In this document: positions 1 through 64,000 of the stretch, piece after piece
Layout of the letters: every line of letters starts with the position of its first letter
Position numbering within the stretch: position 1 is the first letter of the stretch
Source of the DNA: Butyricicoccus pullicaecorum DSM 23266
GTDB taxonomy: Bacteria > Bacillota > Clostridia > Oscillospirales > Butyricicoccaceae
Direction of reading: 5' to 3'
Assembly: GCF_900167005.1 (NCBI RefSeq)
Contig: NZ_FUXW01000002.1
Span: forward strand, 1 to 64,000
Length of the DNA stretch: 64,000 nucleotides
The notes under the pieces: generated by a model
Seen by the model: only the letters and a program-made list of their open reading frames with translations
Database searches by the model: none
Told to the model about the DNA's origin: nothing
Position numbers and translations under genes: made by a program

Positions 1-70
1 AACGTCCAGCTCCGCAAGGCCCACCAAATAAATATCTGAACCAGACCGATGACGTAAACGCATCGAACAT

Positions 71-146
71 AGGGGTATAGCTCAGCTGGTAGAGCAGCGG
101 TCTCCAAAACCGCGTGCCGTGGGTTCGATCCCTACTGCCCCTGCCA
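71..146 (+). tRNA. tRNA-Trp (anticodon CCA)
   Basis: A full cloverleaf can be drawn. The acceptor AGGGGTA pairs with TGCCCCT, the anticodon loop CTCCAAA carries CCA, the T-loop is TTCGATC, and discriminator G is followed by an encoded CCA. The CCA anticodon reads UGG. This is the tRNA that the tryptophan T-box at 46536-46836 should sense, and its discriminator G matters for that pairing. Confidence 0.97.
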
Positions 147-150
147 AAAT

Positions 151-227
151 GGCCCGGTAGCTCAGTTGGTTAGAGCGCTAGCCTGTCACGCTAGAGGTCG
201 TGGGTTCGAGCCCCATCCGGGTCGCCA
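151..227 (+). tRNA. tRNA-Asp (anticodon GTC)
   Basis: The acceptor GGCCCGG pairs with CCGGGTC through one G-T pair. The anticodon loop CTGTCAC carries GTC, the T-loop is TTCGAGC, and discriminator G and CCA are encoded. It lies 4 nt after tRNA-Trp, so the two are almost certainly processed from one transcript. Confidence 0.97.
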
Positions 228-254
228 TTCTTTCTTTGGTGACAAACTGAATAT

Positions 255-330
255 GCTGTTGTAGCTCAGCAGGCAGAGCACTTCCTTGGTAAGGAAGAGG
301 TCGACAGTTCGAATCTGTTCAACAGCTCCA
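255..330 (+). tRNA. tRNA-Thr (anticodon GGT)
   Basis: The acceptor GCTGTTG pairs with CAACAGC. The anticodon stem-loop TTCCTTGGTAAGGAA carries GGT, the T-loop is TTCGAAT, the discriminator is T, and CCA is encoded. It is the last member of the Trp-Asp-Thr cluster and is followed directly by an intrinsic terminator. Confidence 0.97.
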
Positions 331-331
331 C

Positions 332-366
332 AAGAGAAGCTCATAATGGGCTTCTCTTATTTTTTT
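332..366 (+). terminator. Intrinsic terminator of the tRNA cluster
   Basis: The stem AAGAGAAGC / GCTTCTCTT with a short loop is followed by an interrupted T run (TATTTTTTT). It starts 2 nt after the CCA of tRNA-Thr. Confidence 0.85.
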
Positions 367-413
367 ACTATAACCAATCCGACGCAAGACACCATAGAAA
401 GGAACGGTTTATT

Positions 414-905
414 TTGGTAGGCAAAACACATTTGTGTGCAGGAGTATGCGCTGGCACAGCGTTTGCATTGTGGGCTGATTTGCCATTGGCACAGGCTGGA
501 ATTGCTGCTGCAGCCGGCCTGATCGGCGGTGTGATTCCTGATCTTGACCACAGAAAAAGTAAGGTTACGCAGAAAACCGGGTTATTTGGTTTTTTTTCCA
601 GCCATTTATTAAAGCACCGCGGTATTTTACATACTCCTATTATCTATATCATATTATCTGCAATATTAACACTGTCTTTTGAGGACAGCCCCATGATTCA
701 TGCGGCAATCTTTGGCGCGTTCGTGGGTGAATTGTCGCATTTGTTTTTGGATATGCTCAACCCGAGTGGCATTCCGCTGCTCTGGCCGATGACACGCAAG
801 CGAATCTCGCTGCTGCCCATTCAGACCGGTGGCAAAATGGATCGTGCGATTGGCGTTCTGGCTTTATGCCTTGCCGCATGGTTTACTGTTCAGATCCTCT
901 TTTAA
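414..905 (+). CDS. YdjM/DUF457-family membrane-bound metal-dependent hydrolase-like protein
   Basis: This 163-aa integral membrane protein has the pattern of the YdjM (LexA-regulated inner-membrane hydrolase-like) family. An early GKTHLCAG histidine is followed by a PDLDH acidic/histidine motif near residue 45, HRGILHTP near residue 72, and an LDMLNPSGIPLLWP segment. The spaced His and Asp residues, set between hydrophobic helices, are the presumed metal ligands. The family's physiological substrate is not established. The start is a TTG codon at 414, 10-12 nt after a GAAAGGA ribosome-binding site; no ATG fits as well. It is monocistronic, downstream of the tRNA terminator. Confidence 0.8.
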   Translation: MVGKTHLCAGVCAGTAFALWADLPLAQAGIAAAAGLIGGVIPDLDHRKSKVTQKTGLFGFFSSHLLKHRGILHTPIIYIILSAILTLSFEDSPMIHAAIFGAFVGELSHLFLDMLNPSGIPLLWPMTRKRISLLPIQTGGKMDRAIGVLALCLAAWFTVQILF

Positions 906-916
906 TGTCTCCAAAC

Positions 917-945
917 AAAAAAGCCGCCCGTATAGAACAGGCGGC
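917..945 (-). terminator. Intrinsic terminator reading leftward
   Basis: On the minus strand the stem GCCGCC...GGCGGC with an 11-nt loop is followed by six T. No recognised minus-strand gene lies upstream, so the terminator itself is evidence for a short leftward transcript from about 1147, probably the small gene at 998-1126. Confidence 0.7.
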
Positions 946-997
946 AAATGATCAGATGGGAAAAGTGCGGAAGGGGGAGAAACCGCACAGTCCCGTA

Positions 998-1126
998 TCA
1001 GTGGTGAGCAGAGGGAACAAAAACGAGTCCGATGCGCTCCAGGATACTCTGGGGCAGAACGGAAAGTGTGTGAATGAAGCGGGTACCCTGACCGCGCTCT
1101 GCAAAAAATCTATACAAACGATACAT
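998..1126 (-). CDS. Small unannotated protein of 42 aa (hypothetical)
   Basis: Reading leftward, an ATG follows a strong GAAAGGAGAG ribosome-binding site by about 10 nt. It opens a 42-codon frame starting MYRLYRFFAERGQGTRF and ending SAHH. An extended -10 box (TGG-TATAAT) lies 28 nt before the ATG, and a terminator with a T run lies about 50 nt after the stop. Promoter, ribosome-binding site, frame and terminator therefore form a complete transcription unit in an otherwise empty interval. The peptide is basic at its N-terminus with a moderately hydrophobic middle and has no family I recognise. A longer overlapping frame in another register has no ribosome-binding site and was not preferred. 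The transcript could also act as an RNA. Confidence 0.45.
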   Translation of the reverse strand: MYRLYRFFAERGQGTRFIHTLSVLPQSILERIGLVFVPSAHH

Positions 1127-1153
1127 GAGAAATTCTCTCCTTTCGATGGTCTT

Positions 1154-1162
1154 ATTATACCA
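1154..1162 (-). promoter_or_regulatory. Extended -10 promoter of the 42-aa gene
   Basis: The minus strand reads TGG-TATAAT, a consensus extended -10 element. No good -35 hexamer sits 17 nt upstream, which is usual for extended -10 promoters. Start of transcription is expected near 1147. Confidence 0.5.
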
Positions 1163-1316
1163 ACATCTTGCCAAGGAGATATCACGGAATCATGGACAGA
1201 CCATGAACGATTTGTAAACATTGGATTGGGTGTATCGCTTGACAAAGGGCGAAAGAACGCATAAAATGGTGCAATAAGAGCAAGAACGTATCAATATGTC
1301 GAAAGGAGACGAAACC

Positions 1317-1496
1317 TTGTTTATTTTAACCTGCGCCTGCGGAAATGAACTGTATTGTTCCAACGAAGAATCCCGCACGGCTTGGCAATGTGAAATGTGC
1401 GGGCAATGGTACGATATGTTTGGCTATCCGACCAGTCAGCCGGCTGGCGAAATCGTGCCCGAGGGTGTGACCTGCATGACACAGGAAGACTTTTAA
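1317..1496 (+). CDS. Small zinc-ribbon protein (hypothetical, 59 aa)
   Basis: This tiny cytosolic protein has two cysteine pairs typical of a zinc ribbon: TCACGNE near the N-terminus and CEMCGQWYD about 20 residues later. The TTG at 1317 is the best start because GAAAGGAG lies 8 nt upstream. The in-frame ATG at 1296 lies before that ribosome-binding site and would leave no site of its own. It precedes the DegV-family gene by 42 nt and may be co-transcribed with it. Its function is unknown; the fold could bind zinc for structure or nucleic-acid contact. Confidence 0.7.
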   Translation: MFILTCACGNELYCSNEESRTAWQCEMCGQWYDMFGYPTSQPAGEIVPEGVTCMTQEDF

Positions 1497-1538
1497 GCCG
1501 ATGACCGGCACAAAAGATCATAAACATGGGAGATTGAG

Positions 1539-2411
1539 ATGAATCCACAAAAAATTGCACTTTTGACCGATTCCTGCGCAGATATCCCTGCCGAGCTGTG
1601 TCGACAGTATGATATCTTTGTCCTGCCGCTGCGATTGCTGTTTTCTGACGGTGAATACCTGGACGGGCAGACCATTACGGCAGATGAAGTCTACGAGCGG
1701 CTGCCGCACGAGATCCCCACGACATCGCTGCCGGCCGGACAGTCGGTCGAGCAGATTTTTGACCAGATGATCGCAGCAGGCTATGAGAAGGTGCTCGCCG
1801 TCCACCTTTCTGCGGGATTGAGCGGTACCTATAATTTGGTTCGCCTGATGGGTGAGGACTGCGAAGCGCTTGAGGTGCGCGCGTTCGACTCGGTCAGCGG
1901 TTCGCTGGGCATCGGCTTAACCCTGATTCAGGCTGCCCGCATGATCGAACAGGGCTGCACTTGGGAACAGCTTTTGCAGGCGGTACCCCAGATGCTTGCC
2001 GGTACCAAGGTCTTTTTCTGCGTTGACACCCTGGAATACTTGCAGAAGGGTGGACGAATCGGAAAGATCACAGCGGTTGCGGGTTCCTTGCTGCAAATTA
2101 AACCTATTATCACATTTGCACCGACCGGTGAACTCATCAACGTCGCAAAAGGCCGTGGCCGCAAGGCTGCGCTGGATAAACTCATGGCGCTGTTCCGCGA
2201 GTCCTGCCCCAAAGATGGGGACTTTTTGGCAGCGGTTGTGGATGGCGGCATCCCGGAAGAAGGGGATGCGTTGCGTGATCAGCTCATGCCGACCCTGCCG
2301 GACGGTACTGAGGTCATCCGTGGTCAAATTGACTGCACCCTCGGCACTTATGTCGGCCCGCATCTGCTTGGTGCAGGTTTTCAGGTCATTCCTGACTGGC
2401 GAGTACTGTAA
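1539..2411 (+). CDS. DegV family fatty-acid-binding protein
   Basis: At 290 aa it has the usual DegV length. The N-terminal motif TDSCADIP matches the family signature near residues 10-17. A SAGLSGTYN segment around residue 92 and KGGRIGK around residue 168 match the lipid-contacting loops of this fold. Family members bind a single long-chain fatty acid, and in several Firmicutes they act as FakB-type partners of the fatty-acid kinase FakA. No fakA lies in this window, so the partner is inferred only. The ATG at 1539 has a GGGAGATTGAG site upstream. Confidence 0.9.
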   Translation: MNPQKIALLTDSCADIPAELCRQYDIFVLPLRLLFSDGEYLDGQTITADEVYERLPHEIPTTSLPAGQSVEQIFDQMIAAGYEKVLAVHLSAGLSGTYNLVRLMGEDCEALEVRAFDSVSGSLGIGLTLIQAARMIEQGCTWEQLLQAVPQMLAGTKVFFCVDTLEYLQKGGRIGKITAVAGSLLQIKPIITFAPTGELINVAKGRGRKAALDKLMALFRESCPKDGDFLAAVVDGGIPEEGDALRDQLMPTLPDGTEVIRGQIDCTLGTYVGPHLLGAGFQVIPDWRVL

Positions 2412-2472
2412 CATGTTTGGGAAAACTCGGCTATTTTTTAACGGTTCTGTTACCTGATTTTTGCTGAGCTTG

Positions 2473-2481
2473 TGGTATAAT
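2473..2481 (+). promoter_or_regulatory. Extended -10 promoter of the polysaccharide deacetylase gene
   Basis: TGG-TATAAT is an exact extended -10 element, 45 nt before the start codon. A -35 box is not obvious. Confidence 0.55.
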
Positions 2482-2526
2482 GGAATACGTACAGCAACAT
2501 AGATTATATAGAAGGAGACACTGTAT

Positions 2527-4185
2527 ATGAAATGGAAAACAGGTGCGGCCTTGATGGTCGTGGTGCTGTTGATTGCCATGATCCCGGCAGCAGTCAGCGC
2601 ACTGAAGACAGGCGGTCTGCCCTCGTTTGCACCAAAGCCGGACAGTCACCAGCTGGTATTGCAGATTGATAACAGCGCGGCACTGAAAGACGGCGAGGTT
2701 GTAAATCTGGACGACGGCAAGGGCAATGCAATTACCCCGTATATTGATGAGAGCGGCAACATGCTGGTGCCGATCCGTCCGCTGGTAGAAGGTCTGGGCG
2801 GTTCGCTGGTCTTTGAAGACGAGACCTTCAAGATCACGATGGGATCTAAGACCGTAGAACTCGGTCAGGATGCGTACAGCATCGAGGGCGTAGACGGCGA
2901 AAGTCATACGCTCCCGGTAAAGCCCACCCGCAATGGCAACTCGTTCTACGTTCCCGGACGTGCGGTGACCGAAGCACTGGGCGGCCAGATCGCTTATTAT
3001 CCTCCGGCCGAGGGCGGCTATGTCATCTGCGCAATCGGTGACGTAGCAGAGGGCGATATGGATGCACTCAAGGCAACGGCACAGGAAAAGCTGGGCTATT
3101 CGGTACAGCAGTACCTCAAGGACTGCCTCGCAGTTCGTGATGGTTCGAGCTCTGTCATGTTGAACGGCGATACCGTACAGCTCGAGAGCAATGACAAGGT
3201 CAAGAAGGAAGAAGACGGCCTGTACTTCCCGGCAGAGTCGCTGTCCGAGATTTCCAGCGGTAGCCTGAAGTATGCAGACGGTGCAGTTACCAAGGACGGC
3301 AGCCGTCTGGATCTGGCAGTCAAGACCATTGATGATACCCCGTACGTTAAGATGAGTGATCTTGCAAGCGCACTGGGCAAGAATTACTGCGAACCGGCTG
3401 ACGGTATGGCAGTACTGACCGGCTATGTACTGGATGGCCACAAGATGCAGATGGATGCCATCGCGGCACAGGCTTCCGGCCTGCCCAGCCTTGGCAATAT
3501 TCCTCAGGCGGATGCGTATATCGCGCTGACCTTTGACGATGGCCCGACCGGCGGTTCGAGCGGTCTGACGGTCAAGCTGCTGGACGCACTCAAGGAGCAC
3601 AACGCGCATGCAACCTTCTTTATGTGCGGCTACCGCATCAAGGACTTCCATACTCACATGGATCGTTACTTGGGTGAAGGCCATGAGGTTGGCAACCACA
3701 CCATGAACCACCCGATGAAGACGCTCAAGGGACAGAGCAGCTCGTTTGTACACGAGGAAGTAGACTCCAACACCGATCTGATCGAGTCGTACGTTGGACA
3801 GAAGCCCACGGTGATGCGTCCGGTCGGCGGTGCTTATGACGATAACGTCAAGGAGTGCATGAAGGAAAGCGGACTGCCCATCATCAACTGGAGCCTGGAT
3901 ACGCTGGACTGGAAGAATCGTGATGCAGACATTATTTACCAGAAGATCGTAGACAACGCACAGGATGGCGATATCGTACTGATGCACGACCTGCGTCAGT
4001 GCACCGTAGATGGTGTCAGCCGTGCGATGGATACCCTGGCAGATCGCGGTTTCGCATTCGTGACCGTCTCCGAACTGGCGGCGATCAAGGGCGTGACCAT
4101 GGAACCGGGCGAAGTTTACACCGACTTCCGCGATGAGACCGTTGCAAAGCTCAAGGGCACAAGCACTACTTCGGAAGAAGCATAA
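2527..4185 (+). CDS. Exported polysaccharide deacetylase with copper-amine-oxidase-like stalk domain
   Basis: This 552-aa secreted enzyme probably removes acetyl groups from peptidoglycan or another cell-wall glycan. Residues 1-27 form a signal peptide (short basic start, hydrophobic core). Residues about 50-170 resemble the copper-amine-oxidase N-terminal stalk domain common on Clostridia surface proteins (VPIRPLVEGLGG). The NodB catalytic domain covers about 330-530. It carries TFDDGP (metal-binding Asp), GHEVGNHTMNHP (two metal His), RPVGGAYDD, LDTLDWKN and IVLMHD, so all five NodB motifs are present and the enzyme should be active. It is monocistronic, with its own promoter and a terminator right after. 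Confidence 0.93.
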   Translation: MKWKTGAALMVVVLLIAMIPAAVSALKTGGLPSFAPKPDSHQLVLQIDNSAALKDGEVVNLDDGKGNAITPYIDESGNMLVPIRPLVEGLGGSLVFEDETFKITMGSKTVELGQDAYSIEGVDGESHTLPVKPTRNGNSFYVPGRAVTEALGGQIAYYPPAEGGYVICAIGDVAEGDMDALKATAQEKLGYSVQQYLKDCLAVRDGSSSVMLNGDTVQLESNDKVKKEEDGLYFPAESLSEISSGSLKYADGAVTKDGSRLDLAVKTIDDTPYVKMSDLASALGKNYCEPADGMAVLTGYVLDGHKMQMDAIAAQASGLPSLGNIPQADAYIALTFDDGPTGGSSGLTVKLLDALKEHNAHATFFMCGYRIKDFHTHMDRYLGEGHEVGNHTMNHPMKTLKGQSSSFVHEEVDSNTDLIESYVGQKPTVMRPVGGAYDDNVKECMKESGLPIINWSLDTLDWKNRDADIIYQKIVDNAQDGDIVLMHDLRQCTVDGVSRAMDTLADRGFAFVTVSELAAIKGVTMEPGEVYTDFRDETVAKLKGTSTTSEEA

Positions 4186-4193
4186 AGACAGGG

Positions 4194-4222
4194 AAAGCCA
4201 CGGCTGATGCCGTGGCTTTTTT
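4194..4222 (+). terminator. Intrinsic terminator after the deacetylase gene
   Basis: The stem AAAGCCACGGC / GCCGTGGCTTT with a TGAT loop runs into six T, immediately after the stop codon at 4185. Confidence 0.9.
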
Positions 4223-4311
4223 GTCGCTCATCAAGTGGTAAAAATCGTTTGCATGCGCACTTTATCCGGAAGCGGGCAGCTGTGGAGAGAAAATTTTGGA
4301 AACACTCACAA

Positions 4312-4341
4312 TTACGAGCGGGACTTTGAATTTGTTATAAT
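4312..4341 (+). promoter_or_regulatory. Promoter of the DUF2798 gene
   Basis: A -35-like TTACGA and an exact -10 TATAAT are separated by 18 nt. The -10 lies about 90 nt before the ATG at 4433, giving a leader of roughly 85 nt in which I see no clear regulatory structure. Confidence 0.5.
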
Positions 4342-4432
4342 AATCCCTGCACGAAGAAGGGCAGTATTACTCGGTACTGCGTTCATCGGCCTGATCTTGT
4401 ATTTTTTTAATAGAAAAAGGAGAAATATAACA

Positions 4433-4915
4433 ATGCCTCAAAACAAGCGGGAAAGTCTGGTCTACTCGGTCATCATGTGCTTTTGTATGGTGCTGTGGAT
4501 GAGTATTTACAATGTTGCACTCCAGCACGGCGGCCTGTCGCTGGAAGTTGTCCAGCAGGCATGGCTGGGATTCCCCATCGCCTACATTTTTGCCTTCTGC
4601 TGTGACTGGTTCTTTGTCTCCAAGCTGGCAAAGGGCGTCGCATTCGGCTTCCTGCTTCGTCCGGACAGCAGCGTACGCCGTAAGGTCATCACCATTTCTT
4701 CCTGCATGGTGGTTCCCATGGTGCTCATTATGTCGCTGTACGGTGCAGGTGAGGGCTGCTTCCATACCGGTATGTGGTCGGGCATCTTGATGCAGTGGCT
4801 GCACAACATTCCCTTTAACTTCATCATGGCGCTGCCGTTCCAGCTCATCATCGCTGGCCCGCTGGTTCGCTTTGTATTCCGCAAGGCGTTCCCGGTCGGC
4901 ACCATTGCGGCATAA
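4433..4915 (+). CDS. DUF2798-type four-helix membrane protein
   Basis: This 160-aa integral membrane protein has four predicted helices, at about 10-30, 45-65, 85-108 and 120-145. The motif WMSIYN in helix 1 is characteristic of DUF2798 proteins, whose function is unknown. The frame is open upstream to 4235, but the ATG at 4433 is chosen because an AAGGAGAAATA site precedes it and the upstream codons overlap the promoter. It is monocistronic and shares a bidirectional terminator with the convergent pseudouridine synthase gene. Confidence 0.75.
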   Translation: MPQNKRESLVYSVIMCFCMVLWMSIYNVALQHGGLSLEVVQQAWLGFPIAYIFAFCCDWFFVSKLAKGVAFGFLLRPDSSVRRKVITISSCMVVPMVLIMSLYGAGEGCFHTGMWSGILMQWLHNIPFNFIMALPFQLIIAGPLVRFVFRKAFPVGTIAA

Positions 4916-4921
4916 AACAAA

Positions 4922-4948
4922 AGACGCGGTCCAAACCGCGTCTTTTTC
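4922..4948. terminator. Bidirectional terminator between convergent genes
   Basis: The stem GACGCGGT-CCAA-ACCGCGTC has T runs on the plus side and A runs on the other, so it can serve both the DUF2798 gene and the pseudouridine synthase gene. Confidence 0.85.
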
Positions 4949-4949
4949 A

Positions 4950-5924
4950 TTATCCGCCGATCTGGAAACCGGGGAAGTATTTTTTGACAAAAGGAACGTC
5001 GTGAACGGTAAAGGTCATGCCATCCAGATCGGACAGAATGCCGCTGTCGGTCTGGAAATTGAAGGTCAGCTTGTAGGAGTAGAGCAGCTGGCTGGTCTCT
5101 CCATAGGGCTTGTTTTTGGCATTGGTACCGTATTTTCCGTCACCCAGCAGCGGATGACCGATTGCCGCCATCTGCGCACGGATCTGGTGGGTACGGCCGG
5201 TCAGCAGGGTGCATTCAACCAGCGACAAGCCACCGCGGCTGGCCAGTACCTTATAAATGGTCTGCGCGGTCTTTGCACCCGGTGTCGGACGGGTGAATAC
5301 CTCGACCTGCCTTTTGGCCTCGTCCCGGCGCAGGAAATGGGTGATCTTACCCGAACGTACCTTGGGGGAGCCGTGTACCACGCACAGATAACGCTTTTGC
5401 AGCTCGTGATTTTTAATCTTGTCGTTCATAATGCGCAGCGCTTCGGCGTTCTTGGCCGCAATGACAATGCCGCCGGTGTTGCGGTCGATGCGGTTGCACA
5501 GTGCCGGGACAAAGGATGCCTCATCCTTGGGATTCCATTGACCGGACTGCGCCAGATGTGCCTGGATGTGCGCGATCAGGGTGTCGGTGTCGCCGCGCTC
5601 GTCGGCATGTACCACCATGCCCGGCTGCTTGTCCGCAAGCAGGATGTTGTCATCCTCATACAAAACATGCACCCGCGGCGCGGTGATTTTTTCATAAGCC
5701 GCCTGCTCACTGGGTCTTTCAAAAAACTCATCATTGATGTATAATTGTAAGAGATCACCCTCGCACAGCTTGTACGCGGGCTCGGTTCGCTTGCCGTTGA
5801 CCTTGATGCGCTTGAGACGCACATACTTGTGCATCAAGCCGCCGGGCAGGGCGGGAACCGCTTTCTCCAGAAATTTGTTCAGCCGCTGACCGCTGTCGTT
5901 TTTTTGAATGTGAAATTCTCTCAA
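4950..5924 (-). CDS. RluA-family pseudouridine synthase (RluC/RluD-like)
   Basis: This 324-aa enzyme isomerises uridine to pseudouridine in rRNA. Residues 12-60 form an S4 RNA-binding domain (RLNKFLEKA...KRIKVNGKR). The catalytic domain follows: DKQPGMVVH near 105, then CNRIDRNTGG near 145 with the catalytic Asp in the RIDR motif, and GRTHQIRAQM near 240. In most paralogues the motif reads HRLDR, so NRIDR is a small variant. The start is TTG at 5924, 7 nt after GGAGG; no ATG is nearby. The order S4 then synthase fits RluC/RluD, but the exact rRNA target cannot be read from sequence. Confidence 0.93.
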   Translation of the reverse strand: MREFHIQKNDSGQRLNKFLEKAVPALPGGLMHKYVRLKRIKVNGKRTEPAYKLCEGDLLQLYINDEFFERPSEQAAYEKITAPRVHVLYEDDNILLADKQPGMVVHADERGDTDTLIAHIQAHLAQSGQWNPKDEASFVPALCNRIDRNTGGIVIAAKNAEALRIMNDKIKNHELQKRYLCVVHGSPKVRSGKITHFLRRDEAKRQVEVFTRPTPGAKTAQTIYKVLASRGGLSLVECTLLTGRTHQIRAQMAAIGHPLLGDGKYGTNAKNKPYGETSQLLYSYKLTFNFQTDSGILSDLDGMTFTVHDVPFVKKYFPGFQIGG

Positions 5925-6020
5925 AAGAGCGCCTCCTGTCGTATGCCGTAGTCTCTCGTCGTATCAATAGTATAAGCGATTGCGCGGCAAAAGAAAATAT
6001 GTTTTTTTGTGATATTGCGG

Positions 6021-6050
6021 TTGACAAACGGGAAATGATTATAGTATACT
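6021..6050 (+). promoter_or_regulatory. Promoter of the yceD-rpmF operon
   Basis: Consensus -35 TTGACA and -10 TATACT are separated by 18 nt. Transcription should start near 6057, about 20 nt before the ATG at 6076. Confidence 0.8.
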
Positions 6051-6075
6051 GTTATATGTACCATGTGAGGTAGAC

Positions 6076-6585
6076 ATGAAGATTGATTTGAGAAAACTGG
6101 CACATAGCGATACGCTTCCGTTCTCCGGCACCATTGACCTGTCCGGGGAAGAGCTCTATGGCGCCAAGCCCTTTCAAAGCCCGGTCGTTTTTTCCGGCGA
6201 AGTCACCAGCCATCTGGACGCGCTCCGCTTGACCGGCGAAGTCAAGACAACGTATCATACCTGCTGCGCCAGATGCTTAAAGCCTCTGGAAATCCCGCTC
6301 TCGGCCGAAGTCGACGTGGTCCTCTCACGAAATCCGTCCGCTGAGGAAGAAGACGATGTATTTATCGTCGAGGGCACCGAGTTTGAGGTCGAGGATGTTC
6401 TCGTCCCCGCGCTCATTCTGCAGGTTGACATGATCTATCTGTGCAGGGAAGACTGCAAAGGACTTTGTCCCTCCTGCGGCTGTGATCTCAACGAGTCCGT
6501 GTGCTCTTGTGGGTCGAAGCAGGTCGATCCGCGTATGGCGGTATTGGCCAAGCTGCTTGAAGGCAATGAGGGCCGGCAGGACTGA
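6076..6585 (+). CDS. yceD: YceD/DUF177 large-ribosomal-subunit accumulation protein
   Basis: This 169-aa protein of the DUF177 family is linked in E. coli and plants to 23S rRNA accumulation. It has CCARCLKPL near residue 60 and a C-terminal cysteine cluster LCREDCKGLCPSCGCDL followed by CSCGSKQVDPRMAVL. The C-terminal pattern CxGLCPxCGxxLN is the family hallmark. It sits directly before rpmF (82 nt), the conserved arrangement in Bacteria, and both are driven by the promoter at 6021. Confidence 0.92.
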   Translation: MKIDLRKLAHSDTLPFSGTIDLSGEELYGAKPFQSPVVFSGEVTSHLDALRLTGEVKTTYHTCCARCLKPLEIPLSAEVDVVLSRNPSAEEEDDVFIVEGTEFEVEDVLVPALILQVDMIYLCREDCKGLCPSCGCDLNESVCSCGSKQVDPRMAVLAKLLEGNEGRQD

Positions 6586-6666
6586 CAGGCCGTATTCCGG
6601 AAACGGAAACGACGGCGTGGACTGGTTTGCAAAAAACTTAGAACATAAAGTAGGAGGTGTTACCAC

Positions 6667-6849
6667 ATGGCAGTACCTAAGAGAAAGACGTCTAAAGCAA
6701 GACGTGATAAGAGACGTAACTCCCACTGGAAGCTTTCGCTCCCGGGCATGACCAAGTGCCCGAAGTGCGGTGAGTTCAAGCTCTCCCACAGAATGTGCAA
6801 GGCTTGCGGCTACTACAATGGCCGTGAGGTCGTTAAGACCGAAGCGTAA
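6667..6849 (+). CDS. rpmF: 50S ribosomal protein bL32
   Basis: The 60-aa protein begins [18 protein letters not shown], the bL32 N-terminus. It carries a four-cysteine zinc ribbon (CPKCGEFK ... CKACGYYNG), so this is the zinc-binding version of L32 rather than the cysteine-free paralogue. A strong AGGAGGTG site lies 8 nt upstream. It is followed by its own terminator. Confidence 0.98.
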
Positions 6850-6867
6850 GCAAAAAAAGAGAAAAGT

Positions 6868-6898
6868 AGGGAAAGCGCAATGCTTTCTCTATTTTTTT
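6868..6898 (+). terminator. Intrinsic terminator after rpmF
   Basis: The stem TAGGGAAAGC / GCTTTCTCTA with a CAAT-type loop is followed by a run of seven T. Confidence 0.8.
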
Positions 6899-6953
6899 GC
6901 CAAGAGAGCCGGAACGGCACCGGCCTGACCAATCAAAAGGGAGGAAAAAGCAA

Positions 6954-8255
6954 ATGGCTTCCAAGATCGTATCGGTCGATCCGGGTTCCCCGGCGGAGCG
7001 CGCAGGCATCCTCGCAGGCGAGACCCTGCTGATGATCGACGGCGCAGCAGTACGCGACGTGCTGGACTATAAATTTTACGGCTATGATGCCCGCCTCACG
7101 CTCGAGCTGCTGGATGAGAACGGCCAGACGCGCACGGTGTCCGTTCGAAAGCAGGAGGGTGAGCCGCTCGGACTCAACTTCGAGCACTACCTGATGGATA
7201 AGATGAAGCGCTGCTCGAATAAGTGCGTTTTCTGCTTCATCGACCAGCTGCCCAAGGGCATGCGTGAGACACTGTACGTCAAGGATGATGACGCGCGCAT
7301 GTCTTTCCTGCTGGGCAACTATATCTCTATGACCAATCTGTCCGAGGCCGATGTAGACCGTATTCTGCGCATGCACATTTCGCCGGTCAATATCTCGGTA
7401 CAGACCACAAACCCCGAACTGCGCGTCAAGATGCTGCAAAATCCCAAGGCGGGCGAGGCGCTCAAACTGCTGCCCCGGTTTGCCGAGGGCGGCATCACCA
7501 TGAATTGCCAGCTGGTCATCTGCGAAGGCTTAAACGACGGTGACGAGCTGCGCCGCTCGCTTGCTGATCTGGAAGCGCTCTATCCGGCGGTCAATTCCAT
7601 TTCGGTCGTTCCCTTCGGCATGACCGACCACCGCGACGGCCTGTACCCCCTGAAGCCCATGACCTATGAGGGTGCCTGTGAGATGCTGGATATCGTAGAA
7701 TCGTTCGCGGCAAAGTGCCTGGAAAAGCACGGCACCCGTTTGGTCTGGTGCGGTGATGAGGTTTACCTCAAGGCTGGCCGTCCGCTGCCCGATGCCGATT
7801 ATTATGAGGACTTTACCCAGTTTGAGAACGGTATCGGTATGCTGTCGCTGTTCTCCGAGGAATTCCGACTGGCCTTGTCCGACTACGAAGGCCAGAGTGC
7901 GCGTCCGTGCTGTATCGCGACCGGTATGGCAGCTGCACCGACCATGACCGCACTCATTGACGAAGCGCGCCGGGTATGCGATAATTTAACTGTACCTGTA
8001 TACGCGATCCAGAACGATTTCTTTGGCCATGGTGTCACGGTGGCCGGACTGATTACCGGTCAGGATCTGGTCGCACAGCTCAAAGGTAAGGATCTGGGCG
8101 AGCGGGTGCTGATCTCGGCCAATATGCTGCGCGACGGCGGCGACGTCTTCCTGGATGACATAACGCTTGCGCAGGCATCCGAGGCGCTCGGCGTACCGGT
8201 ACAGACCGTTGAGATCGACGGCGGTGCACTGGTCGATCAAATTTTTGCACAATAA
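6954..8255 (+). CDS. DUF512 radical-SAM protein with N-terminal PDZ-like domain
   Basis: This 433-aa protein belongs to the conserved Clostridia/cyanobacteria family combining a PDZ-like N-terminus, a radical-SAM core and a DUF512 C-terminus. Residues 1-50 form the PDZ-like part (GSPAERAGILAGETLLMIDG). CSNKCVFCFIDQ near residue 84 supplies the three cysteines (CxxxCxFC) for a 4Fe-4S cluster. The remainder matches DUF512. The ATG at 6954 has GGGAGGAAAA upstream. It starts the DUF512-der-plsY-gpsA run, a common clostridial order, but the reaction it catalyses is unknown. Confidence 0.9.
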   Translation: MASKIVSVDPGSPAERAGILAGETLLMIDGAAVRDVLDYKFYGYDARLTLELLDENGQTRTVSVRKQEGEPLGLNFEHYLMDKMKRCSNKCVFCFIDQLPKGMRETLYVKDDDARMSFLLGNYISMTNLSEADVDRILRMHISPVNISVQTTNPELRVKMLQNPKAGEALKLLPRFAEGGITMNCQLVICEGLNDGDELRRSLADLEALYPAVNSISVVPFGMTDHRDGLYPLKPMTYEGACEMLDIVESFAAKCLEKHGTRLVWCGDEVYLKAGRPLPDADYYEDFTQFENGIGMLSLFSEEFRLALSDYEGQSARPCCIATGMAAAPTMTALIDEARRVCDNLTVPVYAIQNDFFGHGVTVAGLITGQDLVAQLKGKDLGERVLISANMLRDGGDVFLDDITLAQASEALGVPVQTVEIDGGALVDQIFAQ

Positions 8256-8286
8256 CCCCCTATTGCGATAAAGGAGGCGAAACGCC

Positions 8287-9612
8287 ATGTCCAAACCAAC
8301 TGTTGCGATCGTCGGCCGCCCGAACGTGGGCAAGTCCCAGCTGTTCAACCGACTGGCCGGCAAGCGCCTGTCCATTGTTGAGGACACCCCGGGTGTCACC
8401 CGTGACCGTCTGTATGCGGAATGTGAGTGGCGCGGCCGCGTGTTCTCGATCATCGACACCGGCGGTATCGAGCCGTCCAACGATAACGAGATCCTGAAGT
8501 TCATGCGCTTTCAGGCAGAGACCGCGATTCATCATGCGGATGTCATCATTTTCATCACCGACCTGCGCACGGGCGTGACCGCTTCGGACATGGACGTTGC
8601 AGCCATGCTCCAGCGCAGCGGCAAGCCGGTTGTGCTGGCGGTCAATAAGTGCGACAAGCCCGGCCAGCCCGAGCCCGAGTTCTACGAGTTCTATAACCTC
8701 GGCCTGGGTGAGCCCTTCGGCATTTCTGCACTGCACGGCTACGGCACGGGCGACCTGCTCGACGAAGCATTCCAGTATTTCCCGCCCGAGGAAGAGGATG
8801 ACGAGGACGAGGGACGCATTCGCGTTGCACTCATCGGTAAGCCCAACGTCGGCAAATCCAGTCTGCTCAACCGTGTCCTCGGTGAGGAGCGCGTCATTGT
8901 ATCCAATGTCGCCGGTACTACTCGCGACAGCGTAGACGCCAAGCTGGACAACCAGTACGGTAAATTTACCTTTATTGATACCGCAGGTATTCGCCGTAAG
9001 TCCAAGGTCGAGGAAAAGATCGAGAAATTCTCGGTCATGCGCTCGCTCATGGCAGTGGAACGCGCTGACGTATGCGTCATTATGATCGACGCTACCGAGG
9101 GCGTAACCGAACAGGATACCAAGGTCGCAGGTGAGGCGCATAACGCCGGCAAGGCCTGCATCATCGTGGTCAATAAGTGGGATCTGGTCGAGAAGGACGG
9201 CGGCACGATGAAGGAGTATACCCTGCGCGTGCGCGAGGGTCTGGCTTATATGCCGTACGCACCGGTGCTGTTCATCTCTGCCAAGACCGGCCAGCGTGTC
9301 GATAAGATCTACGAGACCATCTGCCACGTTTACGAGCAGAACCATAAGCGTGTCCCGACCGGACAGCTCAACTCCATTTTGGCCGAGGCGACCGCGCGTG
9401 TGCAGCCGCCCACCGATAAGGGTCGCCGCCTGAAGATTTACTACATGACCCAGGCCGGTGTATGCCCGCCGACTTTTGTGTGCTTCTGCAACGATGCACG
9501 CCTGTTCCATTTCTCGTATCAGCGCTATCTGGAAAACCAGATCCGCGAGGTATTTGACCTGACCGGTACGCCGGTGCGTATGATCGTACGCCAGCGCGGC
9601 GATAAGGAATAA
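8287..9612 (+). CDS. der: Ribosome-associated GTPase Der (EngA)
   Basis: This 441-aa tandem GTPase is needed for 50S subunit assembly. The first G domain has GRPNVGKSQLFN at residues 9-20, DTPGVTRD and NKCD. The second starts near residue 180 with GKPNVGKSSLLN, then DTAGIRRK and NKWD. The C-terminal KH-like domain is present (KIYYMTQ, TPVRMIVRQR). Glutamine after the first P-loop (KSQ, where most have KST or KSS) is a slight variation. ATG with GGAGG 9 nt upstream. Confidence 0.98.
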   Translation: MSKPTVAIVGRPNVGKSQLFNRLAGKRLSIVEDTPGVTRDRLYAECEWRGRVFSIIDTGGIEPSNDNEILKFMRFQAETAIHHADVIIFITDLRTGVTASDMDVAAMLQRSGKPVVLAVNKCDKPGQPEPEFYEFYNLGLGEPFGISALHGYGTGDLLDEAFQYFPPEEEDDEDEGRIRVALIGKPNVGKSSLLNRVLGEERVIVSNVAGTTRDSVDAKLDNQYGKFTFIDTAGIRRKSKVEEKIEKFSVMRSLMAVERADVCVIMIDATEGVTEQDTKVAGEAHNAGKACIIVVNKWDLVEKDGGTMKEYTLRVREGLAYMPYAPVLFISAKTGQRVDKIYETICHVYEQNHKRVPTGQLNSILAEATARVQPPTDKGRRLKIYYMTQAGVCPPTFVCFCNDARLFHFSYQRYLENQIREVFDLTGTPVRMIVRQRGDKE

Positions 9613-9630
9613 AAGTGGGGGAATGTGGTT

Positions 9631-10299
9631 ATGATCCAATCACTGACACAGACACTGGGCACGGCAGGCTGCGCCATCGTCACCATGATTTGTGCCTATC
9701 TGCTGGGCTCGCTGAGTTTTGCGATCATTGTCTGTAAACTGACGCTCGGACGGGATATCCGCGACTACGGCAGCGGCAATGCCGGTCTGACCAATGCCTA
9801 TCGCACGATGGGCGGCGCAAAGACCGGACTGGTTCTGTTGGGCGATCTGGCTAAGGCTGCGGCAGCACTGTCCATCGGTGGTGCGCTGCTCGGTCCGGGC
9901 GGCAAGCTGCTCGCGGGTGCGTTTGTCATTCTGGGACATGTCTATCCGCTCTATTTTGGATTTCGCGGCGGAAAGGGCGTGCTGGTCGGCGCAATGACAT
10001 TGCTGCTGTTCGACTGGCGTATTTTCCTCGTCGCACTCGGCCTGTTTATCATTGCGGTTGCCCTGACGCGCTGGGTGTCGCTCGGCTCCATTCTGGGCGC
10101 CATCAGCTTCCCGTTCACCATGTACTATTTCTACCGCAGTCCGCTGTATACCGTGGTTGCGGTCATTCTGTCGGGCGCGGTCATCTATCTGCACCGCTCC
10201 AATATCAAGCGTATTTTAGCGGGTAAGGAAAACAAATTCACGCTGCACGGCAAGCCGCAGATTACGGGAGATGACCAAAAAGGAGAGAACGGCAAATGA
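9631..10299 (+). CDS. plsY: Glycerol-3-phosphate 1-O-acyltransferase PlsY
   Basis: This 222-aa membrane enzyme acylates glycerol-3-phosphate from acyl-phosphate, the first step of phospholipid synthesis. It has five hydrophobic helices and the three cytoplasmic PlsY motifs: SGNAGLTNAYR near residue 48, GHVYPLYFGFRGGKG near residue 108, and the third loop after helix 4. ATG 9631 is chosen over GTG 9625 because the GGGGGA site then lies 9 nt upstream. Its end overlaps gpsA by 4 nt (ATGA), so the two are translationally coupled and together make and use glycerol-3-phosphate. Confidence 0.95.
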   Translation: MIQSLTQTLGTAGCAIVTMICAYLLGSLSFAIIVCKLTLGRDIRDYGSGNAGLTNAYRTMGGAKTGLVLLGDLAKAAAALSIGGALLGPGGKLLAGAFVILGHVYPLYFGFRGGKGVLVGAMTLLLFDWRIFLVALGLFIIAVALTRWVSLGSILGAISFPFTMYYFYRSPLYTVVAVILSGAVIYLHRSNIKRILAGKENKFTLHGKPQITGDDQKGENGK

Positions 10300-11312
10300 A
10301 GATCACGGTTTATGGCGCAGGCAGCTGGGGCATTGCATTGTCGCTGGTGCTGGCGCATAATGGTCATCAGGTGACCACCTGGACGCATCGCGAGGAGCAG
10401 TGCAGACAGCTCCGGGAAACCCGTATGAATGCCAAGCTGCTGCCCGGTGTGCACATTCCCGAGCAGATCGCGCTGACAAGCGAGATCGATTGTGCACGCG
10501 ATGCCGAGCTGGTCGTGCTGGCAGTACCCAGCTTTGCAGTCGCAGAGACCGCAGAGAAGGCCGCAGCCATCGTGCCCGCAGGCGTTCCGATTGTCAATGT
10601 CGGCAAGGGATTGGACGCAGCGCACGATTACTGCCGTTTTTCCGAGACCATCGACCGCGCATTTGACGGACAGAATCCGGTGGTTGCCCTGACCGGCCCT
10701 ACCCACGCAGAGGAAGTCGCACGCGGCATTCCGACGGCCATTCTTGCGGCATCGGCTAGTCGTTCGGCAGCCGAACTGTGCCAGGATGTGTTTATGAATG
10801 AGGTATTTCGCGTGTATACCTCGTCAGACATCATCGGTGCAGAGATTGGCGGTGCATTTAAGAACGTCATTGCGCTGGCTGCTGGTATTGCCGACGGTCT
10901 GGGACTGGGAGATAACTCCAAGGCAGGACTAATGACCCGCGGACTGACTGAGATTGCACGCTTGGGCGTGACGCTGGGTGCCAAGCAGGAGACCTTTGCC
11001 GGTCTGTCCGGTATGGGTGACCTGATCGTTACCTGTACGTCTATGCATTCGCGTAACCGCCGGGCTGGTATTTTGATCGGTAAGGGCAAGAGCGTCCAGC
11101 AGGCCATGGAGGAGATCGGCGCGGTTGTCGAGGGATATTACGCGACCGAGGCAGGACATCACATGGCACAGAAGACCGGTGTGTCCATGCCGATTACCAG
11201 TGAACTGTATCACGTGCTCTACGAGGGCGGCGATGTGCACCGCGGTATTGCGGCGCTCATGGGACGCTCCAAGAAGGACGAGCACGAGAGTGAGACCACC
11301 TGGCTGACCTGA
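10296..11312 (+). CDS. gpsA: NAD(P)-dependent glycerol-3-phosphate dehydrogenase
   Basis: This 338-aa enzyme reduces dihydroxyacetone phosphate to sn-glycerol-3-phosphate. The Rossmann motif GAGSWGIAL is at residues 6-14, GPTHAEEVARG near 133, and the catalytic lysine region GGAFKNVIALAAG near 188. ATGA overlap with plsY couples their translation, and GAAAAAGGAGAG-type sequence inside plsY provides the ribosome-binding site. A terminator follows 33 nt after the stop. Confidence 0.97.
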   Translation: MKITVYGAGSWGIALSLVLAHNGHQVTTWTHREEQCRQLRETRMNAKLLPGVHIPEQIALTSEIDCARDAELVVLAVPSFAVAETAEKAAAIVPAGVPIVNVGKGLDAAHDYCRFSETIDRAFDGQNPVVALTGPTHAEEVARGIPTAILAASASRSAAELCQDVFMNEVFRVYTSSDIIGAEIGGAFKNVIALAAGIADGLGLGDNSKAGLMTRGLTEIARLGVTLGAKQETFAGLSGMGDLIVTCTSMHSRNRRAGILIGKGKSVQQAMEEIGAVVEGYYATEAGHHMAQKTGVSMPITSELYHVLYEGGDVHRGIAALMGRSKKDEHESETTWLT

Positions 11313-11345
11313 TATATCCCCCTGTTTTTCTGATGACACAATATA

Positions 11346-11372
11346 CCCGGGACGGAAAGTCCCGGGTTTTTT
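11346..11372 (+). terminator. Intrinsic terminator after gpsA
   Basis: The stem CCCGGGA-CGGAAAG-TCCCGGG is followed by six T. It ends the DUF512-der-plsY-gpsA operon. Confidence 0.92.
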
Positions 11373-11430
11373 CATGTAAACGGTGCATAGAGTAAAGGGA
11401 GACATCGCGAACAAGATTGAGGCGAACTTG

Positions 11431-11459
11431 TTGCGCTGGGGGTGCAAATGGGATATAAT
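11431..11459 (+). promoter_or_regulatory. Promoter of the murB-rapZ-whiA-dnaE operon
   Basis: -35 TTGCGC and an exact -10 TATAAT are separated by 17 nt; the -10 is 45 nt before murB. Gaps of only 18, 27 and 17 nt follow between murB, rapZ, whiA and dnaE, so one transcript is likely. Confidence 0.7.
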
Positions 11460-11503
11460 AAACCTGTATACCATTTTATCATTTCTGAAAAAGGAGGCTC
11501 TTC

Positions 11504-12403
11504 ATGCAAGATATCATTGCTGCTTTGAAGCCTTATGAATCATATATCCGCATCCGGGAACACGAACCGATGGCACATCATACGACCTTCCGCATCGGCG
11601 GCCCGGCTGATCTGTTTTTGGACTGCGCTTCGGGTGCACCGCTTGAGGAAATCGTCCCGATCATTCGCGGCGCAGGCGTTCCGCTCTATGTCGTGGGACG
11701 CGGTTCCAACCTGCTGGTGCACGACGAGGGCGTGCGTGGTGTCGTGCTGTGCACGGCTGAGATGCACGAGATCACGGTCTCGGGCAGTACCATCAGTGCC
11801 GAGGCGGGCGCATTGCTATTTTCCATCGCATCGTGCGCATTGCGTCAGGGACTGGGCGGCGCGGAGTTTGCCGCAGGCATTCCGGGTACGCTGGGCGGCG
11901 CGGTCTTTATGAACGCAGGCGCTTACGGCGGCCAAATGGCCGATATTGTGGTGCGCACGCACTATCTGGACGGCGAGGGTAAGATTGGGACAATCGAGGG
12001 GGACGCGCACCAGTTCGGGTACCGCGAGAGCGTGTTCAAGTCCAATCCAGATTGGATTGTCCTGTCGTCCGAGCTGCGCCTGTCGCCCGACTCTGCCGAC
12101 GTCATCCGCGAAAAAATGCAGGATTACGCCCAGCGCCGTCGGGACAAACAGCCGCTTGAATTTCCGTCTGCCGGATCGACCTTTAAGCGCCCGGAAGGAT
12201 ACTTTGCGGGCAAGCTGATTCAGGACAGCGGACTGATGGGATATACCGTGGGGGGCGCGCAGGTTTCGGAAAAGCACGCTGGTTTTCTCATCAATCGCGG
12301 CGGTGCGACCTGTGCGGATATGCTGGCACTGATCGAGCATGTCCAGCAGACGGTTTTGAAAAATTTTGGCGTCGAGCTTCACTGTGAGGTTCGACTGGTC
12401 TGA
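11504..12403 (+). CDS. murB: UDP-N-acetylenolpyruvoylglucosamine reductase MurB
   Basis: This 299-aa FAD enzyme reduces enolpyruvyl-UDP-GlcNAc to UDP-MurNAc in peptidoglycan precursor synthesis. FAD-binding motifs are visible: TTFRIGGPADLF near residue 27, GRGSNLLVHD near 65, and GIPGTLGGAVFMNAGAYGG near 125. Near the C-terminus are AGSTFKRPEG and KLIQDSGLMG, then EKHAGFLIN. This is the shorter type II form found in Gram-positives. AAGGAGGC lies 9 nt before the ATG. Confidence 0.97.
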   Translation: MQDIIAALKPYESYIRIREHEPMAHHTTFRIGGPADLFLDCASGAPLEEIVPIIRGAGVPLYVVGRGSNLLVHDEGVRGVVLCTAEMHEITVSGSTISAEAGALLFSIASCALRQGLGGAEFAAGIPGTLGGAVFMNAGAYGGQMADIVVRTHYLDGEGKIGTIEGDAHQFGYRESVFKSNPDWIVLSSELRLSPDSADVIREKMQDYAQRRRDKQPLEFPSAGSTFKRPEGYFAGKLIQDSGLMGYTVGGAQVSEKHAGFLINRGGATCADMLALIEHVQQTVLKNFGVELHCEVRLV

Positions 12404-12421
12404 CCAAAGGGGGTCATTATT

Positions 12422-13285
12422 GTGCATTTTCTCATTGTAACGGGTATGTCTGGCGCGGGTAAGAGCCGCGCTGTGGCTGTGCTCGAGGACTTGGGCTATT
12501 ACTGCGTGGATAACCTGCCCATTCCGCTGATTCCGAAGTTTGCGGAGATCTGCCTGGCTGCAACTGAGCAGTACGACAAGGTTGCGCTGGTCACCGACGT
12601 GCGCGCAGGTGACAGCTTCAGCAAACTGTTCACGTCGCTCGATAGCATCCGCAGCATGGGTTGCGACTATCGCATTCTGTATCTGGATACGGCAACGCAG
12701 ACGCTGATCACGCGCTATAAGGAGACGCGGCGCAAGCATCCGCTGATGAACGAGGGCTTGAGCCTGGCTGAGGCCATCGACCGTGAGCGTGACCGTCTGG
12801 AAGCCGTGCGCGGTCGTGCGGATTACGTCGTAGATACCACAAAGCTGACTGCTGCCGGACTGCGTGAGCATCTGGTGCGCCTGTTTGCAGGTACGGACAG
12901 CGGACAGGTCTTCCAGATCATTGTCGAGTCGTTTGGCTTTAAGCACGGCATTCCGACCGAGGCCGATCTGGTGTTTGACGTGCGTTTTCTGCCCAATCCG
13001 TACTATGAGATCAGTCTGCGCGAACATAACGGCACCGAACCGGCTGTACGGGACTACGTGTTCCAGGGCGGCACGGCGGATGCCTTGATGATGCACCTCA
13101 ACTCGCTGATGGATTTTTTGATTCCGCGATACATTTCGGAGGGCAAGACCTCGGTTGTAGTCTGCATCGGCTGCACGGGCGGCAAGCATCGCTCGGTTGC
13201 TATCACCGAGGCGCTGGCGGCACATCTGCGCGCCGAGGGCAATAAGAACCTGACCGTAGTGCATCGGGATTATCAGCGTGCTTGA
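12422..13285 (+). CDS. rapZ: RNase adapter / nucleotide-binding protein RapZ (YvcJ)
   Basis: This 287-aa P-loop protein binds nucleotides. In E. coli it adapts RNase E to small RNAs of glucosamine metabolism; in Firmicutes the role is less clear. The Walker A motif GMSGAGKS is at residues 8-15. The conserved DVRAGD is near residue 60 and a C-terminal GCTGGKHRSV matches the family RNA/sugar-phosphate-binding domain. GTG start at 12422 after AAAGGGGG. It lies between murB and whiA, but the usual yvcK gene is absent from between rapZ and whiA here. Confidence 0.95.
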   Translation: MHFLIVTGMSGAGKSRAVAVLEDLGYYCVDNLPIPLIPKFAEICLAATEQYDKVALVTDVRAGDSFSKLFTSLDSIRSMGCDYRILYLDTATQTLITRYKETRRKHPLMNEGLSLAEAIDRERDRLEAVRGRADYVVDTTKLTAAGLREHLVRLFAGTDSGQVFQIIVESFGFKHGIPTEADLVFDVRFLPNPYYEISLREHNGTEPAVRDYVFQGGTADALMMHLNSLMDFLIPRYISEGKTSVVVCIGCTGGKHRSVAITEALAAHLRAEGNKNLTVVHRDYQRA

Positions 13286-13312
13286 CCGGTCACCGCGCCA
13301 AGGAGGGCGACT

Positions 13313-14218
13313 ATGCTGACCTTTTCTGCAAGAACCAAAAATGAACTGTGCCGCGCACCGGTTGGACGAGCCTGCTGTCGCACAGCCGAGCTGTATGGCA
13401 TGTTGCTCTTCGGCGCGACATTTTCCTGCCGGGAAATTCGTCTGGTGAGTGAACAGCCGTCCATTATCCGGCGGGCAGCGATGCTGCTGAACAAGGTGTG
13501 CGGCGTGTCCGCACAGCCAGTGTCGGTTGGACGGCGCAAGGTCATCCAGCTGACCGAGCCGAGCGAAATCGCGGCAGTCATGGAACACATGGGCTATGAC
13601 TTTCGCAGCTATATCACCTATCACTTGAATCGTAATGTGATCGAAAACGATTGCTGTGCCGCAGCGTTTGTGCGCGGCATGTTTTTGATGGCGGGCAGTG
13701 TCGCCGGGCCGGATAAAAAGAGTCATCTGGAGATCAAGACCGGACACGCTATTTTAGGGCGTGAGGTCATGAGTCTGCTGCTTGATCTGGAACTTATGCC
13801 CAAGATGATCGAGCGCCGGTCGACCTGGCTGCTGTACTGGAAGAACACCGCACAGGTCGAGGATTTTCTGACCCTCATCGGCGCACGGCATGCCGCTTTG
13901 GCGATTATGGAAGCCAAGGTGGAAAAGCAGCTGCGCGGAGAGATCAACCGCAAGGTCAACTGTGAGACCGCCAATCTGATTAAGATTACGAGCGCATCCA
14001 CCAAGCAGATTTCGGCCATCGAGAAGGCATTAGCAATCGGCGGCATTGAGATTTTCCCGGAAAATCTGCGTCAGACCGTCGACCTGCGCGTTGCCAATCC
14101 GACCGCCAGCCTGGCCGAGCTTGCGGCTAAGTTTGACCCGCCAATCTCCAAGCCCGGTCTGAGTCACCGGCTGGGACGAATCATGGAGATTGCCATGCAT
14201 GTCATTGATTCGGAATAA
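13313..14218 (+). CDS. whiA: DNA-binding protein WhiA
   Basis: At 301 aa it fits the family. WhiA has an N-terminal degenerate LAGLIDADG homing-endonuclease fold (about residues 5-200; RGMFLMAGSV near 122) and a C-terminal helix-turn-helix (TASLAELAAKFDPPISKPGL near 262-281) that binds DNA. In Actinobacteria it controls sporulation division genes, and in Bacillus it affects division and chromosome segregation. AAGGAGGGC precedes the ATG. It is co-transcribed with murB and rapZ. Confidence 0.95.
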   Translation: MLTFSARTKNELCRAPVGRACCRTAELYGMLLFGATFSCREIRLVSEQPSIIRRAAMLLNKVCGVSAQPVSVGRRKVIQLTEPSEIAAVMEHMGYDFRSYITYHLNRNVIENDCCAAAFVRGMFLMAGSVAGPDKKSHLEIKTGHAILGREVMSLLLDLELMPKMIERRSTWLLYWKNTAQVEDFLTLIGARHAALAIMEAKVEKQLRGEINRKVNCETANLIKITSASTKQISAIEKALAIGGIEIFPENLRQTVDLRVANPTASLAELAAKFDPPISKPGLSHRLGRIMEIAMHVIDSE

Positions 14219-14235
14219 AAGGAGGGAATGCCGAT

Positions 14236-17200
14236 TTGGAAAATTTCGCACATCTGCACGTACATACCGAATATAGCCTGCTCGACGGCGCATGCCGGAT
14301 TGAGAAGCTGATGGATCGTGTCGCCGAACTGGGACAGACCGCGGTTGCAATGACCGACCACGGTGTCATGTACGGCGCCATTGATTTTTATAGAGCTGCC
14401 AAGGCGCGCGGCATTCACCCGGTCATCGGCTGCGAGGTCTACGTCACGCCGGGCTCGCGCTTTGAACGAGGTTACGCGCAGGGGCAGTGGCACAGACACT
14501 TGATTTTGCTGTGTGAGAACATGGAGGGCTACCGCAACCTCATTCATATGGTCAGCCTGAGTTTTTCCGAGGGCTTTTATGTCCGCCCCCGTGTCGATCT
14601 CGATTTGCTGCGCAAGCACAGCAAGGGACTGATCTGCCTGTCGGCCTGCCTGGCCGGTTCCATTCCGCAGGCATTGATGAACGGCGACTATGAGGGCGCC
14701 AAAAGACAGGCACTCGAGTTCCGTGAGATTTTCGGAGAGAATAATTTCTTTCTGGAAATTCAGGATCACGGCATCGAGGCACAGAAAGAAGTCAATATGG
14801 GTCTGTACCGTCTGTCGGACGAGACCGGCATTCCGCTGGTCGCGACCAATGACGCGCACTATCTGACCCGTGAAGATGCCCGTATTCAGGATGTGCTGAT
14901 GGCCATTCAGATGGGCAAAACGGTGGACGACCCCACCCGCATGAAGTTTGAGACGAACGAGTTTTACATCAAGTCGGAAGAAGAGATGTTTGCGCTTTTT
15001 CCGACCCACCCGGATGCGATCGCACGCACAGTCGAGATCGCAAACCGCTGTCAGGTAGAATTCGAGTTCGGAAAATATCACCTGCCTCAGTTTGACGTAC
15101 CAGACGGCTATACCGCACGGGAATATCTGGACAAGCTGTGTCTGGAAGGATTGCACGAGCGATACCCGGACGACGACGGCACGGTGCGTGAGCGACTGGA
15201 CTATGAGATCAACATGATCGACAAGATGGGCTTTGTCGATTACTTCCTCATCGTCTCGGACTTTATCCACTATGCCAAGCGCAACGGCATCCCGGTCGGC
15301 CCCGGACGTGGTTCAGCAGCGGGTTCTATTGTATCTTACTGCCTGGGAATCACCGATCTTGACCCGATCAAGTATTCGCTGTACTTCGAACGTTTCCTCA
15401 ACCCGGAACGTGTGTCCATGCCCGATATCGACGTCGATTTCTGCTATGTGCGCCGTCCCGAGGTCATCGAATACGTAACGCGAAAGTATGGTGCCGATCA
15501 CGTCGCGCAGATCGTCACCTTTGGTACCATGGCAGCCCGCGCAGCCATCCGCGACGTCGGACGCGCCCTGTCAATTCCGTACAATGAGGCTGACGCGGTT
15601 GCCAAGCAGGTACCGATGGAACTGCATATTACCATTGACCGTGCACTGACCATCAACCCGGAACTCAAGAAGATGTATGACAGCAACCCGACGGTCAAGA
15701 ATCTGATCGACACCGCACGGGCGCTCGAGGGCATGCCGCGTCATGCATCCACCCATGCGGCGGGCGTGGTCATCACCAAAGACCCGGTTGACACCTATGT
15801 ACCGCTGGCGCGCAACGATGAGCAGATGGTGACCCAGTTCACCATGACTACGCTCGAAGAACTGGGTCTGCTCAAGATGGACTTTCTGGGTCTGCGCAAC
15901 CTGACGGTTATCGCGGACGCTGAGAAGATGATCCGCCGTCATACGCCGGATTTCTCTATCGAGAAGGTATCCGACCACGACGCGGCGACCTTCCAGATGC
16001 TCGGTCAGGGACGCACCATGGGTGTGTTCCAGCTCGAGTCGGCTGGCATTACCAACGTCGTAACCGGACTGCGCCCGCAGTCGATCGAAGATATCACCGC
16101 AGTTGTTGCCCTGTACCGACCGGGCCCGATGCAGTCCATCCCGCGCTATATCGAGTGCCGTCACCATCCCGAGAAGGTGCGCTATAAGCATCCTCTGCTC
16201 GAACCTATCCTGTCGGTCACCTACGGCTGTATGGTCTATCAGGAACAGGTTATGGAGGCGTTCCGTAAGCTGGCCGGGTACTCGCTGGGCAAGGCAGATA
16301 TGGTGCGCCGCGCGATGAGTAAGAAGAAGTTCAAGGAGCTGGAAAAGGAGCGCGTGAGCTTCATTTACGGCAATCCGGACGAGGGCATCGACGGTGCAAT
16401 CGCACGCGGCGTGCCCGAGCAGACCGCAGCAGAGATCTTTGATGAGATCATGGACTTTGCAAACTACGCCTTCAATAAGGCGCATGCGGTGTGCTATGCG
16501 GTTGTATCCTACCGTACCGCTTATCTGAAATGTCACTATCCGCGCGAGTATCTGGCTGCGCTGCTGACCTCGGTGCTTGACGTGCCGGGTAAGATCTCGG
16601 AGTACATTGCCGAGGCAAAGGAGATGGGCATTCGCGTTCTGCCGCCCGATGTCAACAGCTCGGAGGACGGCTTCTCGGTATCCGGCGAGGATATCCGCTT
16701 TGGCTTGGCTGCGATTAAGAACGTCGGACGTGCCTTTATGCGCCAGCTGGTCGAGGAACGACAGGCGAACGGCCCGTATACGTCGCTCATGGATTTCTGC
16801 GAGCGTCTGTATGATAAGGACTTAAACCGCCGTGCACTGGAGAGCATGATTCAGGCGGGTGCGTTTGACTCCATGGGCTTTCACCGCAGCCAGATGCTGG
16901 CTGTATACGAGCGGGTGGTGGACGCAGTCGCCAATGAACGGCGCAAGAACGTCGAGGGACAGCTTGACCTGTTCGGCATGGGTGTTGAGAACGTGCAGGA
17001 CGAGGAAATCGCCATGCCCAACCTGCCTGAGATGGGCAAAAAAGAGCTGCTGGCGTTGGAAAAGCAGACCACCGGCCTGTACCTGTCCGGTCATCCGATG
17101 GATGCCTACGAATCGCTTGCCAAGCGGGCGAATGCAGCCAAGATTCGTGCGATAGCAGATGATCTTATGCCGGACGCCGAGCAGCCCAAGTATAAAGATG

Positions 17201-17751
17201 GCATGTATGTCAATCTGGCCTGTGTTGTGTCGGCTGTCAAGCTCAAATCCACCAAATCGGGCAGCATGATGGCGTACGCGACTGTTGAAGATATGACCGG
17301 TATGATGGAACTGGTGGTCTTCCCGAATGCCTTGCAGCAGTTTGGCATGTATCTGAAGGAAGACGAGGCCGTTTTGATCAACGGACGTATTGACGCACGC
17401 GAAGATGAAGCACCCAAGCTGATCGTACAGTCGGCAGCGCCGCTGAGCGAGGAGAGCGTAAGCGCACTCGAATCCAAGGAACTGGCGAAAAAGCCCACCC
17501 TGACCGGTCAGCAGGCATTGGCAAAGGCTGGACAGCGCCTGTATTTGCGTCTGCCTGAACTGTCGGGCGAGCAGTTTGAACAGGTCAAACGATTTTTGGC
17601 CAAGCAGCCGGGTGAGATTCCGGTCGTCCTGTGCCTGACTTCGGGCGGGAAGCCGCGTCTTGCACCGCGCAGTTTGTGGTGTGCCGGCAATTTGCAGCTT
17701 ATGCAGAACTTGCGCTTTTTGCTGGGCAATGAAAATGTCATTTTGAAGTGA
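14236..17751 (+). CDS. dnaE: DNA polymerase III subunit alpha DnaE
   Basis: This 1171-aa replicative polymerase has an N-terminal PHP domain (HLHVHTEYSLLDG at 6-18, AMTDHG). The palm carries the catalytic aspartates in MPDIDVDFCY near residue 395, and GPGRGSAAGS is near 355. FNKAHAVCYA and the helix-hairpin-helix follow, and an OB-fold region (YATVEDMTGMMELVVFP) lies near 1015. No exonuclease domain is inserted, which separates it from PolC, the second clostridial polymerase (not in this window). TTG start at 14236 after AAGGAGGGA. Confidence 0.98.
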   Translation: MENFAHLHVHTEYSLLDGACRIEKLMDRVAELGQTAVAMTDHGVMYGAIDFYRAAKARGIHPVIGCEVYVTPGSRFERGYAQGQWHRHLILLCENMEGYRNLIHMVSLSFSEGFYVRPRVDLDLLRKHSKGLICLSACLAGSIPQALMNGDYEGAKRQALEFREIFGENNFFLEIQDHGIEAQKEVNMGLYRLSDETGIPLVATNDAHYLTREDARIQDVLMAIQMGKTVDDPTRMKFETNEFYIKSEEEMFALFPTHPDAIARTVEIANRCQVEFEFGKYHLPQFDVPDGYTAREYLDKLCLEGLHERYPDDDGTVRERLDYEINMIDKMGFVDYFLIVSDFIHYAKRNGIPVGPGRGSAAGSIVSYCLGITDLDPIKYSLYFERFLNPERVSMPDIDVDFCYVRRPEVIEYVTRKYGADHVAQIVTFGTMAARAAIRDVGRALSIPYNEADAVAKQVPMELHITIDRALTINPELKKMYDSNPTVKNLIDTARALEGMPRHASTHAAGVVITKDPVDTYVPLARNDEQMVTQFTMTTLEELGLLKMDFLGLRNLTVIADAEKMIRRHTPDFSIEKVSDHDAATFQMLGQGRTMGVFQLESAGITNVVTGLRPQSIEDITAVVALYRPGPMQSIPRYIECRHHPEKVRYKHPLLEPILSVTYGCMVYQEQVMEAFRKLAGYSLGKADMVRRAMSKKKFKELEKERVSFIYGNPDEGIDGAIARGVPEQTAAEIFDEIMDFANYAFNKAHAVCYAVVSYRTAYLKCHYPREYLAALLTSVLDVPGKISEYIAEAKEMGIRVLPPDVNSSEDGFSVSGEDIRFGLAAIKNVGRAFMRQLVEERQANGPYTSLMDFCERLYDKDLNRRALESMIQAGAFDSMGFHRSQMLAVYERVVDAVANERRKNVEGQLDLFGMGVENVQDEEIAMPNLPEMGKKELLALEKQTTGLYLSGHPMDAYESLAKRANAAKIRAIADDLMPDAEQPKYKDGMYVNLACVVSAVKLKSTKSGSMMAYATVEDMTGMMELVVFPNALQQFGMYLKEDEAVLINGRIDAREDEAPKLIVQSAAPLSEESVSALESKELAKKPTLTGQQALAKAGQRLYLRLPELSGEQFEQVKRFLAKQPGEIPVVLCLTSGGKPRLAPRSLWCAGNLQLMQNLRFLLGNENVILK

Positions 17752-17776
17752 CCCATCCCCGTGAGAGAAAAAATTT

Positions 17777-18043
17777 ATGAGTTTTTTTCGTGACACGAGA
17801 TTGACCAACTTTCTGGAAAAATCGCAGGCAGAGTATGCGCCAAAATGGATGCGCGTGTTAGGCATCGTATGTTTGACCGCGTTATCTGTGCTTGCGGTTG
17901 CTGCACTGGCAGCGCTCCTGCTCGACGCACCGACCGGTAGATTGGAACGGGTCTGGTATGTGGCCCTGATTGTACTGGTTTTATGGTATGATGTTGGATT
18001 CTTCAGAAAAACGCTGAGACGATCTAAGAGGGACCGCCAGTGA
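17777..18043 (+). CDS. Small two-helix membrane protein, copy A (hypothetical)
   Basis: This 88-aa protein starts MSFFRDTRLTNFLEKSQ and has two transmembrane helices (about residues 27-47 and 58-72), then a basic tail FRKTLRRSKR. It resembles the next gene in layout: both share a FLE(K/G)SQ segment, PKWM/PKWI, a helix rich in Leu and Ala, and a basic end. The pair is therefore probably an ancient tandem duplication. The ribosome-binding site is weak. I do not recognise a named family. Confidence 0.6.
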   Translation: MSFFRDTRLTNFLEKSQAEYAPKWMRVLGIVCLTALSVLAVAALAALLLDAPTGRLERVWYVALIVLVLWYDVGFFRKTLRRSKRDRQ

Positions 18044-18297
18044 GATTTTTAATTGAGATGATGTTATCTGCGTTCTTGGAAGGGTCGCAGTATGAAAAGA
18101 TGCCCAAATGGATTCAGGTACTGGGATTGCTCCTTTTGACCGCGCTGGTCGCGCTTTCGGTGTTTGCGCTGTCTGCCGTGTTGCTTCATGCTGAACAAGG
18201 TGTTTCCAGACGGTTTATATGCCTGATGTTGATGGCGGCCATTCTGTGGTATTATATTGATGTTTTGAAAAACTTTGTCCGGCGCACAAAAAGGTAG
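18040..18297 (+). CDS. Small two-helix membrane protein, copy B (hypothetical)
   Basis: This 85-aa protein starts at GTG 18040, overlapping the previous stop codon (GTGA), so translation is coupled. AAGAGGG lies upstream. The protein has FLEGSQYEKMPKWIQVLG, a first helix (about 27-47), a second (about 56-72) and a basic end NFVRRTKR, mirroring copy A. Tight coupling suggests the two products act together, perhaps as a heterodimer; that is inference only. Confidence 0.6.
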   Translation: MRFLIEMMLSAFLEGSQYEKMPKWIQVLGLLLLTALVALSVFALSAVLLHAEQGVSRRFICLMLMAAILWYYIDVLKNFVRRTKR

Positions 18298-18345
18298 ATG
18301 TGTCCACAATACGTGCACATTGACATAACATCTGAGGGAAGTGTC

Positions 18346-18374
18346 TTGTACTTTGATATGAAAACTGCTATAAT
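18346..18374 (+). promoter_or_regulatory. Promoter of pfkA
   Basis: -35 TTGTAC and an exact -10 TATAAT are separated by 17 nt. The leader of about 85 nt contains a hairpin CTGCGGT / ACCGCAG (18384-18410) with a T-rich loop, of unknown significance. Confidence 0.75.
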
Positions 18375-18466
18375 ATATATAAATCTGCGGTATTTTTTTG
18401 CTGACCGCAGGGTGAGGGAAGAATAGCAAATATCAAGAATTAAGATCCTTTTCAGGAGGCGTAGTT

Positions 18467-19444
18467 ATGGAACAGAAACCGATCCGAAGAATTGGCGTGC
18501 TGACCAGCGGCGGCGACGCACCCGGCATGAATGCCGTTATCCGTGCAGTCGTTCGTACCGCAGCTGCACATGGAATTTCCGTTTTGGGTATTCGCCGCGG
18601 TTACAGCGGACTGATCAACGGTGATATCATTGAACTTGCCGCACGCTCTGTCGATGGCATCAGCCGTAAGGGTGGTACCATGCTGTATACCGCACGCTGT
18701 AAGGAAATGCTGACCGAGGAAGGTCTGCAAAAGGCAGCCGACACCTGTAAGTATCTGGGCATTGACGGCCTGATCTGTGTCGGTGGTGACGGTACGTTCC
18801 GTGGCGCGCTGGCGCTGTCCCGTCTGGGTGTACCGTGCATCGGTATTCCGGGTACGATCGATAACGATATCGGCTGCTCGGAGTACACCATCGGCTTTGA
18901 TACCGCGTGCAATACTGCGCTTGACTGTATCGATAAGCTGCGTGATACCATGCAGTCGCATGAACGCTGCTCGGTTGTAGAGGTTATGGGCCGTCATGCC
19001 GGCCATCTGGCACTGAATGTAGGCTGTGCCTGTGGTGCAACTGCGATTCTGCTGCCCGAGCGTGAAATTGATTTTGAGACCGATGTCATTGAGAAGATGC
19101 GCATGGGCCGTATCAAGGGCAGAAACCACCATATTATTATCGTCGCAGAGGGCTACGGCTCGGCACAGGTCGTCGCTGACCGCATCCACGACGCGACCGG
19201 TATCGATACCCGTCTGACCATTCTTGGCCATATCCAGCGCGGCGGTTCTCCGACCTCGCAGGATCGTGTGATGGGTACCCGTATGGGCTATGCCGCAGTG
19301 ATCGCACTGGAAGAAGGCAAGAGCAAGCGTGTCGTTGCACTGAGAAGCGGCAGCGTCATCGATATCGATATCGAGGAAGCGCTCAGCCAGACCAAGGATC
19401 TCAATCAGTGCCTGTTTGAGGCACAGACCACGGTTGCGATCTAA
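18467..19444 (+). CDS. pfkA: 6-phosphofructokinase
   Basis: This 325-aa glycolytic enzyme phosphorylates fructose-6-phosphate. LTSGGDAPGMN is at residues 12-22, CVGGDGTFRG near 103, and PGTIDNDIG with the catalytic Asp near 125. Glycine in GGDGT (rather than Asp in the PPi-dependent form) indicates the ATP-dependent type. The C-terminal region has LGHIQRGGSPTS, the F6P and effector-binding loop. An AGGAGGCG site precedes the ATG. It is followed by a strong terminator. Confidence 0.97.
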   Translation: MEQKPIRRIGVLTSGGDAPGMNAVIRAVVRTAAAHGISVLGIRRGYSGLINGDIIELAARSVDGISRKGGTMLYTARCKEMLTEEGLQKAADTCKYLGIDGLICVGGDGTFRGALALSRLGVPCIGIPGTIDNDIGCSEYTIGFDTACNTALDCIDKLRDTMQSHERCSVVEVMGRHAGHLALNVGCACGATAILLPEREIDFETDVIEKMRMGRIKGRNHHIIIVAEGYGSAQVVADRIHDATGIDTRLTILGHIQRGGSPTSQDRVMGTRMGYAAVIALEEGKSKRVVALRSGSVIDIDIEEALSQTKDLNQCLFEAQTTVAI

Positions 19445-19465
19445 GCCGAAGCAAAGTGGAATACC

Positions 19466-19497
19466 GACGGACAGGGCAAACCTGTCCGTCTTTTTTT
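19466..19497 (+). terminator. Intrinsic terminator after pfkA
   Basis: The 10-bp stem GACGGACAGG-GCAAA-CCTGTCCGTC is followed by seven T. Confidence 0.93.
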
Positions 19498-19515
19498 GGA
19501 ACAGGAGGAACAAAC

Positions 19516-20235
19516 ATGAGAAAAACCGTGTGGATTACCGGCGGCTCACGAGGCATTGGTGCCGCGGCTGTCCGCGCCTTTGTACAGGACGGTTGGAAGG
19601 TTGCGTTCTGTTATCGCAGCCGCACCGAACAGGCCGAGGCGCTGGCGGCTGAGACCGGTGCACTGGCCATTCAGGCAGACGTGACAAAACGGGAGGACGT
19701 ACAGAAATGCATGGAGCGCATCCATGAAGTGCTGGGACCGGTGGGTGCTGTGGTGTGCAACGCCGGTGTCGCGCAGCAGAAAATGTTCTGTGATCTGACT
19801 GACGACGACTGGGATTATGTGATGAACGGCAATCTGCGCAGCGTGTTTTATACCATTCAGGCTGCGCTGCCCGATTTGGTGCACGATAAGGACGGTGCGA
19901 TCGTGACCGTTTCTTCGGTCTGGGGCGTTGCCGGGGCATCGTGCGAGAGCCATTACGCAGCGTCCAAGGCGGGACTCATCGGTCTGAGCAAGTCGCTTGC
20001 ACACGAATTGGGACTGTCAGGCATTCGAGTCAACTGCGTCGCACCCGGTGTTATCGATACCGAAATGAACGCCATGCACGATGCGGACACACTGCGCGGA
20101 CTGGCGGAGGAAACTGACCTCGGACGATTGGGACGGGTGGATGAGGTTGCACGCACCATCCGCTATCTGTGTTCGGAGGACGCAACGTTCGTCACCGGTC
20201 AGATTTTGGGCGTGACAGGTGGATTTGTCATTTGA
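19516..20235 (+). CDS. SDR-family oxidoreductase, FabG-like (3-oxoacyl-ACP reductase type)
   Basis: This 239-aa short-chain dehydrogenase has the NADP-binding GGSRGIGAA at residues 8-16, NAGVAQ near 83, the catalytic Ser in TVSSVWG near 137, and YAASKAG near 152 carrying the Tyr and Lys. The ending SEDATFVTGQILGVTGG is the FabG-like tail. Family members reduce 3-oxoacyl-ACP, but this isolated copy lies outside any fatty-acid gene set, so the substrate is open. ATG 19516 is preferred to upstream codons because AGGAGGAAC lies 5-8 nt before it and the upstream frame crosses the pfkA terminator. Confidence 0.85.
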   Translation: MRKTVWITGGSRGIGAAAVRAFVQDGWKVAFCYRSRTEQAEALAAETGALAIQADVTKREDVQKCMERIHEVLGPVGAVVCNAGVAQQKMFCDLTDDDWDYVMNGNLRSVFYTIQAALPDLVHDKDGAIVTVSSVWGVAGASCESHYAASKAGLIGLSKSLAHELGLSGIRVNCVAPGVIDTEMNAMHDADTLRGLAEETDLGRLGRVDEVARTIRYLCSEDATFVTGQILGVTGGFVI

Positions 20236-20282
20236 AGATTGAGACAATTTTGCGAATTTGTCCCAAAAGGTAACAGGGAGGG

Positions 20283-20317
20283 CAGGCTGTCACGGGGTGA
20301 CGGCTTGCCCTTTGTTG
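20283..20317 (+). terminator. Probable terminator after the SDR gene
   Basis: A 13-bp stem GGGCAGGCTGTCA / TGACGGCTTGCCC closes a CGGGG loop but is followed only by TTTG, so termination may be partial. It could instead be a leader structure for the MMPL gene. Confidence 0.5.
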
Positions 20318-20399
20318 CAGGTGCGCGTATCATAGAGCTGTATCAAAAATACAGCGGGGGAGAAGTCTGCCTTTTTTCCCCGGGAAAGGTTGGACGCAC

Positions 20400-22859
20400 A
20401 TGTCTGAAGAACGCAAATCCGAAGACTTCATGCTCAAACTCGCACGATTTATCGTCGATAAGCGCAAAGCCTTCTATCTGGTCTTTCTGGCAGCAGTCCT
20501 GTTCTGCGCGGCCTCGGTCAGTAAGGTGCATGTCAATAATGATATCACCTCGTACTTGCCGGCGGATACCGAGACCAGACGGGGATTGACCCTCATGGAA
20601 GAGGAATTCACGACGCTGGGCAGCGGACAGTTTATGCTGACCAATGTTACCTATGACGAGGCCGACCAGGTGGCCAAGGAGATCGAACACATAGACGGCG
20701 TGTCAGGTGTGGAGTTCGATGACACCGAAAAGCATTATACCGGCTCGTCGGCCCTCATCACCGTGACCTTTGACGGGGAGAAGGACGACCCGGTCGCTCT
20801 TCAGGCGATGGATCATCTGAAATCCATCCTTGCACCCTATGACACGTACATCTATTCTGAGGTCGGACTGGACACTTCGGCGCAGCTACAAAGTGAGATG
20901 GGCATTATCCTGGTCATTGCGGCCATTGTCATTGTCATCGTGCTGCTGTTTACCTCCAAGAGCTATATGGAAGTGCCGGTTTATGTGATCGTCTTCGGCG
21001 TGGCCGCCGTGCTCAATATGGGTACGAACTACTGGTTCGGTGAGGTATCGTATATCACAAACTCGGTCGCCATCGTCTTACAGCTTGCGCTGGCGATCGA
21101 CTACGCGATTATTTTCTGTCACCGATACATGGAGGAGCGCGAGACTAAACCGGCCCGAGAGGCCGACATTGCAGCGCTGTCCAAGGCGATTGTCGAGATT
21201 TCGTCCTCCAGCCTGACCACGATTTCGGGTATGATTGCACTGATGCTCATGCAGTTCCGCATCGGTTTTGATATGGGTGCGGTCATGTCCAAGGGAATTA
21301 TTTGCAGTATGCTCACGGTGTTCCTGCTCATGCCCGGATTGCTCATGCTGTTTTCAAACGGCATCGAGCGTACCCGACATCCCAATCTGGTGCCGCGTAT
21401 CAGTCTGGTGGGCAAAGCGGTGGTCAAGCTGCGCTATATCCTGCCGCCTATCTTCCTTGTGACCATCATTGCGGGTATTTTCCTGTCGGGAAAGTGTGAC
21501 TACTGTTTTTCGGAGAACGTTATTGACACCAATAACCCGCCTGAACAGCGCATCGCACTCGACCGTATTTCGGACACCTTCGGCAATCAGAATACGATTG
21601 CGCTCTTGGTACCCAAGGGGGACTATGAGAAGGAGGGCAAGATTCTGGCCAAGATTTCGGAACTGCCCGAAATCGATCGCGCGCAGGGCCTTGCCAATAC
21701 TGAGGCCGAGGGGTATATGCTGACCGATAAGCTCAAGCCCCGCCAGTTTGCCGAGATTGCGGGTGTCGATATCGAGATGGCACGGCTGCTGTATCAGGCG
21801 TATGGTCTGGAACATGAAGAGTACGGCGCCATCTTCCAGAACCCGGATGATTATGAAATTCCGCTGGTTGACAGCTTCCAGTTCCTGTGTGAACAGAAGG
21901 ATAAGGGCGTCATCAAGCTGGAGGGCGAACAGGCCGAGATGGTGGACGATCTGCAAGAGCAGCTGGATATCGGTCTGCCGCAGCTGCAAGGTGAGCACTG
22001 GTCGCGTTTGGTGTTCATCGCAGATGTGCCCGAAGAGAGCCCGCAGACCTTTGCGCTGCTCGATCAGATGCGCGCCATCGCCGCACAGTATTACGGGGAT
22101 GATGTGCTGCTGGTCGGCAACTCGACCAACGCACGTGACCTGTCCGAGTCGTTCTCGGGTGATAACCTTAAGATCAGTGTGCTGACCGCACTGTTTGTTA
22201 TGATCATCCTGCTCTTTACCTTCAAGTCGGCCGGTCTGCCGATCTTGCTGGTTCTGACCATTCAGGGCAGTATCTGGATCAACTTCTCCTTCCCGTATCT
22301 GACCCATACCAACTTGTTCTTCCTCAGTTACCTCGTCGTCAGCTCCATTCAGATGGGTGCGACCATCGACTACGCGATTGTCATTACCAACCGCTATATG
22401 GAACTTAAAACCATCATGAGTCACAGAGATGCGGTCATCGAGACGTTAAACCAGAGTTTCCCGACCATTTTGACCTCGGGTTCGATTATGACCGTTTCCG
22501 GTTTCCTCATCGGTATGATCTCGACCAACCCGCCCATCAGCTCGCTCGGCCTGGCGCTGGGACGCGGTACGCTGACCTCGATTTTCCTGGTCATGACCGT
22601 CCTGCCGCAGCTGCTTATTCTGGGCGATACCCTGATCGAGCGTACGGCCATCACGCTCAACATCGACCGCAAACAGCGTTTTTCGGGCGGCATTATGCAC
22701 GTCGACGGACACATTCGCGGCCATGTATCAGGCTTTGTGGACGGTGAGATTCGCGGCCTGATTCGCGGTGATATCAACGCCATGATCGAGAGCAAGAAAC
22801 CCATTAAGAAAGACCCGGCGGACCCGGAATCCCACACGGAGGAGGAGACAAGCAAATGA
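20400..22859 (+). CDS. MMPL/RND-family transporter
   Basis: This 819-aa membrane exporter is built as two repeats of about six helices with large external loops (residues about 45-165 and 365-595). The first repeat has RYMEERETKP after a helix with a DYAIIF motif. The second has TIDYAIVITNRYME near 655, the matching Asp-Tyr of proton-coupled MMPL proteins. The soluble tail (about residues 762-800) is a run of x-hydrophobic-x-Gly tetrads (HIRG HVSG FVDG EIRG LIRG). Family members export lipids or hydrophobic compounds. The next gene overlaps by 4 nt, so the two products probably form one export unit. Confidence 0.88.
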   Translation: MSEERKSEDFMLKLARFIVDKRKAFYLVFLAAVLFCAASVSKVHVNNDITSYLPADTETRRGLTLMEEEFTTLGSGQFMLTNVTYDEADQVAKEIEHIDGVSGVEFDDTEKHYTGSSALITVTFDGEKDDPVALQAMDHLKSILAPYDTYIYSEVGLDTSAQLQSEMGIILVIAAIVIVIVLLFTSKSYMEVPVYVIVFGVAAVLNMGTNYWFGEVSYITNSVAIVLQLALAIDYAIIFCHRYMEERETKPAREADIAALSKAIVEISSSSLTTISGMIALMLMQFRIGFDMGAVMSKGIICSMLTVFLLMPGLLMLFSNGIERTRHPNLVPRISLVGKAVVKLRYILPPIFLVTIIAGIFLSGKCDYCFSENVIDTNNPPEQRIALDRISDTFGNQNTIALLVPKGDYEKEGKILAKISELPEIDRAQGLANTEAEGYMLTDKLKPRQFAEIAGVDIEMARLLYQAYGLEHEEYGAIFQNPDDYEIPLVDSFQFLCEQKDKGVIKLEGEQAEMVDDLQEQLDIGLPQLQGEHWSRLVFIADVPEESPQTFALLDQMRAIAAQYYGDDVLLVGNSTNARDLSESFSGDNLKISVLTALFVMIILLFTFKSAGLPILLVLTIQGSIWINFSFPYLTHTNLFFLSYLVVSSIQMGATIDYAIVITNRYMELKTIMSHRDAVIETLNQSFPTILTSGSIMTVSGFLIGMISTNPPISSLGLALGRGTLTSIFLVMTVLPQLLILGDTLIERTAITLNIDRKQRFSGGIMHVDGHIRGHVSGFVDGEIRGLIRGDINAMIESKKPIKKDPADPESHTEEETSK

Positions 22860-25800
22860 AACAGTATGTAAAACGCCTGTCCGCGCTGGGAATCGGAGTG
22901 CTGGTGGCGCTTATGCCGCTGGCACCGGGATTTTCGGCTTGGGCAGCCGATGCAAATACCCTACACATTTCGAGTGGCAGTGAATTTAAGGAATTTGCGC
23001 AGAAGTGCGCGGTAGATACCTACTCTCAGGGACTTACCGTGGTGCTCGATCGCGACATTGATCTCGCGGGCTATGGTTCGGTTACGGTTCCAGTGTTCTG
23101 TGGTACGTTTGACGGTGGTCATCATACGATTTCCGGATATAACAGCCTGGGTAAGGGTTCTGACCGCGGCTTGTTCCGATACGTCAAGCCGGGTGCGTCG
23201 ATTACCAGCCTGACCGTGTCGGGTTCGGTTGCACCCGAGGGCACCAAGTCCGGTCTGGGACTGCTTGCCGGACGCAACGAGGGTACCATCCGTTCGTGCG
23301 CCGTTGAGGGCACCGTGACCGGTGATGAGAGCATCGGCGGTCTGGTCGGTGTCAACGAAAAGAGCGGTGTGATTCGCGACTGCGTCAGCCGTGTGACAGT
23401 GACCGGCTCGACCAACGCGGGCGGCATTGCCGGACGCAGTGATGGTACGATTTCGGGCTGCGTCAACGAGGGCACCATCAATACAGACGGCGATCAGGCA
23501 CCGACCAACACGGGCGGTATCACGGGCAAGTCCACCGGACTGATTGAAAACTGTAAGAACACCGCCGAGATTGGTTATCAGCACGTAGGCTATAATACCG
23601 GCGGCATTGTGGGCAGTCAAAACGGTGTCGTGACCGGCTGTACCAACAGTGGCAAGATCTACGGACGCAAGGACGTCGGCGGTATCGTGGGACAGTTTGA
23701 GCCGTATGTCAATTTCACCTACGGCACATCGCCCATTGATGCCCTCGATCAGGCGCTCGATCAGCTGAGCAGCCTGATGAGCCAGCTGGCCGATCAGGTA
23801 TCTTCGGCGGCAGGCGGCGCGATTGATGACTTTAAGGTCATGAATGATGCCATGAACTCCATTCGCGATACCGCGCACTCGGCAGGCACCGAGGCGATTG
23901 AGGACGCGGACGTTATGATCGGGGATGTGCACACGGCCGCGCAGTCTATCAACCATGCACTGTCCGGTCTCATCGGGGATACCGATGCATTTATTCAGGA
24001 GACTTCAGGCAATCTGGACGAAGTCAATCGACAGCTCAAAAAGGTGCGCAAGAACCTGATGGATGTACCGTACACACTGACAAACGGTATCACCACCGCA
24101 ACCGAAGAGGTGGACACAGCGACGAGCAAGGTGCAGAACAACATCCAGCAGGCGATTGATGAGCTGAACGGTGCAAAGAATGACTTGAGAAAGCTGGCAA
24201 CATTCAGCCAGACCGTATCGGACATTCTGCTCGGCGGCGGTTCTGCTGAGGATAAGCTGAATGATCTGGTCAGCGCACTGGAAGATCTGGGTAAGATTGA
24301 CCCGTCCGCACGTGTTGAACGTGCACGGAAGGCCATGCAGGACGCAGTCGATGCTGTCAAGCTCATGACCGATAACGTCAAGTGGGGAATCAGCCAGTCC
24401 AATACCGAGATTCAGGTTGCACTGCGCGATGCGAATAACGCACTCAAGAAGCTGGAAAATCTGGCAAGTACCATCAATTCGGACACCGCTGCATACAGCA
24501 GCAACGCCATGAACAGCCTCAGACAGGTGAACGGTCATGTGAGCACGATTGAAAATACGCTGCGCTCGTATACCAGCACGTTGGGGGATAAGGGTCAGAA
24601 GACCATGGACGACGTGGATAGTCAACTGACCATCATCAATGATCGTGTTGGACAGATGACCGATGGTGCAGCCAGCACGAACACCGACCTGCATGCGACT
24701 ACCCAGTCTATTATCACCACCATGTCTACGGTCGAGGACGCGATCAAAAATCTGGTCAAGGTACCGGAGAAGACCGTGGATGACGTTTCGGAAAGCCAAG
24801 GAGATAGCGGTCCGGGTCGTGTCATCTCGTGCAAGAATACCGGAGCCATTCAGGCAGACAGCAATGTCGGCGGCATCGCGGGTATGATTGCACCTGAGCT
24901 GGACATTGACCCCGAAGAAGATATTGATCTGGACAGCGATAAGCTCACCGTCGACACCCATGCATTCCTCAAGGCAACGCTCAAGGACTGCCGTAACGAT
25001 GGAAATATCACGGCTAAGAACGAGTGTGCCGGTGGTATTCTGGGACGCTCCGAGCTGGGTGCTGCGATTGGATGCGTGAGTAAGTGTAAGGTTGAGACCG
25101 AGTCGGGCGGCAAAGCCGGCGGCATTGCGGGTGAGTCGAGCGGCAGCATTGAAAACTGTGCAGCGCAGGTCGATCTGAAGGGCGGAGACAACCTGGGAGG
25201 TATCGCCGGACAGGGTAAGGATATCACGAACTGTCGTGCCATGACCCGCGTGGACAGCGACGGAGAAAAGCTGGGCGCGATCGCGGGTGCAGCCTCGGGA
25301 ACGGTTTCGGGCAATTACTACCTCAACGAAGACCTGGCAGGTGTGGACGGTATCAGCTATGCCGGAAAGAGCGACGGCGTGGACTTTGCCACCTTCGGCA
25401 CACTGTCCGGTGTCCCAGCGGATTTCCTGACCTTTGCGGTATCCTTTGTCGCGGACGGCAAAACCATTGCCGAAATTCCGGTTTCGTACGGCGGCGCCGT
25501 GGATGAGAGCCTGATTCCGGAGGTTCCCGAAGCGGGCGGCACGTACGGCAGCTGGGATGAATTTGACCGGACTGACATCGTGCGCAGCCAGACCGTCCAT
25601 GCGGTCTATGACGATCTCCGTTCGACCATCTCGTCGCCCGGACGTGTTCCGGTACTGTTGGCCGAGGGTGCATTCTCACCCGATGCCGAGATCGATGTGC
25701 GTACCTGGTCGCCGGATGATTCCCAGATTCCGAGCGGGTATGAGCTGGTTGCGGCCTACGCCTACGATATCGAGGACGATACCCCGATGCCCGATACGGT

Positions 25801-26116
25801 TACGCTGCACGTTGCAGCCGGAGAGAACGGCACCGACGTGGCTGTGATCCAGAATGGTGAGATGCAGGTCATCGACAGCACGCTCGACGGCAGCTATCTG
25901 ATCTGTGAGGGAACACCGGAGGGCAGCCTGCTGGTTGTCAGACGCAATCACACTGTGCTGTTTGTTGCATTGGGCGGCGCAGCGGTCCTGATCATTTTGG
26001 GCTTGGCATTCTGCATCGTCCGCCGTCGCCGCAGACGCAAGGAAGCGGCAGCGCCGGATGACATCCAGAATGAGACCGAGCAGGCATCGAACGAAGAACC
26101 CCAGAAGATGGAATAA
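22856..26116 (+). CDS. Large GLUG-repeat, coiled-coil surface protein coupled to the MMPL exporter
   Basis: This 1086-aa protein has a signal peptide (1-31, ending AWA). GLUG-type beta repeats follow at about 90-290 (GGLVGVN, GGIAGR, GGITGK, GGIVG). A long helical segment at about 295-650 with heptad character comes next, then a second GLUG block at about 660-830. An InlB-like beta-grasp module lies near 855-935 (FVADGKTI...VHAVYDDL). A C-terminal helix at about 1033-1056 is followed by RRRRRR. That tail anchors it in the membrane with the bulk outside. It overlaps the MMPL stop (ATGA), suggesting a periplasm-like wall-spanning partner of the exporter. I know no characterised homologue with this exact arrangement. 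Confidence 0.75.
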   Translation: MKQYVKRLSALGIGVLVALMPLAPGFSAWAADANTLHISSGSEFKEFAQKCAVDTYSQGLTVVLDRDIDLAGYGSVTVPVFCGTFDGGHHTISGYNSLGKGSDRGLFRYVKPGASITSLTVSGSVAPEGTKSGLGLLAGRNEGTIRSCAVEGTVTGDESIGGLVGVNEKSGVIRDCVSRVTVTGSTNAGGIAGRSDGTISGCVNEGTINTDGDQAPTNTGGITGKSTGLIENCKNTAEIGYQHVGYNTGGIVGSQNGVVTGCTNSGKIYGRKDVGGIVGQFEPYVNFTYGTSPIDALDQALDQLSSLMSQLADQVSSAAGGAIDDFKVMNDAMNSIRDTAHSAGTEAIEDADVMIGDVHTAAQSINHALSGLIGDTDAFIQETSGNLDEVNRQLKKVRKNLMDVPYTLTNGITTATEEVDTATSKVQNNIQQAIDELNGAKNDLRKLATFSQTVSDILLGGGSAEDKLNDLVSALEDLGKIDPSARVERARKAMQDAVDAVKLMTDNVKWGISQSNTEIQVALRDANNALKKLENLASTINSDTAAYSSNAMNSLRQVNGHVSTIENTLRSYTSTLGDKGQKTMDDVDSQLTIINDRVGQMTDGAASTNTDLHATTQSIITTMSTVEDAIKNLVKVPEKTVDDVSESQGDSGPGRVISCKNTGAIQADSNVGGIAGMIAPELDIDPEEDIDLDSDKLTVDTHAFLKATLKDCRNDGNITAKNECAGGILGRSELGAAIGCVSKCKVETESGGKAGGIAGESSGSIENCAAQVDLKGGDNLGGIAGQGKDITNCRAMTRVDSDGEKLGAIAGAASGTVSGNYYLNEDLAGVDGISYAGKSDGVDFATFGTLSGVPADFLTFAVSFVADGKTIAEIPVSYGGAVDESLIPEVPEAGGTYGSWDEFDRTDIVRSQTVHAVYDDLRSTISSPGRVPVLLAEGAFSPDAEIDVRTWSPDDSQIPSGYELVAAYAYDIEDDTPMPDTVTLHVAAGENGTDVAVIQNGEMQVIDSTLDGSYLICEGTPEGSLLVVRRNHTVLFVALGGAAVLIILGLAFCIVRRRRRRKEAAAPDDIQNETEQASNEEPQKME

Positions 26117-26122
26117 AAAAGA

Positions 26123-26153
26123 GGGAGTCCCTGAAAATCAGGGACTCCCTTTT
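26123..26153 (+). terminator. Intrinsic terminator after the MMPL-GLUG operon
   Basis: The 12-bp stem GGGAGTCCCTGA-AAA-TCAGGGACTCCC is followed by TTTT. The A run on its left side lets it also serve the convergent MerR gene. Confidence 0.88.
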
Positions 26154-26166
26154 GCTGTGCAGAATA

Positions 26167-26925
26167 CTATTCTAAGATCTCCACAAACGTCTGGTAAAAG
26201 TCATAGACCACACCATCTTCGGCAGCATGGAGCAAAAAGCGGCTGATGATCGTGCCGGTTCGATGGCTTTTCTGGATGTGCGAGAGCAGTTCGGGCAGAT
26301 TGCTGCGGTAGTCGTCTGGTACCGATTCCTGCACCAGACAGGCGATATAGCGGGAATCCGCAGAGCGTTCCCACAGAATTTGATCGGACGGGATGGCAAA
26401 GCGCTGCGCACGCGGTACGGTAAGTCCGCGATGCTCGATTGCAAGACAGTCGGAATGCTGCACACGGGAATACAGATAGGGATTTTCTATGTATCGACGC
26501 AGCTTCTCGATTTCGTTTAGGTCAAAGGAGACGATGCAGTCGGTATCGATCTCAGCCGGAGAGAACGGACACTGACGGAGCTTGTTCAGCGTCTTGATTG
26601 CAGAGAGGTGATTGTGCAGCTTTTGGATGCGCTGCGCGATTTCCAGCTGCTGGCGTTCCAACTCCTCGATTTTGCCGCACAGCAGGCGAGTGTGTTCTTC
26701 CGGTTCTGCTTGCTCCATCGCACCGATCTGCTGTAAGGAGATACCGAGATTTTTATAGAAAATAATGTCGGATATCGTCATCAAATCGGAGACCGTGTAC
26801 TCCCGGTAGCTATTTGTATGATTTTTGTGCGGTGTCAGGATACCGACCTCATCCCAGTAGCGCAGGGTGGATGCCGGGAGATCGAAAAAGCGGGCAATCT
26901 GACCGATATGGAACTGCTGATCCAA
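26167..26925 (-). CDS. MerR-family transcriptional regulator
   Basis: This 252-aa protein has an N-terminal winged helix-turn-helix of MerR type at residues 4-70 (IGQIARFFDLPASTLRYWDE, then YREYTVSDL). A dimerisation coiled coil follows at about 75-120 (EELERQQLEIAQRIQ), then an effector-binding-like C-terminal domain of about 130 aa, the size seen in multidrug-sensing MerR proteins. It is divergent from a MATE exporter, and a 19-bp-spacer promoter with a central dyad lies between them. It most likely senses a compound and activates the exporter. The ligand is unknown. Confidence 0.88.
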   Translation of the reverse strand: MDQQFHIGQIARFFDLPASTLRYWDEVGILTPHKNHTNSYREYTVSDLMTISDIIFYKNLGISLQQIGAMEQAEPEEHTRLLCGKIEELERQQLEIAQRIQKLHNHLSAIKTLNKLRQCPFSPAEIDTDCIVSFDLNEIEKLRRYIENPYLYSRVQHSDCLAIEHRGLTVPRAQRFAIPSDQILWERSADSRYIACLVQESVPDDYRSNLPELLSHIQKSHRTGTIISRFLLHAAEDGVVYDFYQTFVEILE

Positions 26926-26974
26926 GAAAACATTCCTCCAAATGATCTTTTTCTACATTATGCCATATTTGGTG

Positions 26975-27005
26975 TTGATCTTCAAGTAACTTTAAGGTTT
27001 ATCAT
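26975..27005 (+). promoter_or_regulatory. MerR-type promoter/operator of the MATE gene
   Basis: -35 TTGATC and -10 TATCAT are 19 nt apart, the overlong spacing typical of MerR-activated promoters. The spacer holds the dyad CTTCAAGT-A-ACTTTAAG (26980-26996, 7 of 8 positions paired), like operators of drug-sensing MerR regulators. Confidence 0.78.
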
Positions 27006-27025
27006 AGATGAGGGGAGGAATGAAC

Positions 27026-28402
27026 ATGGAAAAAACATTGATGTTCCGGTCGGCATCCGAGGTGCGCCTCAGCCGCGTGCTGCGGTTTATGATCCCGACC
27101 TATCTCACTTCGCTGTTCAACACGGTTTACACCATGGTGGACGGTATTTTTGTCTCGGCTTATGTGGGGACGAACGCACTGGCGGCGATCAATATTGTCT
27201 ATCCGATCGTCAACGTACTGACCGGTATTGCACTGGCTTTTGCGACCGGCGGCAGTTCGATTGCAGCCCTGCATCTGGGCGGCGGACGGAAAGATCAGGC
27301 CGACCGTGCGTTTACGATCAGTGTGCTGGGCTCCATCCTGCTTGGCTGTGTGGTCTCGCTGCTGGTCTGGACCAATCTGTCTGTCATATTGACCTTGCTG
27401 GGCGCAACACCGATCACGATGGCGGACTGCCAAACCTATGCGTTCTGGTGGCTCATCGGCACACCGGTCGTCATTGGAAAAGAGCTGTCCACCTATTTTA
27501 TCCGCGTGGATGGCAGCCCGACATACAGCTTTCTGACCGCATTAGCGGGTGGTATTTTAAATATTATCCTGGACTATGTGTTTGTCGGACGGATGCAGAT
27601 GGGCATTCTGGGCGCGTCGCTGGCGACCATTTTGGGACTGTGCCTGTCGTTTGTTATGGGTGTGCTCTATTTTGTCGTGCGATCGGGTGCACTGCGGCTG
27701 ACTCGACACGGCTTGTCGGCACGCACCGGACTATACTGCATGGTCAACGGTGCGTCGGAGTTCATCAACCAGCTTGCCATCGCCATCACAACCATCGTAT
27801 TCAATCGTACTGCCATGGTGTTTGCCGGAGAGGACGGCATTGCAGCCGTGTCCATCATCATGTACTTGCAGTTTTTGTGCATCGGTATTTACTTCGGCTT
27901 TTCCATGGGCTTGGCGCCTCCGCTGAGCTATGCGTATGGCGACCACAGATATGATGTGTGTCGGGTGCTGGAACGGTACGCCCATCGTTTTCTGACCGTT
28001 GCACCGTTTGTCATGTACGCGGCAACCTATCTGTTAGCGCCGGTCGGCGTATCCTTTTTTGCGCAGCGGGGCAGCGTGGTGTATACCATGGCTGTCTGGG
28101 GCATGCGGCTGTATGGCATGGGTTTTCTGTTTTCAGGTGTCAATATTTTCTCTGCCATCCGTATGATGGCATACGGAAAGGGATATTTCTCGGGACTCAT
28201 TACCTTTTTGCGTTCCTTTGCGCTGCTGCTGCTATTCTTAATTGTCCTGCCGCGCTTTTGGGGCATGAACGGCATCTGGTTGGCCGTACCCGCAGCCGAG
28301 ATTCTGACCTTGATTGTCGCGCTCGGATTTCTGTTGTTTTTCCCAAAGACACTCAAACAGACAAAGGCGGAAATGAACCTGCAATCTGCCGATGAAAATT
28401 GA
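27026..28402 (+). CDS. MATE-family multidrug/sodium efflux transporter (MerR-linked)
   Basis: This 458-aa membrane protein has twelve predicted helices in two halves (MFRSASEVRLSRVLRFMIPT start; second half near residue 230). The MATE pattern of helix 1 (YLTSLFNTVYTMVDGIFVS) is clear. ATG 27026 is chosen because AGGGGAGG (27011-27018) lies 7 nt upstream; earlier in-frame ATGs at 27008 and 27020 overlap that site. Divergent from the MerR gene, whose operator covers its promoter. The substrate is unknown. It is one of three MATE genes in the window. Confidence 0.9.
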   Translation: MEKTLMFRSASEVRLSRVLRFMIPTYLTSLFNTVYTMVDGIFVSAYVGTNALAAINIVYPIVNVLTGIALAFATGGSSIAALHLGGGRKDQADRAFTISVLGSILLGCVVSLLVWTNLSVILTLLGATPITMADCQTYAFWWLIGTPVVIGKELSTYFIRVDGSPTYSFLTALAGGILNIILDYVFVGRMQMGILGASLATILGLCLSFVMGVLYFVVRSGALRLTRHGLSARTGLYCMVNGASEFINQLAIAITTIVFNRTAMVFAGEDGIAAVSIIMYLQFLCIGIYFGFSMGLAPPLSYAYGDHRYDVCRVLERYAHRFLTVAPFVMYAATYLLAPVGVSFFAQRGSVVYTMAVWGMRLYGMGFLFSGVNIFSAIRMMAYGKGYFSGLITFLRSFALLLLFLIVLPRFWGMNGIWLAVPAAEILTLIVALGFLLFFPKTLKQTKAEMNLQSADEN

Positions 28403-28420
28403 ATGTGCGTGTGAGAACAA

Positions 28421-28448
28421 AAAAGACCGTCCATTTGGACGGTCTTTT
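28421..28448. terminator. Bidirectional terminator between MATE and thioesterase genes
   Basis: The stem AAAAGACCGTCC-ATTT-GGACGGTCTTTT is nearly symmetric and can stop transcripts from both convergent genes. Confidence 0.88.
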
Positions 28449-28460
28449 GCATGCCTGCAA

Positions 28461-28922
28461 TTAGCCTTCGGGCTGTGCAGTCTCAGTCTTTTCGGTTGTC
28501 GTCGCCGCACCGAGCAGCAGACGGAAGTACTCGAATGCCTCGGGCGCTTCGCGCTTGAGCGAGATCGGACGGCCGGCGCTCGAGAGGAAACAGTGCTTGG
28601 TCTCACCGGTCGCACGCAGGCTGCCGGTTGCATCGTCGCGAATCTCATAGCAAACGGTCATACGGGTGGGGCTGAGTTCGGTCACCTCAACGCCGATGAC
28701 TAAGGTTTCACCAAAGCGGGACATCTGCTTGTAGTCACAGTGTACACTCAGTACCGGGATACCGAAGCCCATCGCTTCCAGACGGCTGTACGAGAAGCCC
28801 ATCTGCTCGAGCAGATCGGTGCGTGCCTCCTCCATGAACCGGATATAGTTGGAGTGGTGCACGACACGCATGCCATCGGTTTCATAGTACTGCACTTTGT
28901 GACGATAAGGAACGAAATCCAT
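28461..28922 (-). CDS. Hotdog-fold acyl-CoA thioesterase (YbgC/FadM type)
   Basis: This 153-aa protein is a single hotdog domain. The signature YYETDGMRVVHHSNYIRFME (residues about 11-30) contains the catalytic Asp (ETD) and the HHSNY pair typical of 4-hydroxybenzoyl-CoA thioesterase relatives, which hydrolyse short- or medium-chain acyl-CoA. The ATG at 28922 follows AAAGGAGTTG by 8 nt; seven upstream codons are rejected because they overlap that site. Monocistronic, convergent with the MATE gene. Confidence 0.88.
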   Translation of the reverse strand: MDFVPYRHKVQYYETDGMRVVHHSNYIRFMEEARTDLLEQMGFSYSRLEAMGFGIPVLSVHCDYKQMSRFGETLVIGVEVTELSPTRMTVCYEIRDDATGSLRATGETKHCFLSSAGRPISLKREAPEAFEYFRLLLGAATTTEKTETAQPEG

Positions 28923-28953
28923 AATAAAACAACTCCTTTGCATGAGGTGAAAT

Positions 28954-28986
28954 GAAAATATAGGGGGAGAAATCTCCCCCTATATT
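28954..28986 (-). terminator. Terminator of the SLH glycosidase gene
   Basis: On the minus strand the 12-bp stem TATAGGGGGAGA-TT-TCTCCCCCTATA is followed by TTTTCA. It lies just past the stop at 28991. Confidence 0.8.
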
Positions 28987-28990
28987 GGTG

Positions 28991-31930
28991 TTACAGATAA
29001 CAGAAGATCTTGGCGATCTCGGCACGGGTGATGCGTGCGTTGGGCTGGATGGAGCCATCCTTGTAGCCGCCAACCAGACCGATGGCCGAGACGATTTGTA
29101 CATGGGTCAGTGCCCAGTCCGGGATCTTTGCCTGATCGGTGTAGGTCTTGGAGCTCGGAACATAACCGCGGGGCAGGCTGCGCGAGATGACCGTCATAAC
29201 CTCGGCGCGGGTGATGTTGGAGTTCGGATTAAAGCGACCGGTGGACGAACCTTCCATCAGACCTGCGCGGACGCAGGCTGCAATCGGGCCGCGTGCCCAA
29301 GAGGGAATATCGTCATTGTCGACGAAGTTCAGACCTTCTTCGGACGAGGTGTCCAGATTCAGCGTACGGGCGATCATGGCAGCGAACTCGCTGCGCTTGA
29401 GGTTGGAGTTCGGGTAGTAGTATTTCTTGCCGTCTACCGTCGAGCCCTGCATGATGCCGCGTGCCGCCAGACGGTCGATGTAGCCGGCAGCCCAGCTGGT
29501 ACCGATGTCAACGAATGCGTGATCGGTGACCTTGCCGACCGTGATCGTCACAGCCTGACGGGACAGATTGCCCGCATCGTCAGCCGCTTCGATGACAACC
29601 GTATGCAGGCCAGCGCCCAGCGAACCGGTGGGAACCGAGATGGAAGCCGAAGCCTCGTCATACTTTGCCGAGCTCAGGTTACCGTTGAGGTATGCCTTGA
29701 CGTTTTTGCTGCGTACCGGATATGCACCGTTCTCCTGCGTGATCTTGGCGGTTACGGTGACCGAGGAACCGACCGATGCGGTTGTCGGCGCCGAGGTAAA
29801 GGAGATCGCCGGCGCACCGGTGGACAGGGGAGCGGTCTCGCTGACCTGAATGTGGTCGAGGTAGACTGAGCCGCTGCCGGTGATGCGCAGACCGGTGAGT
29901 GCCTGTGCACCGTCCGGTGCCTTGCACGACAGGAACTGCCAGTTTGCAGATGCAGTCGGGCCGAATGCCGCCTCGACGGTCTCACCGTCTGCCGTGGTGA
30001 AGATACCGGTCAGCGTTGCCGAACCGTCTGCCTTTGCCCAGAGCGAAACGGTCGGGGTCTTGGTAACAGCGGTCTGCGGGACGTTCAGTTCTGCCGAACC
30101 ATTGACCGAAACCGCAAGCGCACCGTAGCCGCGGGCAACCTGATCGGCGTCCTTGGTCAGGGTAAGCGCAGTGCCATCCGACGTGGTCAGCGGCTGGCTG
30201 GATTCAAAGTCTGCAATCGTGGTCAGATCCTGCGGTGCGCCCATGCCGACCGTTACCGGAATGGACTTGGAGTAGCTGTCGTAAGAGACAACGATCGAGC
30301 CCGAACCCTTCTTGGTACCGGTGAACACACCGTTTTTATCGATGGTGCCGATATCGCCCTTGACCGTCCAGGTCAGCAGATCGTCGCGGGACGCGGTGGT
30401 AAAGCCGTTATAGAATACGGTAGCGTCCAGATCGATGCTCTCGTCGGCCTTGACCGATACCGAGGAGATTTCCTTGCCGCTCGAGGAGATGGTTGCCGAG
30501 GTGATGGCGCCAACGACCATGAGCTGCATTTCACCGGTTGCCGAACCCGACTGCGCGTAGACAGAAACCGGGCCAGTGGAGGAACCAGCGTGGAACTGGT
30601 TGTCCGATACCGAGCCGACGCCGCCGGCTACCGTGTAAGTGACTTCGCCGGGCAGGGAGGTCTTGACCGAAGCATCGTCCATCGCGGTGGTAGAGAAGGT
30701 CGTGGACGCGCCAGCCAGTACATAGCGGGTGACCGGCTGCATGTAGAGATAGGTTGCCACGCCGTCCGACTTCTTGTTGTTGACCAGAACGATGAAGTTG
30801 GAGACCTTGCGCTCGGAGCCGTCCGACGGCCTGGAAATGAGCTTGGAGGTGGACTCGCCGGGCTGCTGAATGCTCATCATGGACGAGCCGCCGCCGTCGA
30901 GACAGACAGCCGTGGTGCAGCCGCGTGCAATCATCTCTTCGGCCAGTGCGTTGGCGTTGAGGCCGCGGCTGTAAGAGGACTCGCCGTCGACCTCAAAGAT
31001 GACAACCGTGCCGTCAGCCTTGGTGCCGACTGCTGTGCGGGCACAGTTTGCGGATGCACGGTCAATGGAAGTCGGGGTAGCCTGGCCGTTTGTGACCAGA
31101 GCCTTGCCGCCGACGGCGTACTTGACCTCATCCCAACCCTTCATCATGGTGTTGAAGGTGATGGTCAGCTCTTCGCCGATCGGATAGTCAATCCAGGCCG
31201 ACTTGCAGTCATCGCGCTTGGTGAGAATCATCTGGTTTTCACCGATGGCGAAGGACTCCGAGCCGCTGACCTTGCCGACGACCTTGAACTTCGCCGGATG
31301 TCCGATGCGCAGATCGTTCTTGTTCTCGTATTCCAGAATGATGCTCTGTCCGGGGGTCGAGAAGCGGGTCTGACTGTAATAGTAGGAGTCGAGCAGATAG
31401 AGGCCGACCGAGGTGCGGGTCTTGTTGTAGCCGTATACACCGACGTTGCCCGACGCACCGGAAACCGTGATGGAGCTTACCGGCGTGCCGATGACTGCCG
31501 AGCCGTCTGCACGGAAGCCGACTGCATTCTGCCAGGTATTGCACGCGATAATGCGGCCATTGTCCACGACTAGACCGGTCGGAATACCGTTTTCGGTCGA
31601 GAAGAAGTCGGCGTTGACGCCGCCGATGACATCATAGCCCTGACCTTCCAGACGGGAAATCATCTGAGACAGGGTGATCTTGTTGCCATAGAACTGGGTA
31701 CCCGAGCGCACACCCATGGGAGTGACCGCCGACGAAGGGGTGTACTCGATGGCGTTGGCACGCTGGGTGCCGGCGGAGTTTATGGCATAGGTATTGGAAT
31801 AGGTTGTACCGGAACCGATCCGATACGAGTAGGTGAACCCACCATCGATCAGGGAGGCACCCGCCGCACTTACGAGCAGAACGGCGGATAATCCCACTGA
31901 AATCAAGCGGGTAACAAGCGGATGTTTCAT
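28991..31930 (-). CDS. SLH-anchored phosphodiester glycosidase-domain surface protein
   Basis: This 979-aa exported protein has a signal peptide at 1-25. A phosphodiester glycosidase (NAGPA-like) domain spans about 60-390 (GGVNADFFS near 104, then CLDGGGSSMM near 345, both family signatures). A Big-type Ig domain lies at about 400-565, a carbohydrate-binding-like beta module at about 570-710, and a second Ig-like module at about 715-800. Three SLH repeats end the protein (SWAAGYIDRLAARGIMQG, then KRSEFAAMIARTL and ITRAEVMTVISRSL), and the last ends RAEIAKIFC. SLH repeats bind pyruvylated wall polymer, so the enzyme is displayed on the surface. GGAG lies 7 nt before the ATG. Confidence 0.9.
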   Translation of the reverse strand: MKHPLVTRLISVGLSAVLLVSAAGASLIDGGFTYSYRIGSGTTYSNTYAINSAGTQRANAIEYTPSSAVTPMGVRSGTQFYGNKITLSQMISRLEGQGYDVIGGVNADFFSTENGIPTGLVVDNGRIIACNTWQNAVGFRADGSAVIGTPVSSITVSGASGNVGVYGYNKTRTSVGLYLLDSYYYSQTRFSTPGQSIILEYENKNDLRIGHPAKFKVVGKVSGSESFAIGENQMILTKRDDCKSAWIDYPIGEELTITFNTMMKGWDEVKYAVGGKALVTNGQATPTSIDRASANCARTAVGTKADGTVVIFEVDGESSYSRGLNANALAEEMIARGCTTAVCLDGGGSSMMSIQQPGESTSKLISRPSDGSERKVSNFIVLVNNKKSDGVATYLYMQPVTRYVLAGASTTFSTTAMDDASVKTSLPGEVTYTVAGGVGSVSDNQFHAGSSTGPVSVYAQSGSATGEMQLMVVGAITSATISSSGKEISSVSVKADESIDLDATVFYNGFTTASRDDLLTWTVKGDIGTIDKNGVFTGTKKGSGSIVVSYDSYSKSIPVTVGMGAPQDLTTIADFESSQPLTTSDGTALTLTKDADQVARGYGALAVSVNGSAELNVPQTAVTKTPTVSLWAKADGSATLTGIFTTADGETVEAAFGPTASANWQFLSCKAPDGAQALTGLRITGSGSVYLDHIQVSETAPLSTGAPAISFTSAPTTASVGSSVTVTAKITQENGAYPVRSKNVKAYLNGNLSSAKYDEASASISVPTGSLGAGLHTVVIEAADDAGNLSRQAVTITVGKVTDHAFVDIGTSWAAGYIDRLAARGIMQGSTVDGKKYYYPNSNLKRSEFAAMIARTLNLDTSSEEGLNFVDNDDIPSWARGPIAACVRAGLMEGSSTGRFNPNSNITRAEVMTVISRSLPRGYVPSSKTYTDQAKIPDWALTHVQIVSAIGLVGGYKDGSIQPNARITRAEIAKIFCYL

Positions 31931-31956
31931 GATTCAGCTCCTTATGCAAAAGTGTA

Positions 31957-31981
31957 GGGGGACAGAAAAACACCGTCCCCC
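31957..31981 (-). other. 5' leader hairpin of the SLH glycosidase gene
   Basis: Just after the promoter the transcript folds GGGGGAC / GTCCCCC around an 11-nt loop containing five T, about 27 nt before the start codon. No T run follows, so it is not a terminator; it may stabilise the mRNA 5' end. Confidence 0.4.
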
Positions 31982-31990
31982 ATAAAGAAT

Positions 31991-32019
31991 ATTATACGCC
32001 AAAACGACAGGCGAATCAA
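31991..32019 (-). promoter_or_regulatory. Promoter of the SLH glycosidase gene
   Basis: On the minus strand -35 TTGATT and an exact -10 TATAAT are 17 nt apart. Confidence 0.75.
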
Positions 32020-32087
32020 TGAAATTTTACTGGAAAAAGATAGTCGTGCAGATCGGAAATGCACAAAATCTGCGATCTGTTCGGAAA

Positions 32088-33476
32088 TCAGATCGATTTG
32101 AGCGTGCGCTCGACGACCTCACCCAGACGCGGGCTGCGCACACGGCAGTCTGCCACCTGGTCATAGATGGGCTTGCGCATCTGGTAGAGTCTGCGCGTCT
32201 CGGCCAGCTTGTCCTCCTTTTCGAGCAGGGGACGGTTGGTCGAGTGCGACAGGTTTTTGACGATACGGAAGAATGGCGTGTCGAGCAGAATGAGCAGACC
32301 GGTGCGCTTAATGATCTCGACATTCTCGGGGCGCAGCACGGTTCCACCGCCTAGGGACAGCACACAGCCTTCCTCACGTTCGGAAATTTCGGTTACATAT
32401 TTGGTCTCCAAATCGCGGAAATAAGGCTCACCATGCTGGGCAAAAATTTCCGGGATGGTCATGCCTTCCTGCGCCTCGATATAGCGGTCGAGATCGATAA
32501 ACGGCAGGCCGGTCAGACGGGCGACCTTGCGGCCGACCGTGGTCTTGCCACTGCCCATGAAGCCGCACAGCGCAATGCTGCGCTTGTGGTACTTGTCGTG
32601 CAGACGCTTGCGCGCCATCTGTCCATACATGCGGCGCAGGATAGAGTCGCAGGCCGCGTCGGCAAACTGCGCATCGTACCAGATGGTCTGCGCACGCGCA
32701 GCCTGCATGACCAGCATGAACAGACCGTCACGTGTCTTGGTGCGCTTAGGGTTAGCGAGCTTCATCAGTGCAGTCACCGGCGGATTGTAGATCGCGTCAA
32801 AGACATAGCTGACCTTGTGCGGCAGGAAGTACAGCGGACTCTTGTCCTCGTGTGGGAACATACCGAGCGGGGTCGCGTTGAGAACGATCTGGATATCTCT
32901 GGGAATGCGGCGGCGGGTGCAGGTGAAGCACTTGGCACCGGGCAGAACCTCTACAAGCTGATCGCGCAGCGCGTCCGCCTTCTCAAGATTGCGTCCGCTG
33001 ATGTAAAGTGATGCACCTTCACGCAAACAGTGGTAGGCCATAACTGCCGCTGCACCGCCATATCCGAGCAATAATACCTTCTTTCCGCGCAGGGAAATGC
33101 CATCCTTCTCAAGTGACTCTGCAAAGCCTAAAATGTCGGTGTTAAAGCCGATCGCTTTACAGTCCCGGAAGGCGACTGTGTTGACCGAGTGCAGGTCTGC
33201 CGCACTCGGGTCGACCTCGTCGAGCAGCGGGATGACCGCTTTCTTGTGCGGGATGGTCAGGTTGATGCCGGCGAGTTTTTGCCTGGCCAGTGCGAGCGCG
33301 TCAGAAAGCTTTTCGGGCGGCACGGTGACCGCGATGTAGTCGGCATCCCGACCGGTCGCCGCGAAGAGTGCGGCGTGCAGGTCGGGACTCATAGTGTGAC
33401 CGAGCGGATAGCCGAACAGCGCGTAGGTCTCGCGCTGGGACTCGAAGGTCTGGAATTCTTCAAAAGACAGCAGCAT
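32088..33476 (-). CDS. Fused shikimate dehydrogenase / shikimate kinase (AroE-AroK)
   Basis: This 462-aa bifunctional protein would catalyse two consecutive shikimate steps. Residues 10-285 match AroE: GYPLGHTMSPDLHAALF near 23, NLTIPHKKAV near 75 with the catalytic Lys, GFNTDILGF near 112 with the Asp, and NADP loop GYGGAAAVMAYHC near 138. Residues about 295-460 match AroK: GFMGSGKTTVG near 302, DLDRYIEAQEG near 325, LSLGGGTVLR near 367, and RPLLEK near 408. Both active sites look complete. It is last in the aro operon, 5 nt after aroA. The kinase acts right after the dehydrogenase, so the fusion links neighbouring steps. Confidence 0.93.
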   Translation of the reverse strand: MLLSFEEFQTFESQRETYALFGYPLGHTMSPDLHAALFAATGRDADYIAVTVPPEKLSDALALARQKLAGINLTIPHKKAVIPLLDEVDPSAADLHSVNTVAFRDCKAIGFNTDILGFAESLEKDGISLRGKKVLLLGYGGAAAVMAYHCLREGASLYISGRNLEKADALRDQLVEVLPGAKCFTCTRRRIPRDIQIVLNATPLGMFPHEDKSPLYFLPHKVSYVFDAIYNPPVTALMKLANPKRTKTRDGLFMLVMQAARAQTIWYDAQFADAACDSILRRMYGQMARKRLHDKYHKRSIALCGFMGSGKTTVGRKVARLTGLPFIDLDRYIEAQEGMTIPEIFAQHGEPYFRDLETKYVTEISEREEGCVLSLGGGTVLRPENVEIIKRTGLLILLDTPFFRIVKNLSHSTNRPLLEKEDKLAETRRLYQMRKPIYDQVADCRVRSPRLGEVVERTLKSI

Positions 33477-33481
33477 GACAA

Positions 33482-34756
33482 TCAGCCTCCCAAGCGGTGC
33501 AGTGCGTCGAAGAAATCGGGGTAAGAGATGGCGACGACGTTCTCGTCTAAGATCTCGCTGTCACCCGAGCAGGCCAGTGCACAGACAGCCATGCTCATGG
33601 CGATGCGGTGATCGTGGTAGGTCTCAAAGGCCGCACCGTGCAGCGGACGACCGCCGCGGATGATCATACCGTCCTCGGTTTCGGTTACATCTGCACCGGC
33701 TCTGGACAGCTCGCTGACCATCGCAGCGATGCGGTTTGACTCCTTGACTTTGAGCTCTGCCGCGTCGCGGATGACGGTCTCGCCCTGCGCGAAAGCGGCT
33801 GCGACTGCGAGTACAGGCAGCTCGTCGATCAGACGCGGAATGACCGCGCCGCCGATCTCCACGCCGTGCAGCTGAGACGAGCGCACGGTGATATCGCAGA
33901 TGGGTTCGCCCTCGTCGCGCAGGTTGGAAAGCGTGATGTCAGCGCCCATGTTCTTGAGTACCTCGATCACACCGTCGCGGGTCGGATTGACGCCAACATC
34001 ACGAATGGTAATTTCGGAGTTCGGGACGATGGCACCGGCAACCAGGAAGAAAGCAGCCGAGGAGATATCTGCCGGAACGACCACGTCACGTGCGGTCAGC
34101 TTTTCCGGGGGATAGAGCGTGATACGGCAGCCGTCGGTGTCCACGCGGCAACCCAGTGCGCGCAGCATGCGCTCGGTGTGATCGCGCGAGGGCGCAGGCT
34201 CGATGACGGTCGTCGGGGTGTCAGCATACAGACCGGCCAGCAGGATGGCGCTCTTGAGCTGTGCCGAGGCAACCGGCAGGGTGTATTCGATGCCGTGCAG
34301 CTTGCCCGGACGGATGGTCAGGGGACAGAACTTGTCGTCCACACCGGTGATGTCCGCGCCCATCTGGCGCAGCGGCTGGATGATGCGCCCCATCGGGCGC
34401 TTCTCGATGGAAGCGTCACCGGTGAGCGAGACCTCGAAGGACTGACCGGACAGAATGCCCGAGATCAGACGGGTGGTGGTACCGCTGTTGCCGGTGTACA
34501 GGCGCTCGGTGGGTTGCTTGAGACCGTGCAGACCGACACCGTGTACGGTGACCGTGCGGTCGTCACCGACCTCAATCGGTACACCCATCTTGCGGAAACA
34601 GTCGATGGTGGACAGACAATCCTCGCCCATCAGAAAGCCGGAGACGTGGGTCACGCCGTCGGCCAGCGCGCCCAGCATGACCGAGCGGTGAGAGACCGAC
34701 TTGTCACCCGGCACCGAGATCGTGCCGTGCAGGCCGGTGGAAGGATGTAATTTCAT
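33482..34756 (-). CDS. aroA: 3-phosphoshikimate 1-carboxyvinyltransferase (EPSP synthase)
   Basis: This 424-aa enzyme joins phosphoenolpyruvate to shikimate-3-phosphate. The PEP-binding GNSGTTTRL lies near residue 92, GDKSVSHR near 17 carries the N-terminal Lys-Ser-Arg contacts, and DHRIAMS is near 388. NSGTTTR (with T where class I enzymes have NAGTAMR) is the class II-like form common in Firmicutes. It lies 6 nt after pheA and 5 nt before the aroE-aroK fusion. Confidence 0.96.
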   Translation of the reverse strand: MKLHPSTGLHGTISVPGDKSVSHRSVMLGALADGVTHVSGFLMGEDCLSTIDCFRKMGVPIEVGDDRTVTVHGVGLHGLKQPTERLYTGNSGTTTRLISGILSGQSFEVSLTGDASIEKRPMGRIIQPLRQMGADITGVDDKFCPLTIRPGKLHGIEYTLPVASAQLKSAILLAGLYADTPTTVIEPAPSRDHTERMLRALGCRVDTDGCRITLYPPEKLTARDVVVPADISSAAFFLVAGAIVPNSEITIRDVGVNPTRDGVIEVLKNMGADITLSNLRDEGEPICDITVRSSQLHGVEIGGAVIPRLIDELPVLAVAAAFAQGETVIRDAAELKVKESNRIAAMVSELSRAGADVTETEDGMIIRGGRPLHGAAFETYHDHRIAMSMAVCALACSGDSEILDENVVAISYPDFFDALHRLGG

Positions 34757-34762
34757 AGCGCG

Positions 34763-35920
34763 TTACCTCGTTTCGGTGGAATCGGAAATGCGGTAGCTGC
34801 CCAGAATGCGGACGGTGGACAGCTCTTCGGACAGCTGGTAGATCATCGCGCGCACCGCAGGGTCGCACAGACTGCCCTCGAGATCGATGTAGAAGCGATA
34901 GTTCCAGGGCGTCTCGGGCAGCGGACGGGAGTGAATCTCGGTGAGATTGATCTCGTGATCGGCACAGACCGACAGCGCGGCCGCGAGCGAGCCGTTTTTG
35001 TGGGGCAGGGTGAAGACGAGCGAAATGCGGTTGTCGTCCGAGCGTGCGGACAGACCGCGGCTGACCGCGATGAAGCGGGTCTGATTGGTCTTGTCGTCGT
35101 TGATGTTGTGCGCGAGGACGGTCAAGCCGTAGAGCGCAGCAGCCTGTTCCGAGCATACCGCTGCCAGCGTCAGATCGCCCGAAGCCGCGACCATCTGCGC
35201 GGCAACCGCGGTGTTTGCAGCTTCCTGCTGTTCGAGACCGTGCTCTTTGAGGAAGTTCTGACACTGACCGAGGGCAGGTTTGATGGAATACGCCGTGCGC
35301 ACCGATTGCAGCGTTGCACCGGGGCAGGCACACAGACAGTTGTAGATGTGGTCGACGTGGGAGTGCGAGATGTGCAGATCGTACTGCACGAGCAGGTCAC
35401 ACGCCTCGTGGATGGTGCCCACGGTCGAGTTTTCGACCGGAACGACACCGGCATCGGCACGGCCTTCGCTGACCGCGCGGAACACGTCCTCAAAGGTGGG
35501 AACGTGGCTGACTTCCTTGGCATCCGGGAACATGGCCGCTGCGGCCTGTGCCTGATAGGAGGCCGGCAACCCCTGATAGACCACACGGGCGGGCTGATCG
35601 CAGCGCGGTGCAAGGGTCAGCTCCAGACGGGCGGGTTCACAGGACAGGATGGTCTCATACTGGTGCTTGCGCGATACACGCATGACCGATTTGAGCATGG
35701 ACACATATTCCTGACGCAGACCGTCGGGCGCCTGTGCGCCCAGCGTTTCGAGCAGATACTGTTCGCGGTCGGGCTTTAAGATGGCATCACCGGTCTTGAG
35801 CTTGTAGGCTGCGACCTGCTCAGCACAAGCCATGCGGCGCAGGAAGAGCTGCTGAATCTGCTGATCGATGGCAGTGATTTCTGCGCGCGTCTCGTCGAGG
35901 GGACGGGGATTATTCTGCAT
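34763..35920 (-). CDS. pheA: Bifunctional chorismate mutase / prephenate dehydratase
   Basis: This 385-aa enzyme converts chorismate to phenylpyruvate. An AroQ-type chorismate mutase domain covers about 1-90 (ITAIDQQIQQLFLRRMACAE, KPDREQYLL). Prephenate dehydratase follows at about 105-285 (VVPVENSTVGTIHEACD near 180; TRFIAVSR near 280 with the catalytic Thr-Arg-Phe). The C-terminal ACT domain (about 300-380) has EIHSRPLPETPWNYRFYIDL, the phenylalanine-binding feedback site. Its ATG overlaps the aroC stop. Control is therefore expected both allosterically by Phe and through the T-box at the head of the operon. Confidence 0.96.
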   Translation of the reverse strand: MQNNPRPLDETRAEITAIDQQIQQLFLRRMACAEQVAAYKLKTGDAILKPDREQYLLETLGAQAPDGLRQEYVSMLKSVMRVSRKHQYETILSCEPARLELTLAPRCDQPARVVYQGLPASYQAQAAAAMFPDAKEVSHVPTFEDVFRAVSEGRADAGVVPVENSTVGTIHEACDLLVQYDLHISHSHVDHIYNCLCACPGATLQSVRTAYSIKPALGQCQNFLKEHGLEQQEAANTAVAAQMVAASGDLTLAAVCSEQAAALYGLTVLAHNINDDKTNQTRFIAVSRGLSARSDDNRISLVFTLPHKNGSLAAALSVCADHEINLTEIHSRPLPETPWNYRFYIDLEGSLCDPAVRAMIYQLSEELSTVRILGSYRISDSTETR

Positions 35921-37007
35921 AGCCGTGACCCTCCAGGTAGAGATCGGCGAGCGCGACGGCTGCTGCGGCCTCGATGACCGGAGCGGCGCGGGTGACGATG
36001 CAGGGATCGTGACGGCCGTGGATCTCCAGCGGCTCGACCTTACCGGTCGTGACGTTCAATGTATTCTGACGCTTGGCAATGGACGGGGTAGGCTTGATGG
36101 CTGCGCGGAACAGAACGGGCATGCCGCTCGTGATGCCGCCCAGCACACCGCCGTTGTTGTTGGTCTCCGAGCGTACCTGGCCGTTTTCGTCCAGATACAT
36201 CGGGTCGTTTGCATGCGAGCCGCGATACTCGGCAAAGCCGAAGCCCACACCGAACTCGACACCCTTGACCGCCGGGACGGCGAACAGGATGGAGGACAGA
36301 CGGGACTCGACCGTGTCCATCATGGGCGAACCCAGACCGGCGGGCAGACCGACGGCAGCGCACTCGATGACACCGCCGACCGAGTCGCAGTCGTTGCGTG
36401 CGTCCTCGATAGCGGCCAGCATAGCGGTCAGCGCACGGGGATTGATGACCGGGTATTCCTGCATGCGCAGAGCGTCCAGTTCCTCAGCCGAGACGGCAAC
36501 GTCGTCGAATGCAGTGTCCTGAATCTGAGCGATGGACTGGATATGTGCGCCGACCGTGATGCCCTTCTGCTTGAGATAGAGCTTGCACAGCGCACCGGCA
36601 AAGACCAGCGGAGCGGTCAGACGGCCGGAGAAGTGGCCGCCGCCGCGGGGGTCGTTGAAACCGTGGAAGCGCACCGAACCGGTGTAGTCTGCATGACCCG
36701 GACGGGGCTGGGCGAGCAGCGCCTGATAGTCCTGCGAGCGGGTGTTGGTGTTGCCGATGACCGCACAGATGGGGGTGCCGGTGGTCTTACCGTTGTAGAT
36801 ACCGGACAGAATCTGCGGCAGATCGGATTCCTTGCGGGCGGTGGATTGCTTGTTGCGGCCGGGTGCACGGCGCTCCATCTCGCGCAGTACGAACGCCTCG
36901 TCGTAGTCAATACCGGACGGGAAGCCGTCGAGCACAACGCCGATACCGGCACCATGCGATTCACCGAAGATGGAAATTTTGAGTGCGTTGCCCCAGGTAG
37001 AACCCAT
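35910..37007 (-). CDS. aroC: Chorismate synthase
   Basis: This 365-aa FMN-dependent enzyme forms chorismate from EPSP. It has GESHGAGIGVVLDGFPSG near residue 14, RRAPGRNKQSTARKE near 48, and GSVRFHGFNDPRGGGHFSGR near 120, plus the RPxPSIA loop variant KPTPSIAKRQ near 320. ATG 37007 is preferred to the GTG 9 nt earlier because AAGGAGG then lies 8 nt upstream. Its end overlaps pheA by 11 nt. Confidence 0.97.
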   Translation of the reverse strand: MGSTWGNALKISIFGESHGAGIGVVLDGFPSGIDYDEAFVLREMERRAPGRNKQSTARKESDLPQILSGIYNGKTTGTPICAVIGNTNTRSQDYQALLAQPRPGHADYTGSVRFHGFNDPRGGGHFSGRLTAPLVFAGALCKLYLKQKGITVGAHIQSIAQIQDTAFDDVAVSAEELDALRMQEYPVINPRALTAMLAAIEDARNDCDSVGGVIECAAVGLPAGLGSPMMDTVESRLSSILFAVPAVKGVEFGVGFGFAEYRGSHANDPMYLDENGQVRSETNNNGGVLGGITSGMPVLFRAAIKPTPSIAKRQNTLNVTTGKVEPLEIHGRHDPCIVTRAAPVIEAAAAVALADLYLEGHGYAE

Positions 37008-37025
37008 GTGGCGCACCTCCTTAGA

Positions 37026-38069
37026 TTACAGATTTAAGATAAGCGGGTGCAGCGTTTCGGCTGCGATGGGTACGATTTCGGCCTTGCCGGGGGTGCGTAC
37101 CAGAATAAAGTTGACGGTTGCGCCCATTTTTTTCTTGTCGGACAGCAGAGCGTGGAAGATTTCCTCGCGGTCATTGGTGAGTTCGGTGGGCAGACCAACC
37201 TTTTGCAGAATATCGATCAGACCGGGGAGCAGATCGGTGTCCGTGCCCAGCTGATTGGAAATCTGCATGGCAGCGACCATGCCGATGGCGACCGCCTGAC
37301 CGTGCGTGAGCGCGGTGTAGTTGCCCAGTTTTTCGGCAGCGTGACCGACCGTGTGACCGAAATTCAGAATCATGCGCAGACCGGTGTCGCGCTCATCCTG
37401 TGCCACAACGTCGCGCTTCATCTTGACACATTCATAGATGATGTTCTCGATGTTTGCGCGGTAATCGGGTGCGGATACCATAGAAAGAATGTCCGGGTTT
37501 GCGATGTAGCCGGCCTTGATGACCTCAGCCATGCCGTCTACGAAGGTCTGCGCGGGCAGCGTGTCCAGCACGTCGGGATCGATGAGCACCAGACGGGGCT
37601 GGTAGAACGCGCCGACCAGGTTTTTGCCTTCGGGCAGATCGACACCGGTCTTGCCGCCGACCGAGGAGTCGACCTGCGCGAGCAGGGTGGTCGGTACCTG
37701 GCACAGCGAAACACCGCGCAGGAAGGTTGCGGCAGCAAAGCCGGTGATATCACCGGTCACACCGCCGCCCAGTGCGATGACCAGATCCTTGCGGGTCATA
37801 CCGGCTTCCAACAGATCGCGGTAGATGGTCTCGACGGTTGTCAGACGTTTATACGCTTCGCCAGCCGGGATGACGGTCGAGGAGACCGGCAGATCGAACT
37901 GGGAAGCGAGCTTGTCAAGGTACAGCGGGGCGACGTTGGAGTCGGCGACGATGTGCACACGGCTGGGGGAAAAGACCTCAAGGATGTGCGACGCCGCCTG
38001 ACCGAGCAGACCGCGGCCGATGAGAATATCCGAGCGGGACGAGGTACCGCTGAGGGTGAGCTGTTTCAT
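37026..38069 (-). CDS. aroB: 3-dehydroquinate synthase
   Basis: This 347-aa NAD- and zinc-dependent enzyme closes the ring of DAHP to 3-dehydroquinate. LGGGVTGDITGFAAATFLRG near residue 100, PTTLLAQVDSSVGGKTG near 125, and HGQAVAIGM near 260 supply NAD, substrate and metal contacts. ATG 38069 is used because AAAGGAGC lies about 11 nt upstream; the in-frame TTG at 38078 sits too near the site. Second gene of the aro operon. Confidence 0.97.
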   Translation of the reverse strand: MKQLTLSGTSSRSDILIGRGLLGQAASHILEVFSPSRVHIVADSNVAPLYLDKLASQFDLPVSSTVIPAGEAYKRLTTVETIYRDLLEAGMTRKDLVIALGGGVTGDITGFAAATFLRGVSLCQVPTTLLAQVDSSVGGKTGVDLPEGKNLVGAFYQPRLVLIDPDVLDTLPAQTFVDGMAEVIKAGYIANPDILSMVSAPDYRANIENIIYECVKMKRDVVAQDERDTGLRMILNFGHTVGHAAEKLGNYTALTHGQAVAIGMVAAMQISNQLGTDTDLLPGLIDILQKVGLPTELTNDREEIFHALLSDKKKMGATVNFILVRTPGKAEIVPIAAETLHPLILNL

Positions 38070-38182
38070 AAGGGTCAACGCTCCTTTATGTTAGACGTTC
38101 CGGAAGACCGGATAGTTCCGAAAATTGACAGAATGCGCGCCGAAAAAGTTTCAGCGCGCATGGATTTGCCTGGACTTAAAAA

Positions 38183-39202
38183 TCAGACTTCGCGGCCGAC
38201 AGCTTCCGCGATGCGGCGAATGGAGGTCATGGTCTCCTGGAACGAGTCGTAGGTCAGGCTCTGCGCGCCGTCGGACAGCGCGTGTGCGGGGTCGTTGTGT
38301 ACCTCGATGATGAGGCCGTCCGCGCCGGCAGCAATGGCAGCCTTTGCCAGGGGCTCTACCATCCAGTAGATGCCGCCTGCATGGGACGGGTCAACAACGA
38401 CCGGCAGATGGCTCATACGCTTGAGCACCGGAACCGCCGAGATATCCAGCGTGTTGCGGGTGTAGGTCTCATAGGTACGGATACCGCGTTCGCACAGAAT
38501 GACATTCTCGTTGCCGCCAGCCATGACGTATTCAGCCGACATGAGGAACTCTTCCATGGTGTTTGCGAAGCCGCGCTTTAAGAGGACGGGCTTGCGGGTC
38601 TGACCGAGCTCCTTGAGCAGATCGAAGTTCTGCATGTTGCGTGCGCCGACCTGGAAGCAGTCGCACTTATCCATGAACAGCTCGATGTTCTTGGGGTTGG
38701 TGATCTCGGTGACGACCGGCAGACCGGTTTCCTTGTGTGCCTCGTGCAGCAGCTCCAGACCTTCGGCCTTCAGACCCTGGAAGGAGTACGGGGAAGAGCG
38801 GGGCTTCCAAGCGCCGCCGCGCAGAACGGTTGCGCCCTGTTCCTTGACGTGCTTTGCCACATCAATGATCTGCTCGCGGCTCTCGACCGAGCACGGGCCA
38901 GCCATAACGACGATCTTCTTGCCGCCGATGACCACGCCGGGAGCGATCTCGACCGTGGTATCCTGCGGATGCATGCGGCGGTTTGCCAGCTTGAACGGCT
39001 CCTGTACCTTGGTGATGCGGTCGACCTGGGGATCGCGCAGCAGCGCGTCCTTGTCGACAGCGGCGGTGTCGCCGACCAGAGCCAGAACGGTGGTGCCGGT
39101 GCCGACGACCGTGTTAACGTGGATGCCGTACTGTTCGTTCAGCCAGTGGGAGAGATGGTCGATGTGTTCGTTGGTTGTGCCGTCTTTCATGACTACGATC
39201 AT
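38183..39202 (-). CDS. aroF: 3-deoxy-7-phosphoheptulonate synthase (DAHP synthase, type I-beta)
   Basis: This 339-aa enzyme condenses PEP and erythrose-4-phosphate, the committed step of the pathway. Residues 1-70 form an N-terminal ferredoxin-like regulatory domain (MIVVMKDGTTNEHIDHL), the Thermotoga-type feedback module. The barrel has MAGPCSVES near 105, GGAWKPRSSPYSFQG near 135, and the metal ligands in DPSHAGG near 278 and EVHNDPAHALSDG near 308. It is the first gene after the T-box and is 113 nt before aroB. Confidence 0.96.
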   Translation of the reverse strand: MIVVMKDGTTNEHIDHLSHWLNEQYGIHVNTVVGTGTTVLALVGDTAAVDKDALLRDPQVDRITKVQEPFKLANRRMHPQDTTVEIAPGVVIGGKKIVVMAGPCSVESREQIIDVAKHVKEQGATVLRGGAWKPRSSPYSFQGLKAEGLELLHEAHKETGLPVVTEITNPKNIELFMDKCDCFQVGARNMQNFDLLKELGQTRKPVLLKRGFANTMEEFLMSAEYVMAGGNENVILCERGIRTYETYTRNTLDISAVPVLKRMSHLPVVVDPSHAGGIYWMVEPLAKAAIAAGADGLIIEVHNDPAHALSDGAQSLTYDSFQETMTSIRRIAEAVGREV

Positions 39203-39272
39203 GGTGATTTCTTCCTTTCGATCTATGGGGATTTGAATTTAAAAACGTGATTTCAGAGGGACTCTGGAAAAT

Positions 39273-39556
39273 AAAAAAGTCCTCCGTCCACAAACAGTTA
39301 GGGACGAAAGACAAACATTCCGCGGTACCACCCACATTCGGCACAGATTTGGCTGCGCCGCACTCATTTTTCGGATACAACATATCCTATCCCGTTAACG
39401 GAGGAATCCCGGCAAAGCCTACTGTGATTCAGCTCTGCGGCTCACGAGGGAACTTCATTTGGTCGGCGCCTGCGTCCACTTACAGTCTGGATGGACACTC
39501 CCTGAAAAGCGCGGATGACAAAACTACTTCCTCGGTCATCGCTTTTTTCAATATAC
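39273..39556 (-). promoter_or_regulatory. T-box riboswitch (reads as Phe) leading the aro operon
   Basis: The minus-strand leader has a T-box core GGTGGTACCGCGG (39320-39333) and a terminator with GTCC/GGAC pairing and six T (ending 39273). Stem I contains the AGTA / GAA loop-E pair. After GAA the specifier position reads G-TTC (TTC at 39450-39452), pointing to tRNA-Phe. The variable T-box base is T, which pairs with the A discriminator of tRNA-Phe and excludes tRNA-Gly. Phe also fits pheA in the operon. GTT (Val) is the alternative reading if the codon abuts GAA. Confidence 0.88.
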
Positions 39557-39562
39557 GCCTTT

Positions 39563-39590
39563 ATTATATCACTCAGCTAAAGAATGTCAA
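39563..39590 (-). promoter_or_regulatory. Promoter of the T-box-controlled aro operon
   Basis: On the minus strand a consensus TTGACA and an exact TATAAT are 16 nt apart. Transcription should start near 39556. The 476-nt interval 39203-39678 is fully used by this promoter, the T-box leader, and the short upstream region of spoIIIAA. Confidence 0.88.
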
Positions 39591-39678
39591 GCGTGGTCGA
39601 AGATTTTTTTGAAAACTTTTGGGACAAGGGTTCTGTGCAGGTGAGGGGTGGACATAGACTTGGGACAGGTGATGCAAA

Positions 39679-40602
39679 ATGGACGAAAAGAGCAAAGGTT
39701 TACAGGCGTATGCGCAGGCAATTTCCTGCCTGCCGCCGCGATTGACACACGCGGCACTGAGTTTGCCGGATGATATCCGACTGCACGCAGAAGAATTGCG
39801 CCTGCGCGCGGGCCGACCGCTGTATTGGTGCGCAGGCGGTGTGGAACACGAGATTGCGGGCGAACCCATCCGCACCGAGGAATTGCGGGACACGCTGGCA
39901 CGTGCCAGCCGGTGGTCGGTACATACCTATGAAGACCCCATTCGGCAGGGTTATCTGCCGCTTGCCGGCGGGCACCGCTTGGGCGTGTGCGGTACGGTGT
40001 CGATGGAAAGTGGACGACCAACCGGCGTGCGCACGGTGTCCTCACTGTGTCTGCGCATCGCGCGAGCCGTGCCGGGCGCGGCTGCGGCTTGTTTGGAGGA
40101 CATACAGAACGGGGAACAGGTGCACGGCACGCTGATTCTGTCCCCACCGGGCGGCGGCAAAACCACATTTCTGCGTGATCTCATTCGCCAGCTGTCGCAG
40201 CAGGGTATCCGGGTGGCGGTTGCGGACGAGCGCGGTGAACTGGCCGCTATGCGCGGCGGGATGCCGCAGTTTGACCTCGGCCCCTCGTGCGACGTGCTCG
40301 ACGGCTGCCCTAAGGCGGTCGGCGCTTTGCAGCTGGTGCGCACCATGACCCCGCGCGTGCTGGCGCTCGATGAGATCACCGACCCGGCCGATCTGGACGC
40401 CGTGCGCTTTGCCGCCAACTGCGGTGTGACCGTGCTGGCGACCATCCATGCCGCAGGTCGGGAAGAGCTGACGCGCAAACCGTTTTTCCGTGCGCTGTGC
40501 GATACCGGAGCCTTTACCCGTCTGGTTGTGCTGACCGCCGACGGTGACCGGCATGACAGCCGGATTGAGCATCTGGAAGGAGGGAAGCCGCCATGCTGCT
40601 GA
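39679..40602 (+). CDS. spoIIIAA: Stage III sporulation protein AA (ATPase)
   Basis: This 307-aa cytosolic ATPase resembles secretion ATPases and sits in the mother cell as motor of the SpoIIIA-SpoIIQ channel. Walker A SPPGGGKTT is near residue 156, Walker B VLALDEITD near 228, and HAAGREELTRKPFF near 255. First gene of the eight-gene operon. In the family, transcription is from a sigma-E promoter; a CATAGACT at 39653 resembles its -10, but I cannot find a convincing -35. Confidence 0.94.
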   Translation: MDEKSKGLQAYAQAISCLPPRLTHAALSLPDDIRLHAEELRLRAGRPLYWCAGGVEHEIAGEPIRTEELRDTLARASRWSVHTYEDPIRQGYLPLAGGHRLGVCGTVSMESGRPTGVRTVSSLCLRIARAVPGAAAACLEDIQNGEQVHGTLILSPPGGGKTTFLRDLIRQLSQQGIRVAVADERGELAAMRGGMPQFDLGPSCDVLDGCPKAVGALQLVRTMTPRVLALDEITDPADLDAVRFAANCGVTVLATIHAAGREELTRKPFFRALCDTGAFTRLVVLTADGDRHDSRIEHLEGGKPPCC

Positions 40603-41114
40603 CCGCGATGGGCGCGATGCTGACGCTGGGGGCATGTGCGACACTGGGAATGGCGGCGCGCGGCAAATTGCGCCGCCGTATTTCAGTCCTGTCGTCTATG
40701 CTGGATGCGTGTACGTTTTTGCGTGCCGAGATTGAAGGCCCGCATACTCCGCTGCCCGACCTGATCGAAGTCCTAGCGCACAGCCAGAATCCCGACCAGA
40801 GAAGACTGTTCGGGGAGATGAAAAAGCGGATGGAACAGTCTCCGGGTATGTCGCTCGGCTATCATTGGAGCAGTACGGTGCGCGATCTGCGGGAAGAATT
40901 ACAGCTTGGAGAGGAGGCGGCAGCCATTTTGCGCGACGCATCGGCATTTTTGGGACGGTATGACACATCCCAGCAGCTGCAATGTCTGTCGTATGCCATG
41001 ACCCGGCTGGAGAGCTGCCGACAGCAAGCGTGCGAGGCCTACCGCAGACACGGCAGCGTGTACCGTACCTGCGGCATCGCGGCAGGCATCTTCGTGGTGC
41101 TGATTTTGATTTGA
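40593..41114 (+). CDS. spoIIIAB: Stage III sporulation protein AB
   Basis: This 173-aa protein has an N-terminal membrane helix (1-20), a cytosolic helical core similar to type II secretion F proteins, and a C-terminal helix (RTCGIAAGIFVVLILI). It overlaps spoIIIAA by 10 nt, with GGAAGGAGGG inside spoIIIAA as ribosome-binding site. It belongs to the membrane platform of the feeding-tube channel. Confidence 0.92.
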   Translation: MLLTAMGAMLTLGACATLGMAARGKLRRRISVLSSMLDACTFLRAEIEGPHTPLPDLIEVLAHSQNPDQRRLFGEMKKRMEQSPGMSLGYHWSSTVRDLREELQLGEEAAAILRDASAFLGRYDTSQQLQCLSYAMTRLESCRQQACEAYRRHGSVYRTCGIAAGIFVVLILI

Positions 41115-41128
41115 CGGGAGGAAAGACC

Positions 41129-41323
41129 ATGCAGGTCGATTTGATTTTCAAGATCGCGGCCATCGGCATTCTGGTCGCGGTCTTTAATCAGCTGCTCATC
41201 CGATCAGGACGAGAAGAGCAGGCCATGATGACCACCCTGGCTGGTCTGATCGTGGTGATGATGGTGCTGGTACAGCAGATCAGCAATCTGTTTACACTGA
41301 TGAAGTCGGTGTTTGGATTTTGA
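41129..41323 (+). CDS. spoIIIAC: Stage III sporulation protein AC
   Basis: This 64-aa protein has two membrane helices (about 5-22, 33-58), the exact size and layout of SpoIIIAC. Start ATG 41129 follows GGGAGGAAAG. It overlaps spoIIIAD by 4 nt. Confidence 0.93.
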   Translation: MQVDLIFKIAAIGILVAVFNQLLIRSGREEQAMMTTLAGLIVVMMVLVQQISNLFTLMKSVFGF

Positions 41324-41712
41324 GCGGGCAGATGGTAACGCTGATCGGGGCGGCATTGGCCGCAGCCGTCCTGGCACTTGTGCTCAAAAAGGACAGCCCG
41401 GCGCTCGCGCTGATGGTCGCGGTGGCCGGGGTGCTCGTGCTCATGACCGGACTGATCGAACCGGCTGGGCAGCTCATCCACGCGGCCAAAAGTTTACTGT
41501 CTGAGCTGGACGGCTCTGAGACCATCTACGTTCCGATCATCAAGGCAGTCGGGATTGCCGCGGCGGTACGGATTGCGGGTGCGGTATGTCAGGATGCCGG
41601 ACAGGCCGCGCTTGCGGCACAGTTGGAGCTTGCCGGAACGGCGGCAGCGATCGTGGTCTGCCTGCCGCTTTTGACCGAGGTGCTCGAGCTGGTCAACCGT
41701 ATGATCGTCTGA
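41320..41712 (+). CDS. spoIIIAD: Stage III sporulation protein AD
   Basis: This 130-aa protein has four membrane helices, related to SpoIIIAC and usually about 130 aa. The start is TTG 41320 overlapping the spoIIIAC stop (TTGA); an in-frame ATG at 41332 is possible but would lose the coupling. Together with AC it forms part of the inner channel base. Confidence 0.9.
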   Translation: MSGQMVTLIGAALAAAVLALVLKKDSPALALMVAVAGVLVLMTGLIEPAGQLIHAAKSLLSELDGSETIYVPIIKAVGIAAAVRIAGAVCQDAGQAALAAQLELAGTAAAIVVCLPLLTEVLELVNRMIV

Positions 41713-41740
41713 CGGACAGATGAGGAAAGGCAGGAGGAAG

Positions 41741-42880
41741 ATGAAATGGCATGTAAGATGCAGGAATGTGATGCGGCAGCTTGTCTGCCTTGTGAGCTGT
41801 ATTTTTCTGTGTATCGGGATCGCAGGTGCGACCGATCAGACCACCGCTGCCGCGCAGCAGCAGGCGGACAGCCAGAGCGGTGTGCTGGTTGGTTCGCTGA
41901 CCGGACAGTCGGCGGCACTCATGGACGGGGTGACGCTGGACGACGGCGTGGGACAGGCGGCAGCCCAGCTTTTGGACAACTTGGAGGGCAGCGGACGGAC
42001 AGCGTGGACGGCTGCACTGACCAGTCTTGGCAAATTGCTCGTGGTGGCAGTTATCTGCGGTATTTTGCAGAGTGCCCGCGCAGCGGCAGGCGGCAGCGAC
42101 CTGCCAATTGTGACGATGGCGGGTGCATTGGGCATGACCGGGGTCTTTCTGAGCGACCTGAGCGGTATGATGACACTATGCGAGGACACCCTGCACGAGG
42201 TGTCGACCTTTTCCAAGGCCATGCTGCCCGTGATGGCCGGTGCAATCTCGGCAACCGGTGCACCGACGACCGCAACCGTACTGCAAGGGGTGACCATGTT
42301 TTCGTTCGACCTGCTTGTGCGATTTTTGACCGGACTTTTGCTGCCGGGCGTCGGGGTATACATCGGGGTCGTGACCGTCAACACCGCGATCGGCGGCGGA
42401 TTGCTCGGTCAGCTGGCCGGGTTTATCAAGTGGGTCATTACGGGCAGCATGAAACTGACCCTGACCGTGTTTATCGCCTACCTGACCATCTCCGGGGTCA
42501 TTGGTGGCAGCGCAGATGCCCTTGCGGTCAAGACTGCCAAGTTTGCTGTATCCGGCTCGGTGCCCGTCGTGGGCGGTATCATCTCAGACGCTGCCGAATC
42601 CATGCTGGCAGGTGCTATGCTCATCCGCAATACAGTGGGCGTCATCGGCATGCTGTGCATCGCAGCGATTTGCCTGATTCCGTTTTTGAAGGTGGGCTGT
42701 AATTACCTGCTGTTTAAGGCCGGAGCGGCTGTACTGACACCGGTGTGCGGCAGTGCGCTGTCTGGTCTGGTTGCTGGACTGAGCGACAGTATGGGACTGA
42801 TGCTGGGCATGCTCGGCACCTGTTCGGCAATTTTATTTTTTGAACTGGTATTTTCCATCACGCTGGTGAATCCAATATGA
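41741..42880 (+). CDS. spoIIIAE: Stage III sporulation protein AE
   Basis: This 379-aa polytopic membrane protein with an N-terminal signal (to about residue 25, VSCIFLCIGIAGA) and about eight helices is the largest SpoIIIA subunit. ATG 41741 is chosen for AGGAGG just upstream; ATG 41720 has no site. The ending overlaps spoIIIAF by 4 nt (ATGA). Confidence 0.92.
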   Translation: MKWHVRCRNVMRQLVCLVSCIFLCIGIAGATDQTTAAAQQQADSQSGVLVGSLTGQSAALMDGVTLDDGVGQAAAQLLDNLEGSGRTAWTAALTSLGKLLVVAVICGILQSARAAAGGSDLPIVTMAGALGMTGVFLSDLSGMMTLCEDTLHEVSTFSKAMLPVMAGAISATGAPTTATVLQGVTMFSFDLLVRFLTGLLLPGVGVYIGVVTVNTAIGGGLLGQLAGFIKWVITGSMKLTLTVFIAYLTISGVIGGSADALAVKTAKFAVSGSVPVVGGIISDAAESMLAGAMLIRNTVGVIGMLCIAAICLIPFLKVGCNYLLFKAGAAVLTPVCGSALSGLVAGLSDSMGLMLGMLGTCSAILFFELVFSITLVNPI

Positions 42881-43368
42881 TAGAGCTGTTTCAAACCATG
42901 CTGACCGGTGTCGCGGCAGCGGCGCTGTGCGGCGGGGCGGCACTGGCACTGACCAGAGGCAACGCCCTGCGTGAGGTCATCCGTCTGGCGGGCGGTCTGG
43001 CTGTTCTGCTGGCCGTGCTCCAGCCGTTGACCGGACTGCGGCTGCCCGATCTTGCGGGCAGTATCCGCCAGACCGTGCAGGACAACGCAGCACAGAGTGC
43101 GCAGTATCAGCAGGAGAACGAGGCGGTGCTGGCAGAGGCAGCCGTGCAGAGCATTGTCGATTACATCGAGCAGCGCGCGGCACAGCTTGGCGTTTCCTGT
43201 ACCGTGACCCTTGTAGCCAGTCAGGACACGGACGGACGCACCGTGCTGACCGGGTTGACCCTGACCGCACAGGAGACCGAACAAAGCGAGCGGGAGACGA
43301 TTGAAAGCATGATCGTGTCGGAATGCGGCATACCAAAGGAGCTTGTGACATGGAACTGGATCGAATAA
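42877..43368 (+). CDS. spoIIIAF: Stage III sporulation protein AF
   Basis: This 163-aa protein has two N-terminal membrane helices (about 3-22, 36-54) and a soluble ring-building-motif-like domain facing the intermembrane space (about 90-160; SIVDYIEQRAAQLGVSC). Overlaps AE by 4 nt and AG by 19 nt. Confidence 0.9.
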   Translation: MIELFQTMLTGVAAAALCGGAALALTRGNALREVIRLAGGLAVLLAVLQPLTGLRLPDLAGSIRQTVQDNAAQSAQYQQENEAVLAEAAVQSIVDYIEQRAAQLGVSCTVTLVASQDTDGRTVLTGLTLTAQETEQSERETIESMIVSECGIPKELVTWNWIE

Positions 43369-43898
43369 AAATGCAGGTGCGGGAGGGGCTTGGCAGACTG
43401 CTGCCGCGTCTGAGTCAGTATAAATACGCCCTGATCGTGCTGCTTGTGGGCATTTTGTTGTTGTACGCAGGCGGCGGCGCACGGGATAGACCGGAGTCGA
43501 GCCAGCCCAGCGGAACCGAGGAGGCAGGCTTTGACCTGGACAGTTTTGAACAGGAGCTGACCGATAAGCTCAGTAAGATCGCGGGGATTGGACGGGTGGA
43601 GCTCATGCTGTCGCTCGAGCAGACCGGGGAGTCGGTTTACGCCTCCAATATCCGGGAGTCGGAAAGCGGCAGCGAGAGCGGTTCGTATGAGAGTACCTTG
43701 TCAACGGTCTCGGATGGCAGTTACGGGGAACAGCCTGTGCGCATCAAGGAGACCTGTCCGACCTTTCGCGGCGCGGTCGTGCTGTGCGATGGTGCGGGCG
43801 CGAGTGGGGTGAGATTGGCTGTGACCGAGGCGGTCGGCGCGGTTTGCGGACTGGGCGCAGATAAGATTTCGGTCATTCAGATGGGAACGGACAGATAA
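43350..43898 (+). CDS. spoIIIAG: Stage III sporulation protein AG
   Basis: This 182-aa protein has one membrane helix (about 25-43, ALIVLLVGILLLYAGG) and an external ring-forming domain. The strand KIAGIGRVELMLSLEQTGE and the tail GAVCGLGADKISVIQM match the family. ATG 43350 follows CAAAGGAGC. AG assembles the large ring of the mother cell-forespore channel. Confidence 0.93.
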   Translation: MELDRIKMQVREGLGRLLPRLSQYKYALIVLLVGILLLYAGGGARDRPESSQPSGTEEAGFDLDSFEQELTDKLSKIAGIGRVELMLSLEQTGESVYASNIRESESGSESGSYESTLSTVSDGSYGEQPVRIKETCPTFRGAVVLCDGAGASGVRLAVTEAVGAVCGLGADKISVIQMGTDR

Positions 43899-43923
43899 AA
43901 CGAGCAGAAGGAGGCATATATTT

Positions 43924-44487
43924 ATGGCAACGGGTAAAAAACGAGGTTTGGTGTACGGTGTGATTGGCGTCATGCTGTGCGCAGCGATCTATCTCAACTG
44001 GAGCTATGTCCAGTCACCCGAGGAACTGCTGGTCGCCGGACAGGCCGACGCCGAGCTGTCGGGTGCATCGGTGATGCAGAGCGGATCGGAAGAAGAGACT
44101 GCGGCCGATACGCAGGCGACCGTGACTTCGGGCAGCGATTACTTTGCACAGTCGAGACTGGCACGCGAGCAGGCGCGAGACGAGGCAATCAGCATTTTGC
44201 AGACCAGTTTGCAGGATGAGAAGGCCGACGAAAAGACCAAGGAAGATGCCGCAGGCCAGATTTCCCAGCTCGCGGACGATTCGGTGACCGAAGCAAGGGT
44301 GGAAAGCCTCATCAAGGCCAAAGGCTACGCGGACGCGGTGGTTTTCGTCAGTGCAGAGGCGGTAAATGTGATTATTCAGCCGCCCGCGGCCGGATTCCAG
44401 GCCGAAGACGCAGCTGTGGTGCGTGATATCGTTATGAGTGAGACCGGTGCGTCAGCCGATCAGATCAAGATCGTAGAGGCTTCATAA
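43924..44487 (+). CDS. spoIIIAH: Stage III sporulation protein AH
   Basis: This 187-aa protein has an N-terminal anchor (about 7-24, GVIGVMLCAAIYLNWSY), an acidic linker, and a ring-building domain at about 85-185 (ISILQTSLQDEKADEKTKED). In the family it binds forespore SpoIIQ across the septum. AGAAGGAGGC lies about 9 nt before the ATG. No terminator follows; the Asp23 gene has its own promoter. Confidence 0.94.
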   Translation: MATGKKRGLVYGVIGVMLCAAIYLNWSYVQSPEELLVAGQADAELSGASVMQSGSEEETAADTQATVTSGSDYFAQSRLAREQARDEAISILQTSLQDEKADEKTKEDAAGQISQLADDSVTEARVESLIKAKGYADAVVFVSAEAVNVIIQPPAAGFQAEDAAVVRDIVMSETGASADQIKIVEAS

Positions 44488-44505
44488 ATAAATCTGTTTT
44501 GGGAC

Positions 44506-44534
44506 TTAAATTTTTGCCGCTTGTGTGGTATAAT
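44506..44534 (+). promoter_or_regulatory. Promoter of the Asp23 gene
   Basis: A weak -35 TTAAAT, 17 nt spacing and an extended -10 TGG-TATAAT; 48 nt before the start codon. Confidence 0.6.
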
Positions 44535-44582
44535 ACTTCAAATAGCTTTATTTTGAAGATTCCGCCAAAGGAGAGTGGCAGT

Positions 44583-44993
44583 ATGGCAGAGCATAAGGAT
44601 TATTGGGTCACTGCCGGTGACCAGGGTACGATCAAGATTTCTGAGGATGTCGTCGCGTCCATCGCGGCGCTGGCTGCGGCCGAGACCGAGGGCGTCGGCG
44701 GTCTGGCTGCCGGTCTGACGGCTGAGATTGCAAGCCTGCTGGGCAAGAAGAGCCAGAACAAGGGCGTGCGCGTGCAGCTGGGCGAGCAGGATACGGTCGG
44801 CGTAGAGCTGAGCATTCTGGTCGAGTTTGGCAAGAGCGTGGGCGAGGTTGCACTGGCCGTTCAGAAGGCTGTCAAGGCAGCGGTTGAGTCCATGACCGGT
44901 CTCAAGACTGCGGTTGTGAATGTCGTCGTGAGCGGCGTAACCTTTGATCAGCCCAAGCCGACAGAGGAAGCGCTGGCACCGGTTGAGTCGTAA
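44583..44993 (+). CDS. Asp23/Gls24 family envelope stress protein
   Basis: This 136-aa protein begins MAEHKDYWVTAGDQGTIKIS and has the conserved AETEGVGGLA segment near residue 37 and the alternating strand-helix pattern VALAVQKAVKAAVESMTGL. In staphylococci Asp23 coats the membrane through AmaP, but no amaP is nearby here. In many Clostridia the gene precedes nusB; here a terminator and a convergent MATE gene follow instead. ATG 44583 follows AAAGGAGAG. Confidence 0.9.
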   Translation: MAEHKDYWVTAGDQGTIKISEDVVASIAALAAAETEGVGGLAAGLTAEIASLLGKKSQNKGVRVQLGEQDTVGVELSILVEFGKSVGEVALAVQKAVKAAVESMTGLKTAVVNVVVSGVTFDQPKPTEEALAPVES

Positions 44994-45005
44994 CTTCATA
45001 CAAAA

Positions 45006-45035
45006 CAAAAAAGCACGCGTAAGCGTGCTTTTTTA
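45006..45035. terminator. Bidirectional terminator
   Basis: The stem AAGCACGC-GTAA-GCGTGCTT is flanked by A and T runs, serving the Asp23 gene and the convergent MATE gene. Confidence 0.92.
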
Positions 45036-46388
45036 TTATACTTTTTCCGGTTTTCCAAGTTTGCGATACTGTGTAAAGTACATGGTCAGGGAGGAAGCTG
45101 CGCCGCCGACAAAGTTGCTGATGGGTTCCGCCAGGAAGACACCGGTTATGCCGAGTCCGAACAGATGGGGGAGGATGAGCGTTAAGGGCACAACGATGAT
45201 GATTTTACGGAAAAGAGAGAAGAAAATGGCATGTTTGGAACGTCCGAGTGCGACAAAGACCGACTGACCGGTAAATTGCAGGGACATCATAAAGTAGCCG
45301 AAGAAATAGAGATGCAGCGCGGGAATTGCGGCAGAGACCAGATTGGGGTCATCGTTAAAGAGCAGAACGAAGGGCGCGGGGAAGAAGAACAGGATTGCCC
45401 AGCATGCCGTCGCGTAGATGACGCCGGATACCACAGTGAAGCGGATGGCTTTTTTGACGCGCTCCCACTGAGATGCGCCGTAGTTGAAGCTGATGACCGG
45501 CTGTGCACCGTTGGTTAGACCACTGACCGGCATCTGGACGACTTCGCGAATGGCAATCAATACGGTCATAACACCGACGTAGAGATCACCGCCGAAGGCC
45601 TGTGCGGTCGAGTTGCAGGCAATCTGTACGACACCGTTGGTGCCCATTGCGATGAAGTTGCTCATGCCGAGGCCGATGATTCGGCGAATGCGATGCCATT
45701 CCCAGCGGAATGCATGGGGACGCAGACGCAGAAGTGCGCGTTTGCTGAACAGGAAGCCGAGTGCCCAGAGAGCGGAGACCGCCTGCGAGCAGATGGTAGC
45801 CAGTGCGGCACCGGCAACACCCATGTCAAGCACGAAGATAAACAGCGGATCAAGGATCAGATTGAGCACAGCACCGATGGAGACGGTCAGCATGCCGATT
45901 CCGGCAAAGCCCTGGGTGTTGATGAAATAGTTCATGCCCAGCGCGATCATAACGAAGATCGTGCCGACTAAGTAGATGCGCAGATAGCTTGTCGCATAGG
46001 GCATGGTCTCTGCGCTGGCACCGAACAAAGTGAGGATGGGGTGTAAAAACAGTTCGCCCAGGATGGTGAGCAGCAGACCGCAGCCGACCAGCAGGACAAA
46101 AGAGGTGTTCTGTACCTGTTCGGCTTCCTGAATGTCACCGCGTCCGCGTGCCATTGAGCAGATCGGCGCGCCGCCCATGCCAAACAGACCGGAAAAGGCA
46201 GAAATAACCGTGATGACCGGCATACACAGTCCGACACCAGTCAGCGGCAGAGCGCTGTTTCCGATATGTCCGATAAAGACGCGGTCGACAACATTGTAGA
46301 GCACATTGACAAGCTGTGCCAGCATTAGCGGCACGGCCAAACGGATGATGTTACCCGACACGCTGCCGCGTGAAAAATCATTTTGCAT
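45036..46388 (-). CDS. MATE-family efflux transporter (second copy)
   Basis: This 450-aa membrane protein has twelve predicted helices. The first half has IIRLAVPLMLAQLVNVLYNV (residues about 13-32) and DRVFIGHIG; the second half repeats the fold near 235 (IIGLGMSNFIAMGTNGVVQ). AAGGAGG lies 9 nt before the ATG. An extended -10 (TGT-TATAAT, 46436-46444) lies upstream. No regulator adjoins it, so the substrate and control are unknown. Confidence 0.9.
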   Translation of the reverse strand: MQNDFSRGSVSGNIIRLAVPLMLAQLVNVLYNVVDRVFIGHIGNSALPLTGVGLCMPVITVISAFSGLFGMGGAPICSMARGRGDIQEAEQVQNTSFVLLVGCGLLLTILGELFLHPILTLFGASAETMPYATSYLRIYLVGTIFVMIALGMNYFINTQGFAGIGMLTVSIGAVLNLILDPLFIFVLDMGVAGAALATICSQAVSALWALGFLFSKRALLRLRPHAFRWEWHRIRRIIGLGMSNFIAMGTNGVVQIACNSTAQAFGGDLYVGVMTVLIAIREVVQMPVSGLTNGAQPVISFNYGASQWERVKKAIRFTVVSGVIYATACWAILFFFPAPFVLLFNDDPNLVSAAIPALHLYFFGYFMMSLQFTGQSVFVALGRSKHAIFFSLFRKIIIVVPLTLILPHLFGLGITGVFLAEPISNFVGGAASSLTMYFTQYRKLGKPEKV

Positions 46389-46500
46389 CGGTGAAATCCT
46401 CCTTGTTCGGAAAAAAGAACGGTATTCTTAAATTTATTATAACATAGATTTTACTGTTGTGATATACAAACGTGATACAAAAATTTTTCAAAACAAGGGG

Positions 46501-46529
46501 TTGACAAACGGGAAACACGAGCATATAAT
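46501..46529 (+). promoter_or_regulatory. Promoter of the Trp T-box transporter operon
   Basis: Exact consensus TTGACA and TATAAT with 17 nt spacing. Transcription should start near 46536. Confidence 0.93.
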
Positions 46530-46535
46530 GCAGTA

Positions 46536-46836
46536 CATAAAGTAACACAGCAAACCAATGAGTGAGAGGAGTAACCTCACAGAGTTGCTTGCAAAGAGAG
46601 CCGTGGATGGTGGGATCACGGTCAGGCACAGTGTGGTGAATGGACTCACGAGGGCGAGGGTGAAAGGCGTTTGTGCCGATTAGCTTTCGACGGGATCTCC
46701 ACCCGTTACCAAGGGAGCATGCATGATGGTGCATGGAGCGAGCGGGTAAATATTTTTATTTACCAATCTGGGTGGTACCGCAGGAGTCAATTACAGCTCT
46801 TGTCCCTGAGAAAATCAGGGGCAAGAGCTTTTTTTA
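46536..46836 (+). promoter_or_regulatory. Tryptophan T-box riboswitch
   Basis: The leader has the T-box core GGGTGGTACCGCAGG (46770-46784) and a 15-bp terminator AGCTCTTGTCCCTGA / TCAGGGGCAAGAGCT followed by seven T (46795-46836). In stem I the GAGTGAG / CTCAC helix closes a loop with AGTA on one side and GAA-TGG-A on the other, so the specifier codon is TGG (46641-46643), read by tRNA-Trp. The downstream TrpXYP-type transporter agrees. The variable T-box base is T, which would face G73 of the tRNA-Trp encoded at 71-146 as a wobble pair. This leader fills most of the 525-nt gap before 46914. Confidence 0.93.
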
Positions 46837-46913
46837 ATGCTTGCCGCCAGGCGCAGACCGACCATCAAAATACAAACCGAGCCGCAAGGCGCACTATTTT
46901 GGAGGTATTTACG

Positions 46914-47927
46914 ATGAAAAAGAAGACGATTGCAATGGCACTGGCAGCACTGACCGCAATGATGAGCCTGACCGCGTGCGGCGGCGGACAAACCGCAGAG
47001 AGCACGACGGCGGACGGCGAAAAGGAACAGTACACGATTGGCGTTGTACAGTATGCGACCCACCCGTCGCTGGATAACTGCTATGAGGGTTTTGTACAGG
47101 GTCTGGCAGCCGAGGGCTTTGTGGAGGGTGAAAACCTGACCATCGAGTTCCAGAACGCACAGGGCGATACCGGAAACTGTGACCTGATGGCAAAGACCAT
47201 GGTCACCAACAAGGTTGACCTGCTGGCAGGCATTGCAACCCCGGCGGTTATGAGTGAGTACAGCGCAGCCAAGAACAGTGATATCCCGATCGTGTTCACT
47301 GCGGTTTCCGATCCGGTTTCGGCAGGACTGGTCAAGTCCATCGAGGAGCCGGGTACCAACTGCACCGGTACTTCGGATGTTCTGCCGCTGGAAGCACAGG
47401 TCAAGATGATCCGTGCATTCCTGCCGGACGCAACTAAGATCGGTGTCGTTTATACCACGAGCGAACCCAACTCGGTCAGCCAGCTGGAACGTCTCCAGAC
47501 CATCGCAGCCGATAACGGCTTTGAGGTCATCGCAGTAGGCGTCACCAATTCGTCTGAGGTCGCATCGGCGGCAGCGTCGGTCGTTGCACAGGGTGCCGAC
47601 TGCATCAATAACTTCACTGATAACAACGTCGTTGACAATCTGGCATCGGTCATCAAGGCAGCAAACGACGGCGGTATCCCGGTCTTTGGTTCGGAGATCG
47701 AGCAGGTCAAGAATGGCTGTCTGGCAGCTGAGGGTATTGACTACGTCGCACTGGGCGAGCAGACCGGCCGCATGGCAGCACAGGTGCTCAAGGGTGAGGA
47801 CGTATCCACCATGCCGGTTGAGGAGATTAAGGAATCGACCCCGGTATATAACAAGACGGTTTGCGAGGCGCTGGGTCTGACCCTGCCCGAGGCATATCAG
47901 AACGCGGAGGATGTCAGCGCATCGTAA
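46914..47927 (+). CDS. trpX: Tryptophan ABC transporter substrate-binding lipoprotein (TrpX type)
   Basis: This 337-aa lipoprotein has a signal sequence (1-20) with lipobox LTAC giving a lipidated Cys near residue 20. The mature domain is of the PF04392 family (VVQYATHPSLDNCYEGFVQG, NAQGD, PVYNKT). Its family is tied to tryptophan uptake mainly by T-box or trp-operon context, which is present here. ATG 46914 follows GGAGGTATTT. First gene of a three-gene operon. Confidence 0.9.
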   Translation: MKKKTIAMALAALTAMMSLTACGGGQTAESTTADGEKEQYTIGVVQYATHPSLDNCYEGFVQGLAAEGFVEGENLTIEFQNAQGDTGNCDLMAKTMVTNKVDLLAGIATPAVMSEYSAAKNSDIPIVFTAVSDPVSAGLVKSIEEPGTNCTGTSDVLPLEAQVKMIRAFLPDATKIGVVYTTSEPNSVSQLERLQTIAADNGFEVIAVGVTNSSEVASAAASVVAQGADCINNFTDNNVVDNLASVIKAANDGGIPVFGSEIEQVKNGCLAAEGIDYVALGEQTGRMAAQVLKGEDVSTMPVEEIKESTPVYNKTVCEALGLTLPEAYQNAEDVSAS

Positions 47928-47960
47928 TCTCACCGCGAAACGCAAGAAAGGAACACACTT

Positions 47961-48875
47961 ATGGATATTCTGCTTGGTCTGCTCGTCAACGTCCTGGAAG
48001 AGGGTCTCATCTATGGCGTTATGGCGATGGGCGTGTACATCACCTATAAAATTCTGGATTTTCCCGATCTGTCGGTTGACGGCAGCTTCCCGATGGGCGC
48101 GTGCGTGACTGCCGTGCTCATCACAGCGGGTGTCAATCCGTGGCTCGCATGCATCGGTTCGTTCGTGTGCGGTGCGGTTGCAGGCTGCGTGACCGGTCTC
48201 CTGCATGTCAAATTGCATATCAGCGATCTGTTGTCGGGTATTTTGGTGATGACCGGTCTGTATAGTATCAACCTGCTGATTACCGGTGGTCAGGCGACCA
48301 TGCAGTTTTACAATCAGAATACCATCTTTACATCGGGCCCGGCAGCGCTGCTGCCCGAGGCAGTCAAGTCTTACCGCGTCATCATCGTCGCGCTGATCGC
48401 GGTTGTTATTGTTAAGGTATTGCTCGACCTGTATCTGAAAACCAAGTCCGGTCTGCTGCTGCGCGCAGCGGGTAGCAATGCACAGTATGTCGTCTCGCTC
48501 GGACGCGACCCGGGCAAGATGAAGATTATCGGTTTGGCCATCGGCAACGGCTGCGCCGCTCTGTCGGGTGGATTGCTCAGCCAGCAGACCGAGACCGCGA
48601 ATATTGCAAGCGGTACGGGTATGGTGGTCATGGCGCTGGCTTCGGTCATCATCGGCACCAGCCTGTTTCGCCGTGTGAAGTTCATCAAGGCGACCTGCGC
48701 GGTCGTACTGGGTGCGATTTTGTATAAGGCTTGTTTGGTCATTGCGATGCAGCTTGGTCTGCCGACCAACCTGCTCAAACTGCTCATGGCAGTCCTGTTC
48801 ACCGTCGCCCTGGTTTCTAATAATCTGGTCTCCAAGAGGAGGAAAAAGCAGTATGTCGATCCCGTCCAGCGCTGA
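47961..48875 (+). CDS. trpY: Tryptophan ABC transporter permease (TrpY type)
   Basis: This 304-aa protein of the branched-chain-type permease family has about nine helices. SVDGSFPMGACVTAVLI near residue 35 and the EAA-like loop LLLRAAGSNAQYVVSLG near 170 are family features. It ends with a basic NNLVSKRRKKQ tail. Overlaps the ATPase gene by 23 nt. Confidence 0.9.
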   Translation: MDILLGLLVNVLEEGLIYGVMAMGVYITYKILDFPDLSVDGSFPMGACVTAVLITAGVNPWLACIGSFVCGAVAGCVTGLLHVKLHISDLLSGILVMTGLYSINLLITGGQATMQFYNQNTIFTSGPAALLPEAVKSYRVIIVALIAVVIVKVLLDLYLKTKSGLLLRAAGSNAQYVVSLGRDPGKMKIIGLAIGNGCAALSGGLLSQQTETANIASGTGMVVMALASVIIGTSLFRRVKFIKATCAVVLGAILYKACLVIAMQLGLPTNLLKLLMAVLFTVALVSNNLVSKRRKKQYVDPVQR

Positions 48876-49671
48876 GCGTGCACAGCATAACCTCGTGAGC
48901 ATGCAGCATATTTATAAGACGTTTAACCCGGATACGGTCAGCGAGGTGACCGTGTTCCAGGACTTTAATCTGGATATTCCGCGTGGACAGTTTGTCTCGG
49001 TCATCGGCTCGAATGGCTCGGGCAAGACGACCATGCTCAATCTGCTGTGCGGCAGTATTCCGATTGATATGGGTGCAATCTATCTGGGCGGTAAGACGCT
49101 TAAGGGACTTAAGGAGTACCAGAGAGCGGGAAAGATTGGTCGTGTATTTCAGGACCCGTCCCGCGGCACCTGCCCGGAATTGACCATCTTGGAAAATATG
49201 GCACTTGCCGATAATAAGGGCAAAGTGTTCGGTCTGGGTCGAGGCGTCAACCGTCGCAGAATGGATGAATACCGCACCCAGCTGGAACGCCTCAAACTCG
49301 GCTTGGAAGATAAAATGGATATCCCGGTAGGCAGCCTGTCAGGCGGTCAGCGTCAGGCACTGGCGCTGCTGATCTCCACGATGACCCCGATTGAACTGCT
49401 GATTTTGGATGAACATACCGCAGCTCTTGACCCCAATTCGAGCGCAACGGTCATGGAACTGACCGATCAGATCGTGAAAGAAAAGAATCTGACTGCGCTG
49501 ATGGTTACCCATAACTTGAAATTTGCCGTGCAGTATGGCAATCGCCTGCTGATGATGCATCAGGGTCGCGCTGTGATCGATGCGGCAGATGCGGAGAAGG
49601 AAAAGCTCCAGATGAATGATATTTTGGAGAAGTTTAATACGATTAGTTTGGAACTCGGCAATTCTCTATGA
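48853..49671 (+). CDS. Tryptophan ABC transporter ATP-binding protein
   Basis: This 272-aa ATPase carries Walker A GSNGSGKTT near residue 53, Q-loop RVFQDPSRGTCPELTILENM, signature LSGGQRQALALL near 158, Walker B LLILDEHTAALDP (Glu with H-loop MVTHN). ATG 48853 lies inside trpY after AGGAGGAAAA. It powers the TrpX-TrpY importer. Confidence 0.93.
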   Translation: MSIPSSAERAQHNLVSMQHIYKTFNPDTVSEVTVFQDFNLDIPRGQFVSVIGSNGSGKTTMLNLLCGSIPIDMGAIYLGGKTLKGLKEYQRAGKIGRVFQDPSRGTCPELTILENMALADNKGKVFGLGRGVNRRRMDEYRTQLERLKLGLEDKMDIPVGSLSGGQRQALALLISTMTPIELLILDEHTAALDPNSSATVMELTDQIVKEKNLTALMVTHNLKFAVQYGNRLLMMHQGRAVIDAADAEKEKLQMNDILEKFNTISLELGNSL

Positions 49672-49690
49672 TTTCGCCCACAGGCGAATT

Positions 49691-49804
49691 AAAGTTTGGA
49701 TCAAACCTTTTCAAAGGTTTGCGGAGTCTTGAGGCAGAGCCTCAAGTCGCGGCTCGCAAGCCGCGAAATCCCCTTTTTGATTCCGGTCTTTTGACCGGAA
49801 TCAA
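49691..49804. repeat. Four-hairpin structured element, left copy
   Basis: Four consecutive perfect hairpins follow in order. H1 at 49702-49721 is a 9-bp stem CAAACCTTT with loop TC. H2 at 49728-49746 is CTTGAGGC / GCCTCAAG with loop AGA. H3 at 49748-49765 is CGCGGCT / AGCCGCG with loop CGCA. H4 at 49777-49804 is a 12-bp stem TTGATTCCGGTC with loop TTTT. Linkers are GCGGAGT and AAATCCCCTTT. A second copy with different stem sequences but the same plan lies inverted at 49898-50010. I do not recognise a named family. Confidence 0.8.
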
Positions 49805-49823
49805 CCAAAATAAAAAAATAAAA

Positions 49824-49883
49824 GCGCGTCCACAGACGCGCAATTCTCTGGAAAGACCGTCCGACAGGACGGTCTTTCCTTTT
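49824..49883 (+). terminator. Terminator pair ending the trp transporter operon
   Basis: The hairpin GCGCGTC / GACGCGC (49824-49841) is followed by GGAAAGACCGTCC / GGACGGTCTTTCC (49850-49879) and TTTTGTGTTTTG. It lies exactly between the two four-hairpin copies. Confidence 0.7.
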
Positions 49884-49897
49884 GTGTTTTGTTTTAG

Positions 49898-50010
49898 TTG
49901 AAACCCGGGTGGGACACCGGGTTTCAAAGGGGAATTTCGCCCGTTGCGACGGGCGACTCAGGGCGCTGCCCTGAGAACCCGCAGCCTTTGAAAAGGCTGG
50001 CGAAACTTTT
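49898..50010. repeat. Four-hairpin structured element, right (inverted) copy
   Basis: Read on the minus strand, the order and geometry match the left copy. H1 is CAGCCTTT / AAAGGCTG with loop TC (49982-49999). H2 is CTCAGGGC / GCCCTGAG with loop AGC (49957-49975). H3 is CGCCCGT / ACGGGCG with loop CGCA (49938-49955). H4 is TTGAAACCCGG / CCGGGTTTCAA with an 8-nt loop (49898-49927). The lead-in AAAGTTT, linker GCGGGTT and AAATTCCCCTTT are also shared. Each stem differs from the left copy on both arms, that is, compensatory changes. Confidence 0.8.
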
Positions 50011-50033
50011 AGTGTTGGGTGCGGTGGTTTGGG

Positions 50034-51125
50034 TTAGGCTTGCGGTCTGGGATCGTCGTCGAACGCAGCTAGTGCATAGCGCAGCGCCAGCATGAGCGCT
50101 TCTTTTTCCTCCGAAGAGTTCGACGCTTCAATCAAATCGCGATACCGTCTGCTGACCGCGCCGCGCAGGTCATCCTGCTGTAAGTAGCGCCAGACCGGCT
50201 TTTTGGGTACGGTCTCGTCCACGACTTCACAGCTCAGAAAGACCTGTCCCAGTACCCGGCGCAGGGCAGTAAGGTTTGGCTCATAGATACGCTCACCGAC
50301 CAGAGCAACTGTTGCACAGACACGGTCATGATTTTTTGGGATACGCTCAATAAGTACCTTCTGTAAACCGGTATCTGACGGGATGGGGGTCAAGTCAATT
50401 TCAAGGCGGGAAAATTCCACAGCCTTGGATTCAATAAACTGAGCCTTGATGGTTTCGCCGATTTCAATGCGCAGAAATCCTTTTCGGCCGGTCTCGGTGC
50501 TTGCGACTGCACTCATACCACCCGGGCAGCAAAAGACTGTACCGCCAGCGCGGCGCAGACCGCTGGGTGCGTGGTTGTGACCGGCAGCCAGATACGAGAA
50601 TCCGCTGGCAGCGATCTCGTCGGGGGAATAGTGGTTGTATCCGCCGTCGGTTTTGAGGTCGGTATGTACCAGACAGATATTGACCGGACGGGAGAATTTG
50701 CGATGGGTGAGCGGAATGACCGCACTCTGGTCGTGGAAGGCTGCACCCCAAACGGTTGCCGCTTCACCCAGATGAACCGGTTCCAGTGTGGACTGGGTGA
50801 AAACATGCACATTGGAAGGCAGAGCGGAAGTCAGATAAGGACTGCCCGCGCAGATGTAGTCGTGATTGCCGGGAGCGATCAGAACCGGACAAGCTGCCTG
50901 AGATAAAATGGACATTGCACGGGAAAAGACCGTTGCCGAGGGCAGCGGAGAGTCGAACAAATCGCCTGCGATCAGGATTGCGTGCGCACGTTCCCGACCG
51001 GCTACGCGTACAGCGTGTTCTAGTGCAGCAAACTGCTTTTGCTGTGCGGACTCCGCAGCTTTTTGGGAGAGCATATCGAAAGCCGCGCCGAGGTGCAGGT
51101 CGGCGAGGTGGAGAAATCTGAGCAT
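50034..51125 (-). CDS. Metallophosphoesterase / DNA repair exonuclease (YhaO/SbcD family)
   Basis: This 363-aa phosphodiesterase has FLHLADLHLGA at residues 4-14 (metal Asp-His), ILIAGDLFDS near 52, APGNHDYIC near 92, VHTDLK near 160, and GHNHAPSG near 187. These are all the calcineurin-like metal motifs. The C-terminal part resembles YhaO. The usual large ATPase partner (YhaN/SbcC) is not next to it, so this copy is an orphan in the window. Its stop is 24 nt from the right four-hairpin copy. Confidence 0.88.
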   Translation of the reverse strand: MLRFLHLADLHLGAAFDMLSQKAAESAQQKQFAALEHAVRVAGRERAHAILIAGDLFDSPLPSATVFSRAMSILSQAACPVLIAPGNHDYICAGSPYLTSALPSNVHVFTQSTLEPVHLGEAATVWGAAFHDQSAVIPLTHRKFSRPVNICLVHTDLKTDGGYNHYSPDEIAASGFSYLAAGHNHAPSGLRRAGGTVFCCPGGMSAVASTETGRKGFLRIEIGETIKAQFIESKAVEFSRLEIDLTPIPSDTGLQKVLIERIPKNHDRVCATVALVGERIYEPNLTALRRVLGQVFLSCEVVDETVPKKPVWRYLQQDDLRGAVSRRYRDLIEASNSSEEKEALMLALRYALAAFDDDPRPQA

Positions 51126-51221
51126 CGGGGAAAAAACCTCCTTATATCGTCCTTTTCATTATATCAGCGGCAGCAGGGGAATGCAACCGAAGACATTGGG
51201 GCGAGGAAAAGGCACAGACAA

Positions 51222-51361
51222 AAGCAAAAGCCCGCTCTTTCGAGCGGGCTTTCACCGGTTGTCTCACAAAATAAGGGGGTAAAAATAGGGGGGTAAAGAA
51301 ACATTTGAAAGAATGATGGCATTTCTTCTATCAGGAAGGGTTTGCGGCATCCCTTGCTGAT
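51222..51361 (-). ncRNA. Candidate small RNA downstream of dnaI
   Basis: In the 348-nt gap 51126-51473, the minus strand has a -10 TATACT (51368-51373), then a stem ATCAG-CAAGGG / CCCTT-CTGAT (51330-51361), an unstructured pyrimidine-rich part with two CCCCC tracts, and a terminator AAAGCCCGCTC / GAGCGGGCTTT with interrupted T run (51227-51252). No credible reading frame is inside. It may be only the 3' end of the dnaD-dnaI message. Confidence 0.35.
51227..51252 (-). terminator. Terminator of the dnaD-dnaI transcript (or small RNA)
   Basis: The 11-bp stem GAAAGCCCGCTC / GAGCGGGCTTT is followed on the minus strand by TGCTTTTG. Confidence 0.75.
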
Positions 51362-51473
51362 GTACTAAGTATACCCCACAAGTCAGGTGGATATGTGAAT
51401 AAAGTTTGAACGACCTGTGAACCTTTTGTATCCCTTTTTCTTAAATTGTGAACAAATCATTTCAGTTCTTAAA

Positions 51474-52472
51474 TTATAGCGTTCCACGGCGTTTTTTGGC
51501 ACGAATATCGTCTCCAAAGAAGCGTAATTGTTCAAACTCGCCGGTCAGACGGGAGGCGATGGCCGGGGAATAACGCTTTTCAAATTCCGTAGGCAGGAGA
51601 TTGGTGTTCACAATCATGGGACGGCGGCGCATGAGGCGGTCGGCGAGCAGGCCGTAGAGCGCAGAGACCGTGAACGCGGTCGCCATCTCGGTGCCCAGAT
51701 CGTCAATGATGAGCAGGTCACACTGTTCATACTTGCGCACGCGGCGAGCGGCCTCGGACGCATCCGCAGCGCCAAACTTTACACTCTCGTAGCTGCTGAA
51801 GATACGGATGGAAGTGTCGTATGCGACCGAGAAGCCGTGTTCGGATACGACTTTTGCGATACAGGAAGACAGGAAGGTCTTGCCCAGACCGGTCGAGCCG
51901 TAGAGCAGCAGATTGGGAGAATGTACTGAGAATCTGTCCGCATACGCACGGCAGATCGACAGATTATATTCCATATTCTCGCGTGCCGACATGCCCAGAC
52001 GGCCATCTGGCACATCGGAATAGTAGTCCAGACGGAAACGCTCGAAGTTCTGGTCTGTGATGGGGAGAATGGTGGATAACTCCTCGGTCAGACGGGCAGC
52101 ATAGCGCTTTTTGAGGCAATCACACGGCTCGGTACCGACATAGCCGCTGTCGCCGCAGGCTTCGCACAGCGGTGTCTCATCCAGGTAGTTTGCGCCGAAT
52201 CCATTCTGCTCAAGCAGCGCACGGCGCTGGGCTTGGAGTTCCAGATTGCGGGTCTTGAGCTGTTCGATGGCATCCGCCGGATCGTCTCCGGCAGCGAGCG
52301 CGGCGTGCAGGACGGCTGCTGCCGTGCCCGACAGTTCGCGGTCGATCTCGCGCACCCGGGGCAGACGGGCATAAACTTCTTCGCGGCGCTGCGCGAACAG
52401 TTCGGTGCGGGCGGTGTGTTCCCGTTCCATGTCCCGCAGGACGGAAGATAAAATCTCACGATTGTAGTGCAT
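51474..52472 (-). CDS. Helicase-loader ATPase, DnaC/DnaI family
   Basis: This 332-aa protein has an N-terminal part with a cysteine cluster CEACGDSGYVGTEPCDC near residue 108, a zinc-binding feature of DnaI-type loaders. An AAA+ domain follows with Walker A YGSTGLGKTFLSSCI near 192 and Walker B LLIIDDLGTE near 252. It loads the replicative helicase. It lies 3 nt after the DnaD gene, so the two loaders are co-translated. Confidence 0.92.
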   Translation of the reverse strand: MHYNREILSSVLRDMEREHTARTELFAQRREEVYARLPRVREIDRELSGTAAAVLHAALAAGDDPADAIEQLKTRNLELQAQRRALLEQNGFGANYLDETPLCEACGDSGYVGTEPCDCLKKRYAARLTEELSTILPITDQNFERFRLDYYSDVPDGRLGMSARENMEYNLSICRAYADRFSVHSPNLLLYGSTGLGKTFLSSCIAKVVSEHGFSVAYDTSIRIFSSYESVKFGAADASEAARRVRKYEQCDLLIIDDLGTEMATAFTVSALYGLLADRLMRRRPMIVNTNLLPTEFEKRYSPAIASRLTGEFEQLRFFGDDIRAKKRRGTL

Positions 52473-52475
52473 GGG

Positions 52476-53453
52476 TTATCCCTCCTCACGCGCAGCGCGG
52501 CGGCGCTTGACTTCTTCGAGCCATTCTTTTTCCCAGTCGGCCAGCTGTGCAGGCTGGGCAGATCCGGCAGCCGGGGCAGCGGCATTGCCGAACGGCGGCT
52601 CGGTGACCGGAGCGGTCGGTTGATTTTTGCGGATGGATTCCGGTTCCAGTGCGGTGATCTCAGCGACCGTGTGAACGCCCTTCTGATCCCAGGAGGACAG
52701 CATTTTACGCAGGTAGCTGGCCGAGAATTGACCGATGCCGCGCTTCATGCGCTGGATTGCAAGCTGCAACGTGTCGGGTGGGAATCCCTTTTCCAAACAA
52801 AGTGCGATGAGCGAGCGCTCTGCGGCAGTCGGCGCACGGCCAACCACGCCGAGTGTCTGAAAGAGTGCATCACGCAGCGGTTTTTCGGCTTCGACCTCGG
52901 ACAGATAGCGCTGTGCGTCGGCGGTGGTCAGGATTCCCTTGTCCGACCAGATGCAGGCTTCCCGCTCGATATCACGGCCCTTGATGGCACCCTTGTCGCG
53001 CCCCAGATAGCTCAAAAGCTCAATGATGACTTCTGCGGGCAGACCGATGTGATTGTATACTGTATATAAGGTACGCTGTAAGGCATCGGTCAGCGGACGG
53101 CCGAGTATGCTTTCGGCGGTGTCGCAGACGGCGCGGAAGCGGTGGTCGTCCGCACGGGCGGCACGCAGCTCGGATGCCGTGTAGCGCGGCGCAGGGGACG
53201 GCGTGATTTCGGTGGCAGTGGGCGACTGCGCGATGGCAAGATTGGTCAGGGTAAAGACCGCACGTTCAAAGCGTTCTTTGGACAGCCGCAAATCGCGCAT
53301 GGCCTGGGTCTCTTGAAAGCGATTGCCGTGCCGTATAATATAAAGATAGAGCAGCGCGGCGTCGCCGTCACCGCATTGGATGAGCTTGTCCGCGATCTCG
53401 CAGCGGATGACGCGGAACTCGCCCTCGGGCATCAAAAGGGATGCAAGGCTCAT
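52476..53453 (-). CDS. DnaD-domain replication initiation protein
   Basis: This 325-aa protein has an N-terminal winged-helix-like region (LLYLYIIRHGNRFQETQAMR near 34), a DnaD domain at about 110-180 (LGRPLTDALQRTLYTVYNH then GLPAEVIIELLSYLGRD) and a second C-terminal repeat near 215-285 (RAPTAAERSLIALCLEKGF). The two-domain layout resembles Bacillus DnaB/DnaD initiation proteins. ATG 53453 follows TGGAGG by 6 nt; the frame is open further upstream but without a start site. Confidence 0.9.
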   Translation of the reverse strand: MSLASLLMPEGEFRVIRCEIADKLIQCGDGDAALLYLYIIRHGNRFQETQAMRDLRLSKERFERAVFTLTNLAIAQSPTATEITPSPAPRYTASELRAARADDHRFRAVCDTAESILGRPLTDALQRTLYTVYNHIGLPAEVIIELLSYLGRDKGAIKGRDIEREACIWSDKGILTTADAQRYLSEVEAEKPLRDALFQTLGVVGRAPTAAERSLIALCLEKGFPPDTLQLAIQRMKRGIGQFSASYLRKMLSSWDQKGVHTVAEITALEPESIRKNQPTAPVTEPPFGNAAAPAAGSAQPAQLADWEKEWLEEVKRRRAAREEG

Positions 53454-53709
53454 GGAAACCTCCAAACAGGCAAAGTGAAAAAATGCCGCCTCGACAGGGC
53501 GGTCTGAAACGAGATTATTATATCGTGTTTTGTCGGAATGTGCAAGGGGCGGGGCAAGACCGCGCATGACCAATGCCTGTTTGTATTGCCAGTGTTGGGC
53601 ATATTGTGTTTCGGAATGTGAGACTTTGCGGGAGCAAAGCTGGAAGAAAGCAGATTCTTTGTCCAAAGGGCGTAGAACATCCAGAAAATTCCCTATAAAT
53701 TTTCTCAAT

Positions 53710-53739
53710 TTGACAGTGAAATCCCGGACATGATATAGT
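53710..53739 (+). promoter_or_regulatory. Promoter of the glmU-like-prs operon
   Basis: Consensus -35 TTGACA and -10 TATAGT with 18 nt spacing, about 70 nt before the start codon. Confidence 0.7.
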
Positions 53740-53808
53740 ATAATTATATCTGGATTGGTATGGGTGCCACTGGCGCACCCGAACACGGAAATTGAAAGGA
53801 CTAATTTC

Positions 53809-54960
53809 ATGAGCCAAATTACGACAATCCTGCGTGGTGCACAAAAAGCCTACGAGACCCCTGTGCTGTTTCAGAGCGCGGGCGCATGGGTGAAGAGTGC
53901 GCTGGCAGAAGCGGGATTTCGGGAAGGGGTCATTGAGACGGCAGGAGACAACGTCCTGCTGATCGGTGCACCCTGTCCGGAACTGACCGCAGCAGAGTAT
54001 CAGCGTCTGGTACAGAGCCATCTGGCCATCGGCGCAGATTTCACAGTGTTCGCCGCTCACATGCCGCCGCGCGATGCCGCCGACAGCATTACGCGCATTG
54101 CTCCGGATACTGTACCGGTCGTGTGCGCACGTACCGAAGCCCTTGCCGCCCTGCCGGACGGTGACCTGATCGCGGCTGTCAACCAGGCGATCAGTGCGGG
54201 TAAGTCGGTCGAGGTCGTTCTGGCCGAGCCGGTCGTGCCGGTTGTAGACGGCGTGAGCGCATTCGAGGCACAGAAGCGTCTGTGTGCGCGCATCAACATG
54301 CGTCACATTGCAGCAGGCGTACAGATTTTTGCACCCGACAGCGTGTACATTGCACCGGATGCAGTGATCGGCGCCGGAACGGTCATCCTGCCGGGAACCA
54401 TCATTCGTGCAGGCTGCGTCATCGGCAGCGACTGCAAGATCGGTCCGAACAGCCTGCTTGAGCATGCTAAGGTCGGTGACCGCACGTCTGTCAACTCTTC
54501 TCAGGTTTACGAGAGCACCATCGGCGCAGATGCCACGGTCGGCCCGTTTGCTTATGTGCGCCCGGGCTGCAATGTAGGCAACAAGACCCGTATCGGTGAC
54601 TTTGTTGAGCTGAAGAAGGCCGAGATCGGCAACGGCACCAAGGTTTCGCACCTGACTTATATCGGTGACGCAACCGTTGGTGAGCGTGTAAACTTTGGCT
54701 GCGGAACGGTTGTCGTCAATTATGACGGCTATCATAAATTCCATACTTATATCGGCGATGACTGCTTCATCGGCTGCAACACCAACCTTGTTTCTCCTGT
54801 TAAGCTCGGTGACCGTGTCTTCACGGCAGCGGGTACGACGGTGACCAAGGACGTGCCGGACGGCGCGCTGGCAGTTGCACGCGCACGTCAGACCACGCTT
54901 GAAGGCTGGAATGATAAGCGCCGCGCACGCATGGAAGCGGAAAAGGCTGATAAAAAATAA
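53809..54960 (+). CDS. GlmU-like protein: intact acetyltransferase half, degenerate uridylyltransferase half
   Basis: This 383-aa protein is shorter than GlmU (about 450). The C-terminal left-handed helix (about 180-365) is intact, with VSHLTYIGDATVGERVNFG near 285 (catalytic His), NYDGYHKF near 309 and AAGTTVTKDVP near 343, so it should acetylate glucosamine-1-phosphate. The linker RINMRHIAAGVQIFAPDS matches GlmU. The first about 155 residues lack the LAAGxGTRM nucleotide loop, the LPK lysine and QLGTGHA. Where GlmU has GDVPLL with the metal Asp, this has GAPCPEL. The uridylyltransferase activity is therefore probably lost. It precedes prs, the classical glmU position. Confidence 0.88.
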   Translation: MSQITTILRGAQKAYETPVLFQSAGAWVKSALAEAGFREGVIETAGDNVLLIGAPCPELTAAEYQRLVQSHLAIGADFTVFAAHMPPRDAADSITRIAPDTVPVVCARTEALAALPDGDLIAAVNQAISAGKSVEVVLAEPVVPVVDGVSAFEAQKRLCARINMRHIAAGVQIFAPDSVYIAPDAVIGAGTVILPGTIIRAGCVIGSDCKIGPNSLLEHAKVGDRTSVNSSQVYESTIGADATVGPFAYVRPGCNVGNKTRIGDFVELKKAEIGNGTKVSHLTYIGDATVGERVNFGCGTVVVNYDGYHKFHTYIGDDCFIGCNTNLVSPVKLGDRVFTAAGTTVTKDVPDGALAVARARQTTLEGWNDKRRARMEAEKADKK

Positions 54961-55012
54961 AAATGAATCTTAAAAATCAAAAAGAACAGTGTACGCAGGG
55001 GGTACAACACAA

Positions 55013-55972
55013 ATGATTTCTCACGGTAAAAACATCAAGATTTTCTGCGGTAACTCTCACCCGGCACTCGCAATGCAGATCGCATCTGCACTGGGCCTGC
55101 CGCTCGGCAAGGCAACCGTCAACACCTTCTCGGATGGTGAAATTTCGGTTTCCATCGGTGAGTCTGTCCGTGGTTCGGACGTTTTCCTGATTCAGTCTAC
55201 CTGTGAGCCGGTTAACAACAATCTGATGGAGCTGCTGATTATGATCGACGCATGCCGCCGTGCATCCGCTGGTCGAATCACCGCTGTTATGCCGTACTTT
55301 GGCTACGCACGTCAGGATCGTAAGAGCAAGGCACGTGATCCGATCTCTGCTAAGCTGATCGCTGACCTGCTGACCACCGCTGGTGCAGACCGTGTCCTGA
55401 CCATGGACCTGCACGCAACCCAGATTCAGGGCTTCTTCAACATCCCGGTTGATAACATGATGGGCGCATCGGTTCTCATCCCGCATATCGCTGGTACCTT
55501 TGGCCTCAACCGCGACGATCTCGTCATCGTTTCCCCTGACCTTGGCTCGGTCAACCGTGCACGTAAGTTTGCTGAGAAGCTGGATCTGCCGCTGGCAATC
55601 ATCGACAAGCGCCGTCCGAAGGCAAACGTTTCCGAGGTTATGAACATCATCGGCGACGTACGCGGCAAGAAGGTTATGCTGGTCGACGACCTGATCGATA
55701 CTGCTGGTACCCTGGTACATGCAGCAGAGGCACTGGTTGAGAAGGGCGGCGCAACCGAGATTCACGCTTGCGCAAGCCACGGTGTTCTGTCCGGCCCGGC
55801 AATCGAGCGCATCCAGAACAGCCCGATCAAGACTCTGACCCTGCTCGACACCATCGCACTGCCGCAGGAGAAGATGATCGACAAGATCCACGTGCTGCAG
55901 GTTGCACCGGTATTCACCGAGGCGATCGCACGTATCTACGAGGAAGTTTCTGTTTCCCCGTTGTTCGACTAA
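55013..55972 (+). CDS. prs: Ribose-phosphate pyrophosphokinase
   Basis: This 319-aa enzyme makes PRPP from ribose-5-phosphate and [21 protein letters not shown] near 38, [18 protein letters not shown] near 98 (ATP loop), [12 protein letters not shown] near 132, and the PRPP-binding [11 protein letters not shown] near 222 are all present. ATG 55013 follows a GCAGGGGG site; GTG 54989 is rejected because it precedes that site. Co-transcribed with the GlmU-like gene. Confidence 0.97.
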
Positions 55973-56007
55973 TTGAAGAACCCGGCGCATATATGCGCTG
56001 CTTACCG

Positions 56008-56040
56008 AGAGAGCCTGGACACAACGCCCAGGCTCTTTTC
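56008..56040 (+). terminator. Terminator after prs
   Basis: The stem AGAGCCTGG / CCAGGCTCT with an ACACAACG-type loop is followed by TTTT. Confidence 0.8.
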
Positions 56041-56060
56041 ACAGCAAGAAAGGAAGCAAT

Positions 56061-56843
56061 ATGAATATTTTAGCGATTGGGGACGTGGTCTCCAAACCCG
56101 GCCTTGATACGCTCAGACGGCTGCTGCGCACGCTCAAAAAGCAGTACGCCATCGATTTCACCATCGTAAACGGCGAGAACGCTTCGGGCGTGGGCATCAC
56201 ACCCGATCAGGCAGATGATATTTTTGATGCCGGTGCCGATGTCATCACGCTGGGCAATCACGTTTACAATAAGCGCCAGATCATCCCGTATCTGGACGAC
56301 TGCTCGTACATCCTGCGTCCGGCCAATAACGCGCCCCAGCAGCCAGGACGTGGCTGGGGCATCTATGATTGCAAGGGCTACCGCCTGCTCATCATGAACC
56401 TGATCGGCCGGTGCGAGATGGCCTTCGGCCCGGACAATCCATTTTTGTGTGTCGACCGTATTCTGCGCGAGCAAAAGGGCAAGTATGACCTAGCCGTCTG
56501 TGAGATTCATGCAGGCGCAACCAGTGAAAAACTGGCGATGGGATTTTACCTAGACGGCCGATGCAGCGCGGTCTATGGCACCCATACCCATGTCCAAACG
56601 GCCGATGCAAGAGTCAATCCGAAGGGCACGGGCTATATCACCGATCTCGGCATGACCGGTCCCTTGTGGTCGGTGCTTGGCGTGGAACCTGAGCAGTCGA
56701 TTGCCATGTTCCGCGGTGACCTGACCGAGTATTTCCGTGCCGCAGGCGGTGAGACCGCCCTGATGGGTGCAGTCTTTGATATTGACCAGTCGACCGGCAA
56801 GTGCCGCAAGGTCACACCGTTGTTTGAACGCCTGGGAGGCTGA
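56061..56843 (+). CDS. ymdB: YmdB-family metallophosphoesterase (TIGR00282)
   Basis: This 260-aa cytosolic phosphodiesterase cleaves 2',3'-cyclic mononucleotides in Bacillus and affects biofilm/motility choice. Metal motifs: AIGDVVSKPG at 5-14, NGENASGVG near 38, LGNHVYNKRQI near 66, EIHAGATSEK near 150, and GTHTHVQTAD near 177. It overlaps no gene, but the ATPase gene starts 1 nt after its stop. Confidence 0.94.
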   Translation: MNILAIGDVVSKPGLDTLRRLLRTLKKQYAIDFTIVNGENASGVGITPDQADDIFDAGADVITLGNHVYNKRQIIPYLDDCSYILRPANNAPQQPGRGWGIYDCKGYRLLIMNLIGRCEMAFGPDNPFLCVDRILREQKGKYDLAVCEIHAGATSEKLAMGFYLDGRCSAVYGTHTHVQTADARVNPKGTGYITDLGMTGPLWSVLGVEPEQSIAMFRGDLTEYFRAAGGETALMGAVFDIDQSTGKCRKVTPLFERLGG

Positions 56844-56844
56844 C

Positions 56845-57597
56845 ATGGACGACCGCTATCTGCGTAAGATCGTGCTGGAAGATGCAATTGCGCATGATCG
56901 GACATACATCCGTGATTTGCCGGTCGTGCGCAGCCTGCGCGAGCGGGAGGGACTGGAATTGTGTGCGCCGGTGACTTTTCTTGTGGGCGAAAACGGGACG
57001 GGAAAATCCACCTTGCTGGAAGCGATTGCGGTTGCATGGGGATTTAACCCGGAAGGCGGCTCGCGCAACTTTACCTTTTCCACACGCGAGACACATGCCG
57101 GGCTGCATCGGTATATCCGTCTGGTACGCGGCGCTTATCGTGCAAGAGGTGGATTTTTCCTGCGAGCTGAGAGCTTTTACAATGTCGCAAGTGAGATTGA
57201 CCGTATACCCGACCTGTGTGAGGATGCTTACGGCGGGAGATCTCTGCATGAACAGTCGCATGGAGAGAGTTTTTTGGCTTTGCTGCAAAACCGCTTTCAC
57301 GGACATGGGTTTTACGTGCTGGACGAACCGGAAGCTGCGCTGTCTCCGTCTCGTCAGATGACCATGCTGTGTGTGCTGCGCGATTTGGTGCAGCAGGGTG
57401 CGCAGTTTCTCATCGCGACCCATTCACCGATTTTGACCGCATTTCCCGGTGCGCAGATCTATGAGCTGGACGAGAACGGAATGCATGAATGCGCATACCG
57501 AGATACCCAGAACTATCAGTTGACCCGACGGTTTTTGGAAAATCCAGAGCGCATGCTGACCTATCTGTTTGCAGAACCGCCTGAGAATATGGACTGA
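56845..57597 (+). CDS. Predicted AAA/ABC-type ATPase (single domain)
   Basis: This 250-aa cytosolic ATPase has Walker A VGENGTGKST near residue 47, a degenerate signature LHEQSHGESF near 133, Walker B FYVLDEPEAALSP near 152 and a THSP switch near 187. No transmembrane segment or partner permease is present. The family (AAA_21-like) has no single known function and includes toxin-like and repair-like members. It starts directly after ymdB, with GGGAGGCTGAC as ribosome-binding site overlapping that gene's end. Confidence 0.85.
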   Translation: MDDRYLRKIVLEDAIAHDRTYIRDLPVVRSLREREGLELCAPVTFLVGENGTGKSTLLEAIAVAWGFNPEGGSRNFTFSTRETHAGLHRYIRLVRGAYRARGGFFLRAESFYNVASEIDRIPDLCEDAYGGRSLHEQSHGESFLALLQNRFHGHGFYVLDEPEAALSPSRQMTMLCVLRDLVQQGAQFLIATHSPILTAFPGAQIYELDENGMHECAYRDTQNYQLTRRFLENPERMLTYLFAEPPENMD

Positions 57598-57614
57598 TAT
57601 CTTTCGCAGAACGT

Positions 57615-57643
57615 AAAAAAACCGCTCAAATGAGCGGTTTTTC
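57615..57643. terminator. Bidirectional terminator
   Basis: The stem AAACCGCTCA-AA-TGAGCGGTTT has flanking A and T runs between the ATPase gene and the convergent MATE gene. Confidence 0.9.
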
Positions 57644-57646
57644 TTT

Positions 57647-58957
57647 TTATCTGACGGGTTTGGTTGTCCGCATGCTGCGCCAGTAAAGCACAACACCACA
57701 GACTGTGACAAGCAGCTCGGTCACCGGGAAGGTCAGCCAGACACCGGTGAGTGCAAAGAGTGCAGACAGTGCGAATGCCATGGGAACGATGAGCACCAGA
57801 CCGCGCAGGAGCGAGATACAGTGCGCGGGCAGTGCACGGCCGATTGAGGTAAAGAAGAAAGAGAGTGCAATGTTGCAGCCTGCGACGGGAATTGCGAGGA
57901 AGTACAGACGCAAACCATCTTCGGCAATCGACTGAAGCGCAGCATCCTGCGCACTGTTGAATGCCGCAACGACCGGCGTGTCGCAGAAAATGAATAGGGC
58001 ATAGATGGCAACCGAAAGTGTGAGCACGGTGACAATGAGATAGCGCATCAGCTGGCGGATGTCCGACTGCGCGTTGCGCCCGTAAGCATGACTGAGCAGC
58101 GGCTGTACACCCTGTGCAATGCCGGTGAGCAGGGCGATGACCACGAGGGACAGATTGGCAACCACACCGTAAGCCGCAACACCGGTATTGCCGCACAGAC
58201 CGAGAATGATGAAGTTAAACACCAGAATGACAATGCCGGAGGACAGTTCGGTGACTAGAGAGGGCAGACCGAGTGCCAGCATGCGTCCGATGAGGGACGG
58301 GGTGACCGAACAGCGGCGCAGACCGAACCCTGCATGCTTGCGGTGGAAGGACAGTACAACCAGACTGATGCACGGTGCCAGACCGGTTGCCAGAACGGCG
58401 CCGAAAATACCCATCTGACAGGGGAAGATGAATACGTAGTCCAAAATAATGTTGGAAAAACTGCCTGCGAGCATGGCGGTCATGGACAGACGGGGAGAAC
58501 CGTCATTGCGCACAAAGCAGACCAGAATGTCGTTGAGCAGGAAGGCAGGCGAGAAGAGCAGAATGACGCGCAGATAGGTTGCGGTCATGGTGAGCACCTG
58601 CGCATCAGCACCGAGCAGAGATGCGAGCGGTGTGGGGAAGAATAAACCAGCCGAGACGAAAATGATTGCGAGTAGCACAGCGGGATAGACCGAACTGACA
58701 AACGCTGCCGACGCGCCGTCGTTGTCTCGTTGGCCGCGGCAGATCGAGTACCGGGTCGCACCGCCCATGCCGAGCATCAGACCGCAGCCGTGCACCAAAC
58801 TGTAAATCGGGATGGCGAGATTGAGCGCGGTCAGACCATCAGCACCCAGACCCTGGGCGATAAAAAAAGTGTCGGCCAGAATATAGCAGGAAAAGCCGAG
58901 CATGCCGAGTGCGTTGAGCGAAGCATACCGGGCGAATTCCCGGAACGCGTGTTTCAT
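57647..58957 (-). CDS. MATE-family efflux transporter (third copy)
   Basis: This 436-aa membrane protein has twelve predicted helices. Start region FREFARYASLNALGMLGFSC and YILADTFFIAQGLG match MATE helix 1; the second half starts near 225. The start codon follows AGGGGGTATTTTCA. A leader of about 105 nt containing an attenuator-like structure precedes it, unlike the other two MATE genes, so it is probably induced by a different signal. Confidence 0.9.
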   Translation of the reverse strand: MKHAFREFARYASLNALGMLGFSCYILADTFFIAQGLGADGLTALNLAIPIYSLVHGCGLMLGMGGATRYSICRGQRDNDGASAAFVSSVYPAVLLAIIFVSAGLFFPTPLASLLGADAQVLTMTATYLRVILLFSPAFLLNDILVCFVRNDGSPRLSMTAMLAGSFSNIILDYVFIFPCQMGIFGAVLATGLAPCISLVVLSFHRKHAGFGLRRCSVTPSLIGRMLALGLPSLVTELSSGIVILVFNFIILGLCGNTGVAAYGVVANLSLVVIALLTGIAQGVQPLLSHAYGRNAQSDIRQLMRYLIVTVLTLSVAIYALFIFCDTPVVAAFNSAQDAALQSIAEDGLRLYFLAIPVAGCNIALSFFFTSIGRALPAHCISLLRGLVLIVPMAFALSALFALTGVWLTFPVTELLVTVCGVVLYWRSMRTTKPVR

Positions 58958-58975
58958 TGAAAATACCCCCTAAAA

Positions 58976-59062
58976 CAAATAAAAACGCCGGCGTTCTGTA
59001 TCTTCAAAGGCCTACGATACAGAATCCAAGCGTTTGCAGTCCGCTATCCGGCGATAACGAAC
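58976..59062 (-). promoter_or_regulatory. Candidate transcription attenuator leader of the third MATE gene
   Basis: On the minus strand, the stem TTCTGTATC / GATACAGAA sits inside AAACGC / GCGTTT, which ends in GTTTTTATTTGTTTT and would terminate. An upstream CGCCGG (59048-59053) can instead pair with CCGGCG in the terminator's 3' arm (58986-58991). Two mutually exclusive folds in an untranslated leader before an exporter indicate a riboswitch or attenuator. It matches no riboswitch class I can identify. Confidence 0.5.
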
Positions 59063-59068
59063 GAGATA

Positions 59069-59097
59069 AGGATAACATGTGTGTACGGGAATGTCAA
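59069..59097 (-). promoter_or_regulatory. Promoter of the third MATE gene
   Basis: On the minus strand TTGACA and TATCCT are 17 nt apart, start near 59062. Confidence 0.75.
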
Positions 59098-59112
59098 GAC
59101 AGGAGAAAAAAG

Positions 59113-59144
59113 AAAACCGCTCCGAAAAACGGAGCGGTTTGTTT
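59113..59144 (-). terminator. Terminator of purA
   Basis: The stem AACCGCTCCG / CGGAGCGGTT is followed on the minus strand by TTCTTTTTTC, just after the purA stop at 59158. Confidence 0.88.
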
Positions 59145-59157
59145 GCATGTTTTACAA

Positions 59158-60432
59158 TCAGTCGATGGTGATGACCTGATCGCGCGCCGGGCCAACACCC
59201 AGCATGGTGACCTTACAGTCACAGATGCGCTCGAGCGCAGAGATATAATCCTTGACCGACTGGGGCAGTTCGTCGTAGGTGCGGCAAGCGGTGATGTCCT
59301 CGTCGAAGCCGTCGAACTCCTCGTAGATCGGGGTGCAGTGCTCGAGGTCGGCGAAGTTTGCCGGGAACTCGGTGATGCGCTGGCCGCCCAGATCGTAAGC
59401 GACACAGACCTTGAGCTTGGGCAGACCGCGCAGGGGGTCGATCTTGTTGATGACCATTTCGGTCAGACCGTTAACGCGAACGGCATAGCGTGCGATAACT
59501 GCATCGAACCAACCGGTACGACGTGCACGACCGGTAACTGTACCGAACTCGCCGCCGGCGTTGCGGATGTAGTCGCCGGTCTCGTCGAACAGTTCGGTCG
59601 GGAAGGGACCCTTGCCGACGCGGGTGGTGTAGCTCTTGAAGATACCCATGATATCGGTGATGGCAGAGGGGCCAACACCCGAACCGATGCAGCAGCCACC
59701 GGCAATCGGATGGGACGAAGTAACATAGGGATAGGTGCCCATGTCGAGGTCGAGCAGCGTACCCTGTGCACCCTCAAACAGAACGAACTTGCCGTCCTTG
59801 ATGGCCTCGTAGGTCAGAATGGAGGTGTCACGAACATGTGCGCGCAGACGCTCTGCATAGGTGCGGTACTCCTCGAGAACGGCCTCGATGTCGATGGGCT
59901 TACCGCCGTAAACACCGGTGATGACCTTGTTCTTGCGTGCGCAGGCTGCACGCATCACGTTTTCAAAACGGTTGGGATCGATGAAGTCGTGCATGCGCAC
60001 ACCGATGCGCTCAGCCTTGTCCATGTAGGTGGGGCCGATGCCCTTCTTGGTGGTACCGATATCGTCGCCGCCGCGAGCCTTTTCGGACAGGGCATCCAGT
60101 TCGAGGTGCCAGGGCAGGATACAGTGGCAGCGTGCGTCGATGAACAGCTTGTCCGCCTTGACGCCCTTTTCTGCCAGACCGTCGATCTCACGCAGGATGT
60201 TGCGCGGGTCTACGACGACGCCCGGGCCGATGATGTTGATGCAGTCGGGGTAGAGGATACCCGAGGGAATGAGCTGCAGTTTGTACTTTTCACCATCAAC
60301 AACGACCGTATGACCGGCGTTGTTGCCTCCCTGGCTGCGCACCACAAGATCGGCGTGTGCCGCAAAGATGTCGATGAATTTGCCTTTGCCTTCGTCGCCC
60401 CACTGAGCGCCTAAGATTACTTTGCCAGGCAT
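59158..60432 (-). CDS. purA: Adenylosuccinate synthetase
   Basis: This 424-aa enzyme joins IMP and aspartate in AMP synthesis. GAQWGDEGKGKFID at residues 8-21 contains the catalytic Asp and the P-loop-like lysine, GGNNAGHTVV is near 38, and the GTP/IMP loops DKAERIGVRMHD and VTGRARRTGWFD are present. ATG 60432 follows AAAGGGGC; the longer upstream frame crosses the promoter and is rejected. Confidence 0.97.
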   Translation of the reverse strand: MPGKVILGAQWGDEGKGKFIDIFAAHADLVVRSQGGNNAGHTVVVDGEKYKLQLIPSGILYPDCINIIGPGVVVDPRNILREIDGLAEKGVKADKLFIDARCHCILPWHLELDALSEKARGGDDIGTTKKGIGPTYMDKAERIGVRMHDFIDPNRFENVMRAACARKNKVITGVYGGKPIDIEAVLEEYRTYAERLRAHVRDTSILTYEAIKDGKFVLFEGAQGTLLDLDMGTYPYVTSSHPIAGGCCIGSGVGPSAITDIMGIFKSYTTRVGKGPFPTELFDETGDYIRNAGGEFGTVTGRARRTGWFDAVIARYAVRVNGLTEMVINKIDPLRGLPKLKVCVAYDLGGQRITEFPANFADLEHCTPIYEEFDGFDEDITACRTYDELPQSVKDYISALERICDCKVTMLGVGPARDQVITID

Positions 60433-60546
60433 AACTAGAAAGCCCCTTTCACAGATAGAAAAAATGAACAGGAAGGGAAGAAATCCCATCCTTTGGTATT
60501 GAATACAGGTTTTGCGATGCCGGAACGCATCCGGCATACATTCCAT

Positions 60547-60575
60547 ATTATAACGCAATCGGGTCCGCAGTACAA
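60547..60575 (-). promoter_or_regulatory. Promoter of purA
   Basis: On the minus strand TTGTAC and an exact TATAAT are 17 nt apart. The 108-nt leader starts with a hairpin ATGCCGGA / TCCGGCAT (60517-60537), not a known purine riboswitch. The rest of the 361-nt interval up to 60793 holds only the opposing desulfurase promoter. Confidence 0.75.
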
Positions 60576-60716
60576 TAGGACGGGTGTAAATTTTCGTATT
60601 TTGACAAAAAAACAGAGGAGGAAAGGGCGAAATAATGGTGAAAACCGTGTGATTCGAGGAGTTTCGTGCGGGAGCACGCAGTATGCAGAACGAGCGGGTG
60701 AAATCGACAGAAGGGC

Positions 60717-60745
60717 TTAAAAAAAGAGTCCGGCTATGGTATAAT
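60717..60745 (+). promoter_or_regulatory. Promoter of the cysteine desulfurase-thiI operon
   Basis: -35 TTAAAA and an extended -10 TGG-TATAAT with 17 nt spacing, about 48 nt before the ATG. Confidence 0.65.
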
Positions 60746-60793
60746 GGGTACAATCGAAAAAAATCAGGGAATTTTTCAGGAGGTTCCGATCAG

Positions 60794-61924
60794 ATGATAC
60801 ACTATTTGGACAACGCCGCCACCTCGCGTGTGCTGCCTGCGGCTGCCGAGGCAGCGGTACACATGATGCGCGAGGAATTTGGCAATCCGTCGTCCCTGCA
60901 TAAAATGGGCATTGAGGCTGCACGGGTGCTCAAGGACAGCCGGGAGGCCGTCGCAGCCGTTCTGGGCGGCACAGCTGCCGAGACATACTTTACTTCGGGC
61001 GGTACCGAGAGCATCAACACCGCGATTTTCGGTGCAGCACGTAAAAATCGCCATGCCGGACGGCATATCGTGACCACGGCCATCGAGCACGCAGCGACCT
61101 TGAACGCCTGCCGCAGACTGGAAAGCGAAGGCTTTGAGGTCACTTACGTCCAGCCGACCGCGGACGGTCACATTCTGGCCGAAGATATGGAAAACGCCAT
61201 GCGTGAGGATACCATTCTGGTGTCCTGTATGCTGGTCAATAACGAGGTGGGCACGGTTCTGCCAGTTGCAGAGATCGGGCGCGCGCTGAAACGCAAGAAC
61301 CCGTCTGCACTGTTCCATGTGGACGCAGTACAGGGACTGTTCCGCCTGCCGCTTACCCCTAAGAAGTGGAACTGTGATCTGCTCAGCGTCAGCGGCCATA
61401 AGATCGGTGCACCCAAGGGCATCGGTGCACTGTATATGAAGCGCGACGTGCGTCTCGCGCCGTACATCGTGGGCGGCGGTCAGGAGAGCGGCTTCCGCTC
61501 GGGCACCGAACCCATGCCGCAGATTGCAGCCTTTGCCGCAGCCTGCCGCGAGCGTGCCGCGCAGATGACCGAGGACGTTGCACATGTCGCCATGCTCAAG
61601 GACTACCTGACCGAGCAGGTAAATGCAAAATTTGATTTTGTGCAGTGGAACGGACAGGGAGACGTGCCCCATGTCGTCAATCTGTCGCTGCCCGGATGCA
61701 AGAGCGAGGTCATGCTGCGCGTGCTCGAGTCTAAGGATGTGTTTGTCTCGGCCGGTTCGGCCTGCTCGAAGGGCAAGGAAAGCCCGGTGCTGCGCGCCAT
61801 GGGACTGGATAAAAAGCGCATCGACAGCGCACTGCGCATCTCGTTTGCACCCTTTAACACCAAAGAAGACGTGGACGCGCTGCTGGAAGGATTGGAAGCG
61901 GGCGTGCGCATGCTCAGACGATAA
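60794..61924 (+). CDS. Cysteine desulfurase (NifS/IscS-like, ThiI partner)
   Basis: This 376-aa PLP enzyme releases sulfur from cysteine as a persulfide. YLDNAATSR is at residues 4-12, SGGTES near 74, EHAATLNA near 102, the PLP lysine in SVSGHKIGAPKG near 202, and the active-site Cys in SAGSACSKG near 325. Immediately followed by thiI (21 nt), so it most likely donates sulfur for tRNA 4-thiouridine, as the dedicated NifZ does in Bacillus. ATG 60794 follows CAGGAGG. Confidence 0.94.
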   Translation: MIHYLDNAATSRVLPAAAEAAVHMMREEFGNPSSLHKMGIEAARVLKDSREAVAAVLGGTAAETYFTSGGTESINTAIFGAARKNRHAGRHIVTTAIEHAATLNACRRLESEGFEVTYVQPTADGHILAEDMENAMREDTILVSCMLVNNEVGTVLPVAEIGRALKRKNPSALFHVDAVQGLFRLPLTPKKWNCDLLSVSGHKIGAPKGIGALYMKRDVRLAPYIVGGGQESGFRSGTEPMPQIAAFAAACRERAAQMTEDVAHVAMLKDYLTEQVNAKFDFVQWNGQGDVPHVVNLSLPGCKSEVMLRVLESKDVFVSAGSACSKGKESPVLRAMGLDKKRIDSALRISFAPFNTKEDVDALLEGLEAGVRMLRR

Positions 61925-61945
61925 AGAAGAAAGGATTATCCCTCT

Positions 61946-63112
61946 ATGAAAGAAGTATTGCTGCTCAAGTGCGGTGAGATCGTGCTCAAGGGTCTCAACC
62001 GTAAGAAGTTCGAAGACCGCCTGCTCGGCAACATCAAGCGCCGCTTGAAGCATATCGGTGACTGCACGGTGACCATGCGCCAGTCGGTTATTTATGTTGA
62101 GATTCCCGAGGGCGTAGACGGTGACGCTGTCATGGATGCCGTGCTCAAGATTTTCGGTATCGCGCTCATCTGCCGCGCAGCTGTGTGCGAGAAGACGCTG
62201 GAATCCATGCAGGCGACCGCAGAGTCCTACCTGGCCGACCGTATTGCCGATGCCAAGTCGTTTAAGGTTGAGACCAAGCGCGGCGACAAGCGCTTCCCGA
62301 TGACCTCGGTACAGGTTTCCCAGCATCTGGGCGGTGAGCTGGCCGAGAAGTACAAGCATATGAAGCCGGACATGCATCATCCGGAGCTGACCATCCACTT
62401 TGAGATTCGCGACCAGTATGCGTTCGTTCATCCGGGGCCGGTACAGGGCGCAGGCGGTATGCCGGTCGGCACCAATGGCCGTGCAGCCCTGCTGCTGTCG
62501 GGCGGTATCGACTCGCCGGTTGCCGGTTATATGATGACCAAGCGCGGTCTGGAACTGATCGGCATTCACTTTTTCAGCTATCCGTACACCTCGGACCGCG
62601 CCAAGGAAAAGGTCTTTGAGCTCGGACGCAAGCTGACCGCATACTGTGGCCGCATGCCCATTCTGGTCGTACCGTTCACCAAGATTCAGGAAGAGATTCG
62701 CGACAAGTGCCATGAGGAGCTGTTTACGCTCATTATGCGCCGCTTTATGATGCGCATTGCCGAAAAGCTGGCCATTCAGTACGAGTGCGGCGGCCTGATC
62801 ACGGGCGAGAGCCTGGGACAGGTGGCAAGCCAGACCATGCCGGCGATGGCGGTCACCAATGCGGTCTGTGAGACGCTGCCGGTCTTCCGTCCGGTCATCG
62901 GCATGGATAAGGAAGAAATCGTGCAGATTGCACGCAAGATCGATACCTTTGAGACCTCTATCCTGCCGTATGAGGATTGCTGCACGGTCTTCACGCCCAA
63001 GCATCCGAATACCAAGCCCAAGATGCCCAAGATTCTGGAAGCCGAGTCGCATCTGGATGTTGAGGCACTGGTAGATGAGGCAGTACAGAACACCGAGCGG
63101 GTGATCGTCTGA
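61946..63112 (+). CDS. thiI: tRNA 4-thiouridine synthase ThiI
   Basis: This 388-aa enzyme thiolates U8 of tRNA. An N-terminal ferredoxin-like part leads into a THUMP domain at about 60-165. The PP-loop SGGIDSPVAGYMM lies near residue 188 and the conserved Cys region EDCCTVFTPKHP near 345. There is no C-terminal rhodanese domain, which is the short form that depends on a separate desulfurase. That partner is the preceding gene. Confidence 0.96.
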   Translation: MKEVLLLKCGEIVLKGLNRKKFEDRLLGNIKRRLKHIGDCTVTMRQSVIYVEIPEGVDGDAVMDAVLKIFGIALICRAAVCEKTLESMQATAESYLADRIADAKSFKVETKRGDKRFPMTSVQVSQHLGGELAEKYKHMKPDMHHPELTIHFEIRDQYAFVHPGPVQGAGGMPVGTNGRAALLLSGGIDSPVAGYMMTKRGLELIGIHFFSYPYTSDRAKEKVFELGRKLTAYCGRMPILVVPFTKIQEEIRDKCHEELFTLIMRRFMMRIAEKLAIQYECGGLITGESLGQVASQTMPAMAVTNAVCETLPVFRPVIGMDKEEIVQIARKIDTFETSILPYEDCCTVFTPKHPNTKPKMPKILEAESHLDVEALVDEAVQNTERVIV

Positions 63113-63226
63113 TCATTTCCAACCATTTCCAACAAAATTTTACGCAGATTTGATTGTAGCGCGCACTGTGCTGTAGTATCGTTACATTGTACCGCGCCGC
63201 AGGCGTGAGAAAGAAGGAACCCCACT

Positions 63227-64000
63227 ATGAAAGCAGAACTGATTGCAGTCGGTACCGAGATTCTGCTCGGCGACATTGTGAATACCGATGCCCAGGTCAT
63301 CTCGCAGGGCTTGTCCGAGCTGGGCATTGACGTTTATTATCAGACCGTGGTCGGTGATAATCCGCAGCGTCTGGAGCGTGTCATTCGAGAGGCTAAAGAG
63401 CGTGCGGATATTATCATCACGACCGGCGGTCTGGGGCCGACGCTGGACGACCTGACCAAGGAGACGTTGGCACGGGTATTTGGCAAGAAAATGGCGCTCG
63501 ATCAGGAGGCGCTTGCACGCATTCATGCTTTCTTTGATAACATTGGCCGTGAGATGACGCCGAACAATGAAAAGCAGGCATGGCTGCCAGAGGGCTGCGT
63601 ACCGCTGCAAAACGACTGGGGTACCGCACCAGGCTGTGCGTTTGAGGCTGACGGCACGCACGTCATCATGCTGCCCGGTCCGCCGCGCGAGTGTGAACCG
63701 ATGTTCAAGTATCGTGCGATGCCGTACCTGTACAAGCTGGCAGGCGGCTGCATTGTCTCGCGCAACGTGCGTGTATTCGGTCTGGGCGAGTCGGCCATGG
63801 AGACCATTCTGCACGACATGATGGCCTCGATGAAAAACCCAACCATCGCACCCTATGCCAAGACCAGCGAGTGCTTCGCACGTGTTACTGCTAAGGCAGA
63901 CACGCCCGAGCAGGCCGAGCAGATGCTGGAACCTGTGGTCGAGCAGGTGGTATCCATGCTGGGCGACAGCGTGTACGGCGTGGATGTGGATTCCCTGGAA
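63227..64000 (+). CDS. cinA: CinA/nicotinamide-nucleotide amidase family protein (5' part, runs off the window)
   Basis: 258 residues are present before the window ends. MKAELIAVGTEILLGDIVNTD at the start, TTGGLGPTLDD near 65 and LPGPPRECEPMF near 150 are the MoCF_biosynth/CinA domain motifs that bind nucleotide. The C-terminal amidase domain would lie beyond 64000. A possible promoter TTGATT / TAGTAT with 18 nt spacing lies near 63151-63179. GAAGGAAC lies upstream of the ATG. Confidence 0.95.
   Translation, partial: MKAELIAVGTEILLGDIVNTDAQVISQGLSELGIDVYYQTVVGDNPQRLERVIREAKERADIIITTGGLGPTLDDLTKETLARVFGKKMALDQEALARIHAFFDNIGREMTPNNEKQAWLPEGCVPLQNDWGTAPGCAFEADGTHVIMLPGPPRECEPMFKYRAMPYLYKLAGGCIVSRNVRVFGLGESAMETILHDMMASMKNPTIAPYAKTSECFARVTAKADTPEQAEQMLEPVVEQVVSMLGDSVYGVDVDSLE

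Follow-up and report, generated by a model that had tools for sequence, protein, structure and literature searches.

An inverted four-hairpin repeat with a terminator-like centre at the 3' ends of genes in Butyricicoccus pullicaecorum

Results and Discussion

Structure of the element between two convergent genes

The analyzed window, a stretch of 64,000 nucleotides of the genome of Butyricicoccus pullicaecorum DSM 23266, contains a convergent gene pair with a spacer of 362 nt. The upstream gene (48877..49671, plus strand, start codon uncertain) encodes the ATP-binding subunit of an ABC transporter and ends with a TGA at 49669-49671. The substrate-binding gene of the same cluster matches the TrpX family with a score below the cut-off of that family. 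The convergent gene (50034..51125, minus strand, stop codon at 50034-50036) encodes an SbcD/Mre11-like metallophosphoesterase (PF00149). Between them lie a left arm on the plus strand (49691..49805) and an inverted right arm on the minus strand (49897..50009), each of which consists of four hairpins in matching order with similar loops and linkers. The inverted pair of four-hairpin units described in the initial annotation was thus recovered in order, loops and linkers. In the left arm, stem 1 occupies 49702..49721 (arms 49702-49710 / 49713-49721), stem 2 49728..49746 (49728-49735 / 49739-49746), stem 3 49747..49766 (49747-49754 / 49759-49766) and stem 4 49777..49804 (49777-49788 / 49793-49804). 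Stem 3 carries the loop CGCA and is hypervariable between copies. The right arm shows the same hairpins in reverse on the minus strand, namely stem 4 at 49898..49927 (arms 49898-49908 / 49917-49927), stem 3 at 49937..49956 (49937-49944 / 49949-49956), stem 2 at 49957..49975 (49957-49964 / 49968-49975) and stem 1 at 49982..49999 (49982-49989 / 49992-49999).

Two additional hairpins are located in the centre. Hairpin A (49824..49841) is terminator-like on the minus strand with the T tail TTTTATTTTT, and hairpin B (49850..49879), with a stem of 13 bp, is terminator-like on the plus strand with the T tail TTTTGTGTTT. A GC-rich hairpin followed by a T tail on each strand has the features of a putative bidirectional intrinsic terminator. 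The arms are also preceded by short leaders. A type 2 leader with a small CGCC..GGCG hairpin (49672..49690, plus strand) adjoins the left stop codon directly, and a type 1 leader (50010..50027, CCACCGCACCCAACACTA on the minus strand) is found at the right. The left arm starts 19 nt past the TGA and the right arm ends 24 nt short of the other stop codon, and these 19-24 nt, already noted as a precise placement in the initial annotation, are for the most part occupied by the leaders. Since the leaders fill the distance between arms and stop codons, the 362-nt spacer consists entirely of the element, except for about 6 bases at the right. The whole unit of about 330 nt is composed of leader, four hairpins, two central terminator-like hairpins (one for each direction), four inverted hairpins and leader. 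The initial annotation was right about the arms and their facing orientation; it treated them as two separate elements and overlooked the central hairpins, the leaders and the fact that arms and centre repeat as one unit, so that the halves are better described as arms of a single cassette.

Folding of 49689-50012 gave z = -15.05 as RNA and z = -15.58 as DNA (minus strand), with none of 100 shuffled sequences as good in either case. In the RNA fold of lowest energy, stems 2, 3 and 4 are retained in both arms, as are the central hairpins. The outer ends of the stretch pair with each other instead, left stem 1 with right stem 1.

Copy number and distribution

A search of the 3.27 Mb genome with the 331-base stretch revealed 97 matching pieces on both strands (E<=0.001), so that further copies exist, the lack of which would have refuted the initial annotation. 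From 38 regions 67 arms were collected, of which 63 distinct ones were aligned and four excluded (three with an insert, one truncated). These 63 complete arms are 108-121 nt long and contain four palindromes each. The covariance-model search proposed in the initial annotation was performed with a model built from them and identified at least 150 arms in the genome; copies were found in relatives as well. The model gave 235 matches (E<=0.01) in 1.07 Mb, a number that includes overlapping slices and weak matches on the opposite strand. Within the window it detects just the arm pair at 49691-50010, both arms at full length (model R1, 121.7 bits for the left and 116.6 bits for the right arm, both of them among the 63 training arms).

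A second arm type of higher G+C content (CAGCCTGCGCGGCTGG / CCGGGTC..GACCCGG modules) partners an ordinary arm in many elements. It accounts for 36 of 215 arms, scores about 45-75 bits and was seen in loci L054 and L065 and in copies of the own genome, e.g., at 1735-1843 of L030.

Among the arms listed, the density is uneven, with 18 arms on the 56-kb contig C24 and 3 on the 544-kb contig C33. Contigs often start inside a copy, which may not fully account for this unevenness. In at least 10 of the 35 contigs of the genome an arm lies no more than 700 bases from the start, and the element may contribute to assembly breaks. Many copies, near-perfect DNA palindromes and the uneven density (C24 vs C33) are what could be expected for sites that organize the chromosome as double-stranded DNA, by protein binding or as cruciforms. 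However, the variable stem sequences leave no fixed protein site in the stems, and such a function does not explain the rules of stop codon distance and orientation described below, which makes this explanation improbable.

Carriers of the element are patchily distributed. They were found among 8 of 60 relatives, 46 of 295 genomes sampled from the order and 5 of 398 genomes across the phylum, the own genome being counted each time and all three counts being lower bounds because the large searches used stricter filters. Four of the five carriers in the phylum sample belong to the Oscillospirales, and the one outside has a single match of 44 bits. Two genomes of the same genus, G001 and G004 (the latter about 80% complete), contain no match, compared with at least 150 arms in the own genome.

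Covariation of the stems and exchange of whole hairpins

The initial annotation had claimed that every change on one side of a stem is matched on the other. In the alignment of the 63 distinct arms 94.1% of the pair cells of the four stems are standard, so that uncompensated stem change is not what was found. Changes of both partners occur in 283 cells, compared with a mean of 77.8 in shuffled alignments and none of 500 shuffles as high, and a shift of the partner by one column reduces pairing to 47-52%. Both sides change at 16 of 35 pairs (shuffle mean 14.2), and at two positions of stem 3 all four Watson-Crick pairs are used. The number of further standard pair types (28) points in the other direction, as it was reached by all 500 shuffles (mean 36.2), which is to be expected for stems that occur in few discrete types. 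Stem 3 has 14 unpaired cells at its outermost pair, and in stem 4 five pairs have 2 such cells. In stem 1 just 81.2% of the cells are paired in this alignment, which we attribute to misaligned shorter CAGCC variants.

A count of pair cells in stems 2 and 3 of the own genome gave 2410 of 2427 Watson-Crick cells (99%), 1317 of them in stem 2 (166 arms) and 1093 in stem 3 (157 arms, 9 of the 166 being left out for this stem). The remaining cells are 13 G-T, 1 A-C and 3 other combinations. Among 54 arms of relatives (1 left out for stem 2 and 10 for stem 3) there are 19 G-T and 3 A-C cells and 33 other mismatches, partly caused by the second arm type in the wrong register. The excess of G-T over A-C on the sense strand (13:1 in the own genome, 19:3 in relatives) weakly favours a transcript of this strand, the argument being weak because the placement of the stems gave G-T half credit and the copies are related. 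Stems that pair perfectly and have almost no intermediates are more reminiscent of palindromes in DNA or of block exchange than of slow compensation in an RNA. In stems 2-4, one-sided standard changes are found in at most 1 of 63 arms at every pair.

Exchange of whole hairpins is visible in the combination of stem types. The 143 arms that could be typed at all four stems (14 of 157 were left out) represent 106 combinations. Stem 3 is independent of stem 1 (452 of 500 shuffles as high) and of stem 4 (159 of 500), and stems 1 and 4 are at most weakly linked (46 of 500). A link is seen between stem 2 and both stem 1 and stem 3 (0 of 500 each), with a possible one to stem 4 (11 of 500). With the pairs 1-2 and 2-3 linked and 2-4 hardly independent, the shuffling of modules is therefore incomplete. 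At an orthologous locus in G002, which is 92% identical over 3.1 kb and which we take to be argB-argD, the element differs by replacement of stem 1 together with the lead-in, by one base in stem 2 and by one in the loop of stem 3. In ten comparisons of orthologous sites in G002 and G003, made by eye, some arms are nearly unchanged and others have modules or the whole arm replaced. One of the orthologous sites (L168 vs C18 of the own genome, by eye) shows a paired change from C-G to T-A. Few one-sided intermediates, reassorting stem types and block replacement indicate that much of the apparent compensation results from the exchange of whole hairpins.

The data also bear on the explanation favoured by the initial annotation, that every copy is individually selected for an RNA fold and changes by point mutation and compensation. 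The 283 double-changed cells, the 94.1% of paired cells and the C-G to T-A change agree with it, as do the stems that differ among genomes of the order with loops and linkers remaining similar. The near absence of one-sided standard changes within the genome and the discrete, largely reassorting stem types with block replacement at orthologous sites have already weakened it, and we consider it unlikely as the general mode of change. The part that stood is the constraint on the fold, since selection for it is best supported by the different yet well-paired stems in other lineages.

Placement relative to genes

The position of the arms relative to genes was analyzed with gene calls from a simple codon-usage caller made for this analysis. 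Counts refer to 166 of 202 nhmmer rows, those starting at model position 5 or lower. These 166 near-complete arms stay clear of predicted genes, with an overlap of 20 nt at most. From 162 arms with an upstream gene, 132 are in sense orientation to it. This is partly due to the fact that any arm in a convergent gap is sense to one of the genes, and the information therefore lies in the choice of the gap, the order and the distance. The sense arms mostly begin 13-33 nt past the stop codon. A leader was recognized at 97 of the 132 and none at 35, and 71 leaders begin within 10 nt of the stop codon. A T run between stop codon and arm, probably belonging to a native terminator, was found in 16 cases.

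Convergent gaps are preferred. On contigs covered completely or nearly so, the element was present in 44 of 79 convergent, 36 of 469 tandem and 5 of 80 divergent gaps; for all segments, some of which were chosen for their elements, the numbers are 67 of 118, 42 of 646 and 5 of 113, respectively. With the second arm type included, the leaders point outward in all 69 gaps holding both arm orientations, and all 23 lone arms in convergent gaps lie closer to the gene that they follow; in tandem gaps 16 lone arms are sense and 2 antisense (20 vs 2 for the first type only). Among 40 facing pairs, the central terminator-like hairpins are present in 37 on the plus strand and in 34 on the minus strand, compared with 6 and 0 of 40 in the left arm. 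Of 77 unpaired arms just 40 lie within 200 nt of a terminator-like hairpin (31 of 1540 in shuffled sequences).

In four other genomes of the order, where one arm per locus was considered (20 of 23 matches), 12 of the 20 arms are sense to the preceding gene and the distances are loose. Overlaps with genes do not exceed 20 bases in any of them, and one arm touches a gene by 15. The rule of the stop codon may therefore be peculiar to this genus.

The orientation of lone arms in tandem gaps, the leaders near stop codons and the central hairpins all point to the transcript. They speak against a purely selfish repeat, the hairpins of which would serve a transposition or replication step in single-stranded DNA and which would be found at 3' ends of genes only because it does the least harm there, with no function for the host. 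The excess of G-T over A-C cells speaks in the same direction, with a scoring that leans towards G-T. On the other hand, stems 2 and 3 with 99% Watson-Crick cells and just 13 G-T cells are what a palindrome at the DNA level would give, and the patchy spread (46 of 295 genomes; none in G001 and G004) also fits a selfish element. We regard this explanation as possible, and the mobility data presented below add to it.

Empty sites and a prophage insertion

The SbcD-like protein of the window has matches in Candidatus Butyricicoccus avicola (86%), an uncultured Butyricicoccus (83%), B. pullicaecorum ET57 (71%), another Butyricicoccus MAG (63%) and two distant loci (29-31%). None of these six loci shows a model match at E<=1. 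The two distant ones were left out of the comparison of empty sites. From the four Butyricicoccus loci two, including that of Candidatus B. avicola, keep the gene pair, both without the element; their spacers are shorter and contain terminator-like hairpins by eye. The other two have a different neighbour gene. The reverse was seen by eye at locus L174, where G003 has an arm and the own genome holds only a short terminator. In one comparison of an empty with a filled site no target duplication was noticed by eye, the spacer being replaced and not alignable.

The own genome contains a prophage (C14:11127-23730, identical to L202) with two elements, one between the genes for terL and the portal protein (PHROG matches) and the second at about 10007-10467 of L202. 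The terminase gene followed by the element ends earlier than its homologues. Between terL and portal of three phage records with terminases of 62-65% identity there was no model match; in two of them both genes are close together, and in the third (L204) they are separated by a longer, unrelated stretch. In phage and plasmid records no match to the element of the window was found at E 1e-5, and from two pattern scans of viral contigs one gave no match and the other a single contig, which is the prophage of the own genome. Insertion into a head operon, where a terminator seems unwelcome, is more easily understood for a selfish repeat.

An autonomous copy was searched for by leader motifs more than 250 nt away from detected arms in 1.04 Mb, and none was found. 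The loose motif of leader 1, which is short and prone to chance matches, occurs 131 times near arms, 116 times inside predicted genes and 11 times in intergenic regions; that of leader 2 occurs 48 times near arms and 3 times in intergenic regions, there adjoining other hairpins. Among the genes inside facing pairs with long spacing no transposase was recognized when read by eye. The ends of the element consist of one of the two leader types in inverted orientation, which are not always alike at both ends, and some arms have no recognized leader.

Nested insert

A second structured insert of about 52 nt (CCCGTAGG..CACTATCC...) was found in 17 copies in the sequence examined, in L044 (about 1738-1847) and on contigs C12, C13, C14, C19, C20, C24, C30, C32 and C33. 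It is located in hairpins of the element or its kin, namely in stem 3, in the centre hairpin or in the leader hairpin. GTAG precedes a bulged hairpin in all 17 copies (by eye), which is reminiscent of REP elements. At one orthologous site the insert is present in G002 and missing from the own genome. In 2 of the 17 copies the flanking arms of stem 3 are mismatched, as after recombination within the insert. These 17 places within hairpins of the element can also be counted in favour of a selfish repeat.

Comparison with known systems

REPs sit at the 3' ends of genes, and in E. coli REPs near stop codons affect translation. The element is extragenic (no gene overlap above 20 nt in 166 arms), palindromic and high-copy (at least 150 arms), and it is mosaic with alternating orientation (69 facing gaps; 106 combinations in 143 arms). 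This resembles the BIME/REP sequences, which are described as extragenic palindromes with more than 100 copies per genome in alternating or inverted units and mosaic arrangement (PMC2817692, PMC3733652), with proposed roles in termination and mRNA stability (PMC2817692, PMC3733652). The differences concern the unit, which is an arm of about 115 nt with four hairpins and not a single palindrome of 20-40 bp, the presence of own central terminator-like hairpins and the host, which belongs to the Oscillospirales and not to the enterobacteria or pseudomonads. A tag of GTAG or CGTC marks one end of REPs (PMC3733652); both motifs are absent by eye from the majority consensus of the 63 arms, which refers to the consensus and not to single arms. 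The words "Firmicutes" and "Clostridi" do not occur in the main text of that article (PMC3733652).

REPINs are moved by RAYT (TnpA-REP), a Y1 HUH transposase. The element shares with them the inverted doublet and the non-autonomous appearance. However, the own genome, which is 99.31% complete, has no match to PF01797, and RAYT was rejected as a mobilizer here. PF01797 is present in 27 of 60 genomes, and among the eight carriers G025 alone has one. That the element is a REPIN or BIME proper moved by RAYT would agree with the high copy number, the inverted pairs of extragenic palindromes, the mosaic structure and the location at 3' ends of genes, and GTAG with a bulged hairpin was indeed seen in 17 of 17 nested inserts, though as a feature of the insert and not of the element. 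The missing transposase gene, the consensus without GTAG or CGTC and the arm size make this highly improbable. Since unit size, tag and RAYT all failed among the defining features tested, the element was not assigned to BIME/REP; it resembles BIMEs in style, being larger and having hairpin blocks swapped whole.

With MITEs the element shares the non-autonomous appearance, dispersed copies and empty sites; its ends are inverted, with one or the other leader. It differs in that these two leader types are interchangeable and no parent transposon was found; a target duplication was not recognized by eye where the spacer had been replaced. Bidirectional intrinsic terminators match its centre with one terminator per strand, but here a conserved arm of four hairpins lies on either side and the arrangement recurs throughout the genome. 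Families of intergenic stem-loops sharing a predicted structure (92 families) were described by Cozzuto et al. (2008; PMC2267715), a likeness by description only. In line with the initial annotation, which knew no named family of this plan, no Rfam model matched at the gathering threshold in 58,674 bases of 8 loci or in 49000-50700 of the window. Matches below the threshold, such as RNAI in the latter stretch (31.2 of 47 bits), BTnc231 and rivX, were set aside as generic hairpins. A literature search of titles and abstract openings gave no account of the element.

A proposed mobile 3' end for convergent genes

Taken as a whole, the data are best explained by a non-autonomous, mosaic interspersed element that serves as a ready-made 3' end, to which we assign a probability of about 60%. 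Each inverted arm would sit behind the stop codon of one gene. The RNA of either gene would then contain the leader and the four hairpins and end at the far central hairpin, so that a single cassette could terminate transcription from both sides and give the mRNAs a uniform 3' UTR with much secondary structure. Copies would have spread to the 3' ends of genes, often replacing the native spacer and terminator, and the arms would change mainly by swapping entire hairpins at the short linkers, which are conserved, in addition to occasional paired changes within a stem. Termination, an effect on mRNA stability or translation, recombination behind the exchange and transposition are functions we infer for this element.

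More tentatively, the element might represent a separate class of mobile 3'-end cassettes in Oscillospirales. The system that mobilizes or copies it would read the hairpin architecture and the linkers instead of the stem sequence. The hairpins would then be replaceable cartridges, the cassettes would take over the 3' ends of genes, and termination together with a standard structured 3' UTR would be supplied to a large part of the convergent genes.

Cassettes of this kind occupy more than half of the convergent gaps (44 of 79) on the repeat-rich contigs of the genome, and about every sixth genome sampled from the order contains relatives (46 of 295, the own genome counted). The element thus offers a natural test case for the spread of REP-like repeats without RAYT. 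It also calls for caution, as perfect covariation among copies of a repeat can stem from the exchange of whole hairpins and not just from selection for an RNA fold.
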